A model generated the notes under the pieces. It saw nothing but the letters and a program-made list of their open reading frames with translations. It was not told the origin of the DNA and did no database searches. 64,000 bases of DNA from an uncultured Hyphomonas sp. (GTDB taxonomy: Bacteria; Pseudomonadota; Alphaproteobacteria; Caulobacterales; Hyphomonadaceae): assembly GCF_963678195.1 (NCBI RefSeq), contig NZ_OY782759.1, forward strand, positions 992,001 through 1,056,000. The letters are read 5' to 3'. This document shows, in pieces, positions 1 through 64,000 of this stretch (position 1 is the first letter of the stretch; each line of letters begins with the position of its first letter). The translations under genes and the position numbers were made by a program.

Positions 1-112
1 GAAGGAGCTCCGGCCGGTTTCGCCATGCCCTCACGCAGGATTGATCCAACAGGGGCGACAAGATCGTATAGGCGCTGTATGCCTCGGCAGGATAACAGGG
101 AGAGGGAAGCCC

Positions 113-979
113 ATGACCCATTCGGACCAGAGCGGCGGCTGGCGCGGCAAGTTTTCAGCCTTTGCGCTCGCACTCGCAATTTTCGGCGTTTTCTGGTTCT
201 TCATTGCGGCCGCGGGCACCAAGCTCGGCCTGTGGGACTGGCGCACCGGGTTTGGCACGCTGACCATGGGCTGGGGCCCGAAAATCGTGATGGCGGCGCT
301 GGCCGTCTCCATGCTCGCCCTCCTGGTGTCGCTGGTCGCGGCGCCGCGCAAACGGCCCTTCATCCTGGCGCTGGCGGCCCTGCTGGTCGCCGGCCTCTCC
401 ATGGGGCGCCTGTTTGCGGCGCGTGAGAACGCCAAACGCCTGCCGCCGCTGCACGACGTCCAGACCGACTGGGCCCATCCGATCATGCCGACCCCGGCGC
501 TGGTGTCCGCCCGGGCCTCGACCGGGGCCTATAACGAGATCGAGGAAGCGCCGGTCATCGCCGACGGTGCCAAGGGCAACTGGCCGGGCATGGAAGGCCG
601 TCTCGTCTCCGAAGTGCAGGAAGAGGCCGAATTCGACCCGGAGCGCCAGAAGAAGGAAGTCTCTGCGCCGTATCCGCACCTCGAAACCGTGATCCTGCCA
701 TCGGTGCCGTTCGACATGGCCTATCAGGCCGCGCTGGAGACGGTGAACGCGAATGGCTGGACCATCGTCACCGCCGAGCCGCAGGAAGGCCGGATCGAAG
801 CGACCGACACGACCTTCTGGTTCGAGTTCAAGGATGACGTGATGATCCGCGTGTTGCCGGAGGGTGAAAGCGGCTCTCGCGTGGATGTCCGCTCCACCAG
901 CCGCGTCGGCCTGTCGGATCTCGGCGCCAATGCCAAGCGCGTGAAGCTGTTCCTGGAAGACTTCGAAGCCCGGCTTTAA
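113..979 (+). CDS. Membrane-anchored DUF1499 family protein
   Basis: A 288-residue protein with about three hydrophobic segments in its first 120 residues (roughly 14-35, 60-82 and 86-105), followed by a soluble C-terminal domain of the DUF1499 type. The segment ending LSDLGANAKRVK is the recognisable family signature; the same signature, as YSDLGTNAKRVK, closes the protein at 60841-61251. The biochemical role of DUF1499 is unknown. The start at 113 is preferred over an in-frame ATG at 41 because a purine-rich gagaggga lies just upstream of 113 and the extra 24 residues look non-coding. It converges with the hydrolase gene ending at 993 and has no obvious operon partner in the window. Confidence 0.8.
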   Translation: MTHSDQSGGWRGKFSAFALALAIFGVFWFFIAAAGTKLGLWDWRTGFGTLTMGWGPKIVMAALAVSMLALLVSLVAAPRKRPFILALAALLVAGLSMGRLFAARENAKRLPPLHDVQTDWAHPIMPTPALVSARASTGAYNEIEEAPVIADGAKGNWPGMEGRLVSEVQEEAEFDPERQKKEVSAPYPHLETVILPSVPFDMAYQAALETVNANGWTIVTAEPQEGRIEATDTTFWFEFKDDVMIRVLPEGESGSRVDVRSTSRVGLSDLGANAKRVKLFLEDFEARL

Positions 980-992
980 GGCGGGCGGGGGC

Positions 993-1850
993 TCAGCGCC
1001 CTTCGTTCAGGAAGGCGATGATCGCGTCAGGCAGCGCCGGATCGCCCACGGCAGAGACGTGGGTGCCGGTGATCTGCTTGTATTGCGCACCGGGGATGAT
1101 CTCCGCCAGTGTCTCACCGGACCCGTTGTCCGTGTCCTGATCGCCGGTAATGACGAGGACCGGCAGGTCGAACGTCTCCAGCAGGTCGCGCCCGGTATAA
1201 ATCCGGGCAGAGAGCGCGCCGAGATAACCTTCCAGCGTGCCGCCGCTGGCTTTCGCCCGCGCAAGGATGGCTTTCGCGGCGGGTGTGTCTTCCCCGCGCA
1301 TCGCCGCTTCGATTGCTGCGCGGAATCCGTCATTGCGGCTGGCATCTGTTTCGTCGGCCACGGTGTCGCCAACGCCGCCAAGCACCAGCCGGCCGCTGGA
1401 CCGGGAGAGGAGCTGGTAACGCAGCGCGCTGATCGCGCCCATGGAATAGCCGACGACCGCAAAGGGCTCGGCCCCCAGATGTTTCATCAGGGCAATCTGG
1501 TCGCGGGCAATGGCATCGCGCGGCCAGCTGGCAGGATCACCCGGCACCGGCGAGGCGCCATGGCCGCGCAGGTCCGGCGCGATGACGCGGTAACCGGCAT
1601 CCGCGATCTTCTGCGCGATGCCGGGCCGGACCCAGTTCAGGTCCGCATTCGCCGTGAAGCCATGGAGGAGCAGAACGACCGGCCCTTCGCCGAGGTCGAG
1701 ATAGGAAATGGGGGTGCCGTCAAACGACTCGAAGGTGCGGGTTACAGGGGCTGTCATCGCGGTCTCCACTGGCGGGGAGGCATGCGCGGCCGGCGTGACG
1801 GCCAGCGCTAGGCTGAGCATCACAGCGCCGAGGGCTGTATTCCGGTGCAT
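993..1850 (-). CDS. Exported alpha/beta-fold hydrolase
   Basis: A 285-residue alpha/beta hydrolase. The N-terminus (about residues 1-25, ending in an AHA-type site) reads as a Sec signal peptide, so the enzyme is probably periplasmic. Visible features are the oxyanion strand LLHGF (about 61-65), the nucleophile elbow GYSMG with Ser136, a TGDQD acid region near 236-240, and GTH with His264. The substrate cannot be told from sequence; esterase, lactonase and peptidase activities are all possible. It lies 56 bp downstream of oppC on the same strand, so it is probably transcribed with the peptide-transporter permeases and may process an imported substrate (inference). The ATG at 1850 is chosen because the signal peptide starts there; a longer reading would run through oppC in another frame. 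Confidence 0.85.
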   Translation of the reverse strand: MHRNTALGAVMLSLALAVTPAAHASPPVETAMTAPVTRTFESFDGTPISYLDLGEGPVVLLLHGFTANADLNWVRPGIAQKIADAGYRVIAPDLRGHGASPVPGDPASWPRDAIARDQIALMKHLGAEPFAVVGYSMGAISALRYQLLSRSSGRLVLGGVGDTVADETDASRNDGFRAAIEAAMRGEDTPAAKAILARAKASGGTLEGYLGALSARIYTGRDLLETFDLPVLVITGDQDTDNGSGETLAEIIPGAQYKQITGTHVSAVGDPALPDAIIAFLNEGR

Positions 1851-1906
1851 GGATTGTCCTCCCGATGCCGGGAGTGTGCCGGGCCTGTTCTCGACAGGCA
1901 AGCCGC

Positions 1907-2818
1907 TTAGCGGTCTTTCGGGTCCAGCGCGTCGCGCAGGCCGTCGCCGATGAAGTTCAGGCAGAGCAGGGTGACCGCCATCGTCCCGGCCGGGGCGAGC
2001 AGCATCCAGGGCTTTTCTTCCATGCGGGACGCGCCGTCGGAGATCAGCACGCCGAGCGAGGTCAGCGGCTCGTTCACGCCGAGGCCGAGGAAGGAGAGGA
2101 AGCTCTCTGCCAGGATCACGACCGGAATGGTCAGCGTGACATAGACTGCCACAGGGCCGATCACGTTCGGCAGGATATGGCGCAGGATGATGGCGCGGCG
2201 GCTGACACCTGCGGCGCGGGCAGCCTCGATGAATTCCTTGCCCTTGATGGCAAGCGTCTGGCCGCGGACGATCCGCGCCATGGTCAGCCATTCGATGGCG
2301 CCAATGGCGGCGAAGATCAGGAAGATGTTCCGCTCGAACACGGTCAGCAACAGGATGACGAAGAAGATGAAGGGCAGGGCGTAGAGCACATCCACGATGC
2401 GCATCATGAAATTGTCCACCCGGCCGCCAAGATAGCCGGCCGTTGCGCCCCAGGTGACGCCGATGACGAGGCTGACGGCGGTCGCGACGACGCCAACCAT
2501 GAGCGAGATGCGCAGGCCGATCATCAGGCGGGCCAGCAGGTCGCGGCCCTGAAGGTCGGTCCCGAGGAGGTGCCAGTTCTCGAAAGTCGGGGCGATGGCC
2601 CGGGCATCGGAAATGGTGCGGTAGTCATGCACCCAGACCATCGGGCCGATCAGGGCGATGATCACCAGCACGCCGAGCACCCACATGGAGGCCACGGCGG
2701 CCTTGTTGTGGAACAGGCGGGCGCGGGCATCGTCCCACAGGGAGCGGCCCCCGGCGATTGCCTGGTTGACGGGTTCAACGCGTCCGGTCGGATCGAGAAG
2801 CGGGTCAGCCTGGCTCAT
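1907..2818 (-). CDS. oppC: Oligopeptide ABC transporter permease OppC
   Basis: A 303-residue inner-membrane permease of the binding-protein-dependent (BPD) type. It matches the OppC pattern through its length: an N-terminal SLWDDAR region, GTDLQGRDLLAR, the EAA loop that docks the ATPases (EFIEAARAAGVS, about residues 180-192), FLSFLGLG, and the C-terminus DALDPKDR, identical in form to enterobacterial OppC. Five to six transmembrane helices are visible. Its start codon overlaps the oppB stop by one base (TGATG), so the two are translationally coupled. No OppA, OppD or OppF gene is in the window, so the remaining subunits must be encoded elsewhere. Confidence 0.93.
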   Translation of the reverse strand: MSQADPLLDPTGRVEPVNQAIAGGRSLWDDARARLFHNKAAVASMWVLGVLVIIALIGPMVWVHDYRTISDARAIAPTFENWHLLGTDLQGRDLLARLMIGLRISLMVGVVATAVSLVIGVTWGATAGYLGGRVDNFMMRIVDVLYALPFIFFVILLLTVFERNIFLIFAAIGAIEWLTMARIVRGQTLAIKGKEFIEAARAAGVSRRAIILRHILPNVIGPVAVYVTLTIPVVILAESFLSFLGLGVNEPLTSLGVLISDGASRMEEKPWMLLAPAGTMAVTLLCLNFIGDGLRDALDPKDR

Positions 2819-3861
2819 CAGTCGTACTTCACTTTCGGGTCGAGCACCGCATAGAGGATGTCGGCGACGAGGTTCAGCAGCACGATCAGGCCAGCATAAA
2901 CGATGATCGCACCCATCACGAGCGTGTAGTCGCGGTTGAGCGCGCCATTGACGAAGTAGGAGCCGAGCCCCGGCAGGCCGAACACTTTCTCGATGACGAC
3001 CGAACCGGTCATCACCCGCGCCATGGCCGGGCCGGCATAGGAGATCAGCGGCAGCAGCGCGGCCGGCAGCGCGTGGCGCGCGATCACCTGACGCTCAGAC
3101 AGGCCTTTCGAACGGGCGGTGCGGATATGGTTGGAGCGCATCGTCTCGATGATGGACGCGCGCATCAGGCGGGAAATGATGGCGATCTGCGGCAGCGCCA
3201 GCGTGATGACCGGCAGGGTCATGTTGTGCCAGTTCATGCCGATATTGGGGTAGGTGCCGAGGCCGCCGACGGCAAAAATGCCGGCGCCAAGGGAGAAAAC
3301 CAGAATCAGGATTGGCCCGGTCACAAAGGTCGGGATGGATATCCCGAACATGGCGAGCCCCATGACGCCGTAATCGGCCGAGGAGTTCTGCCTGAGCCCC
3401 GCAAAAACGCCCAGCAATGTGCCAAGCGTTATCCCCAGGATCATCGCCAGAGAGCCGATCGTGAGCGAAATCGGCAAGCCGTCGGCGATCAGGTCGTTCA
3501 CGCTCTTGCCAAGCGTCTTGTAGGAGGGCCCGAAATCGCCGTGGAGCACGCCGCCGACATAGTCGAAATACTGTTCGTGCAGGGGCTTGTCGAAGCCGAA
3601 TTTGGCGGCGATGGCCTTTTCGGTGGCCGCCGGCAGCTTGCGTTCGCCGTCGAAAGGCCCGCCCGGGGCTGCGCGCATCATCAGGAAGGCCATGGTGATA
3701 ATGGCCAGCATGGTGGGAATGGCGATCAGCAGGCGCCGGGCTGTATAGGCCCATGGGATCCGGCTGAAGGCGCGCTGCAGGGAGGACAAGGGCAAATTTC
3801 CGTCGTTGTTGCAGGGCGGTAGTGAAAAGGTGTTCCGCCAGAACCTTGGCAGAACGCACAT
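2818..3861 (-). CDS. oppB: Oligopeptide ABC transporter permease OppB
   Basis: An inner-membrane permease, partner of OppC. The core begins near residue 38 (YTARRLLIAIP), carries the OppB hallmark PGGPFDGER, HGDFGPSYK, and the EAA loop (SKGLSERQVIARHALP). The drawn start (347 residues) is uncertain: family members are about 306 residues, and the ATG at 3861 has an AAGGAAGG directly against it, too close for good initiation. TTG codons at 3795 or 3789 are alternatives that would remove the atypical Cys- and Trp-rich leader. It is the first gene of an oppB-oppC-hydrolase unit and is divergent from the gene at 3922. Confidence 0.9.
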   Translation of the reverse strand: MCVLPRFWRNTFSLPPCNNDGNLPLSSLQRAFSRIPWAYTARRLLIAIPTMLAIITMAFLMMRAAPGGPFDGERKLPAATEKAIAAKFGFDKPLHEQYFDYVGGVLHGDFGPSYKTLGKSVNDLIADGLPISLTIGSLAMILGITLGTLLGVFAGLRQNSSADYGVMGLAMFGISIPTFVTGPILILVFSLGAGIFAVGGLGTYPNIGMNWHNMTLPVITLALPQIAIISRLMRASIIETMRSNHIRTARSKGLSERQVIARHALPAALLPLISYAGPAMARVMTGSVVIEKVFGLPGLGSYFVNGALNRDYTLVMGAIIVYAGLIVLLNLVADILYAVLDPKVKYD

Positions 3862-3921
3862 CCTTCCTTAGCTAGGTATCCGAATCGATCAAGACCGTCT
3901 CAACAGACAGGACCCTCCCAA

Positions 3922-4332
3922 ATGGCTGATATACGCCGCGTAACAGACGCATTCGCCGTTGCTCCGCAAATTTCCGAAAAAGATGTCGAAGAAATCGCTG
4001 CAGCCGGTTTCAAGACCATCATTGCCAACCGGCCGGACGGCGAAGGCGGCATCGAACAGCCGCGGATGGGGCCTATCCGGGCAAAAGCCGAAGCCCTCGG
4101 CCTGACCTTCGTGGCGCTGCCGTTTTCAGGCGCGCCGACGCCGGAAATCGTTGAGCGCATGGGCGGAATCCTCAATGAGGCGCCTCAGCCGGTGCTGGCC
4201 TATTGCCGCACAGGGACACGCTGTATCACCGCCTGGGCGCTGACCCATTCCGGGCAGGGCACAGGCAAGGAAATCGTCGACGCTGCAGCAGACGCGGGCT
4301 ACGATCTTTCCAGTATCGAATCGCTGCTCTAA
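3922..4332 (+). CDS. DUF442/TIGR01244-type phosphatase or sulfurtransferase-like protein
   Basis: A 136-residue single-domain protein of the cysteine-based phosphatase fold known as DUF442 or the Blh N-terminal-like family (TIGR01244, annotated as sulfur transferase). The P-loop Cys95-Arg-Thr-Gly-Thr-Arg100 fits C(X)5R, and the IIANRPDGE segment near 33-41 is family-typical. In other bacteria such domains accompany persulfide dioxygenase and sulfide-responsive genes; no such partner is next to it here, although an MBL-fold protein lies 1.1 kb downstream. Function is therefore limited to a probable thiol-phosphate or persulfide chemistry. It is divergently transcribed from oppB. Confidence 0.85.
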   Translation: MADIRRVTDAFAVAPQISEKDVEEIAAAGFKTIIANRPDGEGGIEQPRMGPIRAKAEALGLTFVALPFSGAPTPEIVERMGGILNEAPQPVLAYCRTGTRCITAWALTHSGQGTGKEIVDAAADAGYDLSSIESLL

Positions 4333-4466
4333 GGGCAGTTGCGTATGGCCGGTGATCACAATTGCGCCGCATTAAGTGTGTTGTCAGTGAGCTGGCGGCG
4401 TGCGAGGCAGGAAACCGGCCGCGAACCGTGTCGTGTTACATTGTTCGCCAGTCAGGAGAGTACGGT

Positions 4467-5405
4467 ATGACAGACCGGTTGTGGCTGACCGATTTCAAGT
4501 ACGACGACGGCGCAATGCTGGTGAAGAAAACCGGCGCGCGTATTCCGCTGACATTCTCGCTGATCAACGACGTTTTCACCTGGCTCGCTTTCTATGGCGC
4601 CGCCCAGTCCTGGCGCATCTGGCGCCGGATCGAGGGCCACAAGCGCCCGACCATCGCGTTCTACCCGGACAAGCCGCGCCCCTGGTATTTCATCTGGCCG
4701 GTGATGCATGTTTCCGGCGCGAAGCTGATCGACGATGTCACCAAAGCCGACATTGTCATGCAGTTCGACGATTGTACCGCTACGAACAACAAGCTGCCGG
4801 ACGTCAAGGACGGCGCGCGCCTCGTCAATTTCGAATGCCATGATGTGTCGAAGTCCAAGGTTGGCGTCGCTTTTGAAAAGGCGGCGGGCTATTCGCTTGC
4901 GGTCGACCCGACGACCTATACCGGCCGGATGGTGGAAAAGTCCGAACTGAACGCCGCGCATGACGGGCGTGTTCTGGAAGGCCCGCTGGATGAGGCCGTA
5001 CCCGGCAAATGCTATCAGGTCCTCGTCGACAATGAGATTGAAGGCGGGCTGGTTGAAGACCTGCGTTGCTGTCTCGTGAATGGCTCTCCAGTCGTTGTCT
5101 TCCGTAAGCGCCGGCCACTGGAGCGCCGCTTCGCGAATGAGAACGCGCAGGTGCTGCTTGACGAACCTCGCAATTGTTACACGGCGGATGAAATCACCGT
5201 GATCGAGCGCTTTGCGAAGGAAATGAGACTGGACTGGGGCGGCATTGACTGTCTACGTGATCGCAACAGCGGACGACTCTATATCGTCGATGCGAACAAG
5301 ACCGACATGGGCCCGCCGGTGGCGCTGAAGCTTGGTTCCAAGCTGAGAGCAACGCGCCGAATGGCTCAGGCTTTCGGGACACGGTTTGCGCCGAAGCGGC
5401 GATAG
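4467..5405 (+). CDS. ATP-grasp-like protein of unknown function
   Basis: A 312-residue protein with no family I can name with confidence. The C-terminal third resembles an ATP-grasp fold: a strand-loop LDWGGIDCLRD followed by YIVDANKTDMGP, where Asp and Asn would be the metal-binding acids of the ATP site (inference). The N-terminal part contains a conspicuous hydrophobic, aromatic block (PRPWYFIWPVMH). The start at 4467 has a clear CAGGAGAG at good spacing; the open frame extends upstream to 4362 but that part looks non-coding. It lies 36 bp before an MBL-fold gene and probably shares its transcript. Peptide-ligase or sugar-ligase roles are possible but not shown. Confidence 0.7.
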   Translation: MTDRLWLTDFKYDDGAMLVKKTGARIPLTFSLINDVFTWLAFYGAAQSWRIWRRIEGHKRPTIAFYPDKPRPWYFIWPVMHVSGAKLIDDVTKADIVMQFDDCTATNNKLPDVKDGARLVNFECHDVSKSKVGVAFEKAAGYSLAVDPTTYTGRMVEKSELNAAHDGRVLEGPLDEAVPGKCYQVLVDNEIEGGLVEDLRCCLVNGSPVVVFRKRRPLERRFANENAQVLLDEPRNCYTADEITVIERFAKEMRLDWGGIDCLRDRNSGRLYIVDANKTDMGPPVALKLGSKLRATRRMAQAFGTRFAPKRR

Positions 5406-5441
5406 GGATAAGTCTGCAGACTGAATTTCGAGAGACTGCAC

Positions 5442-6353
5442 ATGGCTATCCCTTACATTAAGGACATTGAATTCGAGTACGGGGTCGTTCAACAGATGAC
5501 GCCCCTGATCCGCAGGGTGATCGCGAACAATCCTGGTCCATTCACTTATGCTGGTACCGGTGTCTACATCATCGGGCATGGCGACGTGGCGGTGATTGAT
5601 CCGGGACCTGAGCAGCCGGAGCATTTCGAGGCGCTGAAAAAGGCGCTGGAAGGCGAGACCGTCACCCATGTTCTCGTCAGCCATGGCCACTCCGATCACT
5701 CGCCGCTGGCCCAGCCACTCGCCGAATGGGCGGGCTGCAAGACCTATGCGAAGAATTGCGGCGTGCCGACCGCCAAGGGTGAGCTTGGAAGTGCGGATGA
5801 TCTGGGCTTCATGCCGGATGTCAAAGTCGGCGATGGGGATGTGATCTCGGGTCCCGGCTGGACGCTGGATGTGATCGAAACGCCCGGCCACACCTGCAAC
5901 CATCTCTGCTTCGGCCTGCGCGAAGAGAATGCCTGCCTGTCCGGCGACCATATCATGGGCTGGTCCACCACCGTTGTCGCTCCGCCGGATGGCGATATGG
6001 GCGACTATATGCGCAGCCTGGAGAAGATCCGTTTAATGAAGTTTGGCGCGCTCTACCCGACGCATGGCGATCCGGTCAAAGGGCAGGACTTTGTCGAACA
6101 CTTCATCACCGAATATGCCGAGCATCGCCGCGAGCGCGAGCGGGCGATCCTGCACCATCTTTCGGAAGGGGAGAACCTCATCCCTGAAATGGTGAAAGAG
6201 ATGTACAGGGACGTCGACAAGCGTCTGCATCCGGCTGCGGCCATGTCTGTGCTGGGCCACATGATCGAACTGGTAAAGACCGGCCGGGTGAGCACGCCCG
6301 ACGACAAGCCGAGCGTGCGGTCGCATTTCGAACTGGTCAGCCCTGCGGCCTGA
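5442..6353 (+). CDS. Metallo-beta-lactamase-fold hydrolase (LACTB2/glyoxalase II-like)
   Basis: A 303-residue MBL-superfamily enzyme. The zinc site is complete: SHGHSDH (HxHxDH, about residues 80-86), a third-ligand histidine in ETPGHTCNH, the bridging aspartate in LSGDHIMGW, and a late histidine in YPTHGDP. The region after residue 210 (helical, ending near SVLGHMIELVKTGRV) matches the winged-helix tail found in LACTB2-like members, which cleave thioesters or RNA. Substrate is not resolvable. It sits 36 bp behind the ATP-grasp-like gene and converges with the AceE-like gene, leaving only 6 bp between the two stops. Confidence 0.88.
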   Translation: MAIPYIKDIEFEYGVVQQMTPLIRRVIANNPGPFTYAGTGVYIIGHGDVAVIDPGPEQPEHFEALKKALEGETVTHVLVSHGHSDHSPLAQPLAEWAGCKTYAKNCGVPTAKGELGSADDLGFMPDVKVGDGDVISGPGWTLDVIETPGHTCNHLCFGLREENACLSGDHIMGWSTTVVAPPDGDMGDYMRSLEKIRLMKFGALYPTHGDPVKGQDFVEHFITEYAEHRRERERAILHHLSEGENLIPEMVKEMYRDVDKRLHPAAAMSVLGHMIELVKTGRVSTPDDKPSVRSHFELVSPAA

Positions 6354-6359
6354 TCCTGC

Positions 6360-8744
6360 CTATCTCATGCTGAGGCCGATGCGGCGCCCTGCCGACAGGT
6401 AGTTCGCTGCGGCGACGATGGAATCCGCATCGATCATGAAGTGCCGGTAGAGATCATCGATCGTGCCGGTCTGGCCGAAATGCTCGACGCCGAGCGGCGC
6501 GGTGCGGTGACCCATGACAGACCCGATCCAGGCGAGCGTCGCCGGGTGGCCGTCGGTCACGGTGATCAGCGTGGCATCGCGCGGAACATCCGCCATCAGA
6601 CGTTCGATCTGGCTGGTCGCATCCTGGTGGCCCCGGGCGCGGGCCCGGCGGGCCGCCGTCCAGCCTGAGTTCAGCCGGTCTGCCGAAGTGATGGCCAGCA
6701 CGCCGATATCGCGGCGGTCATTGCCGATCCGGCCGGCCGCCTCGATCGCTTCCGGCGCCACACAGCCCTGATAGGCGATGACGACTTCGCAGTTCGGGCC
6801 CGGCTCGCGCAGCCAGTAGCCGCCATCGACCACACCCTGCCGGAAGTCGGCATCGTCGCGCGCCTTGACGCCCAGCTGCTCCAGTGGCCGCGTGGTGAGG
6901 CGGAGATAGACCGAGCCGCCGGTTTCGTCGCGCAGCCAGGTGCGCTCATCTGGATCGTTCTCTCCCGAGCGCTGGAGATAGTCGAAACTCCAGTCCATGA
7001 TGATGGACAGCTCGTCCAGATAGGCAGGCTCGAAGCTGACAAGGCCGTCCTGGCTCATCCCGATCAGTTGCGCGCCGATAGACTGGTGCGCGCCGCCCTC
7101 CGGCGCGAGCGTCACACCGGACGGCGTGCCCGCGATGATGAAGCGGGCATCCTGGTAACAGGCATAGTTCAGCGCATCGAGGCCGCGGGCGACGAACGGG
7201 TCATAGACCGTGCCGATGGGGATCAGCCGTTCGCCGAACAGGGAATGTGACAGACCCGCTGCGCCGAGCAGCAGGAACAAATTCATCTCCGCAATACCAA
7301 GCTCGATATGCTGCCCGCCGGGGGAGAACTGCCATTTCTGCGTGGAGGGGATGCGCTGCTGGCGGAAGGTGTCTTCCTTTTCCGTCCGGGCAAAGAGGGA
7401 CCGCCGGTTCACCCAGGGGCCGAGATTGGTGGAGGAGGTGACGTCCGGAGACGTCGTCAGGATCCGGTCTGCAATCTGGCTTTCGCTCTTGGCGAGCGTA
7501 TCGAGGATCTTGCCGAACCCGGCTTGGGTGGAGAGCGTGCGGTCATCCAGGAAGACCGGTCCGGGGCTTTCCACTTTCGGCGCGGTAAAGCGGCGCGGGC
7601 CTGCCTCGAAGAAGGGCACTTTGCCGAGGAAAGCGTTCATGCCGTCCTTGTCTTCGACGGTGGCCAGTTTCTCCCATTCCTCGCCTTCCGGCACGCCCAT
7701 ATGCGACTGGAAGTCCGCCATCTGGGCCGGGTTCATCAGGCCGGCATGATTGTCCTTGTGGCCTGCGAGCGGCGTGCCCCAGCCCTTGATCGTGTAGGCG
7801 AGGAAGACGGTCGGCCTGTCATCGGTGATGCTGTCGAAGGCCTCCGTCAGCGTTTCGAGGCATTGGCCGCCGAGATTGTTCATCAGGGCGTTCAGCTCTT
7901 CGTCGCTGCGCTTCGAAAGCAGGGCGGTGACCTCGCCCTGATCGCCGAGATCGTCCATCAGGCGTTTCCGCCACGCGGCGCCGCCCTGATAGGTCAGCGC
8001 CGAGTAATCCGCATTCGGACAGGACTGGATCCAGGCCTTCAGCGCCTCGCCGCCCGGTTCTTCAAACGCCGCCCGCTGCAGCGCGCCGTGACGCAGCACG
8101 ACCGTGCGCCAGCCGAAGGCCTTGAAGATCGACTCGATCTTTTCCCACAGGCCTTCATGCACGACGCCGTCGAGGCTTTGCCGGTTGTAGTCGATGATCC
8201 ACCAGGTGTTGCGCAGCTCGTGCTTCCAGCCTTCCTGAAGGCATTCATAGACATTGCCTTCGTCCAGCTCCGCATCGCCGACCAGCGCCACCATCCGGCC
8301 GAGCGGGCGGTCTTCCGCCCAGTCCTTTGCCGCGAGATAATCCTGCACAATTGACGCAAAAGCGGTCTCAGCAACGCCAAGGCCGACCGAGCCGGTGGAG
8401 AAGTCCACATCGTCCACGTCCTTGGTGCGGCTGGGGTAGGATTGCGCGCCGCCATAGCCGCGGAAGTTCTTCAGCTTCTCCAGGCTCTGATTGCCCATCA
8501 TGTATTGCATGGCGTGGAAGACCGGCGAGGCGTGCGGCTTCACCGCCACGCGGTCTTCCGGGCGCAGCGTGTTGAAATAGAGCGCCGTCATGATCGACAC
8601 CATGGACGCGCAGGACGCCTGGTGCCCGCCCACTTTCACATCGCCTTCGCCCTTGGGGCGCAGGTGATTGGCATTGTGCACCATCCAGGCGGACAGCCAG
8701 AGCAGGCGTTGTTCGAGGGTTTTCAGATGCTGGAGATCGGACAT
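6360..8744 (-). CDS. AceE-like homodimeric thiamine-diphosphate E1 enzyme (transketolase superfamily)
   Basis: A 794-residue thiamine-diphosphate enzyme built as a fused alpha-beta E1: PP domain, Pyr domain and transketolase C-terminal domain. The TPP-binding motif begins GDAELDEG at residue 156 and closes with WWIIDYNRQSLDG near 181-193, the same pattern as AceE (GDGE...NLQRLDG). HLRPKGEGDVKVGGHQ resembles the AceE N-terminal region. E. coli AceE is 887 residues; this shorter form is widespread in alphaproteobacteria and is usually annotated as transketolase or pyruvate dehydrogenase E1. No E2 or E3 gene is nearby, so pyruvate oxidation within a complex is an inference. A perfect 20-bp palindrome lies 14 bp upstream of the start. 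Confidence 0.85.
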   Translation of the reverse strand: MSDLQHLKTLEQRLLWLSAWMVHNANHLRPKGEGDVKVGGHQASCASMVSIMTALYFNTLRPEDRVAVKPHASPVFHAMQYMMGNQSLEKLKNFRGYGGAQSYPSRTKDVDDVDFSTGSVGLGVAETAFASIVQDYLAAKDWAEDRPLGRMVALVGDAELDEGNVYECLQEGWKHELRNTWWIIDYNRQSLDGVVHEGLWEKIESIFKAFGWRTVVLRHGALQRAAFEEPGGEALKAWIQSCPNADYSALTYQGGAAWRKRLMDDLGDQGEVTALLSKRSDEELNALMNNLGGQCLETLTEAFDSITDDRPTVFLAYTIKGWGTPLAGHKDNHAGLMNPAQMADFQSHMGVPEGEEWEKLATVEDKDGMNAFLGKVPFFEAGPRRFTAPKVESPGPVFLDDRTLSTQAGFGKILDTLAKSESQIADRILTTSPDVTSSTNLGPWVNRRSLFARTEKEDTFRQQRIPSTQKWQFSPGGQHIELGIAEMNLFLLLGAAGLSHSLFGERLIPIGTVYDPFVARGLDALNYACYQDARFIIAGTPSGVTLAPEGGAHQSIGAQLIGMSQDGLVSFEPAYLDELSIIMDWSFDYLQRSGENDPDERTWLRDETGGSVYLRLTTRPLEQLGVKARDDADFRQGVVDGGYWLREPGPNCEVVIAYQGCVAPEAIEAAGRIGNDRRDIGVLAITSADRLNSGWTAARRARARGHQDATSQIERLMADVPRDATLITVTDGHPATLAWIGSVMGHRTAPLGVEHFGQTGTIDDLYRHFMIDADSIVAAANYLSAGRRIGLSMR

Positions 8745-8758
8745 GGAGACCTGTGAAA

Positions 8759-8778
8759 CTGGTTACACGTGTAACCAG
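8759..8778. promoter_or_regulatory. Perfect 20-bp palindrome, probable operator of the AceE-like gene
   Basis: The sequence CTGGTTACACGTGTAACCAG is its own reverse complement over all 20 bases. It lies 14 bp upstream of the start codon at 8744, between that gene and the crotonase gene region, where a repressor dimer would block transcription or early elongation. A central CG with ACAC/GTGT half-sites fits LacI- or TetR-type operators. No regulator gene is adjacent, so the cognate protein is unknown. Confidence 0.7.
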
Positions 8779-8827
8779 CCTCTTGGCACAGGCCTTCCCT
8801 TACGTCCATGCACCCGCGTGGCGGGAT

Positions 8828-9664
8828 TTACATCGCCGTGTCGCGTAGCTCCGACAGCTCCGGATAGTCCGGATCGCGCTTTTCCATCCGGGCCTTGAAC
8901 GCCTCGGCCATATGTGGCGGCGGGAACATCGCGGCGTTCCACACGCCGATATAGTCCAGCGTGTCGGCGGTGTTGTGATCGCGGCCGTAATTGATCAGCA
9001 CCTTGCAGCCGGTGACCGCCAGCGGGCTGTTGGCGGCGATCTCGCGGGCGACGCCCATCACGGCGTCCATCATCTCTTCGTGCGTGTCGAACACGTCATT
9101 GACGAGGCCGATCTCCTTCGCCTTGGCAGCTGGCAGGCGCATGCCGGTATAGGCCATCTGCTTCGCCCAGCCCTCAGGGATGTAGCGTTGCAGGCGCGGG
9201 AAGGTGCCGACGTCGGCTGTCATGGCGATATTGGTTTCCATGATGGAGAAGAAGGCGTCCTTGGTGCACCAGCGGATGTCCCCGGCGGAAATCATGTCCA
9301 CCGCCCCGCCGATCACGCCGCCATGCAGGGCGAACAGAACCGGCATGCGCGCCTCTTCCATACAGCTGAAGCTGTGCTGGATGTGCTTGATGTTGGAGCG
9401 CAGGGCCTCGGCCATGATGTAGCGGTCATGCTTGGGCGCATCGCGGTCGCCGGTGAAGACGGTCGTGTCCATGCCGCCGGAAAAGTGCTTGCCGGTGGAC
9501 GAGATGACGATCACCCGGGCGCGGGCATTATTGTCGATGTCGTGGATGATCTCCGGCAGTTCGTTCCAGAACGCCTTGTTCATTGTGTTCAGCGCCTCCG
9601 GCCGGTTCATCCGGATGTGGGCGATCTTGTCTTCGATGGTGACCTCAAAGCACTCGTAAGCCAT
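8828..9664 (-). CDS. Crotonase-family protein, dienoyl-CoA isomerase (ECH1)-like
   Basis: A 278-residue enoyl-CoA hydratase/isomerase superfamily protein. The oxyanion-hole segments are visible: GKHFSGGMD near residue 58-66 and HGGVIGGAVDM near 114-124. The active-site stretch METNIAMTADVGTFPRL keeps the Glu and the Asp eight residues later that characterise delta3,5-delta2,4-dienoyl-CoA isomerases (compare EVDVGLAADVGTLQRL in the rat enzyme), so isomerisation of dienoyl-CoA in unsaturated fatty-acid oxidation is the best guess. A strong AGGAGG precedes the ATG. It is co-directional with gpsA upstream and the AceE-like gene downstream. Confidence 0.88.
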   Translation of the reverse strand: MAYECFEVTIEDKIAHIRMNRPEALNTMNKAFWNELPEIIHDIDNNARARVIVISSTGKHFSGGMDTTVFTGDRDAPKHDRYIMAEALRSNIKHIQHSFSCMEEARMPVLFALHGGVIGGAVDMISAGDIRWCTKDAFFSIMETNIAMTADVGTFPRLQRYIPEGWAKQMAYTGMRLPAAKAKEIGLVNDVFDTHEEMMDAVMGVAREIAANSPLAVTGCKVLINYGRDHNTADTLDYIGVWNAAMFPPPHMAEAFKARMEKRDPDYPELSELRDTAM

Positions 9665-9743
9665 GTGTTCCTCCTGATTTTGGAGGAAGTGTATCAGCCG
9701 GCCCCGGCACCGCCAGTGGTGACGGCGGGGCAGGGCATAGGGC

Positions 9744-10754
9744 TCAGGCGGTCACGGCTTCGGCCCGGTTCGGCCGCATCAGCAGGCGGACAATGGCCTC
9801 GTCGACGCTGATCTCGCCTTCGATCACAGCGGCGACCGCATCGCAGATCGGCATTTCCACGCCGTGTTCCGCGGCCAGCTTCTTAAGGACCGGGGCGGTG
9901 GCGACGCCTTCGGTAACTGCGTTGCGCGCCCCCATGATGCTCTCCAGCGTCTCGCCTTTGCCGAGCGCCATGCCGCAGCTCATATTGCGGCTGGTCTCCG
10001 AGGAGCAGGTCAGAACGAGATCGCCGAGGCCGGAGAGGCCTGCCAGCGTTTCCCGTTCCGCGCCGAGCTTCAGGGCGAGCCGGGTCATCTCCGCGCTGCC
10101 ACGGGCAATCAGGGCGGCATGGGCCGAGCGGCCGAGCCCCTTGCCGAGGGCGATGCCGCAGGCGATGGCCAGCACGTTCTTCACCGCGCCGCCGATTTCC
10201 GCGCCCAGCAGGTCATGCGCCAGATAGGGCCGGAAGGTCGGGGTCGAGATGGCGGCGATCAATTCGGTGCCGAGGGTCTCGTCCTCTATCGCAAAGGTAA
10301 CGGCCGTGGGCAGGCCGCGGGCGACATCGATGGCGAAGCTCGGGCCGGACATGACGGCCGGTACGGCGTCCGGCAGCTCGTCCTTCAGCACCTGCGTCAT
10401 GAACTCGCCGCTCGCCAGCTCGATCCCCTTGGAGCAGAGGACGACCGGCGTGCCGGGCTTCAACGTGCCTTTCAACGCCTTCAGCGTGGCGCGGGTGTGC
10501 TGGGCCGGGGCGACGGCAAACACCGCGTCCATGCCAGCAAGGTCTGAGAGGTCGCTCGTGGCTTTCAGGGCCGGTTTCAGCGCCACGCCCGGCAGGAAGA
10601 CGGTGTTCTCATGGCCCGAATTGATCGCCTCGGCGACCTCCGGCTCGCGGCACCAGACCAGCACATCCTGCCCGTCACGGGTCAGCATCTGTGCGATGGC
10701 GGTGCCCCAGGCGCCGCCGCCAATCACGCCGAACTTCTTGAAATGCGTTGTCAT
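9744..10754 (-). CDS. gpsA: Glycerol-3-phosphate dehydrogenase [NAD(P)+] GpsA
   Basis: A 336-residue cytosolic enzyme that reduces dihydroxyacetone phosphate to sn-glycerol 3-phosphate for phospholipid synthesis. Visible are the nucleotide-binding GGGAWGTA near residues 12-19, the cofactor/substrate segment LCSKGIE, SGPSFA, and the catalytic-lysine region [13 protein letters not shown], followed by the C-terminal helical domain with GLGDLVLTC. Length is normal for GpsA. It lies between a thiolase-like gene (57 bp upstream) and the crotonase gene (79 bp downstream), all on the minus strand, in a lipid-metabolism neighbourhood. Confidence 0.96.
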
Positions 10755-10811
10755 GCCCGGAATTTGGGCGAAACCGTCAGTCTCGGCAAGCCGCAGAGAT
10801 CACAGGCGTGA

Positions 10812-12326
10812 TCAGGCGAAGTCGAACGTGCCGGTTTCCCCCTCCACCGTGATCTTCACGCTGCGGCCGACGGGGCTCGCATCTTCACGCAGCTCGGCGA
10901 GGGCCGCCGGGCTGGCATTGGCGAGGGCGCGGCGGCCATCCGGCAGGCGGGCGAAGATGATGCCCTTGTTCGGGCCTTCCTTGCCATGCGTGACCGTGAA
11001 GGTTTCGAGCTTGGCAACGCAGTCCTCTGAGCACACATCAATTTCCTCGGTCGGCCGGGCATAGCGGGCGACTGGGGTGAACTCTGCCGGTTTGGCGGTC
11101 GAGTAGACGCCGACGGCTTCCTTGGTCATCCAGCCGCCATTGGCCAGCACGAGCCCGAAGGCCCCGGTGTCGCCGCGCAGCTTGGCGACCATCTCTGCAA
11201 TTCCGTGCAAGGAGTAATTGTTCCCCGGGCCGCCGAAGAAGGGCAGGCCGCCGGTCAGGGTCAGCGGGCGCTTGTCGGTTTTCCAGTCGACGCCGAGTGC
11301 CTGCGTCGACGAGAACACGGCGCAGGGGAAACAGGAATAGAGGTCGAAGTGCGCCATGTCGGCGGCCGTCTTGCCGGATTGTTCCAGTGCGCGGGAAATC
11401 GCGGCCTCCATGGCGAAGGACCCATCCAGTTGCGGACGGACCGAGATGAAATCGTCAGAGCCTTCGCCCGCGCCGTGCAGGTAAACGCGCTTGTCTTCCG
11501 CGATGCCAAGTTCGTCTGCTTTCGATGAACTCATCACGATGGCGGCGGCGCCCTGGTTCACGGCATCCTGAGCGATGAACCATTTCAGGAACGGATCGGC
11601 ATATTCATAGTTCGCCTTGGACGGGGTGGAGAGAAACTCGACCGAATGTTCCACCGGGAATTGTGACCAGGGGTTCTTCGCCGCCACGGCTGTGAAGGGC
11701 TGGAACAGCTCTGCCATCGCCTTGCGATGTTCACTACGCGAGCGGCCTTCGCGGGCGGCGATGGCGTTCTCAAACATGGCGTAGAAATAGGCCGGGGCGA
11801 CGATGCCGTGCTTGATCTCTTCGCGGCTCAGCATCATCGGGCCGGTGCCGCGATCTTCATATTCCGCGTCGGTGCCGTCGGCCCAGTTGATCTCCACGCC
11901 ATTGCGGCGCGCACCCTTGGACGCGCGATTGGCTTCGGAGCCGGAGATCAGCGCGCACTCGATTTCGCCTTCGAAGACTTTCGCGGCCATTTCGTTGACG
12001 AGGGCCTGCGGGCTCTGTCCGCCGACCGTTTCGTAGATCAGATGGGCAGGGGACGCGCCGATGTCGCGTGCCAGCGTGCCGGGCAGGTTCGTGTTGTGCC
12101 CATGCGGGTGAGGGGCGCCGCGCACGGAATCCTCGAAGATGCGCACCACGGCGAGCGTGTCGATCGCGCCTGCAATACCTTGCGCGCCGGTGTCGGCAAG
12201 CGCGGCCTTGGACGCATCCACCATCAGCGACAGCGGGGAAGGTGCCCCGGCTGGTCCGGCTTTGCCGTCCCACTGGCTGAGGCTCTGGCCGACGCCGACA
12301 AGTACAGGAAGATCACCCTTGGCCAT
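10812..12326 (-). CDS. Thiolase-like acetyl-CoA acetyltransferase family protein
   Basis: A 504-residue thiolase-fold protein of the SCP2-thiolase/thiolase-like type 1 subgroup, with an extra C-terminal beta-rich domain of about 80 residues (from roughly 420). Where biosynthetic and degradative thiolases carry the acyl-accepting cysteine in a CGSG-type loop, this protein has VGGQSPQ near residue 102-108, with no cysteine. The second half keeps a SCFP and a GG-LPFFGGPGNNY region in the positions of the other catalytic loops. An acyl-CoA-binding or altered Claisen-type function is more likely than classic thiolysis (inference). A GGGAG stands 7 bp before the ATG. The neighbouring monooxygenase and crotonase suggest degradation of a cyclic or branched compound. 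Confidence 0.8.
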   Translation of the reverse strand: MAKGDLPVLVGVGQSLSQWDGKAGPAGAPSPLSLMVDASKAALADTGAQGIAGAIDTLAVVRIFEDSVRGAPHPHGHNTNLPGTLARDIGASPAHLIYETVGGQSPQALVNEMAAKVFEGEIECALISGSEANRASKGARRNGVEINWADGTDAEYEDRGTGPMMLSREEIKHGIVAPAYFYAMFENAIAAREGRSRSEHRKAMAELFQPFTAVAAKNPWSQFPVEHSVEFLSTPSKANYEYADPFLKWFIAQDAVNQGAAAIVMSSSKADELGIAEDKRVYLHGAGEGSDDFISVRPQLDGSFAMEAAISRALEQSGKTAADMAHFDLYSCFPCAVFSSTQALGVDWKTDKRPLTLTGGLPFFGGPGNNYSLHGIAEMVAKLRGDTGAFGLVLANGGWMTKEAVGVYSTAKPAEFTPVARYARPTEEIDVCSEDCVAKLETFTVTHGKEGPNKGIIFARLPDGRRALANASPAALAELREDASPVGRSVKITVEGETGTFDFA

Positions 12327-12348
12327 TGTTCGCTCCCGAATATCATTA

Positions 12349-12380
12349 TGCCTGATCCCTGCTTATCGCGGGATCAGGCA
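12349..12380. repeat. 11-bp perfect inverted repeat in the monooxygenase/thiolase intergenic gap
   Basis: TGCCTGATCCC and GGGATCAGGCA pair perfectly around a 10-base loop, between the monooxygenase stop (12433) and the thiolase-like start (12326), which are transcribed in the same direction. On the minus strand it is followed by TAATGATATT, not a clear U-run, so it is a weak terminator candidate; a transcript-stabilising or processing hairpin is equally possible. Confidence 0.6.
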
Positions 12381-12432
12381 GGATTCGAGATGGGACGCCG
12401 GGGAAACCCCTAGGGTCAATTTGCGATCAATT

Positions 12433-14088
12433 TCAGGGCGCTTCCGCCGGCGCGCGTGACAGCGTGAATCCCTTGTAGCCGTTCGCGGCGACTTCGTCGC
12501 AGACTTCGCGGTAGACGCCGACGCCGCCCACATAAGGCATGAACACGCGCGGCTTGCCGGGAACATTGGCGCCGAGATACCAGGAATTGGCCTGGGGGTA
12601 GAGCGTGGTGTCAGCGACTTCGTTCACATGCGCCACCCATTCGGCCTCGGCCTCCGGGGTTGCCTCGACCACGTTCAGCTGGCGCTGGGCCATGTCGTGA
12701 ATACAGTCCGCGATCCAGTCCACATGCTGTTCGATGGAGACGATCATGTTGGACAGCACCGACGGGCTGCCCGGCCCGGTGATCAGGAACATGTTCGGGA
12801 AGCCGGATACGCTGAGACCCAGATAGGTGAGCGGCCCGGCCGCCCATTTGTCCTTCAGCTTCAGCCCGCCGCGCCCCGTGATGTCGATCCGGTCCAGCGC
12901 ACCGGTCATGGCATCGAAGCCGATGGCGTAGATCAGCGTATCGAACTCATAGTCACGTTCGCTGGTACGCAGGCCGGTTTCGGTGATCGTCTCGATCGGT
13001 GTCTTGTTGAGATCGATCAGGTAGACATTGTCCTGATTGTAGACCTCGAAATAGCCCGTATCGACGACCAGGCGTTTCGTGCCGAAAGGGTAGGTCTTGG
13101 GGATGAGCAGGTCTGCCGTGTGTGGATCTTTCACGATGTCGCGGATCTTGCCGGCAACGAAATCTGCCAGCAGCTTGTTGGCTGCCGGATCGACGCCGGT
13201 GTCCGCATAAGGCGCGCCGACGCAGAAGCCGCCCTTTGCCCAGCGGCGCTCGAATTCGCGCTGGCGGTCCTCTTCCGTTTGTTCCAGGGCCAGGTCTTCG
13301 CTCGCTTCCAGTGCCACGATACCGATGCCGGATTCGCGTTGCTGCTGGCGGTAGGTTTCCCGGTTGGCCAGCCAGTCTTCCCGCACCGCCGGATCCAGCG
13401 GACGGTTGCGCGCCGGTACGCTGTAGTTCGGTGTGCGCTGGAAGACATAGAGTTCTTTGACCTGCGGTGCGATGGTCGTGATCGTCTGGATGCCGGACGA
13501 GCCGGTGCCGATGATGCCGACCCGCTTGCCTGTGAGGTCGGTGTCATCGGGCCAGGTGGCCGTGCTCAGGGTATCGCCTTTGAAGGTTCCGGCGCCCGGA
13601 ATGTCCGGCGTCTTGGCCGCCGAGAGACAGCCCGTCGCCATGACACAATAGCGTGCCTCTATGGTCTCGCCATGATCCGTTGTGATCCGCCATAGTCCGG
13701 TATGGTCATCATATGATGCGGCAGTAATGCGGGTGTTGAAGCTGATATCGCGGCGCAGGTCGAACCGGTCCGCAATGTGATTGGCATAGTCCAGAAGCTC
13801 GCCCTGCGGCGCGTAACGCTCGGTCCAGTGCCACTCTTCCTCCAGCTCTTTCGAAAAGGAGAACGAGTATTCCTGACTCTCAATATCGACGCGCGCGCCG
13901 GGATACCGGTTCCAGAACCAGGTTCCCCCCACATCGCTGCCCGCCTCGAAGACGTGGGCGTTCAGGCCCATGCCGCGTAGCTTGTGCAGCATGTACATGC
14001 CGGCAAAGCCTGCGCCGACGATCACGGCATCGTAGTTTGTTGTTTTTGCAGGTGTCTTTCCTGCACCGGCACCTTTGGCTCCCGGCAT
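12433..14088 (-). CDS. Flavin-dependent monooxygenase of the Baeyer-Villiger (CHMO/PAMO-like) group, with a variant fingerprint
   Basis: A 551-residue two-Rossmann flavoenzyme. FAD site GAGFAG (25-30), VGGTWFWNRYPGARVD (53-68, typical of cyclohexanone and phenylacetone monooxygenases), NADPH site GTGSSG (194-199), and the putative catalytic Arg339 in FGTKRLVVDTGYFE. Such enzymes insert oxygen next to a ketone carbonyl, using NADPH and O2 in the cytosol. The group fingerprint FxGxxxHxxxWP is present as FKGDTLSTATWP (169-180): the conserved histidine is Ser175, read from an AGC codon. Upstream GGGAGGAA is a strong ribosome site. It sits upstream of the thiolase-like gene, suggesting a catabolic set. 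Substrate unknown. Confidence 0.88.
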   Translation of the reverse strand: MPGAKGAGAGKTPAKTTNYDAVIVGAGFAGMYMLHKLRGMGLNAHVFEAGSDVGGTWFWNRYPGARVDIESQEYSFSFSKELEEEWHWTERYAPQGELLDYANHIADRFDLRRDISFNTRITAASYDDHTGLWRITTDHGETIEARYCVMATGCLSAAKTPDIPGAGTFKGDTLSTATWPDDTDLTGKRVGIIGTGSSGIQTITTIAPQVKELYVFQRTPNYSVPARNRPLDPAVREDWLANRETYRQQQRESGIGIVALEASEDLALEQTEEDRQREFERRWAKGGFCVGAPYADTGVDPAANKLLADFVAGKIRDIVKDPHTADLLIPKTYPFGTKRLVVDTGYFEVYNQDNVYLIDLNKTPIETITETGLRTSERDYEFDTLIYAIGFDAMTGALDRIDITGRGGLKLKDKWAAGPLTYLGLSVSGFPNMFLITGPGSPSVLSNMIVSIEQHVDWIADCIHDMAQRQLNVVEATPEAEAEWVAHVNEVADTTLYPQANSWYLGANVPGKPRVFMPYVGGVGVYREVCDEVAANGYKGFTLSRAPAEAP

Positions 14089-14172
14089 GATTTTTCCTCC
14101 CGCTGCAAGACAGCTGGGTGGAATTTATCACATGATTTCGAATTGGGCGCCCGTCACGCTGGGGCAGGCGGG

Positions 14173-15231
14173 TCAGAGCAGCTCGTCACGGCCCGCATCG
14201 CGCAGGGCGGAGACCACCTTGCCGACGTCCTGCGTGCGGTCTTTCGCAGCCACCAGGATACGCCCGTCCTCAACGACGACGCAGAGGTCCTTCACGCCGA
14301 CCAGCGCCACCATGTGATCGGCATCCGACAGCACGGTGCAGCCCTCGGCATCGATCGACACCGGCGGGTTCGCGTTGTCCTGCTTGCGGATCGCGCCGAT
14401 CATGCCCCAGGTGCCGATGTCGTTCCACTGGCAGTCCAGCGGGGCGTAGATCGCCGCCTTGGAGGTCTGCTCCATCACGGCATAGTCCACCGACGTGGAG
14501 CGCACGGCCATGAAGCATTCCGGGTCGAGCAGGATGTTGCCGTCCGGATGGCTGGCAGCTTCGAGCGCGGCCGATGCGGCATCCAGAATGTCCGGCGCGT
14601 GCGTTTCCAGTTCGTCGATCATCAGAGAGGCGGGGAACAGGAAGATGCCGGCATTCCAGCTGAAAGCCGGGTCCGCGATGTATTTCATCGCCGTTTCGAG
14701 ATCCGGCTTTTCCTTGAACTCGGTCACGGTGTAGAGCGTGCCGCCGATGCCTTCGCCGCGCTGGATGTAGCCGAAGCCTGTTTCGGGCCGGTCGGGCTTG
14801 ATCCCGAAGGTCGTGATATAGCCTGACTTTGCCATTCGTGCGGCTTCGGACACGGCTTTGACGAACACGTCCGGCTGGCCGATGAAGTGGTCCGACGGCA
14901 GGAGCAGGGCGAGGCCATCCGGGTCCTTGTCTGCAATGTGCCGCGCGGCGACGGCGGCCACAGCTGCGGTATTGCGCGCCATGGGTTCGAGTATGACAGC
15001 GCCGGCCTCCACCTCAATCTCGGCCAGCTGCTCGCGAACAAGGCCAGCATAGCGCTGGTTCGAAATCACGACCGGCGGGGCGAAATCATCTCCCTTCAGG
15101 CGCAGCACGGTGTCCTGGAACACCGTCTTGTCGGTCACCAGACGGTGGAACTGTTTCGGATGAGCCTGAACAGAAACCGGCCAGAGGCGCGTGCCAGCAC
15201 CGCCGCACATGATGACGGGATAAATCCGCAT
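14173..15231 (-). CDS. Mannose-1-phosphate guanylyltransferase (GDP-mannose pyrophosphorylase)
   Basis: A 352-residue nucleotidyltransferase that makes GDP-mannose from mannose 1-phosphate and GTP. The signature loop MCGGAGTRLWPVS starts at about residue 7 and is followed by HPKQF; the sugar-binding EFKEKPD occurs near 160. It lacks the C-terminal cupin-type phosphomannose isomerase domain of full-length ManC/AlgA (about 470 residues), so isomerase activity must come from elsewhere. The start at 15231 has AAAGGA upstream; an in-frame ATG 19 codons earlier looks unused. It lies 66 bp downstream of cysNC and presumably supplies GDP-mannose or GDP-fucose precursors for the polysaccharide locus. 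Confidence 0.92.
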   Translation of the reverse strand: MRIYPVIMCGGAGTRLWPVSVQAHPKQFHRLVTDKTVFQDTVLRLKGDDFAPPVVISNQRYAGLVREQLAEIEVEAGAVILEPMARNTAAVAAVAARHIADKDPDGLALLLPSDHFIGQPDVFVKAVSEAARMAKSGYITTFGIKPDRPETGFGYIQRGEGIGGTLYTVTEFKEKPDLETAMKYIADPAFSWNAGIFLFPASLMIDELETHAPDILDAASAALEAASHPDGNILLDPECFMAVRSTSVDYAVMEQTSKAAIYAPLDCQWNDIGTWGMIGAIRKQDNANPPVSIDAEGCTVLSDADHMVALVGVKDLCVVVEDGRILVAAKDRTQDVGKVVSALRDAGRDELL

Positions 15232-15297
15232 GGTATTCCTTTCGCCGCCCGGAACCCGGACCCGGGACTTGATAGCGTGTGCACTCACGCGTGCAAA

Positions 15298-17205
15298 TCA
15301 GAGGCCAAGGAAACCATTCTCCCGGAGGTAGTCCAGAATTTCCTCGGCAGCGTCATCAGGGCTCCTGTCCACCGTGTCAATCAGGAGTTCCGGATTCTCG
15401 GGTGCTTCATAAGGGCTCGATATACCGGTGAAATTCTTGATCTCTCCAGAACGCGCCTTCTTGTAGAGGCCTTTGACGTCTCGCTGCTCGGCGACGTCGA
15501 GTGGCGTGTCGATATGGATCTCAATGAACTCGCCGTCTGCCATCATGTTGCGGGCCATGCGCCGCTCTGCCCGGAAGGGCGAGATGAAGGAGACGAGCGT
15601 GATCAGGCCGGCATCGGACATCAGCTTGGCGACGTTGGCCACACGGCGGATGTTCTCAACGCGGTCCGCATCGGTGAAGCCGAGATCGCGGTTCAGGCCG
15701 TGGCGGACATTGTCGCCGTCCAGCGAGAAGGTGTGCTTGCCAAGGGCAAACAGGCGCTTCTGAAGGGCGTTGGCAATCGTCGACTTGCCCGAGCCTGACA
15801 GGCCGGTGAACCAGAGCACAGCTGGTTTCTGGCCTTTCTGTTCCGCCAGTACGTTGCGGTCCACATCCATGGATTGCCAATGAATGTTGGATGCCCGGCG
15901 CAACGCAAAGTCGATCAGACCCAGGCCGACCGTGTCGTTGCTCATCCGGTCGATCAGGATGAAACCGCCGAGATTGCGGTTGACGTCATAGGGGTCAAAC
16001 GTGATCGGCTGGTCGAGCGAGATCGTCGTCACACCGATCTGGTTGAGTTCGAGCGTCTTTGCCGGAACATCCGACAAGGTGTTGACGTCGATCCCGTATT
16101 TCGGAGCGTTCACGGTTGCCGTGACGGTCTTGGCGCCGATCTTGAGCAGGTAACGCCGGCCCGGCAGGAGCGGGGCCTCGTTCATCCACAAGACCCGAAC
16201 CTGGAACTGGTCGGACACCTCGGTCGGGTCGTCAGCGGTAACGATCGCATCGCCGCGGGAGGCGTCGATCTCATCTGCCAGCGTCAGCGTCACCGACTGG
16301 CCGGCAATCGCTTCGGCGAGGTCCCCGTCAGCCGTGACGATCCGTTCGATTGTGGTCTGCTTGCCGGAGGGCATGGATTTGACCCGGTCGCCGGGCTTGA
16401 CGGTGCCGGAGGCGATCTGCCCGGAAAAGCCGCGGAAATCGAGGTTCGGACGGTTCACCCATTGAACCGGCATCCGGAAGGCGGCGTTGAGGCGGCGGTC
16501 ACCCACCGGCACGTTTTCCAGATATTCCATGAGGGTAGGCCCCTCATACCAGTCGGTCACATCGGAATGGCTGGTGATGTTGGCACCGGCCAGCGCCGAC
16601 ATCGGGATCGGCTGGATTTCGAGGTCCGTCGCCAGTTCGTCGGCGAAAGCATAGAAGTCGTCGACAATGTCATTGAAGATGGTCTCATCATAATCGACGA
16701 GATCCATCTTGTTCACCGCCAGCACAAGGCGGCGGATGCCCAGCAGCGTCGTGATGAAGGCGTGCCGGCGCGTCTGCGTCAGGATGCCTTTGCGGGCATC
16801 GATCATCAGGATGGCGACGTCTGCCGTGGAGGCGCCGGTTGCCATGTTGCGGGTGTACTGTTCATGGCCGGGCGTGTCGGCGACGATGAATTTCCGCTTG
16901 TCGGTTGCAAAGAAGCGATACGCGACATCGATCGTGATGCCTTGCTCGCGCTCGGCGGCAAGACCATCGACGAGAAGGGCGAAATCGATATTCTCGCCCT
17001 GGGTCCCGACCTTCTTGGAGTCGGCTTCCAGCGAAGCCAGCTGGTCTTCGAAGATCATCTTCGAATCGTAAAGGAGGCGGCCGATCAGGGTGGACTTGCC
17101 GTCATCGACCGAGCCGCACGTGATGAAACGCAGCAGGGACTTGTTCTCGTGTTTCTCGAGATAGGCAGCAATATCGGTGGCGATCAGATCATCGGTGAGG
17201 CGCAT
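15298..17205 (-). CDS. cysN: Bifunctional sulfate adenylyltransferase large subunit / adenylylsulfate kinase (CysNC)
   Basis: A 635-residue fusion. The N-terminal EF-Tu-like GTPase (CysN) has GSVDDGKST at 31-39, DTPGH at 110-114 and NKMD at 165-168; with CysD it makes APS from sulfate and ATP. The C-terminal APS kinase (CysC) has a second P-loop GLSGSGKST near 468-476 and the phosphate-acceptor segment ISPFRAER near 541-548, converting APS to PAPS. Its ATG overlaps the cysD stop by one base (TAATG), coupling translation. PAPS serves both sulfate assimilation and sulfotransferases; two sulfotransferase-type proteins are encoded 26-32 kb away at 43011-44009 and 46761-49178. Confidence 0.96.
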
Positions 17206-18107
17206 TAGAAATAGCCCTCTTGTTTTTTCTTTTCCATGGAGGCGGACTGGTCGACGTCGATCACACGGCCCTGGCGCTCGGACGTCGTGGTCAGAAGCAT
17301 TTCCTGGATGATTTCGTCGAGGGTGGCGGCGGTGCTCTCCACTGCGCCGGTCAGCGGGTAACAGCCAAGTGTCCGGAAGCGGACGGATTTCATGACGGCC
17401 GTCTTGGCCAGTTCTTCCGGCATACGGTCGTCATCGACCATGATGTCGACGCCGTTCCAGTTCACGACGGGGCGCTCAGCCGCGAAATAGAGCGGCACGA
17501 TCTCAATGCCCTCTCGGCGGATATATTGCCAGATGTCGAGCTCCGTCCAGTTCGACAGCGGAAAGACGCGGATGCTCTCGCCCTGGTTGATGCGGGTATT
17601 GAACAGGTTCCAGATTTCAGGGCGCTGGCGCTTCGGATCCCAGCGGTGTTCGGCTGAGCGGAACGAGAAGATACGCTCCTTGGCGCGGGACTTCTCTTCG
17701 TCCCGGCGGGCCCCACCGAAGGCCGCGCTGAACTTGTACTTGTCGAGCGCCTGTTTCAGCCCCTGCGTCTTCATCACGTCCGTGTGGACAGCCGAGCCGT
17801 GCGAGAAGGGGCCGATATTGTCCTTCACACCGTCTTCATTGACGTGGACAATCAGGTCCATGCCCATCTCGGCAGCCTTGCGGTCGCGAAACTCGATCAT
17901 TTCGCGGAACTTCCACGTCGTATCCACATGCATCAGCGGGAAGGGTGGGCGGGACGGGTAGAATGCCTTCATCGCCAGATGCAGCATCACGGCCGAGTCC
18001 TTCCCGACGGAATATAGCATCACTGGGTTTTCGCACTCAGCGGCAACTTCGCGGATGATATGAAGGCTTTCGGCTTCCAGCCTGTCGAGGTGGGTTAGTT
18101 TGGGCAA
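17205..18107 (-). CDS. cysD: Sulfate adenylyltransferase small subunit CysD
   Basis: A 300-residue ATP-sulfurylase catalytic subunit, working with CysN in the cytosol to form adenosine 5'-phosphosulfate. The PP-loop motif is [12 protein letters not shown] near residues 32-43; HVDTTWKF and [12 protein letters not shown] are family signatures, and the C-terminus carries a lysine-rich tail. The start is a TTG at 18107: reading back gives [14 protein letters not shown], the family-typical N-terminus, with GGAG 9 bp upstream and no ATG in a better place. It opens the cysD-cysNC operon and is divergent from glmS across 310 bp. Confidence 0.95.
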
Positions 18108-18417
18108 TAGTCCGGGCTCCGTAATGCTTGCAGGGGGCTATATGCAAACGCCGGGTGAAGTTGGAACTTAACCTAGCATTCAGATGCACTTATGGGAGAA
18201 CCTGCTAAAGGGGACACCCGGCGTTTTGAAGTGCTTCCAACAGCAATTGCAATACCCCGTTGTGATCTTTTTCATCCGATGAGTGGGCGATATTTCCCAA
18301 GTTTAATGCGCGTTCTGGCGAAACTGTGGAAGGCTTTGTCGTAATTGCTCACAAAGTTTCATTGTTCTGCCGTTTTGGCGCGGTCTAAGACACGCTGAGC
18401 CAAGAGCGGAGTAGATT
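18108..18417. other. 310-bp divergent intergenic region, cysD / glmS
   Basis: This gap must carry the promoters of cysD (leftward) and glmS (rightward). It is A+T-richer than its flanks. I see no confident -35/-10 pair, no strong terminator hairpin, no open frame with a credible start, and nothing resembling the glmS ribozyme, which is a Gram-positive feature. A CGGAG stands about 9 bp before the glmS ATG. Confidence 0.5.
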
Positions 18418-20244
18418 ATGTGCGGTATTGTCGCGATTTCTGGAAAAGAGCCTGTTGCTGATCGGTTGATCGACGGACTGAAGCGCTTGGAATATCGCGG
18501 CTATGACAGCGCAGGCATCGCAGTCATTGCAGAGAACGGTCTGGACCGGCGCCGCGCACCCGGCAAGATCGTCAATCTGGAATCCCTGCTCCGCGAATAC
18601 CCTATGAATGCCACCACCGGCATCGCACACACACGCTGGGCAACTCACGGCAAGCCAAACGAAAGCAATGCCCATCCGCACATGGCCGGCGGTGTCGCGA
18701 TCGTCCACAACGGCATCATCGAGAATTTCCGTGAGCTTCGGGACACCCTGCAGGCTGCCGGACGGACGTTTGAATCCGAAACCGACTCCGAAGTGGTCGC
18801 CCAGCTGCTGGACCAGAAGATCAGCGCCGGCGCCGACCCGGTCGACGCATTTGAGGCCACGCTGGCCGAACTTGAGGGCGCGTTTGCCCTTGCCGTCATC
18901 TTCGATGGACATGTCGGCCTGATGATGGGCGCCCGGCGCGGCAGCCCGCTGGTGCTCGGCTATGGTGACGGAGAGATGTATCTCGGCTCCGACGCCATTG
19001 CGTTGGCGCCGTTCACACGTGACGTGACCTATCTGGAGGAGGGTGACTGGTGTGTCCTCACGCCGGATAGTTTCGACATCCGCAATGCACGCGGTGAGCG
19101 GGTGAACCGCAAGCGTGTGGCATCCGCCGTCAATGATGCCCTGATTGAGCGCGGCGAATACGACCACTTCATGCTCAAGGAAATCCATGAGCAGCCGGAA
19201 TCGATCGCGCGGTCGATCATGCCTTATGTGGATCAGGTGACCGGCACGCTGGACATCGGCGCCGTGGCCACCGCATCTTTTACCGCAGCGGACCGCGCTG
19301 TCGCGATTGCCTGCGGCACGGCTTACTACGCCGCGTTCACGGCGAAATACTGGTTTGAACAAGCAGCCCGGCTGTCGCTCGAAACAGATATCGCGTCTGA
19401 GTTCCGCTACCGCCAGCCGGTGCTGCCTCAGTCTGGCCCGGCCCTGTTTGTCAGCCAGTCTGGCGAGACCGCCGACACGCTGGCCGCGCTGCGCTACTGC
19501 CGCCAGAACGGGACGACAGGGATCGCCATCGTCAACGTACCGGAAAGCTCCATCGCGCGCGAAGCTGGCGCCGTGGTGCCGACCCATGCAGGGCCTGAAA
19601 TCGGCGTTGCCTCAACCAAGGCCTTTACAGCACAGCTGTCGGTTCTGGCGGTCATGGCGCTTGCCGCCGCACGGGCCCGTGGCCACCTGCTGCCGGGCGA
19701 TGAGGCCAGGGCAGTGAAGAACCTGTTGGCCCTGCCGCGCAAAGTCACCGAGGCGCTGGAAGCCCAGGAACAGATCGCCGGGATTGCAAAGACACTGACG
19801 CAGGCCAGTGATGTGCTCTTCCTTGGCCGGGGACGTTACTATCCCTTGGCGCTGGAAGGAGCATTGAAGCTGAAGGAAGTCTCCTACATCCACGCCGAAG
19901 GCTATGCGGCAGGGGAATTGAAGCATGGCCCCATTGCCCTGATCGAGCAGGGGCTGCCGGTTGTCGTCGTCGCCCCGAAGGATGAGCTGTTCGAAAAGAC
20001 AATTTCAAATGTCGAGGAAATCCGGGCGCGCGGCGCTGAAGTGATCCTGATTTCCGACGATGCCGGTATCGCCATGGCGGGCAACCGGGCGGACCATGTG
20101 ATCCGCCTCCCGGACGGCGATGATTTTACGCTGCCGATCCTGGCGGCGATCCCGCTGCAGCTGCTGGCTTATTACGTCGCGGTGGCAAAAGGCACCGACG
20201 TCGACCAGCCGCGCAACCTCGCGAAATCGGTCACGGTCGAATAG
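18418..20244 (+). CDS. glmS: Glutamine-fructose-6-phosphate aminotransferase (isomerising) GlmS
   Basis: A 608-residue cytosolic enzyme making glucosamine 6-phosphate from fructose 6-phosphate and glutamine, the entry to peptidoglycan, LPS and amino-sugar synthesis. The mature N-terminus is Cys2 in MCGIVAISG, the amidotransferase nucleophile; LEYRGYDSAG and HTRWATHG follow. The two SIS domains occupy about 285-600, with SQSGETADT in the first, and the C-terminus ends in the conserved DQPRNLAKSVTVE. Full length and intact. It is followed after 97 bp by a nucleotidyltransferase-fold gene on the same strand. Confidence 0.98.
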   Translation: MCGIVAISGKEPVADRLIDGLKRLEYRGYDSAGIAVIAENGLDRRRAPGKIVNLESLLREYPMNATTGIAHTRWATHGKPNESNAHPHMAGGVAIVHNGIIENFRELRDTLQAAGRTFESETDSEVVAQLLDQKISAGADPVDAFEATLAELEGAFALAVIFDGHVGLMMGARRGSPLVLGYGDGEMYLGSDAIALAPFTRDVTYLEEGDWCVLTPDSFDIRNARGERVNRKRVASAVNDALIERGEYDHFMLKEIHEQPESIARSIMPYVDQVTGTLDIGAVATASFTAADRAVAIACGTAYYAAFTAKYWFEQAARLSLETDIASEFRYRQPVLPQSGPALFVSQSGETADTLAALRYCRQNGTTGIAIVNVPESSIAREAGAVVPTHAGPEIGVASTKAFTAQLSVLAVMALAAARARGHLLPGDEARAVKNLLALPRKVTEALEAQEQIAGIAKTLTQASDVLFLGRGRYYPLALEGALKLKEVSYIHAEGYAAGELKHGPIALIEQGLPVVVVAPKDELFEKTISNVEEIRARGAEVILISDDAGIAMAGNRADHVIRLPDGDDFTLPILAAIPLQLLAYYVAVAKGTDVDQPRNLAKSVTVE

Positions 20245-20341
20245 GGCGCAAAAACATAGCTGTCCCTTCGGTGACTTCATGTTGTCGCCAGCGGTCGGCT
20301 GAGGCTAGTCTGTTCCGATTACGGGAGCAGAGGAGCATTGC

Positions 20342-21268
20342 GTGTCCACAACCGACTTGGAAGACATTGAAAGCCGGGTTGTTCAGCTGATCGCCGCAAA
20401 GGGCCCCATGATCGGCAAGGAACTCGCCGAGGAGATGCCCGACGTGCCGGCGCTGGCGCTGTGGCAGACCTGCTATCGCAGCCGGACGTTCCATGTCTCC
20501 CACTTCGCCAGCTATTATCTGCGCTACGACATCACGCGGGACGACCAGGTGCGCCTCAGCCCCTCAATCCAGCGGGATTTCCTTTCCTTCTCCCTGTTTG
20601 GCCTGCCCGGGCAAAGAGACCAGATGATTGAGCGGCAGGGGACATTGTCCAACATGCACCGCGAGATCAGCCGCGAGAAAATCAGCGTTGCCCAGCAGGT
20701 GATGAAACAATTGTTCGTCAGCCTCGGCCGCGAAGTCCGCAGCCAGCTCTGCGCGTTTATCGCCGGAGATCTTGCCTATTTCCTCGCCCATAACGAGCCA
20801 CGCGAACATGTTGCGTCGGGAGAGATGGTGAAGGGATCGGATATCGACATTGTCATCATCCTCAGCGAATCCCTGCCTGACGAGATCATGACACGGATCG
20901 ACAGTGAGATGACGGCGCTGAAGAGCCTCTACCTGCGCCATCCGCAATACCGGCATGAGATCGATTTTATCTGCAAGCGCAAATCGACCATGGAAAAGCA
21001 ATTCCAGTATACGGATATTCACGACAAGATCGCGAGTAAGATTGCCTATGAATCCATGTTCCTCGGCGGCTCGCTGACCCTGTACATGGAAGTCCGCGAT
21101 GCCATGGTGCGGACCGGGGTCGACCGGTTGATTGAGGAGGATTTCGAACACGCTCTCAAGGACCGGAAGAATGCGATGCATCAATTGCTGAAGGTGCCGG
21201 GCGATTCCATCGACGAGGAGACCCGGTCCCTGTTTCACTTCTCGCAGGAACGTGTGGAGTTTTCGTGA
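20342..21268 (+). CDS. Uncharacterised nucleotidyltransferase-fold protein
   Basis: A 308-residue protein I cannot place in a named family. The first 75 residues look like a winged-helix segment (LIAAKGPMIGKELAEEM, then a YLRYDITRDD wing). The middle has a polymerase-beta-like nucleotidyltransferase core: VKGSDIDIVIIL near 163-174 supplies the DxD pair, and RHEIDFICK near 203-211 would supply the third aspartate. The C-terminal part is helical. Start is GTG at 20342 with a good AGAGGAG. It follows glmS by 97 bp. Transfer of AMP or UMP onto a protein, sugar or antibiotic is possible; RNA or toxin roles cannot be excluded. Confidence 0.65.
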   Translation: MSTTDLEDIESRVVQLIAAKGPMIGKELAEEMPDVPALALWQTCYRSRTFHVSHFASYYLRYDITRDDQVRLSPSIQRDFLSFSLFGLPGQRDQMIERQGTLSNMHREISREKISVAQQVMKQLFVSLGREVRSQLCAFIAGDLAYFLAHNEPREHVASGEMVKGSDIDIVIILSESLPDEIMTRIDSEMTALKSLYLRHPQYRHEIDFICKRKSTMEKQFQYTDIHDKIASKIAYESMFLGGSLTLYMEVRDAMVRTGVDRLIEEDFEHALKDRKNAMHQLLKVPGDSIDEETRSLFHFSQERVEFS

Positions 21269-21379
21269 TTTGCCCGCCAACGCATATTGGTGTTCCGTTC
21301 ACGATTTCAGGGGCAGGATAACACCGCATCGCGATAGCGAATTCCATGGATGGGCGCCCGTATTCGGAGATCGAAGGAC

Positions 21380-23863
21380 ATGCAGTTGAGGAAACAGCGG
21401 TTACGTCACCTGAAGATGGTGCTTGTCCTGGCAGTTGCCGGACCGTCCCTTGCCTTGCTCGGCGCGTGCGCCAGCGGGGGTGGCGGCGGTTCCACCGTTA
21501 CACCCGCGTCGCCGCCTCCGCCACCCCCTCCGGCGCCGCCACCTCCGCCTCCACCACCGCCGTTTCCGTCAGAGATCGCACCGCCTTCTTCATTCGAAAC
21601 AAGTGAATACACCCAGACCGGCGGGTTGCCGGTGATCGGAGCTTCAGCTGCCTACTCGATCGGGGCGACGGGATCCGGCATCAAGGTCGCGGTGATTGAT
21701 ACGGGGACAATCGATAATCACCCGGACCTGCAGGGGGCGTTTGTCCAGACCTTTGATGTCTGCGCCGATACGGATTGCAGCGGATACGATTCGAACGGGG
21801 ATCCGATCACAACCACCCGGCAGCCGGACGATATCGATACAGGCGGCCACGGTACGCTGGTGTCAGGTGTGATCGCCGCGCGCCGGCAGGACAATTACGC
21901 GACTGTTATCGACGAAGGAAAGGGTATTCAGGGCATCGCTTTTGAATCGTCCATCGTATCGGTCCGTGCGGACAGCCCGGGAAGCTGTGCCCTGACGGGG
22001 GAGGACGAAGGCTGCAATTTCAGAGATACTGCTCTCGTCCGCGCCATTCAGTATGCTGTTGACCAGGGCGTCAGTGTTATCAACATGTCACTGGGCGGCG
22101 AAATTGATGGCGATCAGACATTGGAAAATGCTGTGCGCAGCGCGGCCGCGGCAGGGGTCCTCGTTGTCATATCTGCTGGGAATGAAGCAGAGCCAGCCGT
22201 GGATGACGGGATGGGAAATATCACCCCGGCGGTCGGCGGAGAACCGACGGAACCCGCCTATATCGCCGGACAGGACCAGTCGCTGGGGCGGGTCGTGGCG
22301 GTCGGCTCGATTGATCTCAACCGCGTTATTTCAGACTTCTCGAACCGCGCAGGCGATGATGCGAAGAATTACTACATCCTCGCCCCAGGTGAAGACGTCG
22401 TCACGACCGGACTTGATGATGACATCATGGTGCCCGATTTACCGTCATGTGCTGACACGACCAGTAACCAGTGCCGGGATACAGACGATGTACCTGATTA
22501 CTGGCGGGTCTCGGGAACGTCTTTCTCGGCACCTTATGTTGCCGGCGCACTGGCGTTGATGCTGCAGACTTTCCCGAACCTCAAAGATAAGCCCGAGGTC
22601 GCACTGCAGATCCTGCTGGATACGGCGGATGATTATGTCGATACGGATCTCGACCCGATCACCGGAACAGCGGCGGGCGAGGGGGTCGATGACGTATCTG
22701 GCGTTGGCATCCTCAATCTCGTCCGGGCCTTTGCACCACAGGGTCAGCAGACACTGGACTTTGGCACGGAGAAGGTTTCCATTGATGCCGCGCTGGCGCC
22801 GAGCGGCGGCGCTTTCGGGGATTGGGCCTCAAATTCGGGCGCGCTGAACGGACTGGTCTTCCAGGACAAGTATGAACGGGGCTTCCTGCTGGACGCCAAC
22901 GCCGTCTCGGCGCAATTGCCGGCGGACATGACCGGTAACCGGATGGTCGATTTTGCGACGCGGGCCGATTGGGCTGCGGGTGAAACGCATTCGGTCCGGG
23001 CGGGCAATCTGTCCTTCAACTGGACGCAGGCACGTCTGTATGACGATCCGACAGCACCGTACCAGGAAGACCCGGAATCGACGTTCCAGATGCGCTACAG
23101 TTTCGGCGCCAACGAAGTGGAAGTTGGCCGTGGGGGCTCGCTCACCCGGCTGGCGCCGGACGTGTCGCTACTGAACGAACCGGGCGTCGGCAATGCGTTC
23201 TCGACCGGCGGTGCCTGGGCGAAATTCAGCCACCATCTGGGGCAGGGCCTCGTGATGGACTTCTTCTCTGCCGAGCAGAGGGGACGCAGCCAGTCCGGCT
23301 TCCGGTTCGGCCGGGACAAGCCGCGCTGGTCTTACCGGTTCGGCGCGACCTTTGTCGAAGATGCGAACACCGCACTCGGCGGATCGGTGCAGGCGCGCTT
23401 CGGCGCGGAAGACCAGACACGGATGACGGCCTATGCGCTGGAAGGTGCCTGGCTAGCGGGGCAGCGCTGGACGCTGTCTTCCGGCGTGGAGATGGCAAGC
23501 GTCGACCTGCCGGGTGTGAACGTGAGCGATGTGTGGACCAGCCGCTGGTCCCTCGGCGCAAGCCGTCCGGCCGGACCGGGGCGCCTCAGCCTGATTGTTG
23601 CCCAGCCATGGCGGGCGGAAACGGGGTCGATCGCGCTCAATGCGCCGGTCGGCATCGACGTATCCGGCGCCCTGATCCATCAGACGATCAATGCCGGCCT
23701 GACCCCCAGCGGGCGGCAGGTGGATTTTGAAACGCGCTACGGCTTCAAGCTGGTGGGCGGCTGGACTGGCGAGACGGCGGCCGTGGTGTCGACATCGCCG
23801 AACCATATCGCGGGTGCGAAAGAGGAGAGTGCCCTTTGGTTCAGGCTATCGACAGACTGGTAA
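21380..23863 (+). CDS. Subtilisin-like (S8) serine protease lipoprotein, probable autotransporter
   Basis: An 827-residue exported protease. The signal peptide ends in a lipobox LLGA-Cys30, followed by a Gly-rich stretch and a proline-rich linker (about 44-69). The S8 domain spans roughly 90-450 with the complete triad: Asp107 (VIDTG), His157 (GGHGT) and Ser381 (GTSFSAP). Four cysteines near 129-212 may form disulfides. The remaining 350 residues are beta-rich with alternating aromatics and end in FRLSTDW, a terminal aromatic as in outer-membrane barrels; lipoprotein plus S8 plus barrel is the architecture of NalP and SphB1, which shed surface proteins. The start at 21380 is taken because the signal peptide begins there. 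Confidence 0.85.
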   Translation: MQLRKQRLRHLKMVLVLAVAGPSLALLGACASGGGGGSTVTPASPPPPPPPAPPPPPPPPPFPSEIAPPSSFETSEYTQTGGLPVIGASAAYSIGATGSGIKVAVIDTGTIDNHPDLQGAFVQTFDVCADTDCSGYDSNGDPITTTRQPDDIDTGGHGTLVSGVIAARRQDNYATVIDEGKGIQGIAFESSIVSVRADSPGSCALTGEDEGCNFRDTALVRAIQYAVDQGVSVINMSLGGEIDGDQTLENAVRSAAAAGVLVVISAGNEAEPAVDDGMGNITPAVGGEPTEPAYIAGQDQSLGRVVAVGSIDLNRVISDFSNRAGDDAKNYYILAPGEDVVTTGLDDDIMVPDLPSCADTTSNQCRDTDDVPDYWRVSGTSFSAPYVAGALALMLQTFPNLKDKPEVALQILLDTADDYVDTDLDPITGTAAGEGVDDVSGVGILNLVRAFAPQGQQTLDFGTEKVSIDAALAPSGGAFGDWASNSGALNGLVFQDKYERGFLLDANAVSAQLPADMTGNRMVDFATRADWAAGETHSVRAGNLSFNWTQARLYDDPTAPYQEDPESTFQMRYSFGANEVEVGRGGSLTRLAPDVSLLNEPGVGNAFSTGGAWAKFSHHLGQGLVMDFFSAEQRGRSQSGFRFGRDKPRWSYRFGATFVEDANTALGGSVQARFGAEDQTRMTAYALEGAWLAGQRWTLSSGVEMASVDLPGVNVSDVWTSRWSLGASRPAGPGRLSLIVAQPWRAETGSIALNAPVGIDVSGALIHQTINAGLTPSGRQVDFETRYGFKLVGGWTGETAAVVSTSPNHIAGAKEESALWFRLSTDW

Positions 23864-24282
23864 CGATGCGCGCGGCAGTGGCGCTGGCATCACTCGGCAT
23901 ACTGGCCGGATGCCAGTGCCTCTGGCCGCATACTTCGAATGCGCAGACCGAACCTGACCAGGTTGCCGACGCGGAGGCTGTGCCGGCTTGCCCGGCCGTG
24001 ACCCGCGCCAAGGCCTGGGTCAACCGGATGCCTACCATCGGTCGTGAGCCGACGAAAATGATCGTGATGCTGGATGTGGACAGTCAGGACAGCTGGTTCA
24101 TGGCGCCGCTGGACATGCCGTCCGCAACCGGGCTGATCCTGGAGTTGAAGCCCGGCGGGGCGGCTGTGCCAGGCACGGTCGCCTATCGCGAGATGGCGCC
24201 CGCGCCGCTCCCAGCCCGGATCGCGATCCTGTGCCGGGGCCGCGAGGTTGCCACCATCGATAAGGTGATGATCGTGCAGTGA
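23836..24282 (+). CDS. Small predicted lipoprotein overlapping the S8 protease gene
   Basis: A 148-residue protein of unknown function. Its frame overlaps the protease stop by 28 bp when read from the TTG at 23836, which has GAGGAG 7 bp upstream; an ATG at 23866 is the alternative and lacks a good ribosome site. Either way the N-terminus is a lipoprotein signal with lipobox ILAG-Cys, so the mature form is probably periplasmic. The rest, about 110 residues, contains a beta-rich C-terminus (RIAILCRGREVATID). The overlap implies co-translation with the protease, so an inhibitor, chaperone or partner role is plausible but unproven. Confidence 0.65.
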   Translation: MVQAIDRLVTMRAAVALASLGILAGCQCLWPHTSNAQTEPDQVADAEAVPACPAVTRAKAWVNRMPTIGREPTKMIVMLDVDSQDSWFMAPLDMPSATGLILELKPGGAAVPGTVAYREMAPAPLPARIAILCRGREVATIDKVMIVQ

Positions 24283-24288
24283 CCCTGC

Positions 24289-25470
24289 CTAGTTGGCGAG
24301 GCGTGCAAGCTCCGACGTCAGGTCCGTTTTTTCCCAGCTGAAGGTCCCGTTTTCGCCCGCCTGGCGGCCGAAATGGCCGTAGGCCGCGCTCGGGCTATAG
24401 ATCGGCCGGTCCAGCTGAAGATGGTTGCGGATGCCTTTCGGCGACAGGTCGAACAATTCGCGGAGCATCTTGGCGATGCGGTCTTCGTCGGCTTTGCCGG
24501 TGCCATGCGTATCGACATAAATCGACAGCGGCTGTGCGACGCCGATGGCATAGCTGACCTGGATCGTGCAGCGCTCGGCCAGGCCAGCCGCGACGACGTT
24601 CTTGGCAAGGTAGCGTGTGGCATAGGCCGCCGAACGGTCCACCTTGGACGGGTCCTTGCCGGAGAAGGCACCGCCGCCATGCGGGGCCGCGCCGCCATAG
24701 GTGTCGACGATGATCTTGCGGCCGGTAAGGCCGGCGTCGCCGTCCGGGCCGCCGATGTGGAAGCGGCCGGTGGGGTTCACGTAGAACTTGTCTTCCGGCG
24801 GGAACCAGCCTTCCGGCAGAACTTCCTGAACGACCGGGCGGATGATTTCGCGCAGTTCGTCCTGGCTGACATCCTTGCCGTGCTGGTGGGAGACGACGAG
24901 CGCGTTCACGCCGACAGGTTTCGAGCCTTCATATTGCAGCGTGACCTGGCTCTTGGCGTCCGGCTCCAGCTGCGGACGCGCCCCGGAATGGCGCAGCGCG
25001 GCCAGTTTCTGGAGGATCTGATGGGAATAGACCAGCGTCGCCGGCATCAGTTCCGGCGTCTCATTGGTGGCGTAGCCGAACATGATGCCCTGGTCGCCCG
25101 CGCCTTCTTCCTTGAACAGGCCCTGGCCGGCTTCCACGCCCTGGGCGATCTCGGCGGACTGGCCGTGGACGAGATTGTCGATCGTCAAATTCTTCCAGTG
25201 GAAGCCGTCCTGCTCATAGCCGATCCGCTTGACCACATTGCGGGCCGCTTCGTTCATTTCGTCTTCGGTGACGACGGCGCCATTGTTTGTCCGCACTTCG
25301 CCAGCCAGCACGATCTTGTTGGTTGTGGTCAGTGTTTCCACGGCGACCTTGGCCGTCGGGTCCTTTGCCAGAAACAGGTCGACAATCGCGTCCGAAACCT
25401 GGTCTGCGACTTTGTCCGGATGCCCTTCCGAAACGCTTTCGGAGGTGAATTCGTGGCTGGAGAGTTTCAT
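24289..25470 (-). CDS. metK: S-adenosylmethionine synthetase MetK
   Basis: A 393-residue cytosolic enzyme joining methionine and ATP to give S-adenosylmethionine. Signatures are [14 protein letters not shown] near 13-26, [12 protein letters not shown] near 119-130, and [18 protein letters not shown] near 265-282. The ATG at 25470 has AGAGGAA upstream and gives the expected N-terminus; the frame extends 17 codons further back without support. It is the last gene of ahcY-purU-metK, 19 bp after purU. Its stop lies 6 bp from the convergent lipoprotein gene. Confidence 0.98.
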
Positions 25471-25489
25471 GGCAGTTTCCTCTGAGGGC

Positions 25490-26350
25490 TTATCTGGCGA
25501 AGACGATAGTCCGGCCTGCATGACTGAAAACGCGGTGCTCTGCGTGCGCCTTGACGGCGCGCAGAAGGGCCGTGCCTTCCAAATGGCGGCCGGTCTCGAT
25601 CATGTCGGCGGGGGTGTAGGTATGGTCGATGGTTTCGGTGACCTGGGTGATGATCGGGCCTTCATCCAGGTCTGCGGTGACGTAATGGGCGGTGGCACCG
25701 ATGACTTTCACACCGCGGGCGTGGGCCTGATGATAGGGGCGGGCGCCCTTGAAGCTCGGCAGGAAGGAATGGTGGATGTTGATGCACCGGCCCTCCAGTT
25801 CCCGGCAGGCATCATCGCTGAGCACCTGCATGTAACGGGCGAGCACGATCAGGTCCGCACCGGTTTCCTCAATCACGTGGAAGAGCCGCGCTTCAGCTTC
25901 AGGCTTTGTCGTGGCCGTCACCGGGATGTGGAACCAGGGCAGGCCGAAATGGGCGAACTGATCTTTCAGCGTCTCATTGTTCGACACGATTCCGACCACG
26001 TCGATCGGCAGCTCCTTGCGGCGGGATGCGTAGAGCAGCGTGTTGGCACAATGGTCTGACTTCGAGACCAGCAGCAGTGTCCGCATGCGCTGGCCGACCG
26101 GGGCGACGCTCCAGTCGGCTTCCAGCTCCTCACCCGCTTCCTCGATGTCGCCCAGCAGGCTGAGCGGCACGTCTCCGCCCGCAGGCGCGCGGAAGACGAG
26201 CCGGGCAAAGAACTGCCCGGACTCGGAATCGCCAAAGGTGCGGGAGGACGCAATGAAACAGTCATGCGCCTCCATCAGGCGGGCCAGCGTCGCGACGATC
26301 CCGACCCGGTCCGGGCAGGACAATGTCAGGATATGATCACCGGTTGTCAT
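25490..26350 (-). CDS. purU: Formyltetrahydrofolate deformylase PurU
   Basis: A 286-residue enzyme that hydrolyses 10-formyl-THF to formate and THF. An N-terminal ACT domain (about 5-85, [16 protein letters not shown]) precedes a formyltransferase-type catalytic domain with the Asn-X-His pair in [11 protein letters not shown] and the catalytic aspartate in DLDEGPII near 225. In E. coli PurU is allosterically set by methionine and glycine through the ACT domain, which suits its place here between ahcY and metK (20 bp and 19 bp gaps): it links the folate one-carbon pool to the methyl cycle. Confidence 0.95.
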
Positions 26351-26370
26351 GCTGCATCCCGCCCTGGGGC

Positions 26371-27765
26371 CTAGTACCGGTAGTGTTCCGGCTTGAACGG
26401 GCCGACCGTGTTCACGCCGATATAGTCGGCCTGTTCACGCGACAGTTCGGTCAGCTGAACCCCAAGTTTTTCAAGGTGCAGCATGGCAACCTTCTCATCG
26501 AGATGCTTGGGCAGGGTGTAGACCTTGTTCTCGTACTCATGCCCGCGTGTCCACAGCTCCATCTGGGCGAGTGTCTGGTTCGTGAACGAGGCCGACATCA
26601 CGAAGGACGGGTGGCCCGTGGCATTGCCGAGGTTCACAAGGCGGCCTTCCGACAGGAGGATGATGCGCTTGCCATCCGGGAAGGTGATCATGTCGACCTG
26701 GGGCTTGATGTTCGTCCATTCGAAATTCCGCAGGCCCTCGACCTGAATCTCATTGTCGAAGTGGCCGATATTACACACGATCGCCATGTCTTTCATCGCG
26801 CGCATATGGTCGACCGTGATGATATCCTTGTTGCCTGTGGTGGTGACAAAGATGTCGAATTTCGGCGCAGCTTCTTCCATCGTCAGCACTTCGAAGCCGT
26901 CCATTGCAGCCTGCAGGGCGCAGATCGGGTCGACCTCGGACACTGACACGCGGGCGCCGGAGCCGGACAGAGAGGCCGCCGAGCCTTTGCCGACATCGCC
27001 ATAGCCGGCGACGAAAGCTTTCTTGCCAGCCATCATCACGTCCGTACCGCGGCGGATCGCGTCGACCAGGCTTTCTTTACAGCCATATTTGTTGTCGAAT
27101 TTCGACTTGGTGACGCTGTCATTGACGTTGATCGCCGGGAAGGGCAGTTCGCCGCGTTTTTCCATCTGATACAAGCGGTTAACGCCTGTGGTCGTCTCCT
27201 CGGAGACGCCCTTGATGCCAGCCTTGGTCTTCGCGAACCAGCCCGGGGAGGCTTCCATCCGCTTCCTGATCTGGGCGAACAGGGCGCGCTCTTCATCCGA
27301 GGATGGCTTGGAGATCACGGAGGCGTCTGCTTCGGCTTTCTCGCCGAGGACCAGGTACAGCGTCGCGTCGCCGCCATCGTCGAGGATCAGGTTCGGGGCG
27401 GTGCCGTCATGCCAGTGGAACAGGCGGTCGGTGTAGTCCCAGTACTCTTCCAGCGTCTCGCCCTTATAGGCCCAGACCGGCGTGCCATTGGCGGCGATGG
27501 CCGCGGCGGCGTGGTCCTGTGTGGAGTAGATATTACAGGATACCCACTGCACGTCGGCGCCGAGCGCTTCCAGTGTCTGGATCAGGACGGCTGTCTGGAT
27601 CGTCATGTGCAGCGAGCCGGCAATCTTGGCGCCCTTCAGGGGCTGCTCAGCGCCGAACTCTTCGCGCGCGGCCATCAGGCCCGGCATTTCTGTTTCGGCA
27701 ATCGCGATTTCCTTGCGTCCGAAATCTGCGAGGGTGATGTCCGCGACGTGATACGTCTTAGCCAT
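26371..27765 (-). CDS. ahcY: Adenosylhomocysteinase AhcY (SAH hydrolase)
   Basis: A 464-residue NAD-dependent enzyme that splits S-adenosylhomocysteine into adenosine and homocysteine. The NAD-binding loop is [41 protein letters not shown] and the C-terminal KPEHYRY are family signatures. The length includes the roughly 40-residue insert usual in proteobacterial and plant enzymes. AAAGGAA precedes the ATG by 7 bp. First gene of the ahcY-purU-metK operon. A terminator-like hairpin with a T-run lies 44 bp upstream of the start on the same strand. Confidence 0.98.
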
Positions 27766-28143
27766 ATCAATATTCCTTTATACGTTTGTGCGCGGGTAGC
27801 ATGGCGCCAAAAAAAAGGCAATGTGCCTTCCTGCGCCGGAGGTGTGGCCGGTCCCCGGACACCATCAGGAACACACTCAATACACCCTCTATGGACCATC
27901 AACAGACAGCCCCGGGGCCCGGTCATGCCGGGCAGTCAGGGGCGGTCTGCGCGCATTCCGGTCGAGACAGGCTCAGGCCGCCTTGCGGAAGACGGAGCGG
28001 GAATTCAGCAGACGTTTCAGGCCGTACCCGATAACGCGGACGATGACTCCGCCGGTGAGCCTGCAGAACGCGAACTGCACACCAGCAAGCGCATCCGGCT
28101 GATGTCTGATCTGATCTCAGACTATTACAGCCTGAAATAGGCC
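27766..28143. other. 378-bp region upstream of ahcY
   Basis: Besides the hairpin at 27809-27829 it holds an open frame on the plus strand (27925-28140, 71 codons, ending DLISDYYSLK) that lacks a ribosome site and a recognised family, so it is not called as a gene. I looked for the conserved cores of SAH and SAM-II riboswitches on the minus strand and did not see them. The gap separates the S-adenosylmethionine-cycle operon from the polysaccharide locus. Confidence 0.4.
27809..27829 (-). terminator. Terminator-like hairpin with T-run in the ahcY leader
   Basis: On the minus strand AAGGCA-CAT-TGCCTT forms a 6-bp stem with a 3-base loop, followed directly by six more T's (eight in a row). It is oriented so as to stop transcripts entering ahcY from upstream. 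It may end the aminotransferase transcript (stop at 28144) or act as an attenuator for ahcY-purU-metK; only 43 bp remain between it and the ATG. Confidence 0.55.
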
Positions 28144-29304
28144 TCAGCCGTTGAACGCGCGGATCGCGTCGATGATGCGGTCCTGGTCTTCTTCCGAAAG
28201 ATAGGGGTGCATGGGCAGGGCGATGACGTAGCGGCTGGCCGCTTCGGTGACAGGCATCGATCCGGCGGGCGGGGCCCAGTCTGCGGCGAAGTCCTGCATG
28301 TGGATCGGCACCGGATAATAGACCGCTGTCGGGATGCCCTGCTGGGAGAGATGCGTCTGCAGGCCGTCACGGTTCTCGTGCTCGATGACATATTGCGCCC
28401 AGACGCTCTTGCCGCCCTCGATGACGTGCGGCACGCGGCGGACATGATCCTTCAGACCGTCCGTATACCGCGCGGCGACTTTCTGGCGCAGCTCGATCTC
28501 GTCGGCGAAGATTTTCAGCTTCTCCAGAAGCACCGCGGCCTGGATCGTGTCGAGGCGGGAATTCATGCCGACGCGCAGCGAGAGGTATTTCGGGTCGTGA
28601 TGGAAGTTGCGCTCGGCCGCGTCGGTCGGCGTCACCTTGCCATAGACACGCAGCGCTTCGACGAGTTCGGCAAGGCGGTCGTCATTGGTCACCACCGCGC
28701 CGCCGTCGCCATAACAGCCCAGCGGCTTGGCCGGGAAGAAGCTGGTTGTGGCGATGTCGGCCCAGTCGGTCGTCGCCTTGCCGTTCAGCGTGCAGCCAAA
28801 GCCCTGCGCATTGTCGGAGATCAGTTTCAGGCCTTCGCGGTCGCAGATCGCCTTGATGGCCGGATAGTCTGCCGGCTGGCCGAACAGGTCGACCGCGATG
28901 ACGACTTTCGGCGTCAGCTTGCCTTCGGCCTTCACGCGGGCGATGGCGGCCTCAAGGCTCGCCGGGTCCATATTGTAGGTGTCGGGCAGGATATCGACAA
29001 AGACCGGCGAGGCGCCCGTCCACGGCACGACCTGCGCCGTCGCCACGAAGGTAAAGGAGGGGCAGAAGACGGCGTCACCCGGGCCGGTTTCCCATGCCAT
29101 CAGCGGCAGGGCGATCGCGTCCGTGCCGTTGGCGCAGCTGACTGAATGTTTCGCGCCGCACCAGGCCGCGAGTTGCTTTTCGAGCTCCGTCACTTCCGGT
29201 CCGAGCACGTAGCGCCCGCTCTCTACAACGGAAAGTATGGCGGCGTTGACCTCGGTTTCGATGCGCTTGCGCTGGGCCTGAAGATCGATGAAGGGAAGGG
29301 ACAT
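28144..29304 (-). CDS. wbpE: DegT/DnrJ/EryC1 nucleotide-sugar aminotransferase, WbpE-like
   Basis: A 386-residue PLP-dependent aminotransferase acting on a 3-keto or 4-keto nucleotide sugar. The cofactor lysine is in SFFPAKPLGCYGDGGA, nearly identical to Pseudomonas WbpE, which makes the 3-amino group of UDP-GlcNAc(3NAc)A; PFIDLQAQRKRIE, YVLGPEV, GMNSRLDTIQAA and PTAVYYPVPIH match the same enzyme. The oxidoreductase and acetyltransferase partners (WbpA, WbpB, WbpD) are not in the window, so the exact sugar is an inference. The start at 29304 is chosen by alignment; the frame extends 25 codons further. It lies 81 bp downstream of a GT4 gene and opens the polysaccharide locus. Confidence 0.88.
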   Translation of the reverse strand: MSLPFIDLQAQRKRIETEVNAAILSVVESGRYVLGPEVTELEKQLAAWCGAKHSVSCANGTDAIALPLMAWETGPGDAVFCPSFTFVATAQVVPWTGASPVFVDILPDTYNMDPASLEAAIARVKAEGKLTPKVVIAVDLFGQPADYPAIKAICDREGLKLISDNAQGFGCTLNGKATTDWADIATTSFFPAKPLGCYGDGGAVVTNDDRLAELVEALRVYGKVTPTDAAERNFHHDPKYLSLRVGMNSRLDTIQAAVLLEKLKIFADEIELRQKVAARYTDGLKDHVRRVPHVIEGGKSVWAQYVIEHENRDGLQTHLSQQGIPTAVYYPVPIHMQDFAADWAPPAGSMPVTEAASRYVIALPMHPYLSEEDQDRIIDAIRAFNG

Positions 29305-29385
29305 GGGGGAGCGACTCCGCGCGTGACTATACCAATGTGGGCTGCACATAGGGGACCGGCCCGACTGCCCGCAAGTCACGGCTGG

Positions 29386-30621
29386 TTACAGCGTATTTCG
29401 GACCATTTCCCGGTTTCGGGCTGGATCATCATTCCGGCCGAACAGGGCATCCGTATAGCGATCCGATACCAGCGTCCGACGAATCGAGGCGTGGGCCGCT
29501 TCGGCCAGGTTGGAGACAGCGGAGGGGCTGTCATACAGGTCGCGCAGGGCCTTTGCGCCCGCGTCGATTTCCACCTCGGCCCACTGGGCGCCATCGAAGC
29601 CGTTATAAATGCCGCTTGGGTCTGCAACGGGGATCATACGGTACGGCAGTAGAATGGAATTCTGCGTGTTCATAAACTCAAGATTGCCTGACCAGCCGGT
29701 CGCTATCACCGCCTTGCCGCGGGCCATCGCCTCGGCGAGGTTGAGCCCAAACCCTTCTGCCCGATGAGGCGATATGAGGACATCACTGCGTGCCAGCAGC
29801 GAGTCATGTTCATCTTGCGGCAGTGTCTGATCGATCAGTTTGATGCGGACATCCTGTGCCACTGCCTGCATCACTTCGCGCTGATATTCGGGAAACAGGT
29901 CCAGGTTGCGGCACTTGATGACAAGCTCCGTCTTCTCATTGCCTGTAAAGGCGTGAGTGAACATGCGGATAGCGGACAGCAGGTTCTTGCGTGGCAGGGA
30001 TGAGCGACCGTCGGCGATACAGAGAGCACGCAAACGCACGCCGTCATTCGATTCCGCCAGAAGCGGCCGGGGGCTGTCCGTTGCAGCCGGCACATAATGC
30101 GGGACGATGTGGTGAGAGGTCTCCAGCTTCTGGTGCAGGGCGTCGCGCACATACTGGCTGGGATACCAGACTTCGGACAGCATCCGGGCCTGACGCGCCC
30201 AGCTTTTCGGGCCGACAGGCAATTCCCAGGCCCAGGCGCCAATAATCCGCCAGTCATGCCAGCGGCGCAATCCCAGCGCCATCAGCGCCCGTTCAGTTTC
30301 CGGCGCATTGGCAAACAGGATCAGCGTGCCGCTTCGCGAACGCGGCATGGCAGACAGCGGCACAATGCTCTCGGTGTCGGCCTGGTCGAACAGGGTGCTG
30401 AGATCGACGGCGATGGGGGACAGGCCCTCAAGACGCAGAGCCTCATAGCAGGAGCGCGCGGCGCGGCCGATACCATTCCCGGTCTGGAAGGTGCCTGCCA
30501 CAACCAGCGGGCTGTTTTCGCGGAAAGTGATGGCGCCTGAACCCGGTTTGGGCAGGATCATCCGCCGGATGGCGGCTTTACCTTGTTGTATAGGCGACTC
30601 AGTATGCAAAATCTGGCTCAT
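29386..30621 (-). CDS. GT4-family (GT-B fold) glycosyltransferase
   Basis: A 411-residue glycosyltransferase. The C-terminal Rossmann domain has the retaining GT4 donor-site motif SPHRAEGFGLNLAEAMARGK, where the EGFG-x5-E glutamates contact the nucleotide sugar; DVLISPH precedes it. The N-terminal half includes GTFQTGNGIGRAAR, a typical acceptor-side loop. Cytosolic. Either GTG at 30624 or ATG at 30621 could be used; both sit close behind GGGAG. It is divergent from rfbC across about 180 bp and leads into the WbpE-like gene. Donor and acceptor unknown. Confidence 0.85.
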   Translation of the reverse strand: MSQILHTESPIQQGKAAIRRMILPKPGSGAITFRENSPLVVAGTFQTGNGIGRAARSCYEALRLEGLSPIAVDLSTLFDQADTESIVPLSAMPRSRSGTLILFANAPETERALMALGLRRWHDWRIIGAWAWELPVGPKSWARQARMLSEVWYPSQYVRDALHQKLETSHHIVPHYVPAATDSPRPLLAESNDGVRLRALCIADGRSSLPRKNLLSAIRMFTHAFTGNEKTELVIKCRNLDLFPEYQREVMQAVAQDVRIKLIDQTLPQDEHDSLLARSDVLISPHRAEGFGLNLAEAMARGKAVIATGWSGNLEFMNTQNSILLPYRMIPVADPSGIYNGFDGAQWAEVEIDAGAKALRDLYDSPSAVSNLAEAAHASIRRTLVSDRYTDALFGRNDDPARNREMVRNTL

Positions 30622-30805
30622 CACTCCCGGACAAGATAGCCGAACAGGCTGCCGTCAACATGACGTCCCACAGGACGTGAAGCAAGCAGACTGCAGGATA
30701 TTTTAGGGCCTCGACTCCTAATGGTTTTGTAATGATCACCGCTGTCTGGACACTGGTGCACCAAACAGGCACACAGCGTTCCACAATGACCGCGGAGATC
30801 CATTC

Positions 30806-31363
30806 ATGTCACTCAAAGTTGAATCATTAGCCATTTCGGATGTCAAACTCGTGACACCGCCTCGATTTGGTGATGATCGCGGCTTCTTCAGTGAAACCTA
30901 CAATGCCCAGCGCTTCAAGGAAGCCGGTATCGACGCGGACTTTGTGCAGGACAATCACTCCTTGTCAGCCAAGAGGGGGACTGTCCGCGGCCTGCACTAC
31001 CAGGCGCCGCCTTTCGCCCAAGCCAAGCTGGTTCGGGTGCTGCGCGGCGCGATCATCGACGTCGCGGTGGATGTGCGCAAAGGTTCGCCGACCTACGGCA
31101 AATGGGTCAGCGCGGAGCTAAGCGCGCAGAACGGGGTACAGATTTACGTGCCGCGCGGCTTCCTGCACGGCTTTGCCACGCACGAGCCGGATACCGAGAT
31201 CGCCTACAAGGTCGACAATTATTATTCGAAGGAATGTGACGGCGCTGTTCTCTGGAATGATCCGACGCTGGCGATCGACTGGGGTATTCCGCCTGCGGAG
31301 GCCATGCTGTCCGACAAGGATGCAGCAGCGCCCGCCTTTGCAGATTTCGAGACGCCTTTCTGA
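30806..31363 (+). CDS. rfbC: dTDP-4-dehydrorhamnose 3,5-epimerase RfbC
   Basis: A 185-residue cupin-fold enzyme, third step of dTDP-L-rhamnose synthesis. Signatures: DDRGFFSETYN near 21-31, the catalytic-histidine segment VRGLHYQAPPFAQAKL near 62-77, and YVPRGFLHGFA near 114-124; the Tyr of AYKVDNYYS completes the site. GGAG lies 8 bp before the ATG. The other three rhamnose genes are together at 49542-52408, 18 kb away, so the pathway is complete but split by the glycosyltransferase block. Confidence 0.96.
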   Translation: MSLKVESLAISDVKLVTPPRFGDDRGFFSETYNAQRFKEAGIDADFVQDNHSLSAKRGTVRGLHYQAPPFAQAKLVRVLRGAIIDVAVDVRKGSPTYGKWVSAELSAQNGVQIYVPRGFLHGFATHEPDTEIAYKVDNYYSKECDGAVLWNDPTLAIDWGIPPAEAMLSDKDAAAPAFADFETPF

Positions 31364-31493
31364 CGCGCTGTTGCACAGGCGCGGTCCTGTCCACCGGGTC
31401 ATCTGAGGCGGGACGGGGGATCCGGGCAGGCGAATTCGGCGGACGCGCCGCCCGCGCAGGATCCTGGGTGTTCAATCACCCCGGAGCCCTGCC

Positions 31494-32825
31494 ATGGATA
31501 CCTCGCCGCGTCTCGCTTTGCCGTTCTTGCTGCCGAACCAGGCCCAGAAGCACGTCACCCACAACGAAGCGCTGCAGCGGCTGGATGCGCTTGTGCAGCT
31601 CACCGTGCAGGACCGGGATCTCACCGCGCCGCCTGCCGCGCCGGAAGAGGGCAGCTGCTGGATCGTGGCGGCCGGGGCCAGTGGTAACTGGGCGGGCCAT
31701 GAAGGCAAGATCGCTGCCTGGCAGGACGGCGCCTGGACGTTCGTCGCGCCGCAGACAGGCTGGCGGGCTTTTATTGCGGATGAGGGCCTGATCTGCGTCT
31801 GGTCCGGTTCGGTATGGTCTGAGATGCTGCAGAACCTGTCCCGCCTCGGCATCGGCACGGAGGCCGATGCGACGAACCCCTTCTCGGCAAAGCTGAATAA
31901 AGCGCTGTGGACTGCACAATACGATGCCGAGGGCGGCGACGGGAACCTGCGTTACACGCTGAACAAGGAAGCCCCCGGCAAGACCTTGTCCCTACTGATG
32001 CAATCAGGCTGGTCAGGCCGGGCAGAAATCGGTCTGACGGGCGACGACGACCTGCGTGTGAAGGTCAGTGAGGATGGTGCAGGCTGGACTGAGGCACTGG
32101 CGGTCAGCCGGACCGACGGACGCGTGCGGTTTCCGCAGGGCGTCACCCATGAGATAACAGGTCTGCCGATTGCTCAGTACCTGCCTGCGCCTGTGGAGGA
32201 GATCTGGCGGCTCGATTCTTCGCGGCCTGCCATACCGCGGACTTTCACGCTGGCCTCAGCAAGCGGGACAACCCTAACACTCGACGGTGCGGACGTGGAC
32301 CAGATCTATTCCAATGGCATGCGGGACAATGTGGCAGTGCGCGTGTGGAACATGAGCAAGTCACCCGCCGAAGCTGCGTGGGTGGATTGGAACCTGTCCT
32401 CGACCGAAATGCGTGTAACCGATGCGGCCCACATTGCCGGTTGGATGGCTGGCGACACGCTGCGCCTGGGCGACCCGAACCCGACCGGCGCCAATGTGCT
32501 GGAAATGGTGGCGCTGGATATCAGCGGTTATCTGCAGAACCAGCTCGGCGCCGTATTTCCGCAGAAAGGCGTGATGCTGGGCTTGTTCATCACCTCGTCG
32601 GATGGGGTGGCGGCACTTTCCTTCTCGGCGGACGGCTCAGGCGGATCGGCGTTTGGCGGCAACAGCCTGACGGACGGATCGCGCAATGCCATGACGTTGC
32701 CCATACCGACGACGGAGCCGTCTCCTATTTCGTCCAGCAATCTGGTTTTCGTTCGCGAACAACTTGAGACCGGAACCACGGATCTGACGATCACGTTCGC
32801 ACGGGTCCTGGGAGTTTATGTCTAG
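31494..32825 (+). CDS. DUF2793-domain protein (phage/GTA tail-associated type)
   Basis: A 443-residue protein whose first 110 residues are the DUF2793 domain: LALPFLLPNQAQKHVTHNEAL, LDALVQL, and a GSCWIV / AAWQDGAW / WRAFIADEG pattern. DUF2793 proteins are common in alphaproteobacterial prophages and gene-transfer-agent regions (family knowledge), where they probably belong to the tail or receptor-binding part. The remaining 330 residues are beta-rich with several Trp and Gly repeats, as in fibre or carbohydrate-binding tips. No other phage gene is near. It lies between rfbC and the methyltransferase fusion, inside the polysaccharide locus; a surface-glycan binding role is possible. Confidence 0.75.
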   Translation: MDTSPRLALPFLLPNQAQKHVTHNEALQRLDALVQLTVQDRDLTAPPAAPEEGSCWIVAAGASGNWAGHEGKIAAWQDGAWTFVAPQTGWRAFIADEGLICVWSGSVWSEMLQNLSRLGIGTEADATNPFSAKLNKALWTAQYDAEGGDGNLRYTLNKEAPGKTLSLLMQSGWSGRAEIGLTGDDDLRVKVSEDGAGWTEALAVSRTDGRVRFPQGVTHEITGLPIAQYLPAPVEEIWRLDSSRPAIPRTFTLASASGTTLTLDGADVDQIYSNGMRDNVAVRVWNMSKSPAEAAWVDWNLSSTEMRVTDAAHIAGWMAGDTLRLGDPNPTGANVLEMVALDISGYLQNQLGAVFPQKGVMLGLFITSSDGVAALSFSADGSGGSAFGGNSLTDGSRNAMTLPIPTTEPSPISSSNLVFVREQLETGTTDLTITFARVLGVYV

Positions 32826-32837
32826 GAGGGCGTTCTG

Positions 32838-34409
32838 TCAGCGTTCGAACGAAACGTAGCACATGGCTTCAGTGTCGGGGGAAGCAGCACGAACCTGGAT
32901 ATTTTTTGCGCCCATTTTTTCAAGCGTTTCGGTCAGCGGTTCGTGCCAGGCTATGATGGCGCTGTTCAGATGCGGCCGTGGGTCTTGTATGTAACCGGAA
33001 ATGAAACCGCCTTTCCTGGCGGCGTTCACGATGTTTCTCACCAGCCGGGCATAAGCATCATAAGTATGCTGATGGATAAGGACTTCAAAATTGAAGACGA
33101 CATCGGCCTCGTATTCGGTGACATCATCTAGGGCGGCGAAGTCTGTGTTTTTAAAGCTTTTCCCGGGGAACATGACGCGGTTTCGCTCGACCACCACGGA
33201 TGAAACATCAAGGCCGAGATAGGTCGCCTTCAGATCGATACCGGACAGAACTTCAAAGTCACCGCATCCCACGTCCAGGATACTCTCTGGTTTCATCTCA
33301 TCCAGAAAGCCTGAAATAAGCTCCCGCTTCAGACGCATATTGGTGCCGCGCGAGCCGACGCCGGAGCCTAGCGCGATGTTTGTCGTATACCGATTGTCCC
33401 AGAAGGACTGGTTGTCGAATTCAGGATCGTTTGCGGCTTCTTTTCGAATGTGTTGTTCAGAAATTTCCGGATTCAGGAAGGCGCCGAGGGCCTTGCGGGC
33501 GCTGGGCAATTCCCTGATTTCCCGGACCGCTTCCCGGATGCAGGCGTTCAGGTCCTGGATGGCGTCGGTCGCACCTGGCCTCAGCTTGAACTTTCGCAGG
33601 GTCTTGTTCTCGTTAAAGCGGTTGGGTGTGCGCGGCACATGCGCTGCTGGTATGTGAAGGGCATAGGGCGTTTCGATATTCAGGAGCGACGGCAGGATCG
33701 CGCCCGCCTGAAGTGGCAGGAAGTCGACATCCTCCCCAAGGTCTTCCATCGCAAGTGCAAATGAAGCCTTGTCGGCAAACAGGGCAGGGTTTGCCAACAG
33801 GTCTGCTTTCTCGTTCAGCCAGAGGGCCCATTTTTTCCAGGTCTCGGCCAGCTCCCGGCACCGGGCTGCAGGTACGGCGATCATCGCGCTGGAGATGTTG
33901 TTGATATGGGTTTCGCGTATCCCGCCGGGGCCGGGAAAGGGAGAGAAGCCAGGACGGTATGGCTTGTCCGGCATCGCTTCGGCAAGAAGGTGCCGGAATG
34001 TCTCCGCGGGTGGCCGGGCATTGTCGTTCGGCAGCGCCCGGATGCGGGATGATCCGAAGAGCGGGCTCGGGTCGCGAACGAAGAACAGGCTGGAGCTTGT
34101 TGAAATAACCCAATCGGCATCATGCGAATCCAGAAAGGGTACGATCGCGTTGCAGATAATCGAATCCGGTACCGGCCGTTCAGCCTGGCGCACTTCGATG
34201 TCCCTGGCTTCGAGCCAGTCGATCAGGTCCGCCGGGCCGTTGCCAACGACATAAACGATCAACCGGTATCTGTCCGCGGGAAGGTGCTGGCGGGCACAAA
34301 TGGTCCAGAGAACGACTTCCGTAAAGAACTGGGGTCCCTGATCGATCACGCAGCACACATCGAAACGCGGGGATGCCGGACCTTTGCTGCTGGCGGGCTG
34401 ATGGGACAT
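32838..34409 (-). CDS. Fusion of a GT-A-like domain and a class I SAM methyltransferase
   Basis: A 523-residue protein. Residues about 15-260 resemble the nucleotide-diphospho-sugar transferase-like domains seen elsewhere in this locus (FDVCCVIDQGPQFFTEVVLW at the start, then SSSLFFVRDPSPLF in the place of the metal-binding acids). Residues about 340-523 are a methyltransferase with the SAM-binding loop ILDVGCGDFEVL near 375 and LGLDVSSVVV behind it. The likely action is methylation of a sugar or glycan end, which in ABC-exported glycans often ends chain growth (family knowledge; the link here is inference). It is downstream of a DPD-type glycosyltransferase on the same strand (129-bp gap). 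Confidence 0.75.
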   Translation of the reverse strand: MSHQPASSKGPASPRFDVCCVIDQGPQFFTEVVLWTICARQHLPADRYRLIVYVVGNGPADLIDWLEARDIEVRQAERPVPDSIICNAIVPFLDSHDADWVISTSSSLFFVRDPSPLFGSSRIRALPNDNARPPAETFRHLLAEAMPDKPYRPGFSPFPGPGGIRETHINNISSAMIAVPAARCRELAETWKKWALWLNEKADLLANPALFADKASFALAMEDLGEDVDFLPLQAGAILPSLLNIETPYALHIPAAHVPRTPNRFNENKTLRKFKLRPGATDAIQDLNACIREAVREIRELPSARKALGAFLNPEISEQHIRKEAANDPEFDNQSFWDNRYTTNIALGSGVGSRGTNMRLKRELISGFLDEMKPESILDVGCGDFEVLSGIDLKATYLGLDVSSVVVERNRVMFPGKSFKNTDFAALDDVTEYEADVVFNFEVLIHQHTYDAYARLVRNIVNAARKGGFISGYIQDPRPHLNSAIIAWHEPLTETLEKMGAKNIQVRAASPDTEAMCYVSFER

Positions 34410-34538
34410 TTATACCTCGATGTCTTTCGGGTCAGATCCGGGTAGCCGCCTGGGGTTCACGATTGGGCTTTTGGGGATTGTAGCCAGCATCCGGGCCTTG
34501 AGAAGCATGCGTAGGGTCATTTGCGCAGATGCTGTCTG

Positions 34539-35798
34539 TCAGCCTTTGGCTTTGGACATGGCAAGGCGAAGGCGGGCGAAGTGACGGGCAATGGTTTGTG
34601 CCCGGATGGCGGATTCCGATAGGGCGGCGTCGAGGGCGTTTTCGCCGATCCCGTATTCCCGCGCCCCGTGTGCAACGAACCAGGCATGGAAGTCACGCCG
34701 GCCAGCGGCGGATGCGAGTGGAAAGGCCTGTCGCAGGTCTGGCCGAGCCTCGTGAATGGCGAGCATCAGGCGGGTAATGCAGGTGCCCGGTGTCTGGTCC
34801 ACCCGTTCGCTGGGTGCGTTCCAATAGGCATGGTTCGGGGCGGCGAAAGGGTTAGCGGGGTCGACCGGCGGGCCCTGGCGCATCGGATCGATAATCGGCT
34901 CGCCAGTTTTGAAATGGCCAAACCCGTAGGGGATGGCCGACCAGCGCGCATGATCATTTGCGGCCAGCCTGTCCAGATAGTCGCGCAACAGCTCTGCCGC
35001 GTCGCCGATGTTTGTCGCGTCTAAGCGCGACTGGTGCTTGGAAAAGATGCTGGTGTCGCCCGGTGACACGCCGCTGAAATGAAAAAAGACGAGTGGGCTG
35101 CCCGCGGCTGTCAGACCCGTATCCGTCTTGCGCACCGGGCGGTTGGCCAGGTTCCAGTAGGCGACATTGTAGCCGGGGTCGCGCAGCACTTTGAGGTGTT
35201 CGATGAAGCTCGGCGCGAAATCAACGAATCGCTGATCGACGAAGAGCCCGTTCTGCAGGTCCACCCGGCAGTGATGGCGCAGCTTGTCCTTCCACCAGGT
35301 GAGGAAGGCGCGTGCCTCCGGCGTGTTGGCAAAGGCAGCGAAGCCGAGGTTGAAGGTGCCGGACCGCATGAGGTCCAGCTCAAATGGCGCGTCGCCCTCC
35401 GGCAGGGGCTTGCAGATGTGGGGCGTCAGGACAGCAGATGCGCCGTCGGCCAGCGCAGTGTGAACCTGCTGCATCGGGCCGAACAGGCGAATATCCGGAT
35501 CCAGGTAAATGACCGCGTCATAGCCCGCCTGATCGAACATATAGTCGAAGCAGAAAGGCTTCACCGCCGTGTTGAACTCGATCACGGTATAGCGGAAGGC
35601 CATATCGCGCATTTCTTCGGCGCCGAGGTCTGAAACCGGTATGATTTCAACGCCTTCCGGCGTTTTCTCTGAGACCGGCTCGTCTGCCAGGAATATTTTG
35701 AAATCGAGATCCGGCTCTGCCTCCAGCACGCTGTCGCGAAGCGTCAGGGCGTAGGCCAGATAGTTGCGCGAGCAGATTGTGAAGCAGCCGGTTTTCAT
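34539..35798 (-). CDS. GT-A-type glycosyltransferase with DPD motif (paralogue A)
   Basis: A 419-residue protein. The N-terminal 300 residues are a GT-A glycosyltransferase: CFTICSRNYLAYALTL opens the first strand, NTAVKPF precedes YLDPDIRLF, whose Asp-Pro-Asp is the metal-binding motif, then LTPHIC, GTFNLGF, NGLFVDQRF and FFHFSG. The same order of motifs occurs in 44278-45333, so the two are paralogues. The C-terminal 110 residues are a helical extension absent from the other copy. Donor and acceptor are unknown. Its start is divergent from the 1133-residue fusion protein across 75 bp that contain an inverted repeat. Confidence 0.8.
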   Translation of the reverse strand: MKTGCFTICSRNYLAYALTLRDSVLEAEPDLDFKIFLADEPVSEKTPEGVEIIPVSDLGAEEMRDMAFRYTVIEFNTAVKPFCFDYMFDQAGYDAVIYLDPDIRLFGPMQQVHTALADGASAVLTPHICKPLPEGDAPFELDLMRSGTFNLGFAAFANTPEARAFLTWWKDKLRHHCRVDLQNGLFVDQRFVDFAPSFIEHLKVLRDPGYNVAYWNLANRPVRKTDTGLTAAGSPLVFFHFSGVSPGDTSIFSKHQSRLDATNIGDAAELLRDYLDRLAANDHARWSAIPYGFGHFKTGEPIIDPMRQGPPVDPANPFAAPNHAYWNAPSERVDQTPGTCITRLMLAIHEARPDLRQAFPLASAAGRRDFHAWFVAHGAREYGIGENALDAALSESAIRAQTIARHFARLRLAMSKAKG

Positions 35799-35827
35799 TG
35801 CGCGGGACTAGCATTCCTCTTGGCCGT

Positions 35828-35860
35828 ATTCAAACACAGACATGAGGTGTCTGGTTGAAT
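35828..35860. promoter_or_regulatory. Interrupted inverted repeat between divergent glycosyltransferase genes
   Basis: ATTCAA and CAGACA on the left are matched by TGTCTG and TTGAAT on the right around a TGAGG centre, with three unpaired bases on one arm and one on the other. It occupies most of the 75-bp gap between the starts at 35798 (minus) and 35874 (plus), so it is either an operator shared by both genes or a 5'-leader hairpin. Confidence 0.45.
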
Positions 35861-35873
35861 CCTGAGGGCGATA

Positions 35874-38800
35874 ATGGAAGGAAGGACAGGTGGGATTCCA
35901 GAAGAGAGTTATGACGTGACAGAGCCGGGTGCAGCTGCGGGGGGATTGGTGCACACGCTTCGCAGGAAGCTTTCCGTCGCCCTGCGGGCGGTGTGGCGGC
36001 GCATGCCATTTCCGCCGGGTATGAAAGACCGCGTGGCGGGGTTCGTGTTCCGCAATCTGCCCTTCCTGGTAAGCTGGAGCGCGACCTATCGGAACTGGAA
36101 GCTGGAGGTCGACCGGCTGGCCGAGGCCCGGCTTCGGCAGTCGCTGCGCGGCCCTGTGGACGCTGACCGGCCAGTTCATGCTGAACTGTCCGGCCTGCCG
36201 CGTCCTGACGCCCTGCTGGCACGGGCGATCGCTTTTTACCTGCCCCAGTTCCATCCGATTCCCGAGAATGATGAATGGTGGGGAGAGGGGTTTACCGAGT
36301 GGACCAATGTCTGCCGGGCGAAGCCGCAGTTCGAGGGGCATGACCAGCCGGTCCGGCCGGGGGAGTTCGGCTATTATGACCTGCTGGAGCATCCGCATGT
36401 GCGGCGGCGTCAGGCGGCGCTGGCGAAGCAATACGGTCTGGAGGGGTTCTGCTTTTACTTCTACTGGTTTGCCGGCCAGCGCCTGCTCGAGGCGCCGATC
36501 GAAGCCTGGGCGGCGGACGAGGAGATCGACTTCCCGTTCTGCCTGTGCTGGGCGAACGAGAGCTGGAGCCGCACCTGGGACGGGCGTGAGCAGGAAGTCC
36601 TGATGGGGCAGAACCACACGCCGGAAGATGACATCGCTTTCATCTCCTATCTTTCCCGCTATCTGCGCAATCCGAAATACCTGCGTGTGAAAGGGCGGCC
36701 GCTTGTGATGGTCTACCGCCCGGGCCTGTTGCCGGATGCGAAGGCGACGGCGGAACGCTGGCGTAGCTGGTGCCGGGAGAACGGGATCGGAGAAATCTAT
36801 CTGACCTTCACGCAGTCTTTCGACATAGCGGATCCGGCAGACTTTGGCTTCGACGCGGCAACGGAGTTCGCGCCGAACAATATGGGGCTGGAACCGGAGG
36901 ACGGCCTTGTCGTTCCGGTGTCGGATGATTTCGAGTGCAAGATCTATGACTGGAGCGTCCTGCCGAAACGGGCAGAGGCTTATGAAGAGCCCGCTTACAA
37001 ACTGTTCCGCGGGGTGACGCCGCGCTGGGACAATACGGCCCGGCGGATGAACCGGGGCACGGTGTTCGTGAACACCGGTCCGGACGAATATGCCGGCTGG
37101 CTGCGCAACGCGGCTCTGGACGTGCAGGCCCGTTTCAGTGATCCGTCAGAGCGTCTCGTCTTCATCAATTCCTGGAATGAGTGGGCCGAAGGGGCGCATA
37201 TCGAGCCGGACCTGACACATGGCTATGCCTGGCTCGACGCAACCCGCCGGGGGCTGCAATCGGACAAGGATGCAGAACGGGTGGAGCCTGCAGAGCTTGT
37301 GCATGACATGGGGGCCGTGGCGCCTGCACCGCGCCGGAAGATCATCGTTGTCGTGCATGACCTGCACCGGCACGGGGCGCAGTACCTGTCACTCAACTTC
37401 GTCTCTACCCTGCACAGCGTGTTCGGATATGATGTGGCGACGATTGCCGGCGGCGACGGCGCGCTGGAAGACCGGTTCCGGACCTATGGTCCGCTGGTTC
37501 AGGCCATGCGCGGCCGGACAAGTGAACGGGATCTGCGTGACATGATCCGTGCGCTCGTGTCGGATGGCTACACAAAGGCGATCGTGAATTCTTCCGCGTC
37601 CGGCTGGCTCGCGCCCTATCTTGCAGAGCAAGGGATCGAGTGTATCGGCCTAGTGCATGAACTGCCGGAGATTGTCTCGCTGATGCAGCTGGAGACCAAC
37701 CAGCGGGCATTGGACAAGCTTGCGAAACATGTCGTCTTCGCTTCTGAAACGGTGCGTGACCGAACGGCGAAGGAAGTGCTTGGTCACGACTGGGCCAATC
37801 CGGTGATCCAGCCGCAAGGTCTCTACAAGCGCGACGGAATCATCTCGCTGGATCAGAAAGCGGCGGCTCATGTACAGCTGTGTGAGGAATTCGGCGTTCC
37901 GCAAAGTGCGAAATTCATCCTTGGGGTTGGCTATGGCGACTATCGCAAGGGGGTCGACATATTCTGTCGCTGGGCACTGGCCGCAGCAGCATCGGACGCT
38001 TCCCTGCATTTCATTTGGGTCGGAGCGCTGGCACCGGAGATGGAGAAAGAATGCCAGGCGATCCTGTCGGAAGCTGGTGAGGTGGCCGCGAATGTCCATC
38101 TGCCCGGTTTCCGGAATGAGACAGGCCGGTTCTATGCGGCTGCAAGCGCATTCGCGCTGACGTCTCGGGAAGACCCGTATCCGTCCACCGCGATCGAAGC
38201 ACTGGATGCGGGCACGCCTGTGTTCATGGTCGCCGGAACCGGGGGCGTCGCAGACCTGGCCGGCGATGGCGCCGTCACCGTGTTGCCTGATACAGACCCG
38301 GAGGGGTTCGCAAGGGAAGTTGTGAAGTTACTGGGAGATCAGGCTGCGTTCCAGAAGGCTGCAGCAAACGGCCTGGAGATCGCCCGCAGCAAGTTTGGTT
38401 TCCGCAGCTTCGTCGGCGACATGCTGCGTCTTCTGGATGAGCCGGTGCCGAAAATCTCGGTGATTGTGCCGAACTTCAACTATGCCCATCATCTTCCGCA
38501 GCGGATCGCGTCTATCCTGAACCAGTCCCTGCCGGTATGGGAGATCATCTTCCTGGACGACAAGTCCTCGGATGACAGTGTGGCTGTGGCGCAGAAGCTT
38601 TTGCACAACAGTTCCGTCCGTTACCGGATTATCGAAAACGGGAAAAACTCGGGCTCGGTCTTTGCTCAATGGCAGAAGGGGGTGGATCTTGCTGAAGGGG
38701 ACATCGTCTGGATTGCCGAGGCGGACGACTGGGCGGGACGTGACTTCCTGAAGACGGCTGCGGCGGCGTTTGCCGACGCGGACGTCGCAGTCTCCTATAC

Positions 38801-39275
38801 GCAATCCAATCAGGTGAGCGGGGAGGGGGAGATCCTCTCTGCCAGCTATCTGGATTATGTGGCAGATATCGGCCTCGCGCGCTGGCGCAAACCATTTGTG
38901 ACGGAAGGTGCGGATGAGCTCGCCAATGGCTTGTCGGTGAAGAACACCTTACCCAATGTGAGTGGGGTTTTGTTCAGACGGCAAGCCCTGCAGCGGGTCC
39001 TCGATCAGTATATGGATGAAATTCTTTCCTACCGTGTCGCCGGGGACTGGTGCGTCTATGCGCGTATGGGTGGTGAGGGGAAGTTCGCCTACGATCCCCG
39101 TCCGCTGAACTATCATCGCCGCCATTCGGAAAGCGTAACAATCTCAAGGTTCGGTCAGGCCGAATGGGACGAGATCCAGCGCATGCAGGCCTTCGTCGCC
39201 GGACTGGCGGATGTCGACGACGACATGGCACGGCGTGCCGACGGGTATCTGAAGCATCTCGCTGAAAGACTCTAG
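35874..39275 (+). CDS. Three-domain polysaccharide protein: WbsX (GH99-like) + GT4 + GT2
   Basis: A 1133-residue cytosolic fusion. About 116-460 is a WbsX/glyco_tran_WbsX (GH99-like) domain: FYLPQFHPIPENDEWWGEGF, FCFYFYWFAGQRLLE, FCLCWANESWSRTWDG and INSWNEWAEGAH. About 488-850 is a GT4-type domain (VVHDLHRHGAQYLS at its start, SREDPYPSTAIEAL as the donor-site glutamates). About 859-1110 is a GT2 domain (SVIVPNFNYAHHLPQ, FLDDKSSDDS, WIAEADDW with the DxD-like acids). All three key regions look intact. Such fusions assemble repeat units of O-antigens and capsules in order (inference). It is divergent from paralogue A and converges on the ABC ATPase gene. Confidence 0.85.
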   Translation: MEGRTGGIPEESYDVTEPGAAAGGLVHTLRRKLSVALRAVWRRMPFPPGMKDRVAGFVFRNLPFLVSWSATYRNWKLEVDRLAEARLRQSLRGPVDADRPVHAELSGLPRPDALLARAIAFYLPQFHPIPENDEWWGEGFTEWTNVCRAKPQFEGHDQPVRPGEFGYYDLLEHPHVRRRQAALAKQYGLEGFCFYFYWFAGQRLLEAPIEAWAADEEIDFPFCLCWANESWSRTWDGREQEVLMGQNHTPEDDIAFISYLSRYLRNPKYLRVKGRPLVMVYRPGLLPDAKATAERWRSWCRENGIGEIYLTFTQSFDIADPADFGFDAATEFAPNNMGLEPEDGLVVPVSDDFECKIYDWSVLPKRAEAYEEPAYKLFRGVTPRWDNTARRMNRGTVFVNTGPDEYAGWLRNAALDVQARFSDPSERLVFINSWNEWAEGAHIEPDLTHGYAWLDATRRGLQSDKDAERVEPAELVHDMGAVAPAPRRKIIVVVHDLHRHGAQYLSLNFVSTLHSVFGYDVATIAGGDGALEDRFRTYGPLVQAMRGRTSERDLRDMIRALVSDGYTKAIVNSSASGWLAPYLAEQGIECIGLVHELPEIVSLMQLETNQRALDKLAKHVVFASETVRDRTAKEVLGHDWANPVIQPQGLYKRDGIISLDQKAAAHVQLCEEFGVPQSAKFILGVGYGDYRKGVDIFCRWALAAAASDASLHFIWVGALAPEMEKECQAILSEAGEVAANVHLPGFRNETGRFYAAASAFALTSREDPYPSTAIEALDAGTPVFMVAGTGGVADLAGDGAVTVLPDTDPEGFAREVVKLLGDQAAFQKAAANGLEIARSKFGFRSFVGDMLRLLDEPVPKISVIVPNFNYAHHLPQRIASILNQSLPVWEIIFLDDKSSDDSVAVAQKLLHNSSVRYRIIENGKNSGSVFAQWQKGVDLAEGDIVWIAEADDWAGRDFLKTAAAAFADADVAVSYTQSNQVSGEGEILSASYLDYVADIGLARWRKPFVTEGADELANGLSVKNTLPNVSGVLFRRQALQRVLDQYMDEILSYRVAGDWCVYARMGGEGKFAYDPRPLNYHRRHSESVTISRFGQAEWDEIQRMQAFVAGLADVDDDMARRADGYLKHLAERL

Positions 39276-39305
39276 CGCAGGGCTGTCGGGCCTGGTGTGC
39301 CGGAT

Positions 39306-40112
39306 TCAGGTCATGCTTTCTTCGTAGGCCTTCAGGACATCCGCGACTGGGCCGGCGGCTTGAATTCTGCCGCCGTCCAGCCAGATGCCGGTCGCGCAAT
39401 TGTCCATGATCAGCTTGTGGCTGTGCGAGGCGAGTATCAGAATGCCTGCCTGCGAGACAAATTCCTGCATGCGGTCGGTTGCCCGCTTTTTGAATGCCAC
39501 GTCTCCGGCGCTGAGCCACTCGTCCAGAATAAGGATTTCCGGGCTGAAAGCCGTCGCGATGGCAAAGGTCAGTCGCATCCGCATCCCTGCGGAATAAGAT
39601 TCCATCGGCATGTTCAGGAAGTCACCCAGCTCAGAGAACTCTGCGATCCCTTGTCGCTTTTCCTCGATTTCCTTTCGGGAATACCCGGCGGCCAGGCCGC
39701 GGAGCGTGATATTGCGATGGCCGGTCGCCTCGGCCTGGATGCCGATATTGATATTGATGAGACTTGTGATGTTCCCGCGCGAAATCAATCGTCCTTCAGA
39801 AGGGGAGATAATACCCGCAAGGGTCTGAAGCAGCGTGGTCTTGCCTGATCCGTTCCGGCCGATGATTGCCAGTCGGTCTCCGTTTTTCAAGTCAAATGAG
39901 ATGCCTGAAAGCGCCTTTACGCCTCGAAGCTGGTGACGCCTGTTCCAGATCAGGCGCGGATCATGCTCCGACAGGCCCTGTTCCCGAACGTTTCCGCTCA
40001 CCTCAAACTTCACGCCAATATTTTCGGCGCGCAGGAAAACATCGTCACCTTCCGGTATCGCAGGCAGTCCTGAAGCATTGGGGCTGGTCCCGGGGGCATC
40101 ACTCTTATTCAT
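39306..40112 (-). CDS. Polysaccharide ABC exporter ATPase (Wzt/KpsT/TagH-like)
   Basis: A 268-residue ATPase. Walker A IGRNGSGKTTLL near 76-87, the exporter-type signature YSAGMRMRL near 169-177 (in place of LSGGQ), Walker B ILILDEWLSAGD near 192-203, and the switch histidine in ASHSHKL. It stops at about the end of the ABC domain, so it lacks the C-terminal carbohydrate-binding domain of O9a-type Wzt proteins; chain-length control must therefore lie elsewhere. Its gene begins 5 bp after the permease stop, so the pair is one operon. It powers export of a lipid-linked or completed glycan across the inner membrane. Confidence 0.93.
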   Translation of the reverse strand: MNKSDAPGTSPNASGLPAIPEGDDVFLRAENIGVKFEVSGNVREQGLSEHDPRLIWNRRHQLRGVKALSGISFDLKNGDRLAIIGRNGSGKTTLLQTLAGIISPSEGRLISRGNITSLININIGIQAEATGHRNITLRGLAAGYSRKEIEEKRQGIAEFSELGDFLNMPMESYSAGMRMRLTFAIATAFSPEILILDEWLSAGDVAFKKRATDRMQEFVSQAGILILASHSHKLIMDNCATGIWLDGGRIQAAGPVADVLKAYEESMT

Positions 40113-40117
40113 CGATA

Positions 40118-40954
40118 CTACAACCAGTAGGGCAGGCGGCGGTGCGAATATCCGCCCACAATAAGTGCGATAACAAACAACGCTACCGACATGTACAGGA
40201 TGAACACCCAGCTGTGCGGGTCAGCGTGCCTACCGAGAATGGGGGCAGAGAAAATTTCCAGCGCATGTGTCATCGGATTGAGTTCCGAAACGGTGGTGCG
40301 CATCCCGCGTGAGACGTGTTCATCGCGAACCCAGAGGACGGGGGTCGTGAAAAACAGGATACGGGTGATCGATTGGATCAGGTGCTCGATGTCGCGGAAG
40401 CGGGCGGTGATATAGCCGAGAATCATCTGGACGAACACGGCATCCACCAGCAACAGGATAAAGGCCGGGATTGCCTCCCAGGCGACCAGTTCTAATTTAT
40501 ATCCGTACAGGAAAAAGATGGTCATTGCGACGATCATGTTGATGGCAAAGACGAAGAGCGATCGCGCAATGCTTTTGTAGATGTGCGTCGAATGCGGCAA
40601 CGGCACACTGCTTATCCAGGTGCGGGCAACACGGAATACGGCACAACCGTCCGTGATATTCCCAAGCAGGAATGTGAAGATGGCAAAATTAATCGCCACA
40701 TAGATGGTGAAGCGGTTGTGATCGAGGTCGGAGAAGGTGCCGAAAAAGATCGAAATCGTGGCGACGAAAATCAGATACGAAAGAACAATCCAGGCCAACC
40801 CCAATTTACTGCGGCGGTAACGGTTCTGGATTTCATCTGAAGCAAAAGCCAGCCACAGGTGAATTCGCTTGGCGCCATCGACCAGATCGGTCAGCACAAT
40901 CATGGGATTGAAGCGGTCCGTCGTGGAAACTCTGACGGGTCTGGTCATACTCAT
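40118..40954 (-). CDS. Polysaccharide ABC exporter permease (Wzm/KpsM-like, ABC-2 type)
   Basis: A 278-residue inner-membrane protein with six predicted transmembrane helices. The N-terminal cytosolic region (DEIQNRYRRSKLGLAWIVLS) is the ABC-2 interface helix seen in Wzm, KpsM and TagG. The late segment FFTTPVLWVRDE and LNPMTHALEIF is typical of the family's last periplasmic re-entrant region. Together with the ATPase downstream it forms the only polysaccharide exporter in the window; no Wzx flippase or Wzy polymerase is present, so an ABC-dependent pathway is indicated. The gene is noticeably A+T-richer than the core genes. Confidence 0.93.
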   Translation of the reverse strand: MSMTRPVRVSTTDRFNPMIVLTDLVDGAKRIHLWLAFASDEIQNRYRRSKLGLAWIVLSYLIFVATISIFFGTFSDLDHNRFTIYVAINFAIFTFLLGNITDGCAVFRVARTWISSVPLPHSTHIYKSIARSLFVFAINMIVAMTIFFLYGYKLELVAWEAIPAFILLLVDAVFVQMILGYITARFRDIEHLIQSITRILFFTTPVLWVRDEHVSRGMRTTVSELNPMTHALEIFSAPILGRHADPHSWVFILYMSVALFVIALIVGGYSHRRLPYWL

Positions 40955-40995
40955 TCACTCGTTTTTACGAACCCCGGCACGGTCGGTAACCTGTA

Positions 40996-41015
40996 GGGCT
41001 TCGATAGGGAAGCCC
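40996..41015. repeat. 7-bp hairpin upstream of the exporter permease gene
   Basis: GGGCTTC and GAAGCCC pair perfectly around GATAGG in the 83-bp gap between the methyltransferase stop (41038) and the permease start (40954), both leftward. There is no U-run on the minus strand, so it is more likely a 5'-leader or processing hairpin than an intrinsic terminator. Confidence 0.4.
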
Positions 41016-41037
41016 AATCGATATCATTGCAACAACT

Positions 41038-41763
41038 TTACATTTTCGTGCAAACGAGGACTTCGATGAACTCGGCCTGAATGCCACGTTCGATTTCGTC
41101 GATCGTGATCATGTTAACCGACATTCCGCACTGTTTCCGGATAAACGGAACGATATCGTAGCCCCAATCCATGGTGACAAGCGAACCTTTCTCGTCGATC
41201 GGGTTGCCGTGATAGGCAGGTTCCGTGAGGTGGACAATGCTGCCATCTGCATCCCGGTTCGCCCGGCGTACGCTGGTCTTGCACTTGTTGACCAATGGAA
41301 CCGTCAGGATGTGCATGCCCCCCGGTTTCAGAACACGGGAGATCTCCCGAAATGCAACCCCGGGTTTAAATATGTGCTCCATCACGTCCTGAGTGATGAA
41401 CAGATCGAATGAGTTGTCCGGAAAGGTCAGCGCTTCCAGTGATTCGCACCGCTCGTTTCGTTGCGGGTGCATCGATCCAAGCGGAACATCCGGGAAATAG
41501 TGTGAATAGGAATATCCCCGGCATTTGCGGCCGAGTTTTACCGACACGCCGCGCCCACCGGGGGAGGATTCGTGGATCGTCTTCCTCTTATAATCCGGCA
41601 TGTACAGGTCGATAACCCGCATCAGGGCGCGTTCTCTCGGAACCGAATGGCACACGGGACACAGCAGGTGATCGCGGAACCACTTGAAATCAGAATGAAA
41701 GACGACATCGTTTTCACAAATGTCGCAGCGACCGGGCTGGTCGAAACTGAATTTGGCTGTCAT
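41038..41763 (-). CDS. SAM-dependent methyltransferase with an N-terminal zinc-ribbon-like Cys motif
   Basis: A 241-residue type-11 methyltransferase. Two CxxC pairs near residues 14-17 (CDIC) and 35-38 (CPVC) look like a small zinc ribbon. The SAM domain follows: FPDNSFDLFITQDVMEHIF is the family's motif II/III region, LKPGGMHILTVP motif IV. The usual motif I (GxGxG) is not obvious; ESSPGGRG near 65-72 stands in its position. It lies upstream of the exporter permease on the same strand (83-bp gap) and may methylate the exported glycan or its lipid anchor. Confidence 0.8.
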   Translation of the reverse strand: MTAKFSFDQPGRCDICENDVVFHSDFKWFRDHLLCPVCHSVPRERALMRVIDLYMPDYKRKTIHESSPGGRGVSVKLGRKCRGYSYSHYFPDVPLGSMHPQRNERCESLEALTFPDNSFDLFITQDVMEHIFKPGVAFREISRVLKPGGMHILTVPLVNKCKTSVRRANRDADGSIVHLTEPAYHGNPIDEKGSLVTMDWGYDIVPFIRKQCGMSVNMITIDEIERGIQAEFIEVLVCTKM

Positions 41764-41881
41764 GCAGGGCGGACCAAATGGGGATTACCAGCCCTGAAAA
41801 AGTACTGAACTGACAGGGAGACAAGCTGCCCGGTTTCCTTTACCGATCCGAGCGGGGCCGGGGCGCGGGTAGAGGTTATGA

Positions 41882-42997
41882 ATGCCAAAAACGGGAATCC
41901 TTTCAATCTTGCCCAACCTGGACGCAAGGTCACAACACTCTTTTGATAGATTGTATCACCTTGTTGGACAGAACACAGGGAATCTATTGTTCACCAACGC
42001 TGTATGGAACCAGATAGGTGGTCCGAAAGAAAGGTTCAGTTTCAGCTTCGACCCTGAAAAGTTGAATTCGAGGCTGAGTGCATTGGTCATCCCGGCTGCA
42101 AACTGGCTGGGTCCGACCGTTGATTTTTCGGATCTGGCAGACTGTATCGAACGCCTGACAATTCCTGTCGTCCTGATTGGGCTTGGGGCACAGGACGCTT
42201 CTTATTCCGGGTCAATTAATGTTCCTGAGGGGACAGTAAGGCTCGTCAAAGCTGTTGCGGCACGTTCTGCTTCGATTTCCGTGCGCGGGGAATATACAAA
42301 GCAGATCCTGAATGGCTTGGGTGTGCAGAATGTAACTGTCACGGGATGCCCGTCGCTTTACCACGATTTTCGCCGGTTTACGCAGCCGCCTTCAAAGCCG
42401 CATGTGCGCGCCGACCGCGGGTTGATACATTCCACCCGCTATTCAGCGAGCTATGCGCCGTTCGCCAAGGCAGACTCGGTGCACCGCCGTTTGTTCAGGT
42501 TTGCATTCGCCAGGAAGCTGGACATCCTTTTTCAGTCAGAGCCAGAGGAAATGGCCTGGCTGGCTGGGCTGACAAAGGCCGGAGGGCTTAATGATCAGCT
42601 CCGCAGCCTTCTCATGGAAATTTATGACGCTGGCGACTGGGATAAACTGGTCGCGTATTGGCAGGCGCACGGCAAAGTCTTCTACGATGTTGATGAATGG
42701 TCGCGCTCGCTTGACGCATATGATTACGTGCTCGGCACCCGGCTGCACGGTACGATCATGGCGCTGAATTCCGGTGTCCCTGCAGCGCTGGTCTACCATG
42801 ATAGCCGGACTCGCGAGATGGCCGAATTTGCGGCCATTCCGTCCGTGTCTGCCGATGCGCTGCGGCTTGACGATCGCAGTATCGAAAAGCTGTTCAGAAA
42901 GTCAGATTTCGATGCCTACTACGAACGCCGGGAGGCGAACCGTGCCGTTTACAGAAACTTCCTGAAGACGCAGGGGCTCAAGCTGGCTGAATGCTGA
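41882..42997 (+). CDS. Polysaccharide pyruvyltransferase-family protein
   Basis: A 371-residue protein of the polysaccharide pyruvyl transferase family (CsaB/WcaK-like), which adds pyruvate ketals to sugars using phosphoenolpyruvate. Signatures: IGLGAQDAS near 99-107, ISVRGEYTKQIL with GLGVQNVTVTGCPS, and YVLGTRLHGTIMALNSGVPA near 283-302. AGAGG precedes the ATG by about 6 bp. It is the only plus-strand gene in this stretch. Its DNA is A+T-rich: the 60 bases from 41941 are about 40% G+C by hand count, against roughly 60% in core genes, suggesting horizontal acquisition. Confidence 0.85.
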   Translation: MPKTGILSILPNLDARSQHSFDRLYHLVGQNTGNLLFTNAVWNQIGGPKERFSFSFDPEKLNSRLSALVIPAANWLGPTVDFSDLADCIERLTIPVVLIGLGAQDASYSGSINVPEGTVRLVKAVAARSASISVRGEYTKQILNGLGVQNVTVTGCPSLYHDFRRFTQPPSKPHVRADRGLIHSTRYSASYAPFAKADSVHRRLFRFAFARKLDILFQSEPEEMAWLAGLTKAGGLNDQLRSLLMEIYDAGDWDKLVAYWQAHGKVFYDVDEWSRSLDAYDYVLGTRLHGTIMALNSGVPAALVYHDSRTREMAEFAAIPSVSADALRLDDRSIEKLFRKSDFDAYYERREANRAVYRNFLKTQGLKLAEC

Positions 42998-43010
42998 GTA
43001 CGTAAATGGA

Positions 43011-44009
43011 TTAACGCTGGACCGGATGCCACAATTCCATGGCAAGGGCCTTTGTCGCGGAATCAACCGAGGACTTACTCGTCCTGTTGCCGGCCGGACG
43101 GAGCGCGTCGATGTCCAGGTCGCCTTCCATGGCATACTTGGCAACGGCGGCGTATTCCTCTCCGAACCGGTCCAGAAGTTCGTTCGCCAGATCGTCCGTC
43201 AATGCTGAATAGTCCTTCATGGTTGAAGGAAAAATATACTTTTCCGCATATCGTTCCAGCGTGCTCACAAAGAGGCTGTAACGGTCGATTTTTGTCCGAT
43301 CCAGGTCATGCAGAAAGTCCAGCACGTATGGTGACAGGGACACATTTACTTCCCCGACGGGCTTCATGTCCGGGTGCCGCTCGCACCCAAGGATGTCGAG
43401 GAAGTCGTCGATAATGTCTCCATTCCGGAACAATTTCCGGTCGTAGATACGGACCTTGACGTTTTCCGGGCCGAACACGTCTTGCCACGCTTTGAGATTG
43501 GCCTCGTAGGACAAGAGCGATTTGACAGCGTCGGTTTGGATATAATTGGAGAGTGATTGCCGGAAATCGCGCACTGTTTTGATGTTGTGCGCCCAGTTGC
43601 TCTGCGCAAACTGATCTGGCCGCCGGAAATAAACGATGATCTCAATTTGAACATCGGGAAGGTCATTACGGATTCCCCGGATGATCTCGGGCTTTACAGT
43701 CGCGGCCTTGTAGAAATGTTCGGAACTGATGACCGTTTTCTCGTGCGGAGAGGCCAGCAGTCGCTCTTTGAAATCACTCCAGACTTTTTCAGTCCGTCCC
43801 TCAGGAAGGCCCTCCGACAGCCAGCCTGGCAGCCAATGATGTGCCAGGACATGGTGTGCATGTTCCGCAGCCTTGCCGCTGGGGCCTCTGCCAGTCAGTA
43901 CATAATTGACGTCTTGCCCGATGAGCGCGTTCCTGTTGATGGAGCAAAACTCCTGGAGAACGCTCGTCCCGGTCTTCTGGGTTCCGATATGAATGAACAG
44001 TTTTTTCAA
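43011..44009 (-). CDS. Sulfotransferase-family protein
   Basis: A 332-residue P-loop protein. FIHIGTQKTGTSVLQ at residues 5-19 matches the PAPS 5'-phosphosulfate loop of bacterial carbohydrate sulfotransferases; ISSEHFY near 95-101 and IIVYFRRPDQFAQSNW near 124-139 match the 3'-phosphate-binding segment with its Arg and Ser. It would transfer sulfate from PAPS to a hydroxyl on a glycan or lipid. It converges with the pyruvyltransferase gene (13-bp gap) and is 268 bp downstream of the glycosyltransferase stop at 44278. PAPS would come from cysD/cysNC. Confidence 0.85.
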   Translation of the reverse strand: MKKLFIHIGTQKTGTSVLQEFCSINRNALIGQDVNYVLTGRGPSGKAAEHAHHVLAHHWLPGWLSEGLPEGRTEKVWSDFKERLLASPHEKTVISSEHFYKAATVKPEIIRGIRNDLPDVQIEIIVYFRRPDQFAQSNWAHNIKTVRDFRQSLSNYIQTDAVKSLLSYEANLKAWQDVFGPENVKVRIYDRKLFRNGDIIDDFLDILGCERHPDMKPVGEVNVSLSPYVLDFLHDLDRTKIDRYSLFVSTLERYAEKYIFPSTMKDYSALTDDLANELLDRFGEEYAAVAKYAMEGDLDIDALRPAGNRTSKSSVDSATKALAMELWHPVQR

Positions 44010-44277
44010 GGTCTTTGGAACTCCGGGCCTTTGTTGGTTCTGTCATTTTCAGCACGGGCTGGCTGTGAGCGTGCCGTGTAGACGATTCTTATGTGCAATT
44101 ATGTATGAATTGGGGCGGAAGCGCAGCATGCGCCAGATTGAATTTTGAGCAGGCGGCAGTCTCCGGCGAAGGATATAGTGACTCTTTTATTACCTTGGTT
44201 TTCCGCTCCACACAAAGCACTGACATCGTATACCCCTTAACTGGGAAGTGCGTTTCGTGCGGGGGTTTATTTCGATG

Positions 44278-45333
44278 CTAGCTCGCTTCGGTGGGATAAA
44301 CGCAATCATTGTAAAAGGACGGCGTGGAGTCGACGTCAAACGGATCGCTGTAGATCTCGGTGAAGCAGGTATCCGAGCGGAAGAGGGAGCGGTGCGACGC
44401 TTCAACGGGCTCCCCGTTTGAATAGTGGCCGAATGACCACGGGATAAGCAGTTCTTCCCGGATCTGGTCTTCATAAATGTGGTTCGCATACCAGCGGGAC
44501 AATTCATTCAGGACGTTGATGTCGTCCACATAGGGTTCGCTGCTTCGGTCATAGAGGCCCTGAACATACTGCCCGATCTTGTAGAAGCCGGAAAAATGGA
44601 TGAACCCTGCAGGGTCTCCATCGATCAGGATTTTCCCATCCGCGTCCCGTGTGATTTTCCGCTGGAAGGAATTCCACCTGGCGAAATTGTGCCGTCCATG
44701 CCTCATGACGGCGTAGTCATCGGTGTAGCTGGGGACGAACTCAACCCATTTCTGATCTGTAAACAGACCGTTTTCAACATCGGCAGTGCAGTAGAGTTTC
44801 AGCCGCTCCCACCACCACTCGGCGAAGCGCTTGCCGGTATTGGTCGCGCTGACACCAAAGTACCCAAGATTGAAGGTTCCCACCTTCAGCGGATTACGCT
44901 CGAAAAAGGCCCATTTGTCATCCGGTCGCATGTCTGTCTGGTGCGGGGTGAGGACGATGGATTTTTCTGAAATGGCTTTTTGCAGGTCGGGCAGGTCGTC
45001 GAACAGTACGCAGTCAGGATCAAAGAACATGACCCATTCTGTATCGGGCCGCTCTAAAAGTTTCTTGGCCACGAGGGGTTTTACGGCCGTGGCGAGTTCC
45101 ATGATGTCATGACGGAAGATCCAGGCAAGGTCTCCAATGCCTTCCGATGCGATCAGCTCCCTGACGGTGTAAGCCTCGTCGAAGCCTTCGTCTGAAAGAG
45201 GTGTTTCCCCGGTCCATTCATCTGTCAGGACAAAGACAGTTTTTGCATCAGGAATGTGCTCCCTGACCGATTTCAGGAGGGCCTTGGCGCAGGGAAGGAA
45301 ATTCCGTGCTGCGGTGGTAAAAATGTATTTCAT
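44278..45333 (-). CDS. GT-A-type glycosyltransferase with DPD motif (paralogue B)
   Basis: A 351-residue GT-A glycosyltransferase, paralogous to 34539-35798. The same motifs occur in order: YIFTTAARNFLPCAKAL at the N-terminus, ATAVKPL then FFDPDCVLF (Asp-Pro-Asp), LTPHQTD, GTFNLGYF, NGLFTDQKW and FIHFSG. It lacks the long helical C-terminal extension of paralogue A. Its start is 1 bp from the stop of the GT2 gene upstream, and with 46761-49178 it forms a three-gene operon. Donor and acceptor unknown. Confidence 0.82.
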   Translation of the reverse strand: MKYIFTTAARNFLPCAKALLKSVREHIPDAKTVFVLTDEWTGETPLSDEGFDEAYTVRELIASEGIGDLAWIFRHDIMELATAVKPLVAKKLLERPDTEWVMFFDPDCVLFDDLPDLQKAISEKSIVLTPHQTDMRPDDKWAFFERNPLKVGTFNLGYFGVSATNTGKRFAEWWWERLKLYCTADVENGLFTDQKWVEFVPSYTDDYAVMRHGRHNFARWNSFQRKITRDADGKILIDGDPAGFIHFSGFYKIGQYVQGLYDRSSEPYVDDINVLNELSRWYANHIYEDQIREELLIPWSFGHYSNGEPVEASHRSLFRSDTCFTEIYSDPFDVDSTPSFYNDCVYPTEAS

Positions 45334-45334
45334 G

Positions 45335-46744
45335 TCACTCGCCGATTACCAGAAGCCTGTGAACAATTGGGTTCAGTCCGGAAGCCCAGAGCTCGGGATG
45401 TTTTTCATAATAAGCCCGGATATCGAATTTGGCCTGTGGGTTGATCAGGGCAACAGCGCCATACCGGACGAAATGGAGCGCGGGGTCCAGGCCGCCAGTG
45501 TCTCCAACCCGCTTCGTATAGTAGCGTTTGTCGAACATTCCCGACTTACGGACCAGCGTCGCCTGAACCAGGTCCGCCTGGTGGAAATACCATCGCTGGC
45601 GGATGAGCGAAGATATGAACTCTTCGCCCTGAAGGGATGCGTATTTGGAGAGATACATGCCGAGCGGGTGCATGTTCTGGCCGTTAGCCGGGGCGACCCG
45701 CGCCTCTGATGCCCGGGTTTGCCTTCCGACCTGGTCCACGAATATTTTCGAGAGGGGTTTGATGGACAAATCAAGGTTGCGCATTACCGCGTCGTACCCC
45801 GACTGCATGTAATCATTGTATGCTTTTACGTTGACCTGGGTCAGGTCAACCAGGTCCATATCGATCGCCTTCAGCACCTGTTCCACATCGTCCCACAGGG
45901 CGTGGGGTTTGCCGTCGAACAGCTCATTGCGCAGTCGCCAGACATGCCACCACAGCTCAAAGAAGGCCGATGAGTGCACGAACATTTTGTGATCGGCATA
46001 ACTGTCATCGAGTGTATTGGTCTGATTGAGCCACTCTATGATCGAAATCCGTATAGGCTCGAAGGATTCCAGCAGGTGGTGGGTCGCCTGATTGCTGTCT
46101 TTTCCCAGACGTCTCCATTTGTACAGACGCGCCGAAATCTGGCTTATTTTGCGACTGTTCAGCATGGCGCGCTGGTTGAAGATCCGGTCTTCCCCAAGTG
46201 CGACAGTTTCCGGATACCTGATGTCGGCTCCCAGGACAGACCGCCTGATCAGCGTGGCCCAGGAGGAAAAATAGAAGACGGCGGAAGCGTGATCGTTGAA
46301 GCTCACATTCCGGACCGGCGCAGACCAGACATCGTCTTGGGCATTGGGGACGAGTTGGCCGTTTTCCCGGAACAACCAGTGCCGGCAGCGCGTGTAATCA
46401 GAGTCAGACCGAACGGCTTCATGCACAAGCGCTTCCAGATATTCCGGCACGATGATGTCGTCAGAATCCACAAAGGTCACATAGTCGCCGTCAGCGGCGT
46501 CGATACCCATATTGCGGACTGTGGAGACGCCTGCGCGCTCGCTGAGTGCGATCAGCTGGAAGCGGTCATCGCCCTCGATGAGTTTTTCGATCAGTTCGAC
46601 GGAGTTATCCGTCGAGTTGTCGTCGACGAGAATACATTTCCAGTTTGTATAAGTCTGTGCCCGGATGGATTGGAGGCACTCCCCGATATAGGCCGCGTTA
46701 TTGCGGTTCGGGATAACGAAGTCGACTAACGGGTTCGCCTTCAC
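45335..46744 (-). CDS. GT2-family glycosyltransferase with C-terminal tandem motif
   Basis: A 469-residue protein. The N-terminal GT2 domain has DFVIPNRNNAAYIGECL, LVDDNSTDNS and FVDSDDIIV, the last being the metal-binding acids. The C-terminal 90 residues carry two copies of a short repeat built around FD-x2-YY and a late LDPALHF or LNPIVHR, a motif often appended to alphaproteobacterial glycosyltransferases (family knowledge). It lies 16 bp after the fusion gene and 1 bp before paralogue B, so the three are co-translated. Likely role: adding a sugar to the growing glycan at the cytosolic membrane face. Confidence 0.87.
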   Translation of the reverse strand: MKANPLVDFVIPNRNNAAYIGECLQSIRAQTYTNWKCILVDDNSTDNSVELIEKLIEGDDRFQLIALSERAGVSTVRNMGIDAADGDYVTFVDSDDIIVPEYLEALVHEAVRSDSDYTRCRHWLFRENGQLVPNAQDDVWSAPVRNVSFNDHASAVFYFSSWATLIRRSVLGADIRYPETVALGEDRIFNQRAMLNSRKISQISARLYKWRRLGKDSNQATHHLLESFEPIRISIIEWLNQTNTLDDSYADHKMFVHSSAFFELWWHVWRLRNELFDGKPHALWDDVEQVLKAIDMDLVDLTQVNVKAYNDYMQSGYDAVMRNLDLSIKPLSKIFVDQVGRQTRASEARVAPANGQNMHPLGMYLSKYASLQGEEFISSLIRQRWYFHQADLVQATLVRKSGMFDKRYYTKRVGDTGGLDPALHFVRYGAVALINPQAKFDIRAYYEKHPELWASGLNPIVHRLLVIGE

Positions 46745-46760
46745 CAGCGGACCTCCTTAC

Positions 46761-49178
46761 CTAAAATGTTCTCGCCGAGCGGAGCAGTTTCCGGATCAGC
46801 GGTTCCATGCGGAGAAAACGTATGGGCTTTTGAACTGCGCTGATAATTATGTTGCCAAGCCGGTAACGGGCGCTGCCCTTCACGGCGTTTATGGCGCCCT
46901 CGACATTGTGGCGTATCTCTTCTGCAGACGGAGTCGCCGGTGCGTGTTCGGAAGGTGTCAGCCGGGCCACTTCGGATTTCAGATCGGCAACTTCCTGCGT
47001 CAGGGCACGTTTCACTTCCGCCCATTCCATGACCTGGTATCCGCCGGGGGCGGTAAAGTCACACGGGTCGAATTCCGGTCCAAAGACTTCGCGGAATGCT
47101 GCCAGGGTTTCGTCTGCAGAACGAAGGCTTTCCAGCTTCTGGATCAGGCTGGCCGTTGTCTTTTCGGCTTTCTGGACCTGCAGCCGCATCTGGCGGGCAG
47201 ATTCGCGGGCGGCGTCTGCTTCGCTGGCAAGCCGGGTCATGGCTCGCCGTGCCTTGTCTCCGCTTTCCGCCCTTGGTTCCAGTTTCCTGATGCGCTCTGT
47301 CAGGTGACGGTTCTGGACATTCTGGTGCTTCCAGATCCGGTAACTCTTTCCGATCAGCGAGGATACCGGGAGCATGGCCGCGAGGATGGAACGGACTTCG
47401 GCCAGCTCATCAAGAATGGCCTTTGCGTCGGCCTGGCTGATAGCGGTCAGTTTGCGGGACAGAAGCAGTTCGTAGAGCTTGTTGGCCTGCGCCGCCCAGA
47501 ATGAGTCCGATCCTTCAGGTACGATCTTCTTTTCCGACCGGTTGAGGTCGGGATCCACAAAGCTCTCGACATATTTGTCGGCTTCCAGCTTTGCGAGCTT
47601 GCAGTTCAGGTGATCGGCCATTGCCTCAAGCGTCGCGGCCGGCTTTTCCAGAACCTCCGAGAAGGGGACAATGAAAGGAGCGACCCTGTCACCCTCATCC
47701 ATGGCCGCAACTTCCAGAATCGAAAGGTTGTGGCTGATCCAGCTCATCAGCGTCTCATCAAGATCCGCCCCGGTGATGTGCAGCAGGTCGTTTCGGTAAC
47801 CCGGCTCTCGCCTGTTGCGTTTCTGCTGGCTGATGGCGCACGCCATCGGATCCCTCAGCAGGGTAATCTGCTGTAGCTCCCGTGTCGGCTCCGTCAGGCG
47901 TAGCGCATCCCGCCAGACAGGCAGGGTCAGCGAGATGCGAGGGTCTTTGACAACCCACGCATTTGAATGTGTGTTGAGGTCGCTGACAATGTCACAGGCG
48001 GAGACGTATTCTTCCAGAAGCTTGCGGGCATGGCCGGGATGAACGACATCAAAGGCCGGGGTCGCCCAGTGTTGGTTGAGCGCTTCCAGAATGCGTCCGT
48101 TCAGGCGGACGACGCGGGCGTCTTCGAAATAGCCTTTCGGGTTGTCGTCGTCGCCCGGGATCAGGTGCTCTTCGTCGAACCACATGCCGAGCGCACGCAT
48201 CGCACCACCGATGAGGGACGTTCCGGACCGATGGAAACCGGTAATGACGACCGCTCTCGGGCGGCCGAGCACGGATGTGCCGCGACTTTTGCTTTCCGGC
48301 TTTTCGCCTGCTGCGCCTTCGAAAAGCATCGGGCGGGCCATTGCCGCATTGGCGCGGTCAATCACTTCCGGAAACAGCATGCCGTCCGGCGTCAGGACGT
48401 GGCCGCGCCAGTCATATTGGTCGTGTACATGGCAAATGACGGGGGCAGACGGCAGACTGATTCTTTCATAGAGTTCCCGGTTCAGGTGCAGCGGGAAGTT
48501 CATCGTCCGCGGAAGGTGGACGACGGCGGCTCCGAGGGTCATGCAGGAAAAGCCGAAGGAAAGCTGGTCGACATGTTTTTCGTGTTGCTCGCCAAGCCGG
48601 CTCATGCAGTCTTCGTTCGCCAGCATTTCGAGTGCGATACGCCGCCATTCGGATCTGAACTGCTCCAGCATACTTCCGGGCAGGACATAGAATCCGCCGT
48701 TGAGATTCGCCGACAGGGTTGGGTGGCCCTCGATGGTCTGCGCCGAAAACGACGTATTCGCGATACCAATGTCGTTTGCGATACTTTTGATGGTGTCCCA
48801 GGGCGGGTTGGGGAAATCGACGGGGCAACCGGCGACAGCCCATTTCAACTCAGGAATGTGAGGGCGCGGGTCTTCGACGAAAGCGAGATCAGCATCGCAG
48901 AGGATGACGTGCTCGTATTCCCGTAGCGCTTCAGTATCGAGTTGGGAAATCTTGTTACAGTATTTCTTGTCGCCGAATTTCGGGACGGTGACGCAATTGA
49001 TGCCGAGGGCGTGAAGCCGCTCGCTCAGTGCCGGATCTTCATATACGAGGTGGACGAAGATATCGGCAGGGTCCACCCCGGCATTTTCGGTCAGGGTCGC
49101 CAGCCAGACGTTCAACTGAACGAGGAATTTGGTGTTCTCATCAACGACACAGCTGAACGCGAACTTCTTTGACTGCAT
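46761..49178 (-). CDS. Fusion of a GT-A-like domain, a sulfotransferase domain and a coiled coil
   Basis: An 805-residue protein. Residues 1-290 look like a GT-A glycosyltransferase (FAFSCVVDENTKFLVQL, then VILCDADLAFVEDP as the metal-binding region, and GGFYVLPG). Residues about 308-600 are a sulfotransferase-like P-loop domain: VVITGFHRSGTSLIGG, NPKGYFED, WVVKDPRISLTLP and ITLLRDPMACAISQ with the 3'-phosphate-binding Arg. Residues about 640-770 are heptad-like, Ala/Glu/Arg-rich coiled coil, followed by a basic C-terminus that could contact the membrane. It could couple sugar addition with sulfation (inference). First gene of a three-gene operon, divergent from rfbB. Confidence 0.8.
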   Translation of the reverse strand: MQSKKFAFSCVVDENTKFLVQLNVWLATLTENAGVDPADIFVHLVYEDPALSERLHALGINCVTVPKFGDKKYCNKISQLDTEALREYEHVILCDADLAFVEDPRPHIPELKWAVAGCPVDFPNPPWDTIKSIANDIGIANTSFSAQTIEGHPTLSANLNGGFYVLPGSMLEQFRSEWRRIALEMLANEDCMSRLGEQHEKHVDQLSFGFSCMTLGAAVVHLPRTMNFPLHLNRELYERISLPSAPVICHVHDQYDWRGHVLTPDGMLFPEVIDRANAAMARPMLFEGAAGEKPESKSRGTSVLGRPRAVVITGFHRSGTSLIGGAMRALGMWFDEEHLIPGDDDNPKGYFEDARVVRLNGRILEALNQHWATPAFDVVHPGHARKLLEEYVSACDIVSDLNTHSNAWVVKDPRISLTLPVWRDALRLTEPTRELQQITLLRDPMACAISQQKRNRREPGYRNDLLHITGADLDETLMSWISHNLSILEVAAMDEGDRVAPFIVPFSEVLEKPAATLEAMADHLNCKLAKLEADKYVESFVDPDLNRSEKKIVPEGSDSFWAAQANKLYELLLSRKLTAISQADAKAILDELAEVRSILAAMLPVSSLIGKSYRIWKHQNVQNRHLTERIRKLEPRAESGDKARRAMTRLASEADAARESARQMRLQVQKAEKTTASLIQKLESLRSADETLAAFREVFGPEFDPCDFTAPGGYQVMEWAEVKRALTQEVADLKSEVARLTPSEHAPATPSAEEIRHNVEGAINAVKGSARYRLGNIIISAVQKPIRFLRMEPLIRKLLRSARTF

Positions 49179-49541
49179 TGTTACCCCTTCGCGCCCTTGT
49201 CACCCTGGTTCAGGTTCATCGGCCCCTGACGTGTACGCACCGGAAACGGGCAAAGCAAGCGCGAGCCTGTACAATATAAACCTTAGCTGAAAAAGGCCGA
49301 TATCGAGCCAAACATACCAGCAGGTGACCGGATATTTCACATGGCAACAAACAGCAGCAATATTGTGCTTTATGACCTTCGGTTGCTCGCTTTTCGATGG
49401 CGAACACTGAGTTGAGCGAGTAATTGGGCGATTCCGTCATGGGAAGTGTTGTTGCTTCCTGAGAGAGCACCTCTATAACGCGAAAGGAGCTCCTCAAAAG
49501 TTTATGGAGCTGATGACAGGTCAGGCAATTCCGGAGTTCCC
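49179..49541. other. 363-bp divergent intergenic region upstream of rfbB
   Basis: This gap separates the fusion gene (leftward) from rfbB (rightward). It is A+T-rich: 49321-49380 is about 43% G+C by hand count. It probably carries both promoters, but I cannot pick a convincing -35/-10 pair. A 13-codon frame (49504-49545) overlaps the rfbB start as ATGA, but its only Shine-Dalgarno is 14 bp away, so it is not called. A CGGAG 6 bp before 49542 serves rfbB. Confidence 0.45.
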
Positions 49542-50603
49542 ATGAAGGTTTTGGTCACGGGCGGAGCAGGCTTTATCGGGTCAGCCCTGGTGCGCCATCT
49601 CGTGCTGGATCAGGGGGCTGAGGTCGTTGTCATCGACAAGATGACCTATGCGGCCAACCGCGCCAATATCGCCCCGGCTGAAGCAACTGGAAATTGCCGG
49701 TTGATCGTGGAGGATATCTGCAACCAGCCGGCCATGACAGAGATCGTTGCGCGCGAAGCGCCGCAGCAGATCCTTCACCTGGCGGCTGAGAGCCATGTCG
49801 ACCGGTCCATTTCGGGGCCGCGCGATTTCATCGAGACCAATGTCATCGGTACCTACAGCATGCTGGAGGCTGCGCGGGCGCATTGGTCAGGGCTTTCCGG
49901 TGAGGCGCGCGAAAATTTCCGTTTCCTGCATGTCTCGACCGATGAAGTGTATGGCTCGCTCGGCGCCGATGGCCTGTTCGAAGAAACCACATCCTACGAT
50001 CCTTCGTCGCCCTATTCGGCTTCCAAGGCCGCTTCTGACCATCTCGCCAAGGCATGGTTCCGGACATATGGCCTGCCGGTGGTCGTTTCGAACTGTTCGA
50101 ACAATTACGGACCGTATCATTTCCCGGAAAAACTGATTCCGCTGGTCATCCTGAATGCACTGGAAGGCAAGGAACTGCCCGTTTACGGCGATGGTTCAAA
50201 TGTCCGGGACTGGCTCTATGTCGAGGATCATGCCCGCGCCTTGTCTCTTATCGCCACAAAGGGCCGTCTCGGTGAGACCTACAATGTAGGCGGCCGTAAC
50301 GAGCGGACGAACCTGCAAGTGGTCGAGCGGATCTGCGATGAGCTGGATGCCGTTATGCCTGCGGAGCGGCCGCGTCGCGAGCTCATCAAATTCGTGACCG
50401 ACCGGCCCGGCCACGATCATCGTTACGCTATTGATGCCACCAAACTGGAAGATGAGCTGGGCTGGCGGGCGCAGGAAAATTTCGAAACCGGGCTGGCCAA
50501 GACCGTGCGGTGGTATCTCGACAATGCTGACTGGTGGACGCCATTGCGTAAGTCGGTCTATTCCGGCGAACGCCTCGGTCTGGCAGAGCCTCAGAAGGCG
50601 TAA
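49542..50603 (+). CDS. rfbB: dTDP-glucose 4,6-dehydratase RfbB
   Basis: A 353-residue short-chain dehydrogenase-type enzyme, second step of dTDP-L-rhamnose synthesis. NAD site [13 protein letters not shown] near 7-19, [13 protein letters not shown] near 83-95, [10 protein letters not shown] near 131-140, and the catalytic [11 protein letters not shown] near 157-167 (Tyr-x3-Lys); [14 protein letters not shown] is also typical. Full length. First of rfbB-rfbD-rfbA. Confidence 0.97.
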
Positions 50604-50633
50604 GGCCCGGCGCGGTAATTGTTGAAAGCTGGT

Positions 50634-51539
50634 ATGTCAGACAAACTCATTCTCGTGGCGGGTGGCGCCGGACAGGTTGCGCGCGCAATGGCCGATCTCC
50701 CGGTGCCGGCGGGCATTCGGATCGTGACGCGAGGGCGTCCTCAACTGGACCTTCTCGAACCTGGGACGATCGAGTCTGCCTTTGAGGATCTGAAGCCGGA
50801 CCTGGTCGTCAATGCGGCGGCCTATACAGCGGTTGACCAGGCCGAGAGTGAAGAGGCGGCTGCCTTTGCGCTGAATGCGACAGCGGCGGGCGAACTGGCC
50901 GCGGCAGCAGCCCGCAGCGGCGTGCCAATGATCCATATTTCAACAGATTATGTCTTCGACGGCACGAGCGCCGAGCCTTATGTGGAGTCGGATCCGGTCG
51001 CGCCGCTCGGTGTTTACGGACGCTCCAAACTTGCAGGCGAGGAGGCCGTAGCCGCGGCCAATCCGGACCATGTCATTCTCCGGACAGCCTGGGTCTACAG
51101 CCCGGTGGGCAAGAATTTCATCAAGACGATGCTGCGTGTCGGTGCTGCGCGAGATGAGCTTGGCGTCGTCCATGACCAGCGGGGCAACCCGACTAGCGCG
51201 GCAGATATCGCCGCGGGCATCCTCGAGATCGCAATGCAAATCCTGAGCGGCAAGACACCCGTCAAACCGGGTGTCTATCACATGACGGCGCAAGGCGAGG
51301 CGAGCTGGGCTGATTTTGCTGAACATATCTTCCAGTGCAGCGCGAAGGCTGGCGGTCCGGTGGCGAAGGTGAAACGCATCACATCGGCGGAGTATCCGAC
51401 CCCCGTGGCACGCCCGGCCAATTCGCGGCTGGATTGCTCGAAGATTGCGGAAGCTTATGGCGTAGTGTTGCCACATTGGCAGGGCAGCACGCAGGCCTGT
51501 GTTGAACAACTGGTGAAAACCGGGGAGTGGAATTCATGA
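50634..51539 (+). CDS. rfbD: dTDP-4-dehydrorhamnose reductase RfbD
   Basis: A 301-residue reductase, last step of dTDP-L-rhamnose synthesis. Cofactor site [11 protein letters not shown] near 8-18, [14 protein letters not shown] near 58-71, [11 protein letters not shown] near 100-110, and catalytic [10 protein letters not shown] (Tyr-x3-Lys). The ATG at 50634 is taken over the TTG five codons earlier. It is 30 bp after rfbB and overlaps rfbA by 4 bp (ATGA), so translation is coupled. Confidence 0.96.
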
Positions 51540-52408
51540 AGGGTATCATCCTGGCGGGCGGCAAGGGAACGCGCCTGCATCCGATCACGCGCGGCGTTTC
51601 AAAGCAGCTTCTGCCCGTCTACGACAAGCCGATGATCTTCCACCCGATCACGACGCTCATGTTTGCGGGCATTCGGGATATTCTTATCATTTCCATGCCG
51701 GACGCCTTGCCGCTTTACAGCCGCCTGCTGGGCGATGGCAGCGACTGGGGCATGAACTTCCAGTATGCGGAGCAACCGGAGGCGCGTGGCCTTGCTGAAG
51801 CGTTCCTGATCGGCGCCGATTTTGTAGGCGGCCGGAAAAGTGCGCTCGCCCTGGGGGACAACATGTTCTACGGCTCCGGTCTGAGCGGGGAGCTATCGAA
51901 AGCGGGTACCATGGGCAAGGGTGCGGAAGTTTTCGCCTGCCAGGTCAACAACCCGAGCGATTTCGGCATCGTGGAAATGGATGAGGCAGGCAATGCCCTA
52001 TCCATTGAGGAGAAGCCGAAAGCACCGAAAAGCAATTGGGCGGTCACCGGCCTCTACTTCTATGATGAGGACGTCGTGGACATTGCACGGAACGTGCAAC
52101 CCTCTGCACGGGGCGAACTGGAGATTACCTCCATCAATGACGCCTATCTGAAGCGGGGCGACTTGCGCGTGCATCGCCTCGCGCGCGGGACGGCGTGGCT
52201 GGATGCCGGGACATTTGATGGCCTGATCCAGGCGTCGCAGTTCGTGCAGACAGTGGAAAAGCGCCAGGGTATGAAGATTGCCTGCCCGGAAGAGGTCGCC
52301 TGGCGCAAGGGCTTCATTGATGACGCGAAGCTGGAAGAGCTGGCGGCGCAGTACAAGAATGAATACGGCACGTATCTCAGCGGGCTTCTGACGCACTGGA
52401 GCCGTTGA
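51536..52408 (+). CDS. rfbA: Glucose-1-phosphate thymidylyltransferase RfbA
   Basis: A 290-residue nucleotidyltransferase, first step of dTDP-L-rhamnose synthesis. The signature loop [14 protein letters not shown] is at residues 4-17, YDKPMIFHP at 31-39, [12 protein letters not shown] near 78-89, and [13 protein letters not shown] near 105-117. GGGGAG sits 8 bp before the ATG, which overlaps the rfbD stop as ATGA. The product overlaps the convergent GT2 gene by 32 bp at its end. Confidence 0.97.
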
Positions 52409-53456
52409 CCGGAGCCTCGGGTACATCCTCGCGGACGTGGACCCGGTGTGTGCTCATGCGGAACGGATTCCAGGCCATGGTGCGTGCCAGTGCCCAGAGG
52501 CCAACGCGCCGGGCGTGGCGTAGCTCCCGGCCACTTCGGCGCATCGACACCGCCCCGGCCGCGCCGTCACGCATTCCGCGCCAGGCCTGCTTGAAACGGC
52601 CCGTCATGGCGCCGCGTATCAACAGATACCCTGACAGGCCGATATGGGCGGGCAGGGTGAGCCAGAAAATAACCGACGGCATGTTCTTGGCGTAAGTCCA
52701 GATCCGATTGCGAAAGCCGTGATAAATCGAAAAGTCGCTGCTGCGCCCGGATATGCCGCCGCCGACATGGTGGATCACCGCATCGGGCAGAAGGATGCAG
52801 GTTTCGCCGGCCAGACGCAGGCGAAAGCCGAGGTCTACGTCTTCACAAAAGCAGAAGAACCGCTCGTCAAAGCCGCCATGCTTCAAGAACGTCTCACGTT
52901 CGAAAACGCCGCCAGCGCCGCACGGGCTGAAGCATTCGCCCTCGGCTGGCAGCTCGCTGGCCGGCCGGCCGAACCCGCCCCGCCAGGGCATGCCGATGAT
53001 CAGGTAGGCGTCGCCTGCGCCGTCCAGCGTGTCCGGTGCCTCCAACGCCAACTGGGCGGACGCAAACATTTTTGCGCGCGGATGACGGGAAATGCCGTTT
53101 GCGATCTTTTCCAGCCAGTCGGGGGCTGCCACGGCATCGGGGTTGAGGCCCACCAGCCAATCGCCCTGCGCGCGGGCGGCGGCGAGATTCATGCCACCTG
53201 CGTAACCGTGGTTCTCAGACTCCCGAAGCAGGGTGAAGGCTGGTAGCTGGCGCGTGTCGAGCTTGTCCGGCGAGCCGTCGGTGGAGGCATTGTCGACGAG
53301 GATTACTTCGAAATCACGCTGGGTCTGCTTGGCCAGTGAAGCCAGCGCGTCCTGGATATAAGCACCGCCATTATAATTGACGATCAGAACCGAAAAGCGG
53401 GGTGTGGTGTTACTTCCGGAGGAAATGCCGGCAGGGTCGTTCAGCTGCGAATTCAT
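52377..53456 (-). CDS. GT2-family glycosyltransferase, rhamnosyltransferase-like
   Basis: A 359-residue inverting GT2 enzyme of the WbbL/rhamnosyltransferase type. [17 protein letters not shown] near 22-38, [12 protein letters not shown] near 55-66, [12 protein letters not shown] near 83-94, [11 protein letters not shown] with the DxD-like acids, and [14 protein letters not shown], the typical catalytic ED region. A hydrophobic segment near 265-285 may contact the membrane. Its place at the end of rfbBDA makes dTDP-rhamnose the likely donor (inference). Convergent overlap with rfbA of 32 bp. Confidence 0.9.
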
Positions 53457-53578
53457 TCCGGCACTACCCTGATACTCAGCGCCGCCAGAAATCCCGGGGC
53501 GAAATCAGTTATGGTGATCCGTCCTGCTGTCCGGAAGGTCAAGGATGTGTCGTCACTTTGCTCAGCCGGCACGCAATT

Positions 53579-53616
53579 TAGTTACATCTGGAACTATTTT
53601 ATCAAATGCGTATACT
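53579..53616 (+). promoter_or_regulatory. Candidate phhA promoter with an overlapping inverted repeat
   Basis: TATACT at 53611-53616 is a good -10 box. About 17 bp upstream is a poor -35 (CTGGAA), embedded in the inverted repeat TAGTT-N8-AACTA at 53579-53596, which could be an operator. The predicted start site falls at or within a base or two of the ATG at 53623, so the transcript would be nearly leaderless. Confidence 0.4.
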
Positions 53617-53622
53617 GCGTGC

Positions 53623-54498
53623 ATGGAACTGATTAGCCCCAAGAACCGATATCATGACGCCCCGAGAGCGGCCGATTTTACCATCGACCAGGCGTGGGAA
53701 ACCTACAGCGCCGAAGAGCATGACCGTTGGGACCGGCTCTTCCGCCGCCAGAAAGAGGTCACGCGAGGCCGGGCCTGTTCGGACGCGCTGGAGGCTATGG
53801 AGGCACTTGAGCTTTCCCCATCAGGCATTCCGCACATGGGCCGCCTGTCCGACCGGTTGGAGAAGATCACAGGCTGGCGGATCGTGCCGGTCGCGGAACT
53901 GGTACCGGACGAGATTTTCTTTGATCATCTGGCGAACCGGCGATTCCCGGCGGGGGCGTTTATCCGTCCGGAAGCCGAGTTTGATTACCTGCAGGAACCG
54001 GACATCTTCCACGACATTTTCGGCCACGTACCGCTGCTGGCCAATCCGGTCTTTGCAGACTTCATGGAAGCCTATGGCAGGGGTGGTCAGCGCGCGATGC
54101 GGCTCGGCCAGCTTCACAATCTGGCCCGGCTTTACTGGTACACAGTTGAGTTCGGCCTGATCCGCGAAGCCGAGGGGCTGCGCATCTATGGCGCCGGTAT
54201 TCTGTCCAGTCCGCAGGAAACCGTCTTCGCTCTGGAAGACGACAGCCCAAACCGGATCGGTTTCAACGTGCAGCGCCTGATGCGCACGAAATACATCATC
54301 GACGATTTCCAGCAGACCTATTTCGTCATCGATAGTTTCGAGTCCCTGCTGGACAGCTGTTATCAGGATTTCGGCACCGTCTATGCCGACGTGAAAGGTC
54401 AGCCCGACTACGAAGCGCACGAGATTGCACCAGGTGACACCGTCATCCATCGCGGCACGCATGCCTATTTCGATCAGGGCAGCCGGAACAAGGCCTAG
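53623..54498 (+). CDS. phhA: Phenylalanine 4-monooxygenase PhhA
   Basis: A 291-residue iron- and pterin-dependent enzyme turning phenylalanine into tyrosine. The iron ligands are intact: His130 and His135 (HDIFGH) and Glu176 (YTVEFGL), with the same 5- and 41-residue spacing as the Chromobacterium enzyme. [16 protein letters not shown] and [13 protein letters not shown] are family signatures. Start choice is uncertain: 53623 gives the normal length but has no ribosome site and lies just behind a -10-like TATACT; the in-frame ATG at 53545 has GGAAGG upstream and would add 26 residues. No pterin-recycling gene (phhB) is adjacent. Confidence 0.93.
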
Positions 54499-54569
54499 AC
54501 GGTTTCCATCGGTGCGCGGGCGTCATATCCGCGCTTGACCCTTGTGAAAAAACAGAAGATCGAATTGGG

Positions 54570-55523
54570 ATGCATTACGCCCCCCGTATTCTCGTCACCG
54601 GCGGCGCCGGTTTTATCGGCTCATTCCTGTGCGAGCGCCTGCTCGACTCGGGGGCTGAAGTCCTCTGCGTGGACAATTTCTTCACCGGCCGGCGGACCAA
54701 TGTCGCCCATCTTCTGGACAATCCGCGCTTCGAGATCATGCGCCATGACGTGACCTTCCCGCTCTTCGTGGAGGTCGACCAGATCTACAATCTCGCCTGT
54801 CCGGCAAGCCCGGTTCATTACCAATACGATCCGGTCCAGACGACGAAGACGAGCGTGCATGGCGCAATCAACATGCTCGGCCTCGCCAAGCGGACCCGTG
54901 CAAAAATCCTCCAGGCGTCGACTTCGGAAGTCTATGGCGATCCGGAAATCCACCCGCAGCGGGAAGAGTATTGGGGCAATGTGAACCCGATCGGCCTGCG
55001 CTCCTGCTATGACGAGGGCAAGCGCTGCGCCGAGACGCTGTTCTTCGACTATCACCGCCAGCACAAGGTGAAGATCAAGGTCGCCCGCATCTTCAACACC
55101 TATGGTCCGCGCATGCACCCGAATGACGGCCGCGTCGTGTCGAACTTCATCGTACAGGCCCTGCGCGGCGAAGATATCACGCTCTATGGCGACGGCCAGC
55201 AGACGCGCAGCTTCTGTTTCGTCTCTGATCTGGTCGATGGTCTGATCCGGCTGATGAACTCCGAGGATGACGTGATCGGCCCGATCAATCTGGGCAATCC
55301 CGGAGAGTTCACCATGCGCCAACTGGCCGAGACGGTGCTGGAGCTGACGGGCTCAAAATCCGGGATCGTGAACCGGCCGTTGCCGTCGGATGATCCGCGT
55401 CAGCGTCAGCCGGACATTTCAAAGGCCAAGTCTGCGCTCGGCTGGGAACCGACCATCCCGCTCGCCGAAGGCCTGAAGCCGACGATCGAATATTTCCGGA
55501 ACGAGATTTCGGAGATGGCTTAG
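54570..55523 (+). CDS. uxs: UDP-xylose synthase (UDP-glucuronate decarboxylase, UXS type)
   Basis: A 317-residue SDR-type enzyme that converts UDP-glucuronate to UDP-xylose. NAD site [14 protein letters not shown] near 11-24, VDNFFTGRR near 34-42, the UXS-specific run [12 protein letters not shown] near 74-85, [14 protein letters not shown], and catalytic SCYDEGKR (Tyr-x3-Lys) near 146-153, then [19 protein letters not shown]. Full length. Supplies UDP-xylose (or UDP-arabinose) to the surface glycan. The gene is followed by a structured element at 55586-55648. Confidence 0.93.
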
Positions 55524-55585
55524 GGGCGGTTGCGCATTCAAACCGTACATTTGATCCGCTGGGGTGCCCTTGCTTGCGCGGCGGG

Positions 55586-55648
55586 CATTCGTTTCCTGAA
55601 ATCGATCCTTGATCGATTTCTACACCTTTGGTGTACCGGAAGCGAATG
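55586..55648 (+). ncRNA. Compact three-way-junction RNA element of unknown identity
   Basis: Read on the plus strand, 55586-55596 pairs with 55638-55648 over 11 bp (one G.U, otherwise Watson-Crick). This stem encloses two perfect hairpins side by side: 55598-55620 (10 bp, CTT loop) and 55621-55635 (6 bp, TTT loop). Only nine of 63 bases are unpaired. On the minus strand the G.U becomes a C.A mismatch, favouring plus-strand transcription, 62 bp behind the UDP-xylose synthase stop. Its right edge touches the 3' CCA of the antisense-oriented tRNA. It could be a 3'-UTR element, small RNA or palindromic repeat. Confidence 0.6.
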
Positions 55649-55723
55649 GTGGGCCCGGCAGGATTTGAACCCGCGACCAAACCGTTATGAGCGGTCCGCT
55701 CTAACCAACTGAGCTACAGGCCC
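55647..55723 (-). tRNA. tRNA-Ile2 (anticodon CAU, lysidine-requiring)
   Basis: A 77-base tRNA with encoded CCA. The acceptor stem is GGGCCTG paired with CGGGCCC (one T.G), the D arm is AGCTC-GGTTA-GAGC, and the T arm contains GGTTCAAATCC. The anticodon loop CTCATAA gives CAU. C4-G69 and C5-G68 and the TTTGGTC variable region match tRNA-Ile2, whose C34 is converted to lysidine by TilS to read AUA, rather than elongator tRNA-Met. It stands alone between the UDP-xylose synthase gene and galE. Confidence 0.9.
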
Positions 55724-55860
55724 ACCGAAGCACCCGTTTAGGCGGGTGATGTGCGCCTTGCAATGGGCCTGATGAATCTCACCGAAATGGGTAACTTCGT
55801 CTTTCCGGAATTGTGGTTAATTCCCTGAAACCGGGCGCGATTCTTGCTAGGTAGGGGACC

Positions 55861-56880
55861 ATGACACGCGTACTTGTGACCGGCGGAGCCGGATATATCG
55901 GATCGCACACCTGTGTGGAGCTTGTCTCGCGCGGGTACGAGCCCGTGATCGTGGACAATTTCGTCAATTCCTCGCCCACGGCGATCGAGCGGATTGGTTT
56001 GCTGACCAATCGGCCGGTGGACTGGTATGAGGCCGATGTGCGCGATACGGCCCGCATCGCCGAGATCATTACGAAGCATGAATGCGAGGCGGTCATCCAT
56101 TTTGCCGGGCTGAAGGCGGTGGGCGAGTCGACCGAGAAACCGCTCGAATATTACAGCGCCAATGTGATGGGCACGCACAGCCTGATCGAGGCGATGCTGG
56201 AAAGCGGTGCCAGCCAGATCGTGTTCTCGTCCAGTGCGACCGTCTATGGCGAGCCGGAGTTCCTGCCTTATACCGAATCCCACCGTCTCCGCCCGACAAA
56301 CCCTTACGGCAACACGAAGCTGACCGCGGAAATGCTGCTGAACGATGTGGCCGGGTCAGGCGCGCTGACCGATGTGGCGATCCTGCGCTATTTCAATCCG
56401 ATCGGCGCACATCCGAGCGGCATGATCGGGGAAGACCCGAACGATATTCCGAACAATCTGATGCCCTATGTGGCACAGGTTGCAGTGGGCCGCCGGCCGC
56501 ACCTCAACGTGTTCGGCAACGACTATGACACGGCCGACGGCACCGGCGTGCGGGATTATCTTCACGTCGTGGACCTTGCCCGCGCCCATGTGCTGGCGCT
56601 CGACCGGTTCAAGCATAGCCACGGGCCCTTTACTGTGAACCTCGGCACCGGCAATGGCTCGTCCGTTCTGGAGGTCGTGCGGGCGTTCGAAGCGGCCTGC
56701 GGCAAGTCCATCGCCATGGAATTCGCGCCGCGGCGGGCAGGCGACATTGCTGCCTTCTGGGCCGATCCGTCGCTCGCCCAGGAACTGCTCGGCTGGCAGG
56801 CGGAACTGACGCTGGAAGACATGTGCCGCGATCAGTGGGCGTGGCAGAGCCAGAATCCCCACGGGTATGAAAACGCCTGA
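55861..56880 (+). CDS. galE: UDP-glucose 4-epimerase GalE
   Basis: A 339-residue SDR-type epimerase interconverting UDP-glucose and UDP-galactose (or their N-acetyl forms). NAD site GGAGYIGSHTCVEL near 7-20, VDNFVNSS near 31-38, HFAGLKAVGES near 81-91, SSSATVYGEPE, and catalytic YGNTKLTAEM (Tyr-x3-Lys) near 146-155; NPIGAHPSG follows. AGGGGA precedes the ATG. It supplies galactose-type donors for the surface polysaccharide. Confidence 0.95.
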   Translation: MTRVLVTGGAGYIGSHTCVELVSRGYEPVIVDNFVNSSPTAIERIGLLTNRPVDWYEADVRDTARIAEIITKHECEAVIHFAGLKAVGESTEKPLEYYSANVMGTHSLIEAMLESGASQIVFSSSATVYGEPEFLPYTESHRLRPTNPYGNTKLTAEMLLNDVAGSGALTDVAILRYFNPIGAHPSGMIGEDPNDIPNNLMPYVAQVAVGRRPHLNVFGNDYDTADGTGVRDYLHVVDLARAHVLALDRFKHSHGPFTVNLGTGNGSSVLEVVRAFEAACGKSIAMEFAPRRAGDIAAFWADPSLAQELLGWQAELTLEDMCRDQWAWQSQNPHGYENA

Positions 56881-56967
56881 TTTGTCGTCGGTCTGAGACA
56901 CAATCGGAACAAGATTGCCTCCCAGAGTGTTCGGTAGAATACTCAGTTACACCAATGGGAGATTCTC

Positions 56968-57768
56968 ATGCGCCGACTTTTGCCCCTTCTGACATCAACT
57001 GCCGCCTTTGCCCTGATCCTGCCCCAGGCGGCCTGCGCGCAGATGCAGGGCCCGGCGCTGGGCCTCACTCAGCAATCGGTGGCGGGTGCTTATCAGGCGC
57101 CGAACTCGATCCAGCCTGAAACCACGCTTTCGATCACTGCGCAGGCGACCGTGAAACGCGAGCCCGACATCGCTTACATCAATGCCGGCGTTCAGGCCGA
57201 AGGTGACACCGCGACAGAGGCTATGGAATCGCAGGCCGAGGCCATGACCAGCGTGTTTGACGCGCTGGAAAAGGCGGGCGTCGCCGAGAAAGACATGCAG
57301 ACGTCCAATTTCTCACTCTGGCCGCGCTACACCTATATCGAGACCAAGCTGAAAGACGGCTCCTCCCATGGGGAGCAGAAGCTGATCGGCTATACGGCCT
57401 CCAACCAGCTGACCATCAAGGTGCGGGACCTCGACAGTCTGGGCACAATGCTCGACAGCCTGGTGAAGGCGGGTGGCAATACGTTCAATGGTCTGAATTT
57501 CGCGCTCGATGACAATACCGAAGTACGTGACGAGGCCCGCCGCGAAGCCATGGCCATGGCCCGTGCCCGGGCAGACCTCTATGCCGAAGCGGCCGGTCTG
57601 CGCGTGCTGCGTATCGTGACAATCAGCGAAAGCGGAAACTACTCGCCTCAACCCATGCCGATGGCGCGTATGGAAGTCATGGCGTCCGACAAGGCGAACA
57701 CACCGATGGCAGGCGGCGAGGTTGGCTACAATGCGACGGTGAACGTGGTCTTCGAACTCGGCCAGTAA
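56968..57768 (+). CDS. Periplasmic SIMPL-domain (DUF541, YggE-like) protein
   Basis: A 266-residue protein with a Sec signal peptide (cleavage near ACAQ, about residue 24) and a SIMPL/DUF541 domain: SITAQATVKREPDIAYINAGV near 50-70, then YTASNQLTIKVRDLDSLG, and VNVVFELGQ at the C-terminus. YggE-type proteins are linked to oxidative-stress tolerance but their biochemistry is not settled. GGGAG precedes the ATG by 6 bp. Converges with kdsD, 18 bp apart. Confidence 0.87.
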   Translation: MRRLLPLLTSTAAFALILPQAACAQMQGPALGLTQQSVAGAYQAPNSIQPETTLSITAQATVKREPDIAYINAGVQAEGDTATEAMESQAEAMTSVFDALEKAGVAEKDMQTSNFSLWPRYTYIETKLKDGSSHGEQKLIGYTASNQLTIKVRDLDSLGTMLDSLVKAGGNTFNGLNFALDDNTEVRDEARREAMAMARARADLYAEAAGLRVLRIVTISESGNYSPQPMPMARMEVMASDKANTPMAGGEVGYNATVNVVFELGQ

Positions 57769-57786
57769 GCCTCTGAGCAAGCCGGA

Positions 57787-58749
57787 TCAGACATAGCCTT
57801 CGGCAAGCAGGTCCTTCATATCGATGATGCCGACCGGCTTGCCGTCGACTGTGACGAAGGCGTTCGAGATCCGCTGTTCGGTGAATGTCTTGATGACCGC
57901 CGACATGCGGTCGTCCGGGCCAAGGGATTTCGGATCAGCCGTCATGATATCGGCAGCCGTGCCCGTCAGCTTGCCGGCGAGCATCGCACGGCGCAGGTCG
58001 CCATCGGTGACCATGCCGGTCAGCCGGCCGTCTTCGTCGGTCACGCCGACGCAGCCCTTGCGGCCTTCGGAGACAGCCAGGATCACGTCCCGGACATCGG
58101 CAGAGGCGCTGATGATCGGCATATGATCCGTTTTGGTCTCGATATAGTCGCCTGCAGTCTGCAGGGAGCGACCCAGTTTGCCGCCCGGATGGCGGAAGCC
58201 AAACTCCTCCCGCGAGAAGCCGCGGCGCGCCATCAGCACGATGGTCAGCGCATCGCCAAGTGCCAGTGCCATGGTGGTGGATGAGGTCGGCGCCAGGCCA
58301 TTCGGGCACGCTTCGGCCACAACCGGCATTTCCAGAAGCACGTCAGACGCCCTGCCCAGTGTCGATTCGGCCGAGCGTGTCATGCCGATCAGCGGGATGT
58401 TGTTGCCTTTGCAAAACCGCAGCAGGTCCACCAGTTCGCGGCTTTCGCCGGAATAGGAAATCGCGATCACGACAGAGCCCGGCACGACCATGCCGAGGTC
58501 GCCATGGCTGGCTTCGGTCGGGTGCAGGAAGAAGCTTGGCGTGCCGGTCGAGGCGAGGCTGGCGGCAATCTTCTGGCCGATATGACCCGATTTGCCGACG
58601 CCCGCGACAATCACATGCCGATCGGTCGCCATGATCCGGTCCGCCGCTTCGGCGATGGACGGTCCGATACTGGCTTCCAGCTGCTCAAGCGCGTCTCGCT
58701 CGATGCGGATCGTGTTGCGGGCGAGGTCTAGGTCAGATTCATTGGCCAC
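57787..58749 (-). CDS. kdsD: Arabinose-5-phosphate isomerase KdsD (KpsF/GutQ family)
   Basis: A 320-residue enzyme converting ribulose 5-phosphate to arabinose 5-phosphate, first committed step to Kdo. An N-terminal SIS domain (about 30-180; VAGVGKSGHIGQKIAASLAS and AISYSGESREL) is followed by two CBS domains (about 205-320; GVTDEDGRLTGMVTDGDLR). The GTG at 58749 has GGAG 8 bp upstream and gives the normal family length; the open frame continues to 58881 but the extra 44 residues look spurious. 58 bp after the D,D-carboxypeptidase gene. Confidence 0.92.
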   Translation of the reverse strand: MANESDLDLARNTIRIERDALEQLEASIGPSIAEAADRIMATDRHVIVAGVGKSGHIGQKIAASLASTGTPSFFLHPTEASHGDLGMVVPGSVVIAISYSGESRELVDLLRFCKGNNIPLIGMTRSAESTLGRASDVLLEMPVVAEACPNGLAPTSSTTMALALGDALTIVLMARRGFSREEFGFRHPGGKLGRSLQTAGDYIETKTDHMPIISASADVRDVILAVSEGRKGCVGVTDEDGRLTGMVTDGDLRRAMLAGKLTGTAADIMTADPKSLGPDDRMSAVIKTFTEQRISNAFVTVDGKPVGIIDMKDLLAEGYV

Positions 58750-58807
58750 GGGCGCTGCTCCTGCGGGATCGCGCGTGTTGTCCGGCAAGCCGGGCGTGGT
58801 GACAACC

Positions 58808-60007
58808 CTACTTGGCCAGTTGGCGGCGGCGATACTCATCTGGCGAGAAGGTGGGCTCTTCGACAGCCGGCGCTTCCGCAAAGTAACGTCCGATCGATGT
58901 CTTCTCAGGATCTATCGGCGTAACGGTCTCAGACGGTGCCGGTTCGGTCTCGGCGATCAGAACCGGTGCGTTCAGGACCTGTGGTGCGGGCGTATCGTCT
59001 GCATCGCCCTGTGCCGACGCTGTGTTGTCATTGGCGGCCATCTGTTTCGCTTCAGCCGCTTCCGTGGCGAGGATCACAGAGAGCGGTTTACCGTTCAGCA
59101 TCGGCTCGGCCGCGGCTTCCGGGCTCAGCGGTTCATCCAGCATGGCGAAGGCAAGGCGGCTCCGCAGGGCCGGATCGTCGGCGGGAAGTGTGTAAGAGCT
59201 GAAGGCGGCTTCGATCAGGGCTTCGACATGACGGTCACGCGCACGGGCCGTCGTGCCGCCAAGCATCACAGCGATGATCCGGTGGCCGTCGCGCTTGGCG
59301 GAGGCCATCAGGTTGAAGCCCGAGGCGCGGGTGTAGCCGGTCTTGATGCCGTCTACGCCATCCACATCGCCAAGAAGATTGTTGTGGTTCTTGTATGTCT
59401 TGCGGCCCCAGGAGAACTGCTCGGTCGCGAAATAGTGATAATAGTCCGCATGATCGGTCAGCATGGCCTCGGCCAGGACGGCCATATCGCGCGCTGTGGT
59501 CAGCTGCCGTGTATCGGGCAGGCCGGACGCATTCACGAAGCGAGTGTTTTCCAGGCCCAGCGACTTGGCCTTCACGGTCATAAGCTGGGCGAACCGGCGT
59601 TCGGTGCCCCCAAGACGTTCCGCGACCACGACAGCGACGTCGTTTGCGGACTTGGTCACAAGGGCACCAATCGCGTCACGCACAGTGATGGTGGAGCCGG
59701 TCCGCAGTTTGAGGTTCGACGGGGCCTGTGCCGCAGCGAAACGGGATACGGTCATCCGTTCGCCGAGCGAGACCTCACCGCTCTTTAGGGCATCAAACAG
59801 CATGTAGAGGGTCATGACCTTGGTCAGCGAGGCCGGGTAACGCGGCTCATCGGCGTGCCGGTCGTGGAGTACCTCCTGCGTGTCGGCATCAATTACGATT
59901 GCAGCGTATTTTTCTGCCTGGGCAGCGCCTCCGCCGATTGCCATGACCGACAGGACGGCCGCAGCAAGGGTGACTCGGGTCAGGGCTGCGAGTGCGCGCA
60001 GGAACAT
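58808..60007 (-). CDS. D-alanyl-D-alanine carboxypeptidase (PBP5/6-type, peptidase S11)
   Basis: A 399-residue periplasmic penicillin-binding protein that trims the pentapeptide of peptidoglycan. Sec signal peptide ending near AAQA (about 31). Active-site motifs: SLTK at 60-63, SAN in KSANDVAVV near 118-120, and KTG in GIKTGYTRAS near 224. After the catalytic domain (to about 290) the C-terminal 110 residues are Pro/Thr/Glu-rich and end YRRRQLAK, with no clear amphipathic anchor as in E. coli PBP5, so membrane attachment is uncertain. Confidence 0.92.
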   Translation of the reverse strand: MFLRALAALTRVTLAAAVLSVMAIGGGAAQAEKYAAIVIDADTQEVLHDRHADEPRYPASLTKVMTLYMLFDALKSGEVSLGERMTVSRFAAAQAPSNLKLRTGSTITVRDAIGALVTKSANDVAVVVAERLGGTERRFAQLMTVKAKSLGLENTRFVNASGLPDTRQLTTARDMAVLAEAMLTDHADYYHYFATEQFSWGRKTYKNHNNLLGDVDGVDGIKTGYTRASGFNLMASAKRDGHRIIAVMLGGTTARARDRHVEALIEAAFSSYTLPADDPALRSRLAFAMLDEPLSPEAAAEPMLNGKPLSVILATEAAEAKQMAANDNTASAQGDADDTPAPQVLNAPVLIAETEPAPSETVTPIDPEKTSIGRYFAEAPAVEEPTFSPDEYRRRQLAK

Positions 60008-60173
60008 TCAGGTCTCCCGAATTGTTAACCCCGGCCTCCCGAGGTTTAACTTAGAATCGTGCAAATCCCTTGACCACACCTTAACGGCACAAGGTGGGCC
60101 GGATTGCGCAATCGTAACAAAACCGATGCAAAAAACGTGCAGGCTGCCTTATGTTGCAGCGCACAAAAATATA

Positions 60174-60202
60174 TTGCGATCGCGAAGAAAAAGCGCTATA
60201 TG
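60174..60202 (+). promoter_or_regulatory. Sigma-70-type promoter for the phasin gene
   Basis: TTGCGA (60174-60179) and TATATG (60197-60202) are separated by 17 bp, ahead of the phasin start at 60254. Two TGC/GCA dyads lie upstream: the perfect palindrome GATTGCGCAATC at 60102-60113 and TGC-AGC-GCA at 60155-60163, resembling the TGC-Nx-GCA binding sites of PhaR-type regulators of polyhydroxyalkanoate granule genes. Confidence 0.5.
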
Positions 60203-60253
60203 TTTTCGTAGGGTAAGCGCAGGGTAGTACAAGTTAGTACAAAGGAATGATCG

Positions 60254-60679
60254 ATGACGAAGGCAAAGACCGCTGGCACCGCAAAACGCGCAAAAGCTGA
60301 AGCGAGTGCAGCGATGGACACCACCACCAAGATGCTCGACGAGAGCATGGGACAATTTTCCGGTTTCGCTGGCAAATTCGGCGAATATGCCGAGTCCGGC
60401 CTGAAAGCTTTCAGCGAACGCACCGCCGCATCGACCGATATGGCGCGCGAACTGGGCAGCCGGAACATGGACTTCTTCACCAAGTCGCTGGAGCAGGGCG
60501 TTGAAGCCACGCAGGCGATCACGTCCGCAAAAGACGTCCGCGAAGTCATGGAAATCCAGGCCGGATTTGCGAAAAACATGTTTTCCGCGTATACGAAAGA
60601 AATGAATGCGCAGGCAGAACTTTGCATGTCTGCATGGCGCAGCGCCGCCAAGCCGTTCATGGCCTTCGGCGCAAAATAA
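60254..60679 (+). CDS. Phasin family protein
   Basis: A 141-residue phasin that coats polyhydroxyalkanoate granules. After a Lys/Ala-rich N-terminus (about 1-20) the protein is one long amphipathic helix-rich domain: GQFSGFAGKFGEYAESGLKA, SRNMDFFTKSLEQGVEATQA, FAKNMFSAYTKEMNAQAEL, typical of the family. AAAGGAA 8 bp before the ATG. It stands alone between a sigma-70-type promoter and a strong intrinsic terminator. Confidence 0.92.
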   Translation: MTKAKTAGTAKRAKAEASAAMDTTTKMLDESMGQFSGFAGKFGEYAESGLKAFSERTAASTDMARELGSRNMDFFTKSLEQGVEATQAITSAKDVREVMEIQAGFAKNMFSAYTKEMNAQAELCMSAWRSAAKPFMAFGAK

Positions 60680-60730
60680 GCTTCTCGGATCGGGCCATAT
60701 GGCCTGATTGTAGAGTGCAGTAGACTGGAA

Positions 60731-60764
60731 AGAGCCGGACCTGATTGGTCCGGTTCTTTTGTTC
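60731..60764 (+). terminator. Intrinsic terminator of the phasin gene
   Basis: A stem of 11 bp including one G.T pair (AGAGCCGGACC with GGTCCGGTTCT, loop TGATT) is followed by TTTGTT. It lies 52 bp behind the phasin stop and is the clearest intrinsic terminator in the window. Confidence 0.85.
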
Positions 60765-60840
60765 CGGAAACAGGTTTCTGGCTGATCCTGCCGTTAAAAT
60801 CAGGATTGGCGGTGCCAAAACAAAACGGTTAGATGCGCTC

Positions 60841-61251
60841 ATGTCACGACTGCCTGATCTGATTGAGTTTTCGGCGCTGAAGCGTCCTTCGCGGCCGAAC
60901 AATTGTCTGGTTGCGCCAGATGGTTTTGCCGGTCTCTCCACCCCCGATGAAACGACCCCGGTGTTCGACAAGCCGCCCAAGCGCGTGTTCGATATCGTGA
61001 TGGACCTGGTGCTGGAGCGCGTGGAATGGCGGTTGAGGGCCTCTGACCCCGATACGCTGCGGATTTCCTTCATCGCGGTCACGCCCCTGATGAAATTCAA
61101 GGACGATGTCTATGTTCAGGCCCTGCCTGTGGACGGGGCGGCTGACCGTTCCGGGCTGGCCGTCTATTCCGCATCCCGCATCGGCTATTCCGATCTCGGA
61201 ACCAATGCCAAACGGGTGAAGGAACTACTCGATTTGATAGGTACCCGTTGA
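60841..61251 (+). CDS. Soluble DUF1499 family protein
   Basis: A 136-residue protein consisting of a DUF1499 domain with no membrane segments: NCLVAPDGF near 21-29, a central VYVQALP segment, and YSDLGTNAKRVKELL at the end, matching the C-terminal domain of the membrane form at 113-979. Function unknown. The ATG at 60841 lacks a clear ribosome site; the frame extends to 60745 but that part overlaps the phasin terminator, so the shorter start is kept. Upstream of clpS by 86 bp. Confidence 0.78.
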   Translation: MSRLPDLIEFSALKRPSRPNNCLVAPDGFAGLSTPDETTPVFDKPPKRVFDIVMDLVLERVEWRLRASDPDTLRISFIAVTPLMKFKDDVYVQALPVDGAADRSGLAVYSASRIGYSDLGTNAKRVKELLDLIGTR

Positions 61252-61337
61252 GCACGCATGCCCTAAAAGCAGGCAGATTATGATTTAGCCGCGTCTCATG
61301 TCTTCAATCTGGCCCTGAACCGTATATCTTAAGATTC

Positions 61338-61718
61338 ATGAGCAAGGGCATTCCGCATTTCCGAATGAACGATCCTGACCCGCCGGCACCTCCTGGCGAC
61401 GGTGGCACTGGCGATGACGGGATCGAGTATGGCCTGTCCACACAAACCCGTGTGCGGACCAAGAAGCCCTCGCTCTATCGCGTGCTGTTGCTCAATGATG
61501 ACTACACGCCGATGGAATTCGTCGTGTTCATTCTGGAACGGTTTTTCAACCGCTCGCGTGAGCAGGCGACCCGCATCATGCTTCACGTACATCAGAAGGG
61601 TGTCGGACTGTGCGGGGTCTACACATATGAGGTGGCCGAAACAAAGGTTGCCCAGGTGCTTGACCTTGCGAAGCGGCACGAACACCCTCTCCAATGTGTC
61701 ATGGAGAAAGACGACTAG
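61338..61718 (+). CDS. clpS: ClpAP adaptor protein ClpS
   Basis: A 126-residue N-degron adaptor that delivers proteins with bulky hydrophobic N-termini to ClpAP. The folded core starts near residue 42: [17 protein letters not shown], where NDDYTP and Met53 line the N-degron pocket, then [20 protein letters not shown] with the ClpA-contacting surface. The first 40 residues are a Pro/Gly/Asp-rich flexible arm, longer than in E. coli. Followed after 26 bp by clpA. Confidence 0.95.
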
Positions 61719-61744
61719 ACCTCTAACCCCGGAAGGCTTCCACA

Positions 61745-64000
61745 TTGCCACGCTTGTCCCCATCCTTGGAAACGGCTCTTGAAAAGGCCCTCACACTGGC
61801 CTCCGAACGGGAGCATGAGTATGCAACACTTGAGCATCTCCTGCTGGCCCTGACAGAGGATGAGCACGCCAGGGAAGTTATGGGGGCCTGCAAGGTCGAT
61901 ATAGAAGTCCTGTCTTCAGAGCTCGTCCGGTACATTGATGAAGAGCTGACCAGCCTGATCGTCGAAGATGGCGAAGGCCGCGTCCAGCCGACCGCCGCTT
62001 TCCAGCGGGTGGTGCAGCGTGCCATCCTGCATGTCGAAAGCTCCGGCCGGGATGAAGTGACCGGTGCGAACGTCCTGGTCTCCATCTTTTCCGAGCGCGA
62101 AAGCCACGCTGCCTACTTCCTGCAGGAGCAGGACATGACCCGCTATGACGCGGTCAACTTCATCTCGCATGGTGTCGCCAAACAGCCGGGCATGTCACGC
62201 CCGTCCAGCCCGCGCGGTGCGGAGCCTGCAGAAGAAGAGGCCGTGAAGCAGGGGCACGAGGCGCTCGATGCCTATTGCGTGGACCTCAATGCCAAGGCCC
62301 GTGCCGGCAAGATCGATCCGCTCATCGGCCGTGACATGGAAATCAACCGCTGCATCGAAGTGCTTTGCCGCCGGAACAAGAACAACCCGATCCTCGTGGG
62401 TGACCCCGGGGTCGGTAAAACGGCGATCGCTGAAGGCCTGGCCAAGAAGATCGTCGATGGCGAAGCGCCCGAGATTCTCGACGAGGCCATCATCTGGTCG
62501 CTCGACATGGGCGCCCTGCTGGCAGGTACGCGCTACCGCGGCGACTTCGAGGAACGCCTGAAGTCGGTGATGAAGGAACTGGAACAGCAGGACAAAGCGA
62601 TCCTGTTCATTGACGAGATCCATACGATCATCGGCGCCGGGGCGACCTCCGGCGGCGCGATGGATGCATCGAACCTGCTGAAGCCTGCCCTGCAAAGCGG
62701 TGGTCTGCGCTGCATGGGCTCGACCACGTTCAAGGAATACAAGCAGCACTTCGAGAAGGACCGGGCCCTGTCCCGCCGTTTCCGCAAGATCGACGTGGTG
62801 GAACCGACTGTGGCGGACGCTATCAAGATCCTGACCGGGCTGAAGTCCCGCTTCGAGGATTTCCACGGCCTTCGCTATACGAATGATGCCATCAAATCGG
62901 CTGTCGAACTGTCCGATCGCTACATCACCGACCGCAAATTGCCGGACAAGGCGATCGATGTGGTCGATGAAGCTGGTGCGGCCCAGTGGCTGCTGCCGTC
63001 GAGCAAGCGCAAGAAGACCGTCGGCGTACGTGATGTCGAGGCCGTCGTGGCCAAGATCGCCCGCATTCCCCCGAAACAGGTGTCGACCGACGACGCCGAA
63101 GCGCTCCGCTCGCTCGAATCCGACCTCAAGCGCGTGGTCTATGGTCAGGATGAAGCCATTGAGGCGCTGTCTGCCTCGATCAAGCTGGCCCGTGCCGGTC
63201 TGCGTGAACCGAACAAGCCGATTGGCTCCTACTTGTTCGCCGGCCCGACAGGTGTCGGCAAGACCGAAGTGGCCAAACAGCTCGCCTCCATCATGGGCGT
63301 CGAGATGCTGCGCTTCGACATGTCGGAATACATGGAGCGGCACACCGTTTCCCGCCTGATCGGCGCGCCTCCGGGCTATGTGGGTTATGATGAAGGCGGC
63401 CTGCTGACCGATGGCATCGACCAGCATCCGCACTGCGTGCTGCTGCTCGACGAGATCGAGAAGGCTCACCCGGACCTGTTCAACATCCTGCTGCAGGTGA
63501 TGGACAATGGCTCGCTGACCGATGCCAACGGCCGCAAGGTCGACTTCCGCAACGTGGTTGTCATCATGACGACCAATGCGGGCGCATCGGACGCCGCGAA
63601 GAATGCCATCGGCTTCGGCGCCGGCAAGAAGGACGACGAGCAGGACGAGGCCATCAAGCGCCTGTTCACGCCGGAATTCCGCAACCGCCTCGACTCCATC
63701 ATCACATTCGGTGGCCTGACACCCGAGATCATCGACCGCGTGGTCGAGAAGTTCATCCTGCAGCTGGAAGTTCAGCTGGAAGACCGCAACGTCTCGATCG
63801 AGATTTCCAAGCCGGCCCGCGACTGGCTGGCCAAGCGCGGTTTCGACGCCGACATGGGCGCCCGGCCGCTGGCCCGGACGATCCAGGAGCACGTCAAAAA
63901 GCCGATGGCGGAGGAACTCCTCTTCGGCGAGCTGCAGAAGGGCGGTGTGGTCCATATCGACATCGACAAGGACGACGATAGCAAGCTGGCCTTCAGATAC
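61745..64000 (+). CDS. clpA: ATP-dependent Clp protease ATP-binding subunit ClpA (3' end cut by the window)
   Basis: 752 codons are visible and the frame is open at the window edge; the family is about 770 residues. The start is a TTG at 61745: it gives [12 protein letters not shown], the alphaproteobacterial N-terminus, with GGAAGG 8 bp upstream. The N-domain (to about 140) is followed by the first AAA+ module (GDPGVGKT, then [13 protein letters not shown]) and the second (GPTGVGKT, then [21 protein letters not shown]). It unfolds substrates and feeds them to ClpP. Co-transcribed with clpS. Confidence 0.96.

Follow-up and report, generated by a model that had tools for sequence, protein, structure and literature searches.

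We favor, with moderate confidence, the reading that the 63-nt element at positions 55586-55648 of the window, the 64,000-nt stretch of Hyphomonas DNA analyzed here, is a copy of a mobile DNA palindrome, REP-like and probably non-autonomous, that is located at the 3' ends of stable-RNA genes. The family to which it belongs consists of short palindromes dispersed in Caulobacterales DNA, each a three-way junction some 57-68 nt long, behind which a tail hairpin usually lies. The sequences show that most of the copies examined begin precisely where a tRNA or RNase P RNA gene has its 3' end.

The initial annotation had described the element as a three-stem fold that could hardly have formed by chance, and refolding bore out both statements. 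The plus strand forms an 11-bp closing stem (one G.U) enclosing two hairpins, of 10 and 6 bp, each with a loop of three bases, leaves nine bases unpaired and reaches -31.1 kcal/mol, an energy that none of 200 shuffles attained (mean -10.55, sd 2.4, z -8.56). The minus strand folds likewise except for one C.A mismatch (-27.2 kcal/mol, z -7.40), and with DNA folding parameters the two strands are almost equal (-19.5 for plus, -18.9 for minus). Fold energy alone is unremarkable, with 175 of 21313 plus-strand 63-nt segments of the 64 kb (step 3) at -31.0 kcal/mol or lower; the distinctive traits of the element are its nested, near-perfect pairing and its recurrence elsewhere. The best match of the covariance model R1 in the window is the element read on the minus strand, which is the tRNA strand (79.6 bits, E 2.9e-19, a score obtained with the window copy itself in the training set), and a weak second match lies on the opposite strand over hairpin B. 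The features are summarized in Table 1.

Table 1. Features of the element and of the adjoining tRNA gene, in window positions
Feature	Positions	Strand	Basis
tRNA gene, anticodon CAU	55647..55723	-	ARAGORN (cat, printed as tRNA-Met); Rfam tRNA match
Complete three-way-junction element, read in tRNA direction	55586..55648	-	z -8.6 (+), -7.4 (-); covariance model R1
Closing stem, 5' arm; first two bases are the CA of the tRNA CCA	55638..55648	-	sequence, fold
Hairpin A, 6 bp, loop of 3	55621..55635	-	fold; differs among copies with paired changes
Hairpin B, 10 bp, best-conserved part	55598..55620	-	fold, alignment
Closing stem, 3' arm	55586..55596	-	fold
Tail hairpin with inner GCGCAAGC	55566..55586	-	read from sequence
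Probable 3' remnant of an older copy: hairpin B 3' strand, one base, closing-stem 3' arm	55535..55557	-	sequence

Across the family, the same order of parts recurs. The closing stem measures about 11 bp and draws on the CA of CCA for its first pairs; with it come hairpin A, hairpin B, whose apex is conserved, a single unpaired base and the tail hairpin. In 58 of 131 matches the tail showed a perfect short stem and a loop of 4 nt, and the loop was GGCA in 48 of these 58. Hyphomonas tails frequently carry GCGCAAGC in place of GGCA, and several other Hyphomonas copies are trailed by tails similar to that in the window. T after the tail hairpin is present in some copies elsewhere, and a probable remnant like the one in the window also lies behind the element at L113, L116, L118 and L130.

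Since the CCA of the tRNA ends at 55647 on the minus strand, the element starts inside it, and the previously claimed abutment on the 3' end of this tRNA, labelled tRNA-Ile2 in the initial annotation, holds; the closing stem even takes in the CA. In an Rfam search of the window, only the tRNA passed a gathering cut-off and the element was unmatched, in agreement with the earlier remark that no named family fits. The gene on the other side, on the plus strand, which the initial annotation names a UDP-xylose synthase gene, matches epimerase and GDP-mannose dehydratase families. From the G.U wobble, an RNA made in the plus direction had been proposed, either as a small RNA or as a 3'-UTR structure of this epimerase gene. 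The slightly better fold of the plus strand in the window copy (-31.1 vs -27.2), the plus-strand upstream gene and two terminator-like sites at 55569-55587, both on the plus strand, would fit such a transcript. However, no promoter-like site was found within 55400-55860, the best model match is on the minus strand, and the relatives follow tRNAs and RNase P RNA rather than this gene and are oriented with the tRNA. The lone G.U in the window copy says little because G.U and A.C mismatches are about equal in a strand-neutral count over the copies (37:32, see below), and we regard the proposal as highly improbable.

The covariance search that had been suggested as a check turned up covarying versions in many genomes of the family and the order. 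Relatives were found in at least 62 of 105 genomes of the family (E ≤ 0.1) and, across the order, in at least 90 of 398 genomes and 19 of 59 genera (E ≤ 1e-4); the rows of the training alignments A1 (18 rows) and A2 (19 rows) were chosen by eye, so the statistics favor good copies and the model favors copies of the tRNA type. The core of hairpin B (at most one mismatch) occurs in 23 of the 105 family genomes. Presence is patchy, with an arm-pairing test passed at 10 of 43 loci of the CAU tRNA from 42 genomes (the flank at L133 was too short to judge, and the arm at L130 is interrupted). At L123 (G056), the CAU tRNA appears to end in CCG rather than CCA, and the 3' arm of the element matches the change.

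Within the same genome, a DNA search gave four more partial matches to the element. One of them, L004, which shares 21 nt, was dropped as chance, with no fold or tRNA in view. The hairpin B core is exact at four places, the window included, and recurs with two mismatches at one more. When the 3' flanks of all 41 tRNA genes found were read, a three-way junction stood behind the CAU tRNA of the window, Leu(gag), Leu(tag) and Pro(cgg), and a simple hairpin behind Pro(ggg). A further copy starts at the 3' end of the RNase P RNA (RF00010 match ending at L010:1474). At E ≤ 1e-3, the covariance model recovered 8 places, which are those at the CAU tRNA, Leu(gag), Leu(tag), Pro(cgg) and its second copy, the RNase P RNA, a tRNA-Val remnant and 770473-770531. 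The remnant is a 40-nt 3' piece of tRNA-Val(tac) trailed by a reduced element, and it shares 97.5% identity with the intact gene, which lies at a distance of about 12 kb (G000:C1:3246968-3259271; L003, L030); the piece and the intact gene probably mark an integrated island.

The genomic context was tabulated for 131 matches; 98 fetched sources contributed 108 of them, and other families of the order the remaining 23. The family-level part was made up of automatically taken loci and 60 fetched places, and the counts are biased because the model was trained mostly on tRNA copies. An intact tRNA is abutted by 92 matches (17 tRNA types), at an offset of -2 in 89, -1 in two and 0 in one, and these lie on the tRNA's own strand, the only one that the script examined. 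Other CCA ends, most of them belonging to tRNA 3' pieces or to tRNAs that were not called, precede 13 matches (14 scored by the script minus L208:1595, which was reassigned by hand to the second copies). RNase P RNA precedes 11, as assigned by a shared sequence motif with Rfam run on the own-genome copy alone, and 10 are second copies behind tRNA, CCA or RNase P sites. The remaining contexts, with stop-codon and ORF assignments made by eye, are three stop codons (genes with PNTB and Sod_Fe_C domains at L268 and L277, and a third at L299), the interior of an ORF (L301) and one place elsewhere (L213).

Independently of the model, the bare hairpin B core came first behind a tRNA in 25 of 40 matches from other Hyphomonas genomes. 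Seven of the other 15 are further copies behind a tRNA, and eight had no called tRNA, among them L087, which does end in a tRNA 3' end. None of the six core matches in other genera adjoins a tRNA, which counts against the preferred reading. Core matches that were set aside are L079, L080, L084, L098 and L106-L109; judged by eye, the last four resemble ordinary coding sequence. A deeper search of four genomes placed 17 of its 30 matches at tRNAs or CCA ends and 13 elsewhere, eight of the latter being one repeat type in G313; copies away from tRNAs include these eight and three alike in G087. The likeness to tRNA-adjoining palindromic repeats, pointed out in the initial annotation, is supported.

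Whether pairing is maintained in DNA or in RNA can be approached through the mismatches. On the alignment fitted to the model, both-sided changes occur in 23 of 27 pairs (reached by 1 of 500 shuffles), 96.6% of the cells pair, and the covariation score of 0.605 was reached by none of 500 shuffles. Structured RNA tolerates G.U and not A.C. Counted in a strand-neutral way over the copies, G.U stands at 37 vs 32 for A.C, with ratios of 16:19 in the closing stem, 10:2 in hairpin A and 11:11 in hairpin B. The tRNA-abutting copies gave 22 vs 27, and another strand-neutral count of the closing stem gave 23:39. As a control, the 103 tRNAs of the fetched loci showed 38:1 in acceptor stems and 35:0 in T stems (73:1 together). 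Because G.U and A.C are about equal in the element, unlike in tRNA stems, we read the pairing as maintained in DNA, and on balance the sequences make maintenance at that level seem the better description, which weakens an RNA role. A ratio of 53:23 on the model-fitted alignment had pointed to RNA-level covariation; this count was discounted because the fitted model rewards G.U on one strand, and the idea was not borne out by the strand-neutral overall and closing-stem counts set beside the tRNA control. Such a count with a tRNA-stem control is a simple test separating DNA-level from RNA-level covariation, a distinction that matters for covariance searches for structured RNAs.

Three observations stand against a mobile-DNA reading and lean to an RNA role, namely the fitted count, the 10:2 of hairpin A, which runs contrary to the overall count, and the better fold of the modelled (tRNA) strand in 82 of 100 distinct copies. 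They would suit a 3' trailer, in which the tRNA or RNase P precursor carries junction and tail and these direct or delay 3' processing, for instance as an RNase III substrate. The exact abutment on the mature 3' end in 92 of the 131 matches and on RNase P RNA in 11, the shared strand with the tRNA, the strong covariation and the GGCA loop in 48 of the 58 perfect short-stem tails also agree with this explanation. Nevertheless, we consider a trailer unlikely in view of the near-equal G.U and A.C counts, both overall and in the tRNA-abutting copies, the patchy presence at CAU-tRNA loci (10 of 43) and the related hairpins within transposase genes described below. Furthermore, no terminator-like site (G+C-rich hairpin with T-run) was found on the tRNA's strand in the window.

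Signs of mobility come from transposase genes interrupted by inserts of about 40 nt, each a relative of hairpin B together with short flanks. Against uninserted homologues, the gaps measure 40 nt at L082 (IS3), 40 nt at L097 (IS256), 41 nt at L085 (IS3-like) and 39 nt at the first site in L105 (IS3), whose second insertion is ambiguous in size, with a 28-nt gap by the aligner and 33-34 nt by BLAST spans. At L336 (G011), the hairpin is contained in a Y1_Tnp ORF, where, judged from protein motifs, it is probably an in-frame insert of about 42 nt. A full unit lies at L301 within a frame that is open at both sides and stopped inside the unit; the ORF may be rhs-like, and the insert size there is likewise an estimate from protein motifs. 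Pfam found nothing in either piece of this ORF, and a search for uninserted homologues gave one partial match for L301 and none for L336. Two tRNAs carry layered copies. Behind the CAU tRNA of G075, a different full copy stands at the CCA, and the next 79 nt align with the 3' half of the window copy and the sequence beyond it (92.4%). At tRNA-Pro(cgg) of the own genome, 97 nt stand in place of the 8 nt of L229, and after them comes a 69-nt remnant that shares 95.7% identity with the L229 copy. At both, a different and newer copy precedes a damaged older one.

With regard to the hallmarks of MITEs, the arms of the element are inverted repeats; the homologues are too distant for defining a target-site duplication, and the homologue comparisons showed neither a target duplication nor a clean within-species empty site. 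A REP driven by a RAYT was rejected, as the Y1 enzyme (PF01797) has no match in the own genome and is absent from 20 of 28 element-bearing genomes (present in eight); in the family, 21 of 105 genomes have one. Scanning 11 Y1 loci gave weak element matches only at L336 (E 0.016, inside the Y1 ORF) and L279 (E 0.038), and no mobilising enzyme was found. Copying among tRNA loci by recombination, either gene conversion or template switching at palindromes and with no transposition enzyme, would leave a similar picture. The own genome without a Y1 transposase, the similar elements at Pro(cgg) and Pro(ggg) and the tandem copies 113-122 bp apart behind tRNA-Leu(gag) are consistent with it, but the copies at unrelated sites (RNase P RNA, stop codons, an ORF) and the related hairpins in transposase genes make recombination as the sole route quite doubtful.

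In the preferred reading of a mobile DNA palindrome, the unit would spread as DNA, its folded single strand probably being recognised by an enzyme that either acts in trans or has since been lost, and would reach the 3' ends of stable-RNA genes by insertion or by copying from one such end to another. The simplest account is such a REP-like palindrome, unusually fixed at RNA 3' ends through targeting or local copying. Base pairing between the element's 3' arm and the CA of CCA may help to determine the site, and an influence on tRNA 3' processing, if there is one, would be a secondary matter. A more specific version can be put forward only tentatively, in which a new class of miniature mobile DNA homes to the exact 3' ends of tRNA and the unrelated RNase P RNA genes, is recognised as a single-strand three-way junction with its 3' arm paired to the CA of CCA in the target, and each arrival displaces its predecessor and leaves a layered record behind the gene.

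Among known systems, GTAG REPs are short dispersed palindromes, often 3' of genes and sometimes within them, and mostly simple stem-loops of 20-40 bp; in the sections of that account drawn on here, tRNA is mentioned in connection with tRNA-modifying or synthetase genes alone (Di Nocera et al. 2013, PMC3733652). The present family resembles them in its dispersed short palindromes 3' of or inside genes and in the GTAG or GNAG found in the 5' arm of several copies from other families of the order, and also at the three stop-codon copies. Unlike GTAG REPs, as portrayed in those sections, the element is a 63-nt three-way junction with a tail hairpin fixed at stable-RNA 3' ends, it occupies 8 places in its genome (E ≤ 1e-3) rather than reaching a high copy number, the window 5' arm lacks a terminal unpaired GTAG tag, and the genome has no Y1 transposase. 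It was not filed as a REP because of the missing tag and enzyme and the different size and copy number. Rickettsia palindromic elements and CGTC REPs are common in alphaproteobacteria, lie in part inside genes and have no known dedicated transposase according to the same sections, and CGTC REPs are single hairpins of 8-9 bp with a CGTC tag (PMC3733652). The first three traits are shared by our family, whereas the window copy has no CGTC tag and forms a three-way junction instead of a single hairpin. A general tool counts 3,707 REPs in Hyphomonas jannaschiana (PMC12306157). Among the titles and abstract openings of the openly licensed PMC papers retrieved, no published account of this palindrome family was found.

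The 3' ends of tRNA genes are classic entry points of islands and phages, which are kilobases long, carry an integrase and duplicate the tRNA end. The element likewise uses tRNA 3' ends, but it is shorter than 100 nt, has no integrase and also takes RNase P RNA as a site. A palindrome of this size placed to the base at tRNAs and at the unrelated RNase P RNA would call for either a novel targeting mechanism or some novel function at the ends of RNA genes.

Several minor observations were made along the way. At L193, L202, L233, L244, L260, L269 and L271, elements stand behind apparent tRNA 3' pieces instead of whole tRNAs, possibly as marks of past integrations. The eight repeats in G313 (L313, L315, L318, L320, L322, L324, L326, L328) are longer composites in which hairpins resembling A and B occur, and none of them has a tRNA within 250 nt. 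Finally, the tandems behind tRNA-Leu(gag), seen at L095 (G063) and also at L074, L077, L093 and L101, repeat the 3' part of the element, and only the copy adjoining the tRNA has a full 5' arm.
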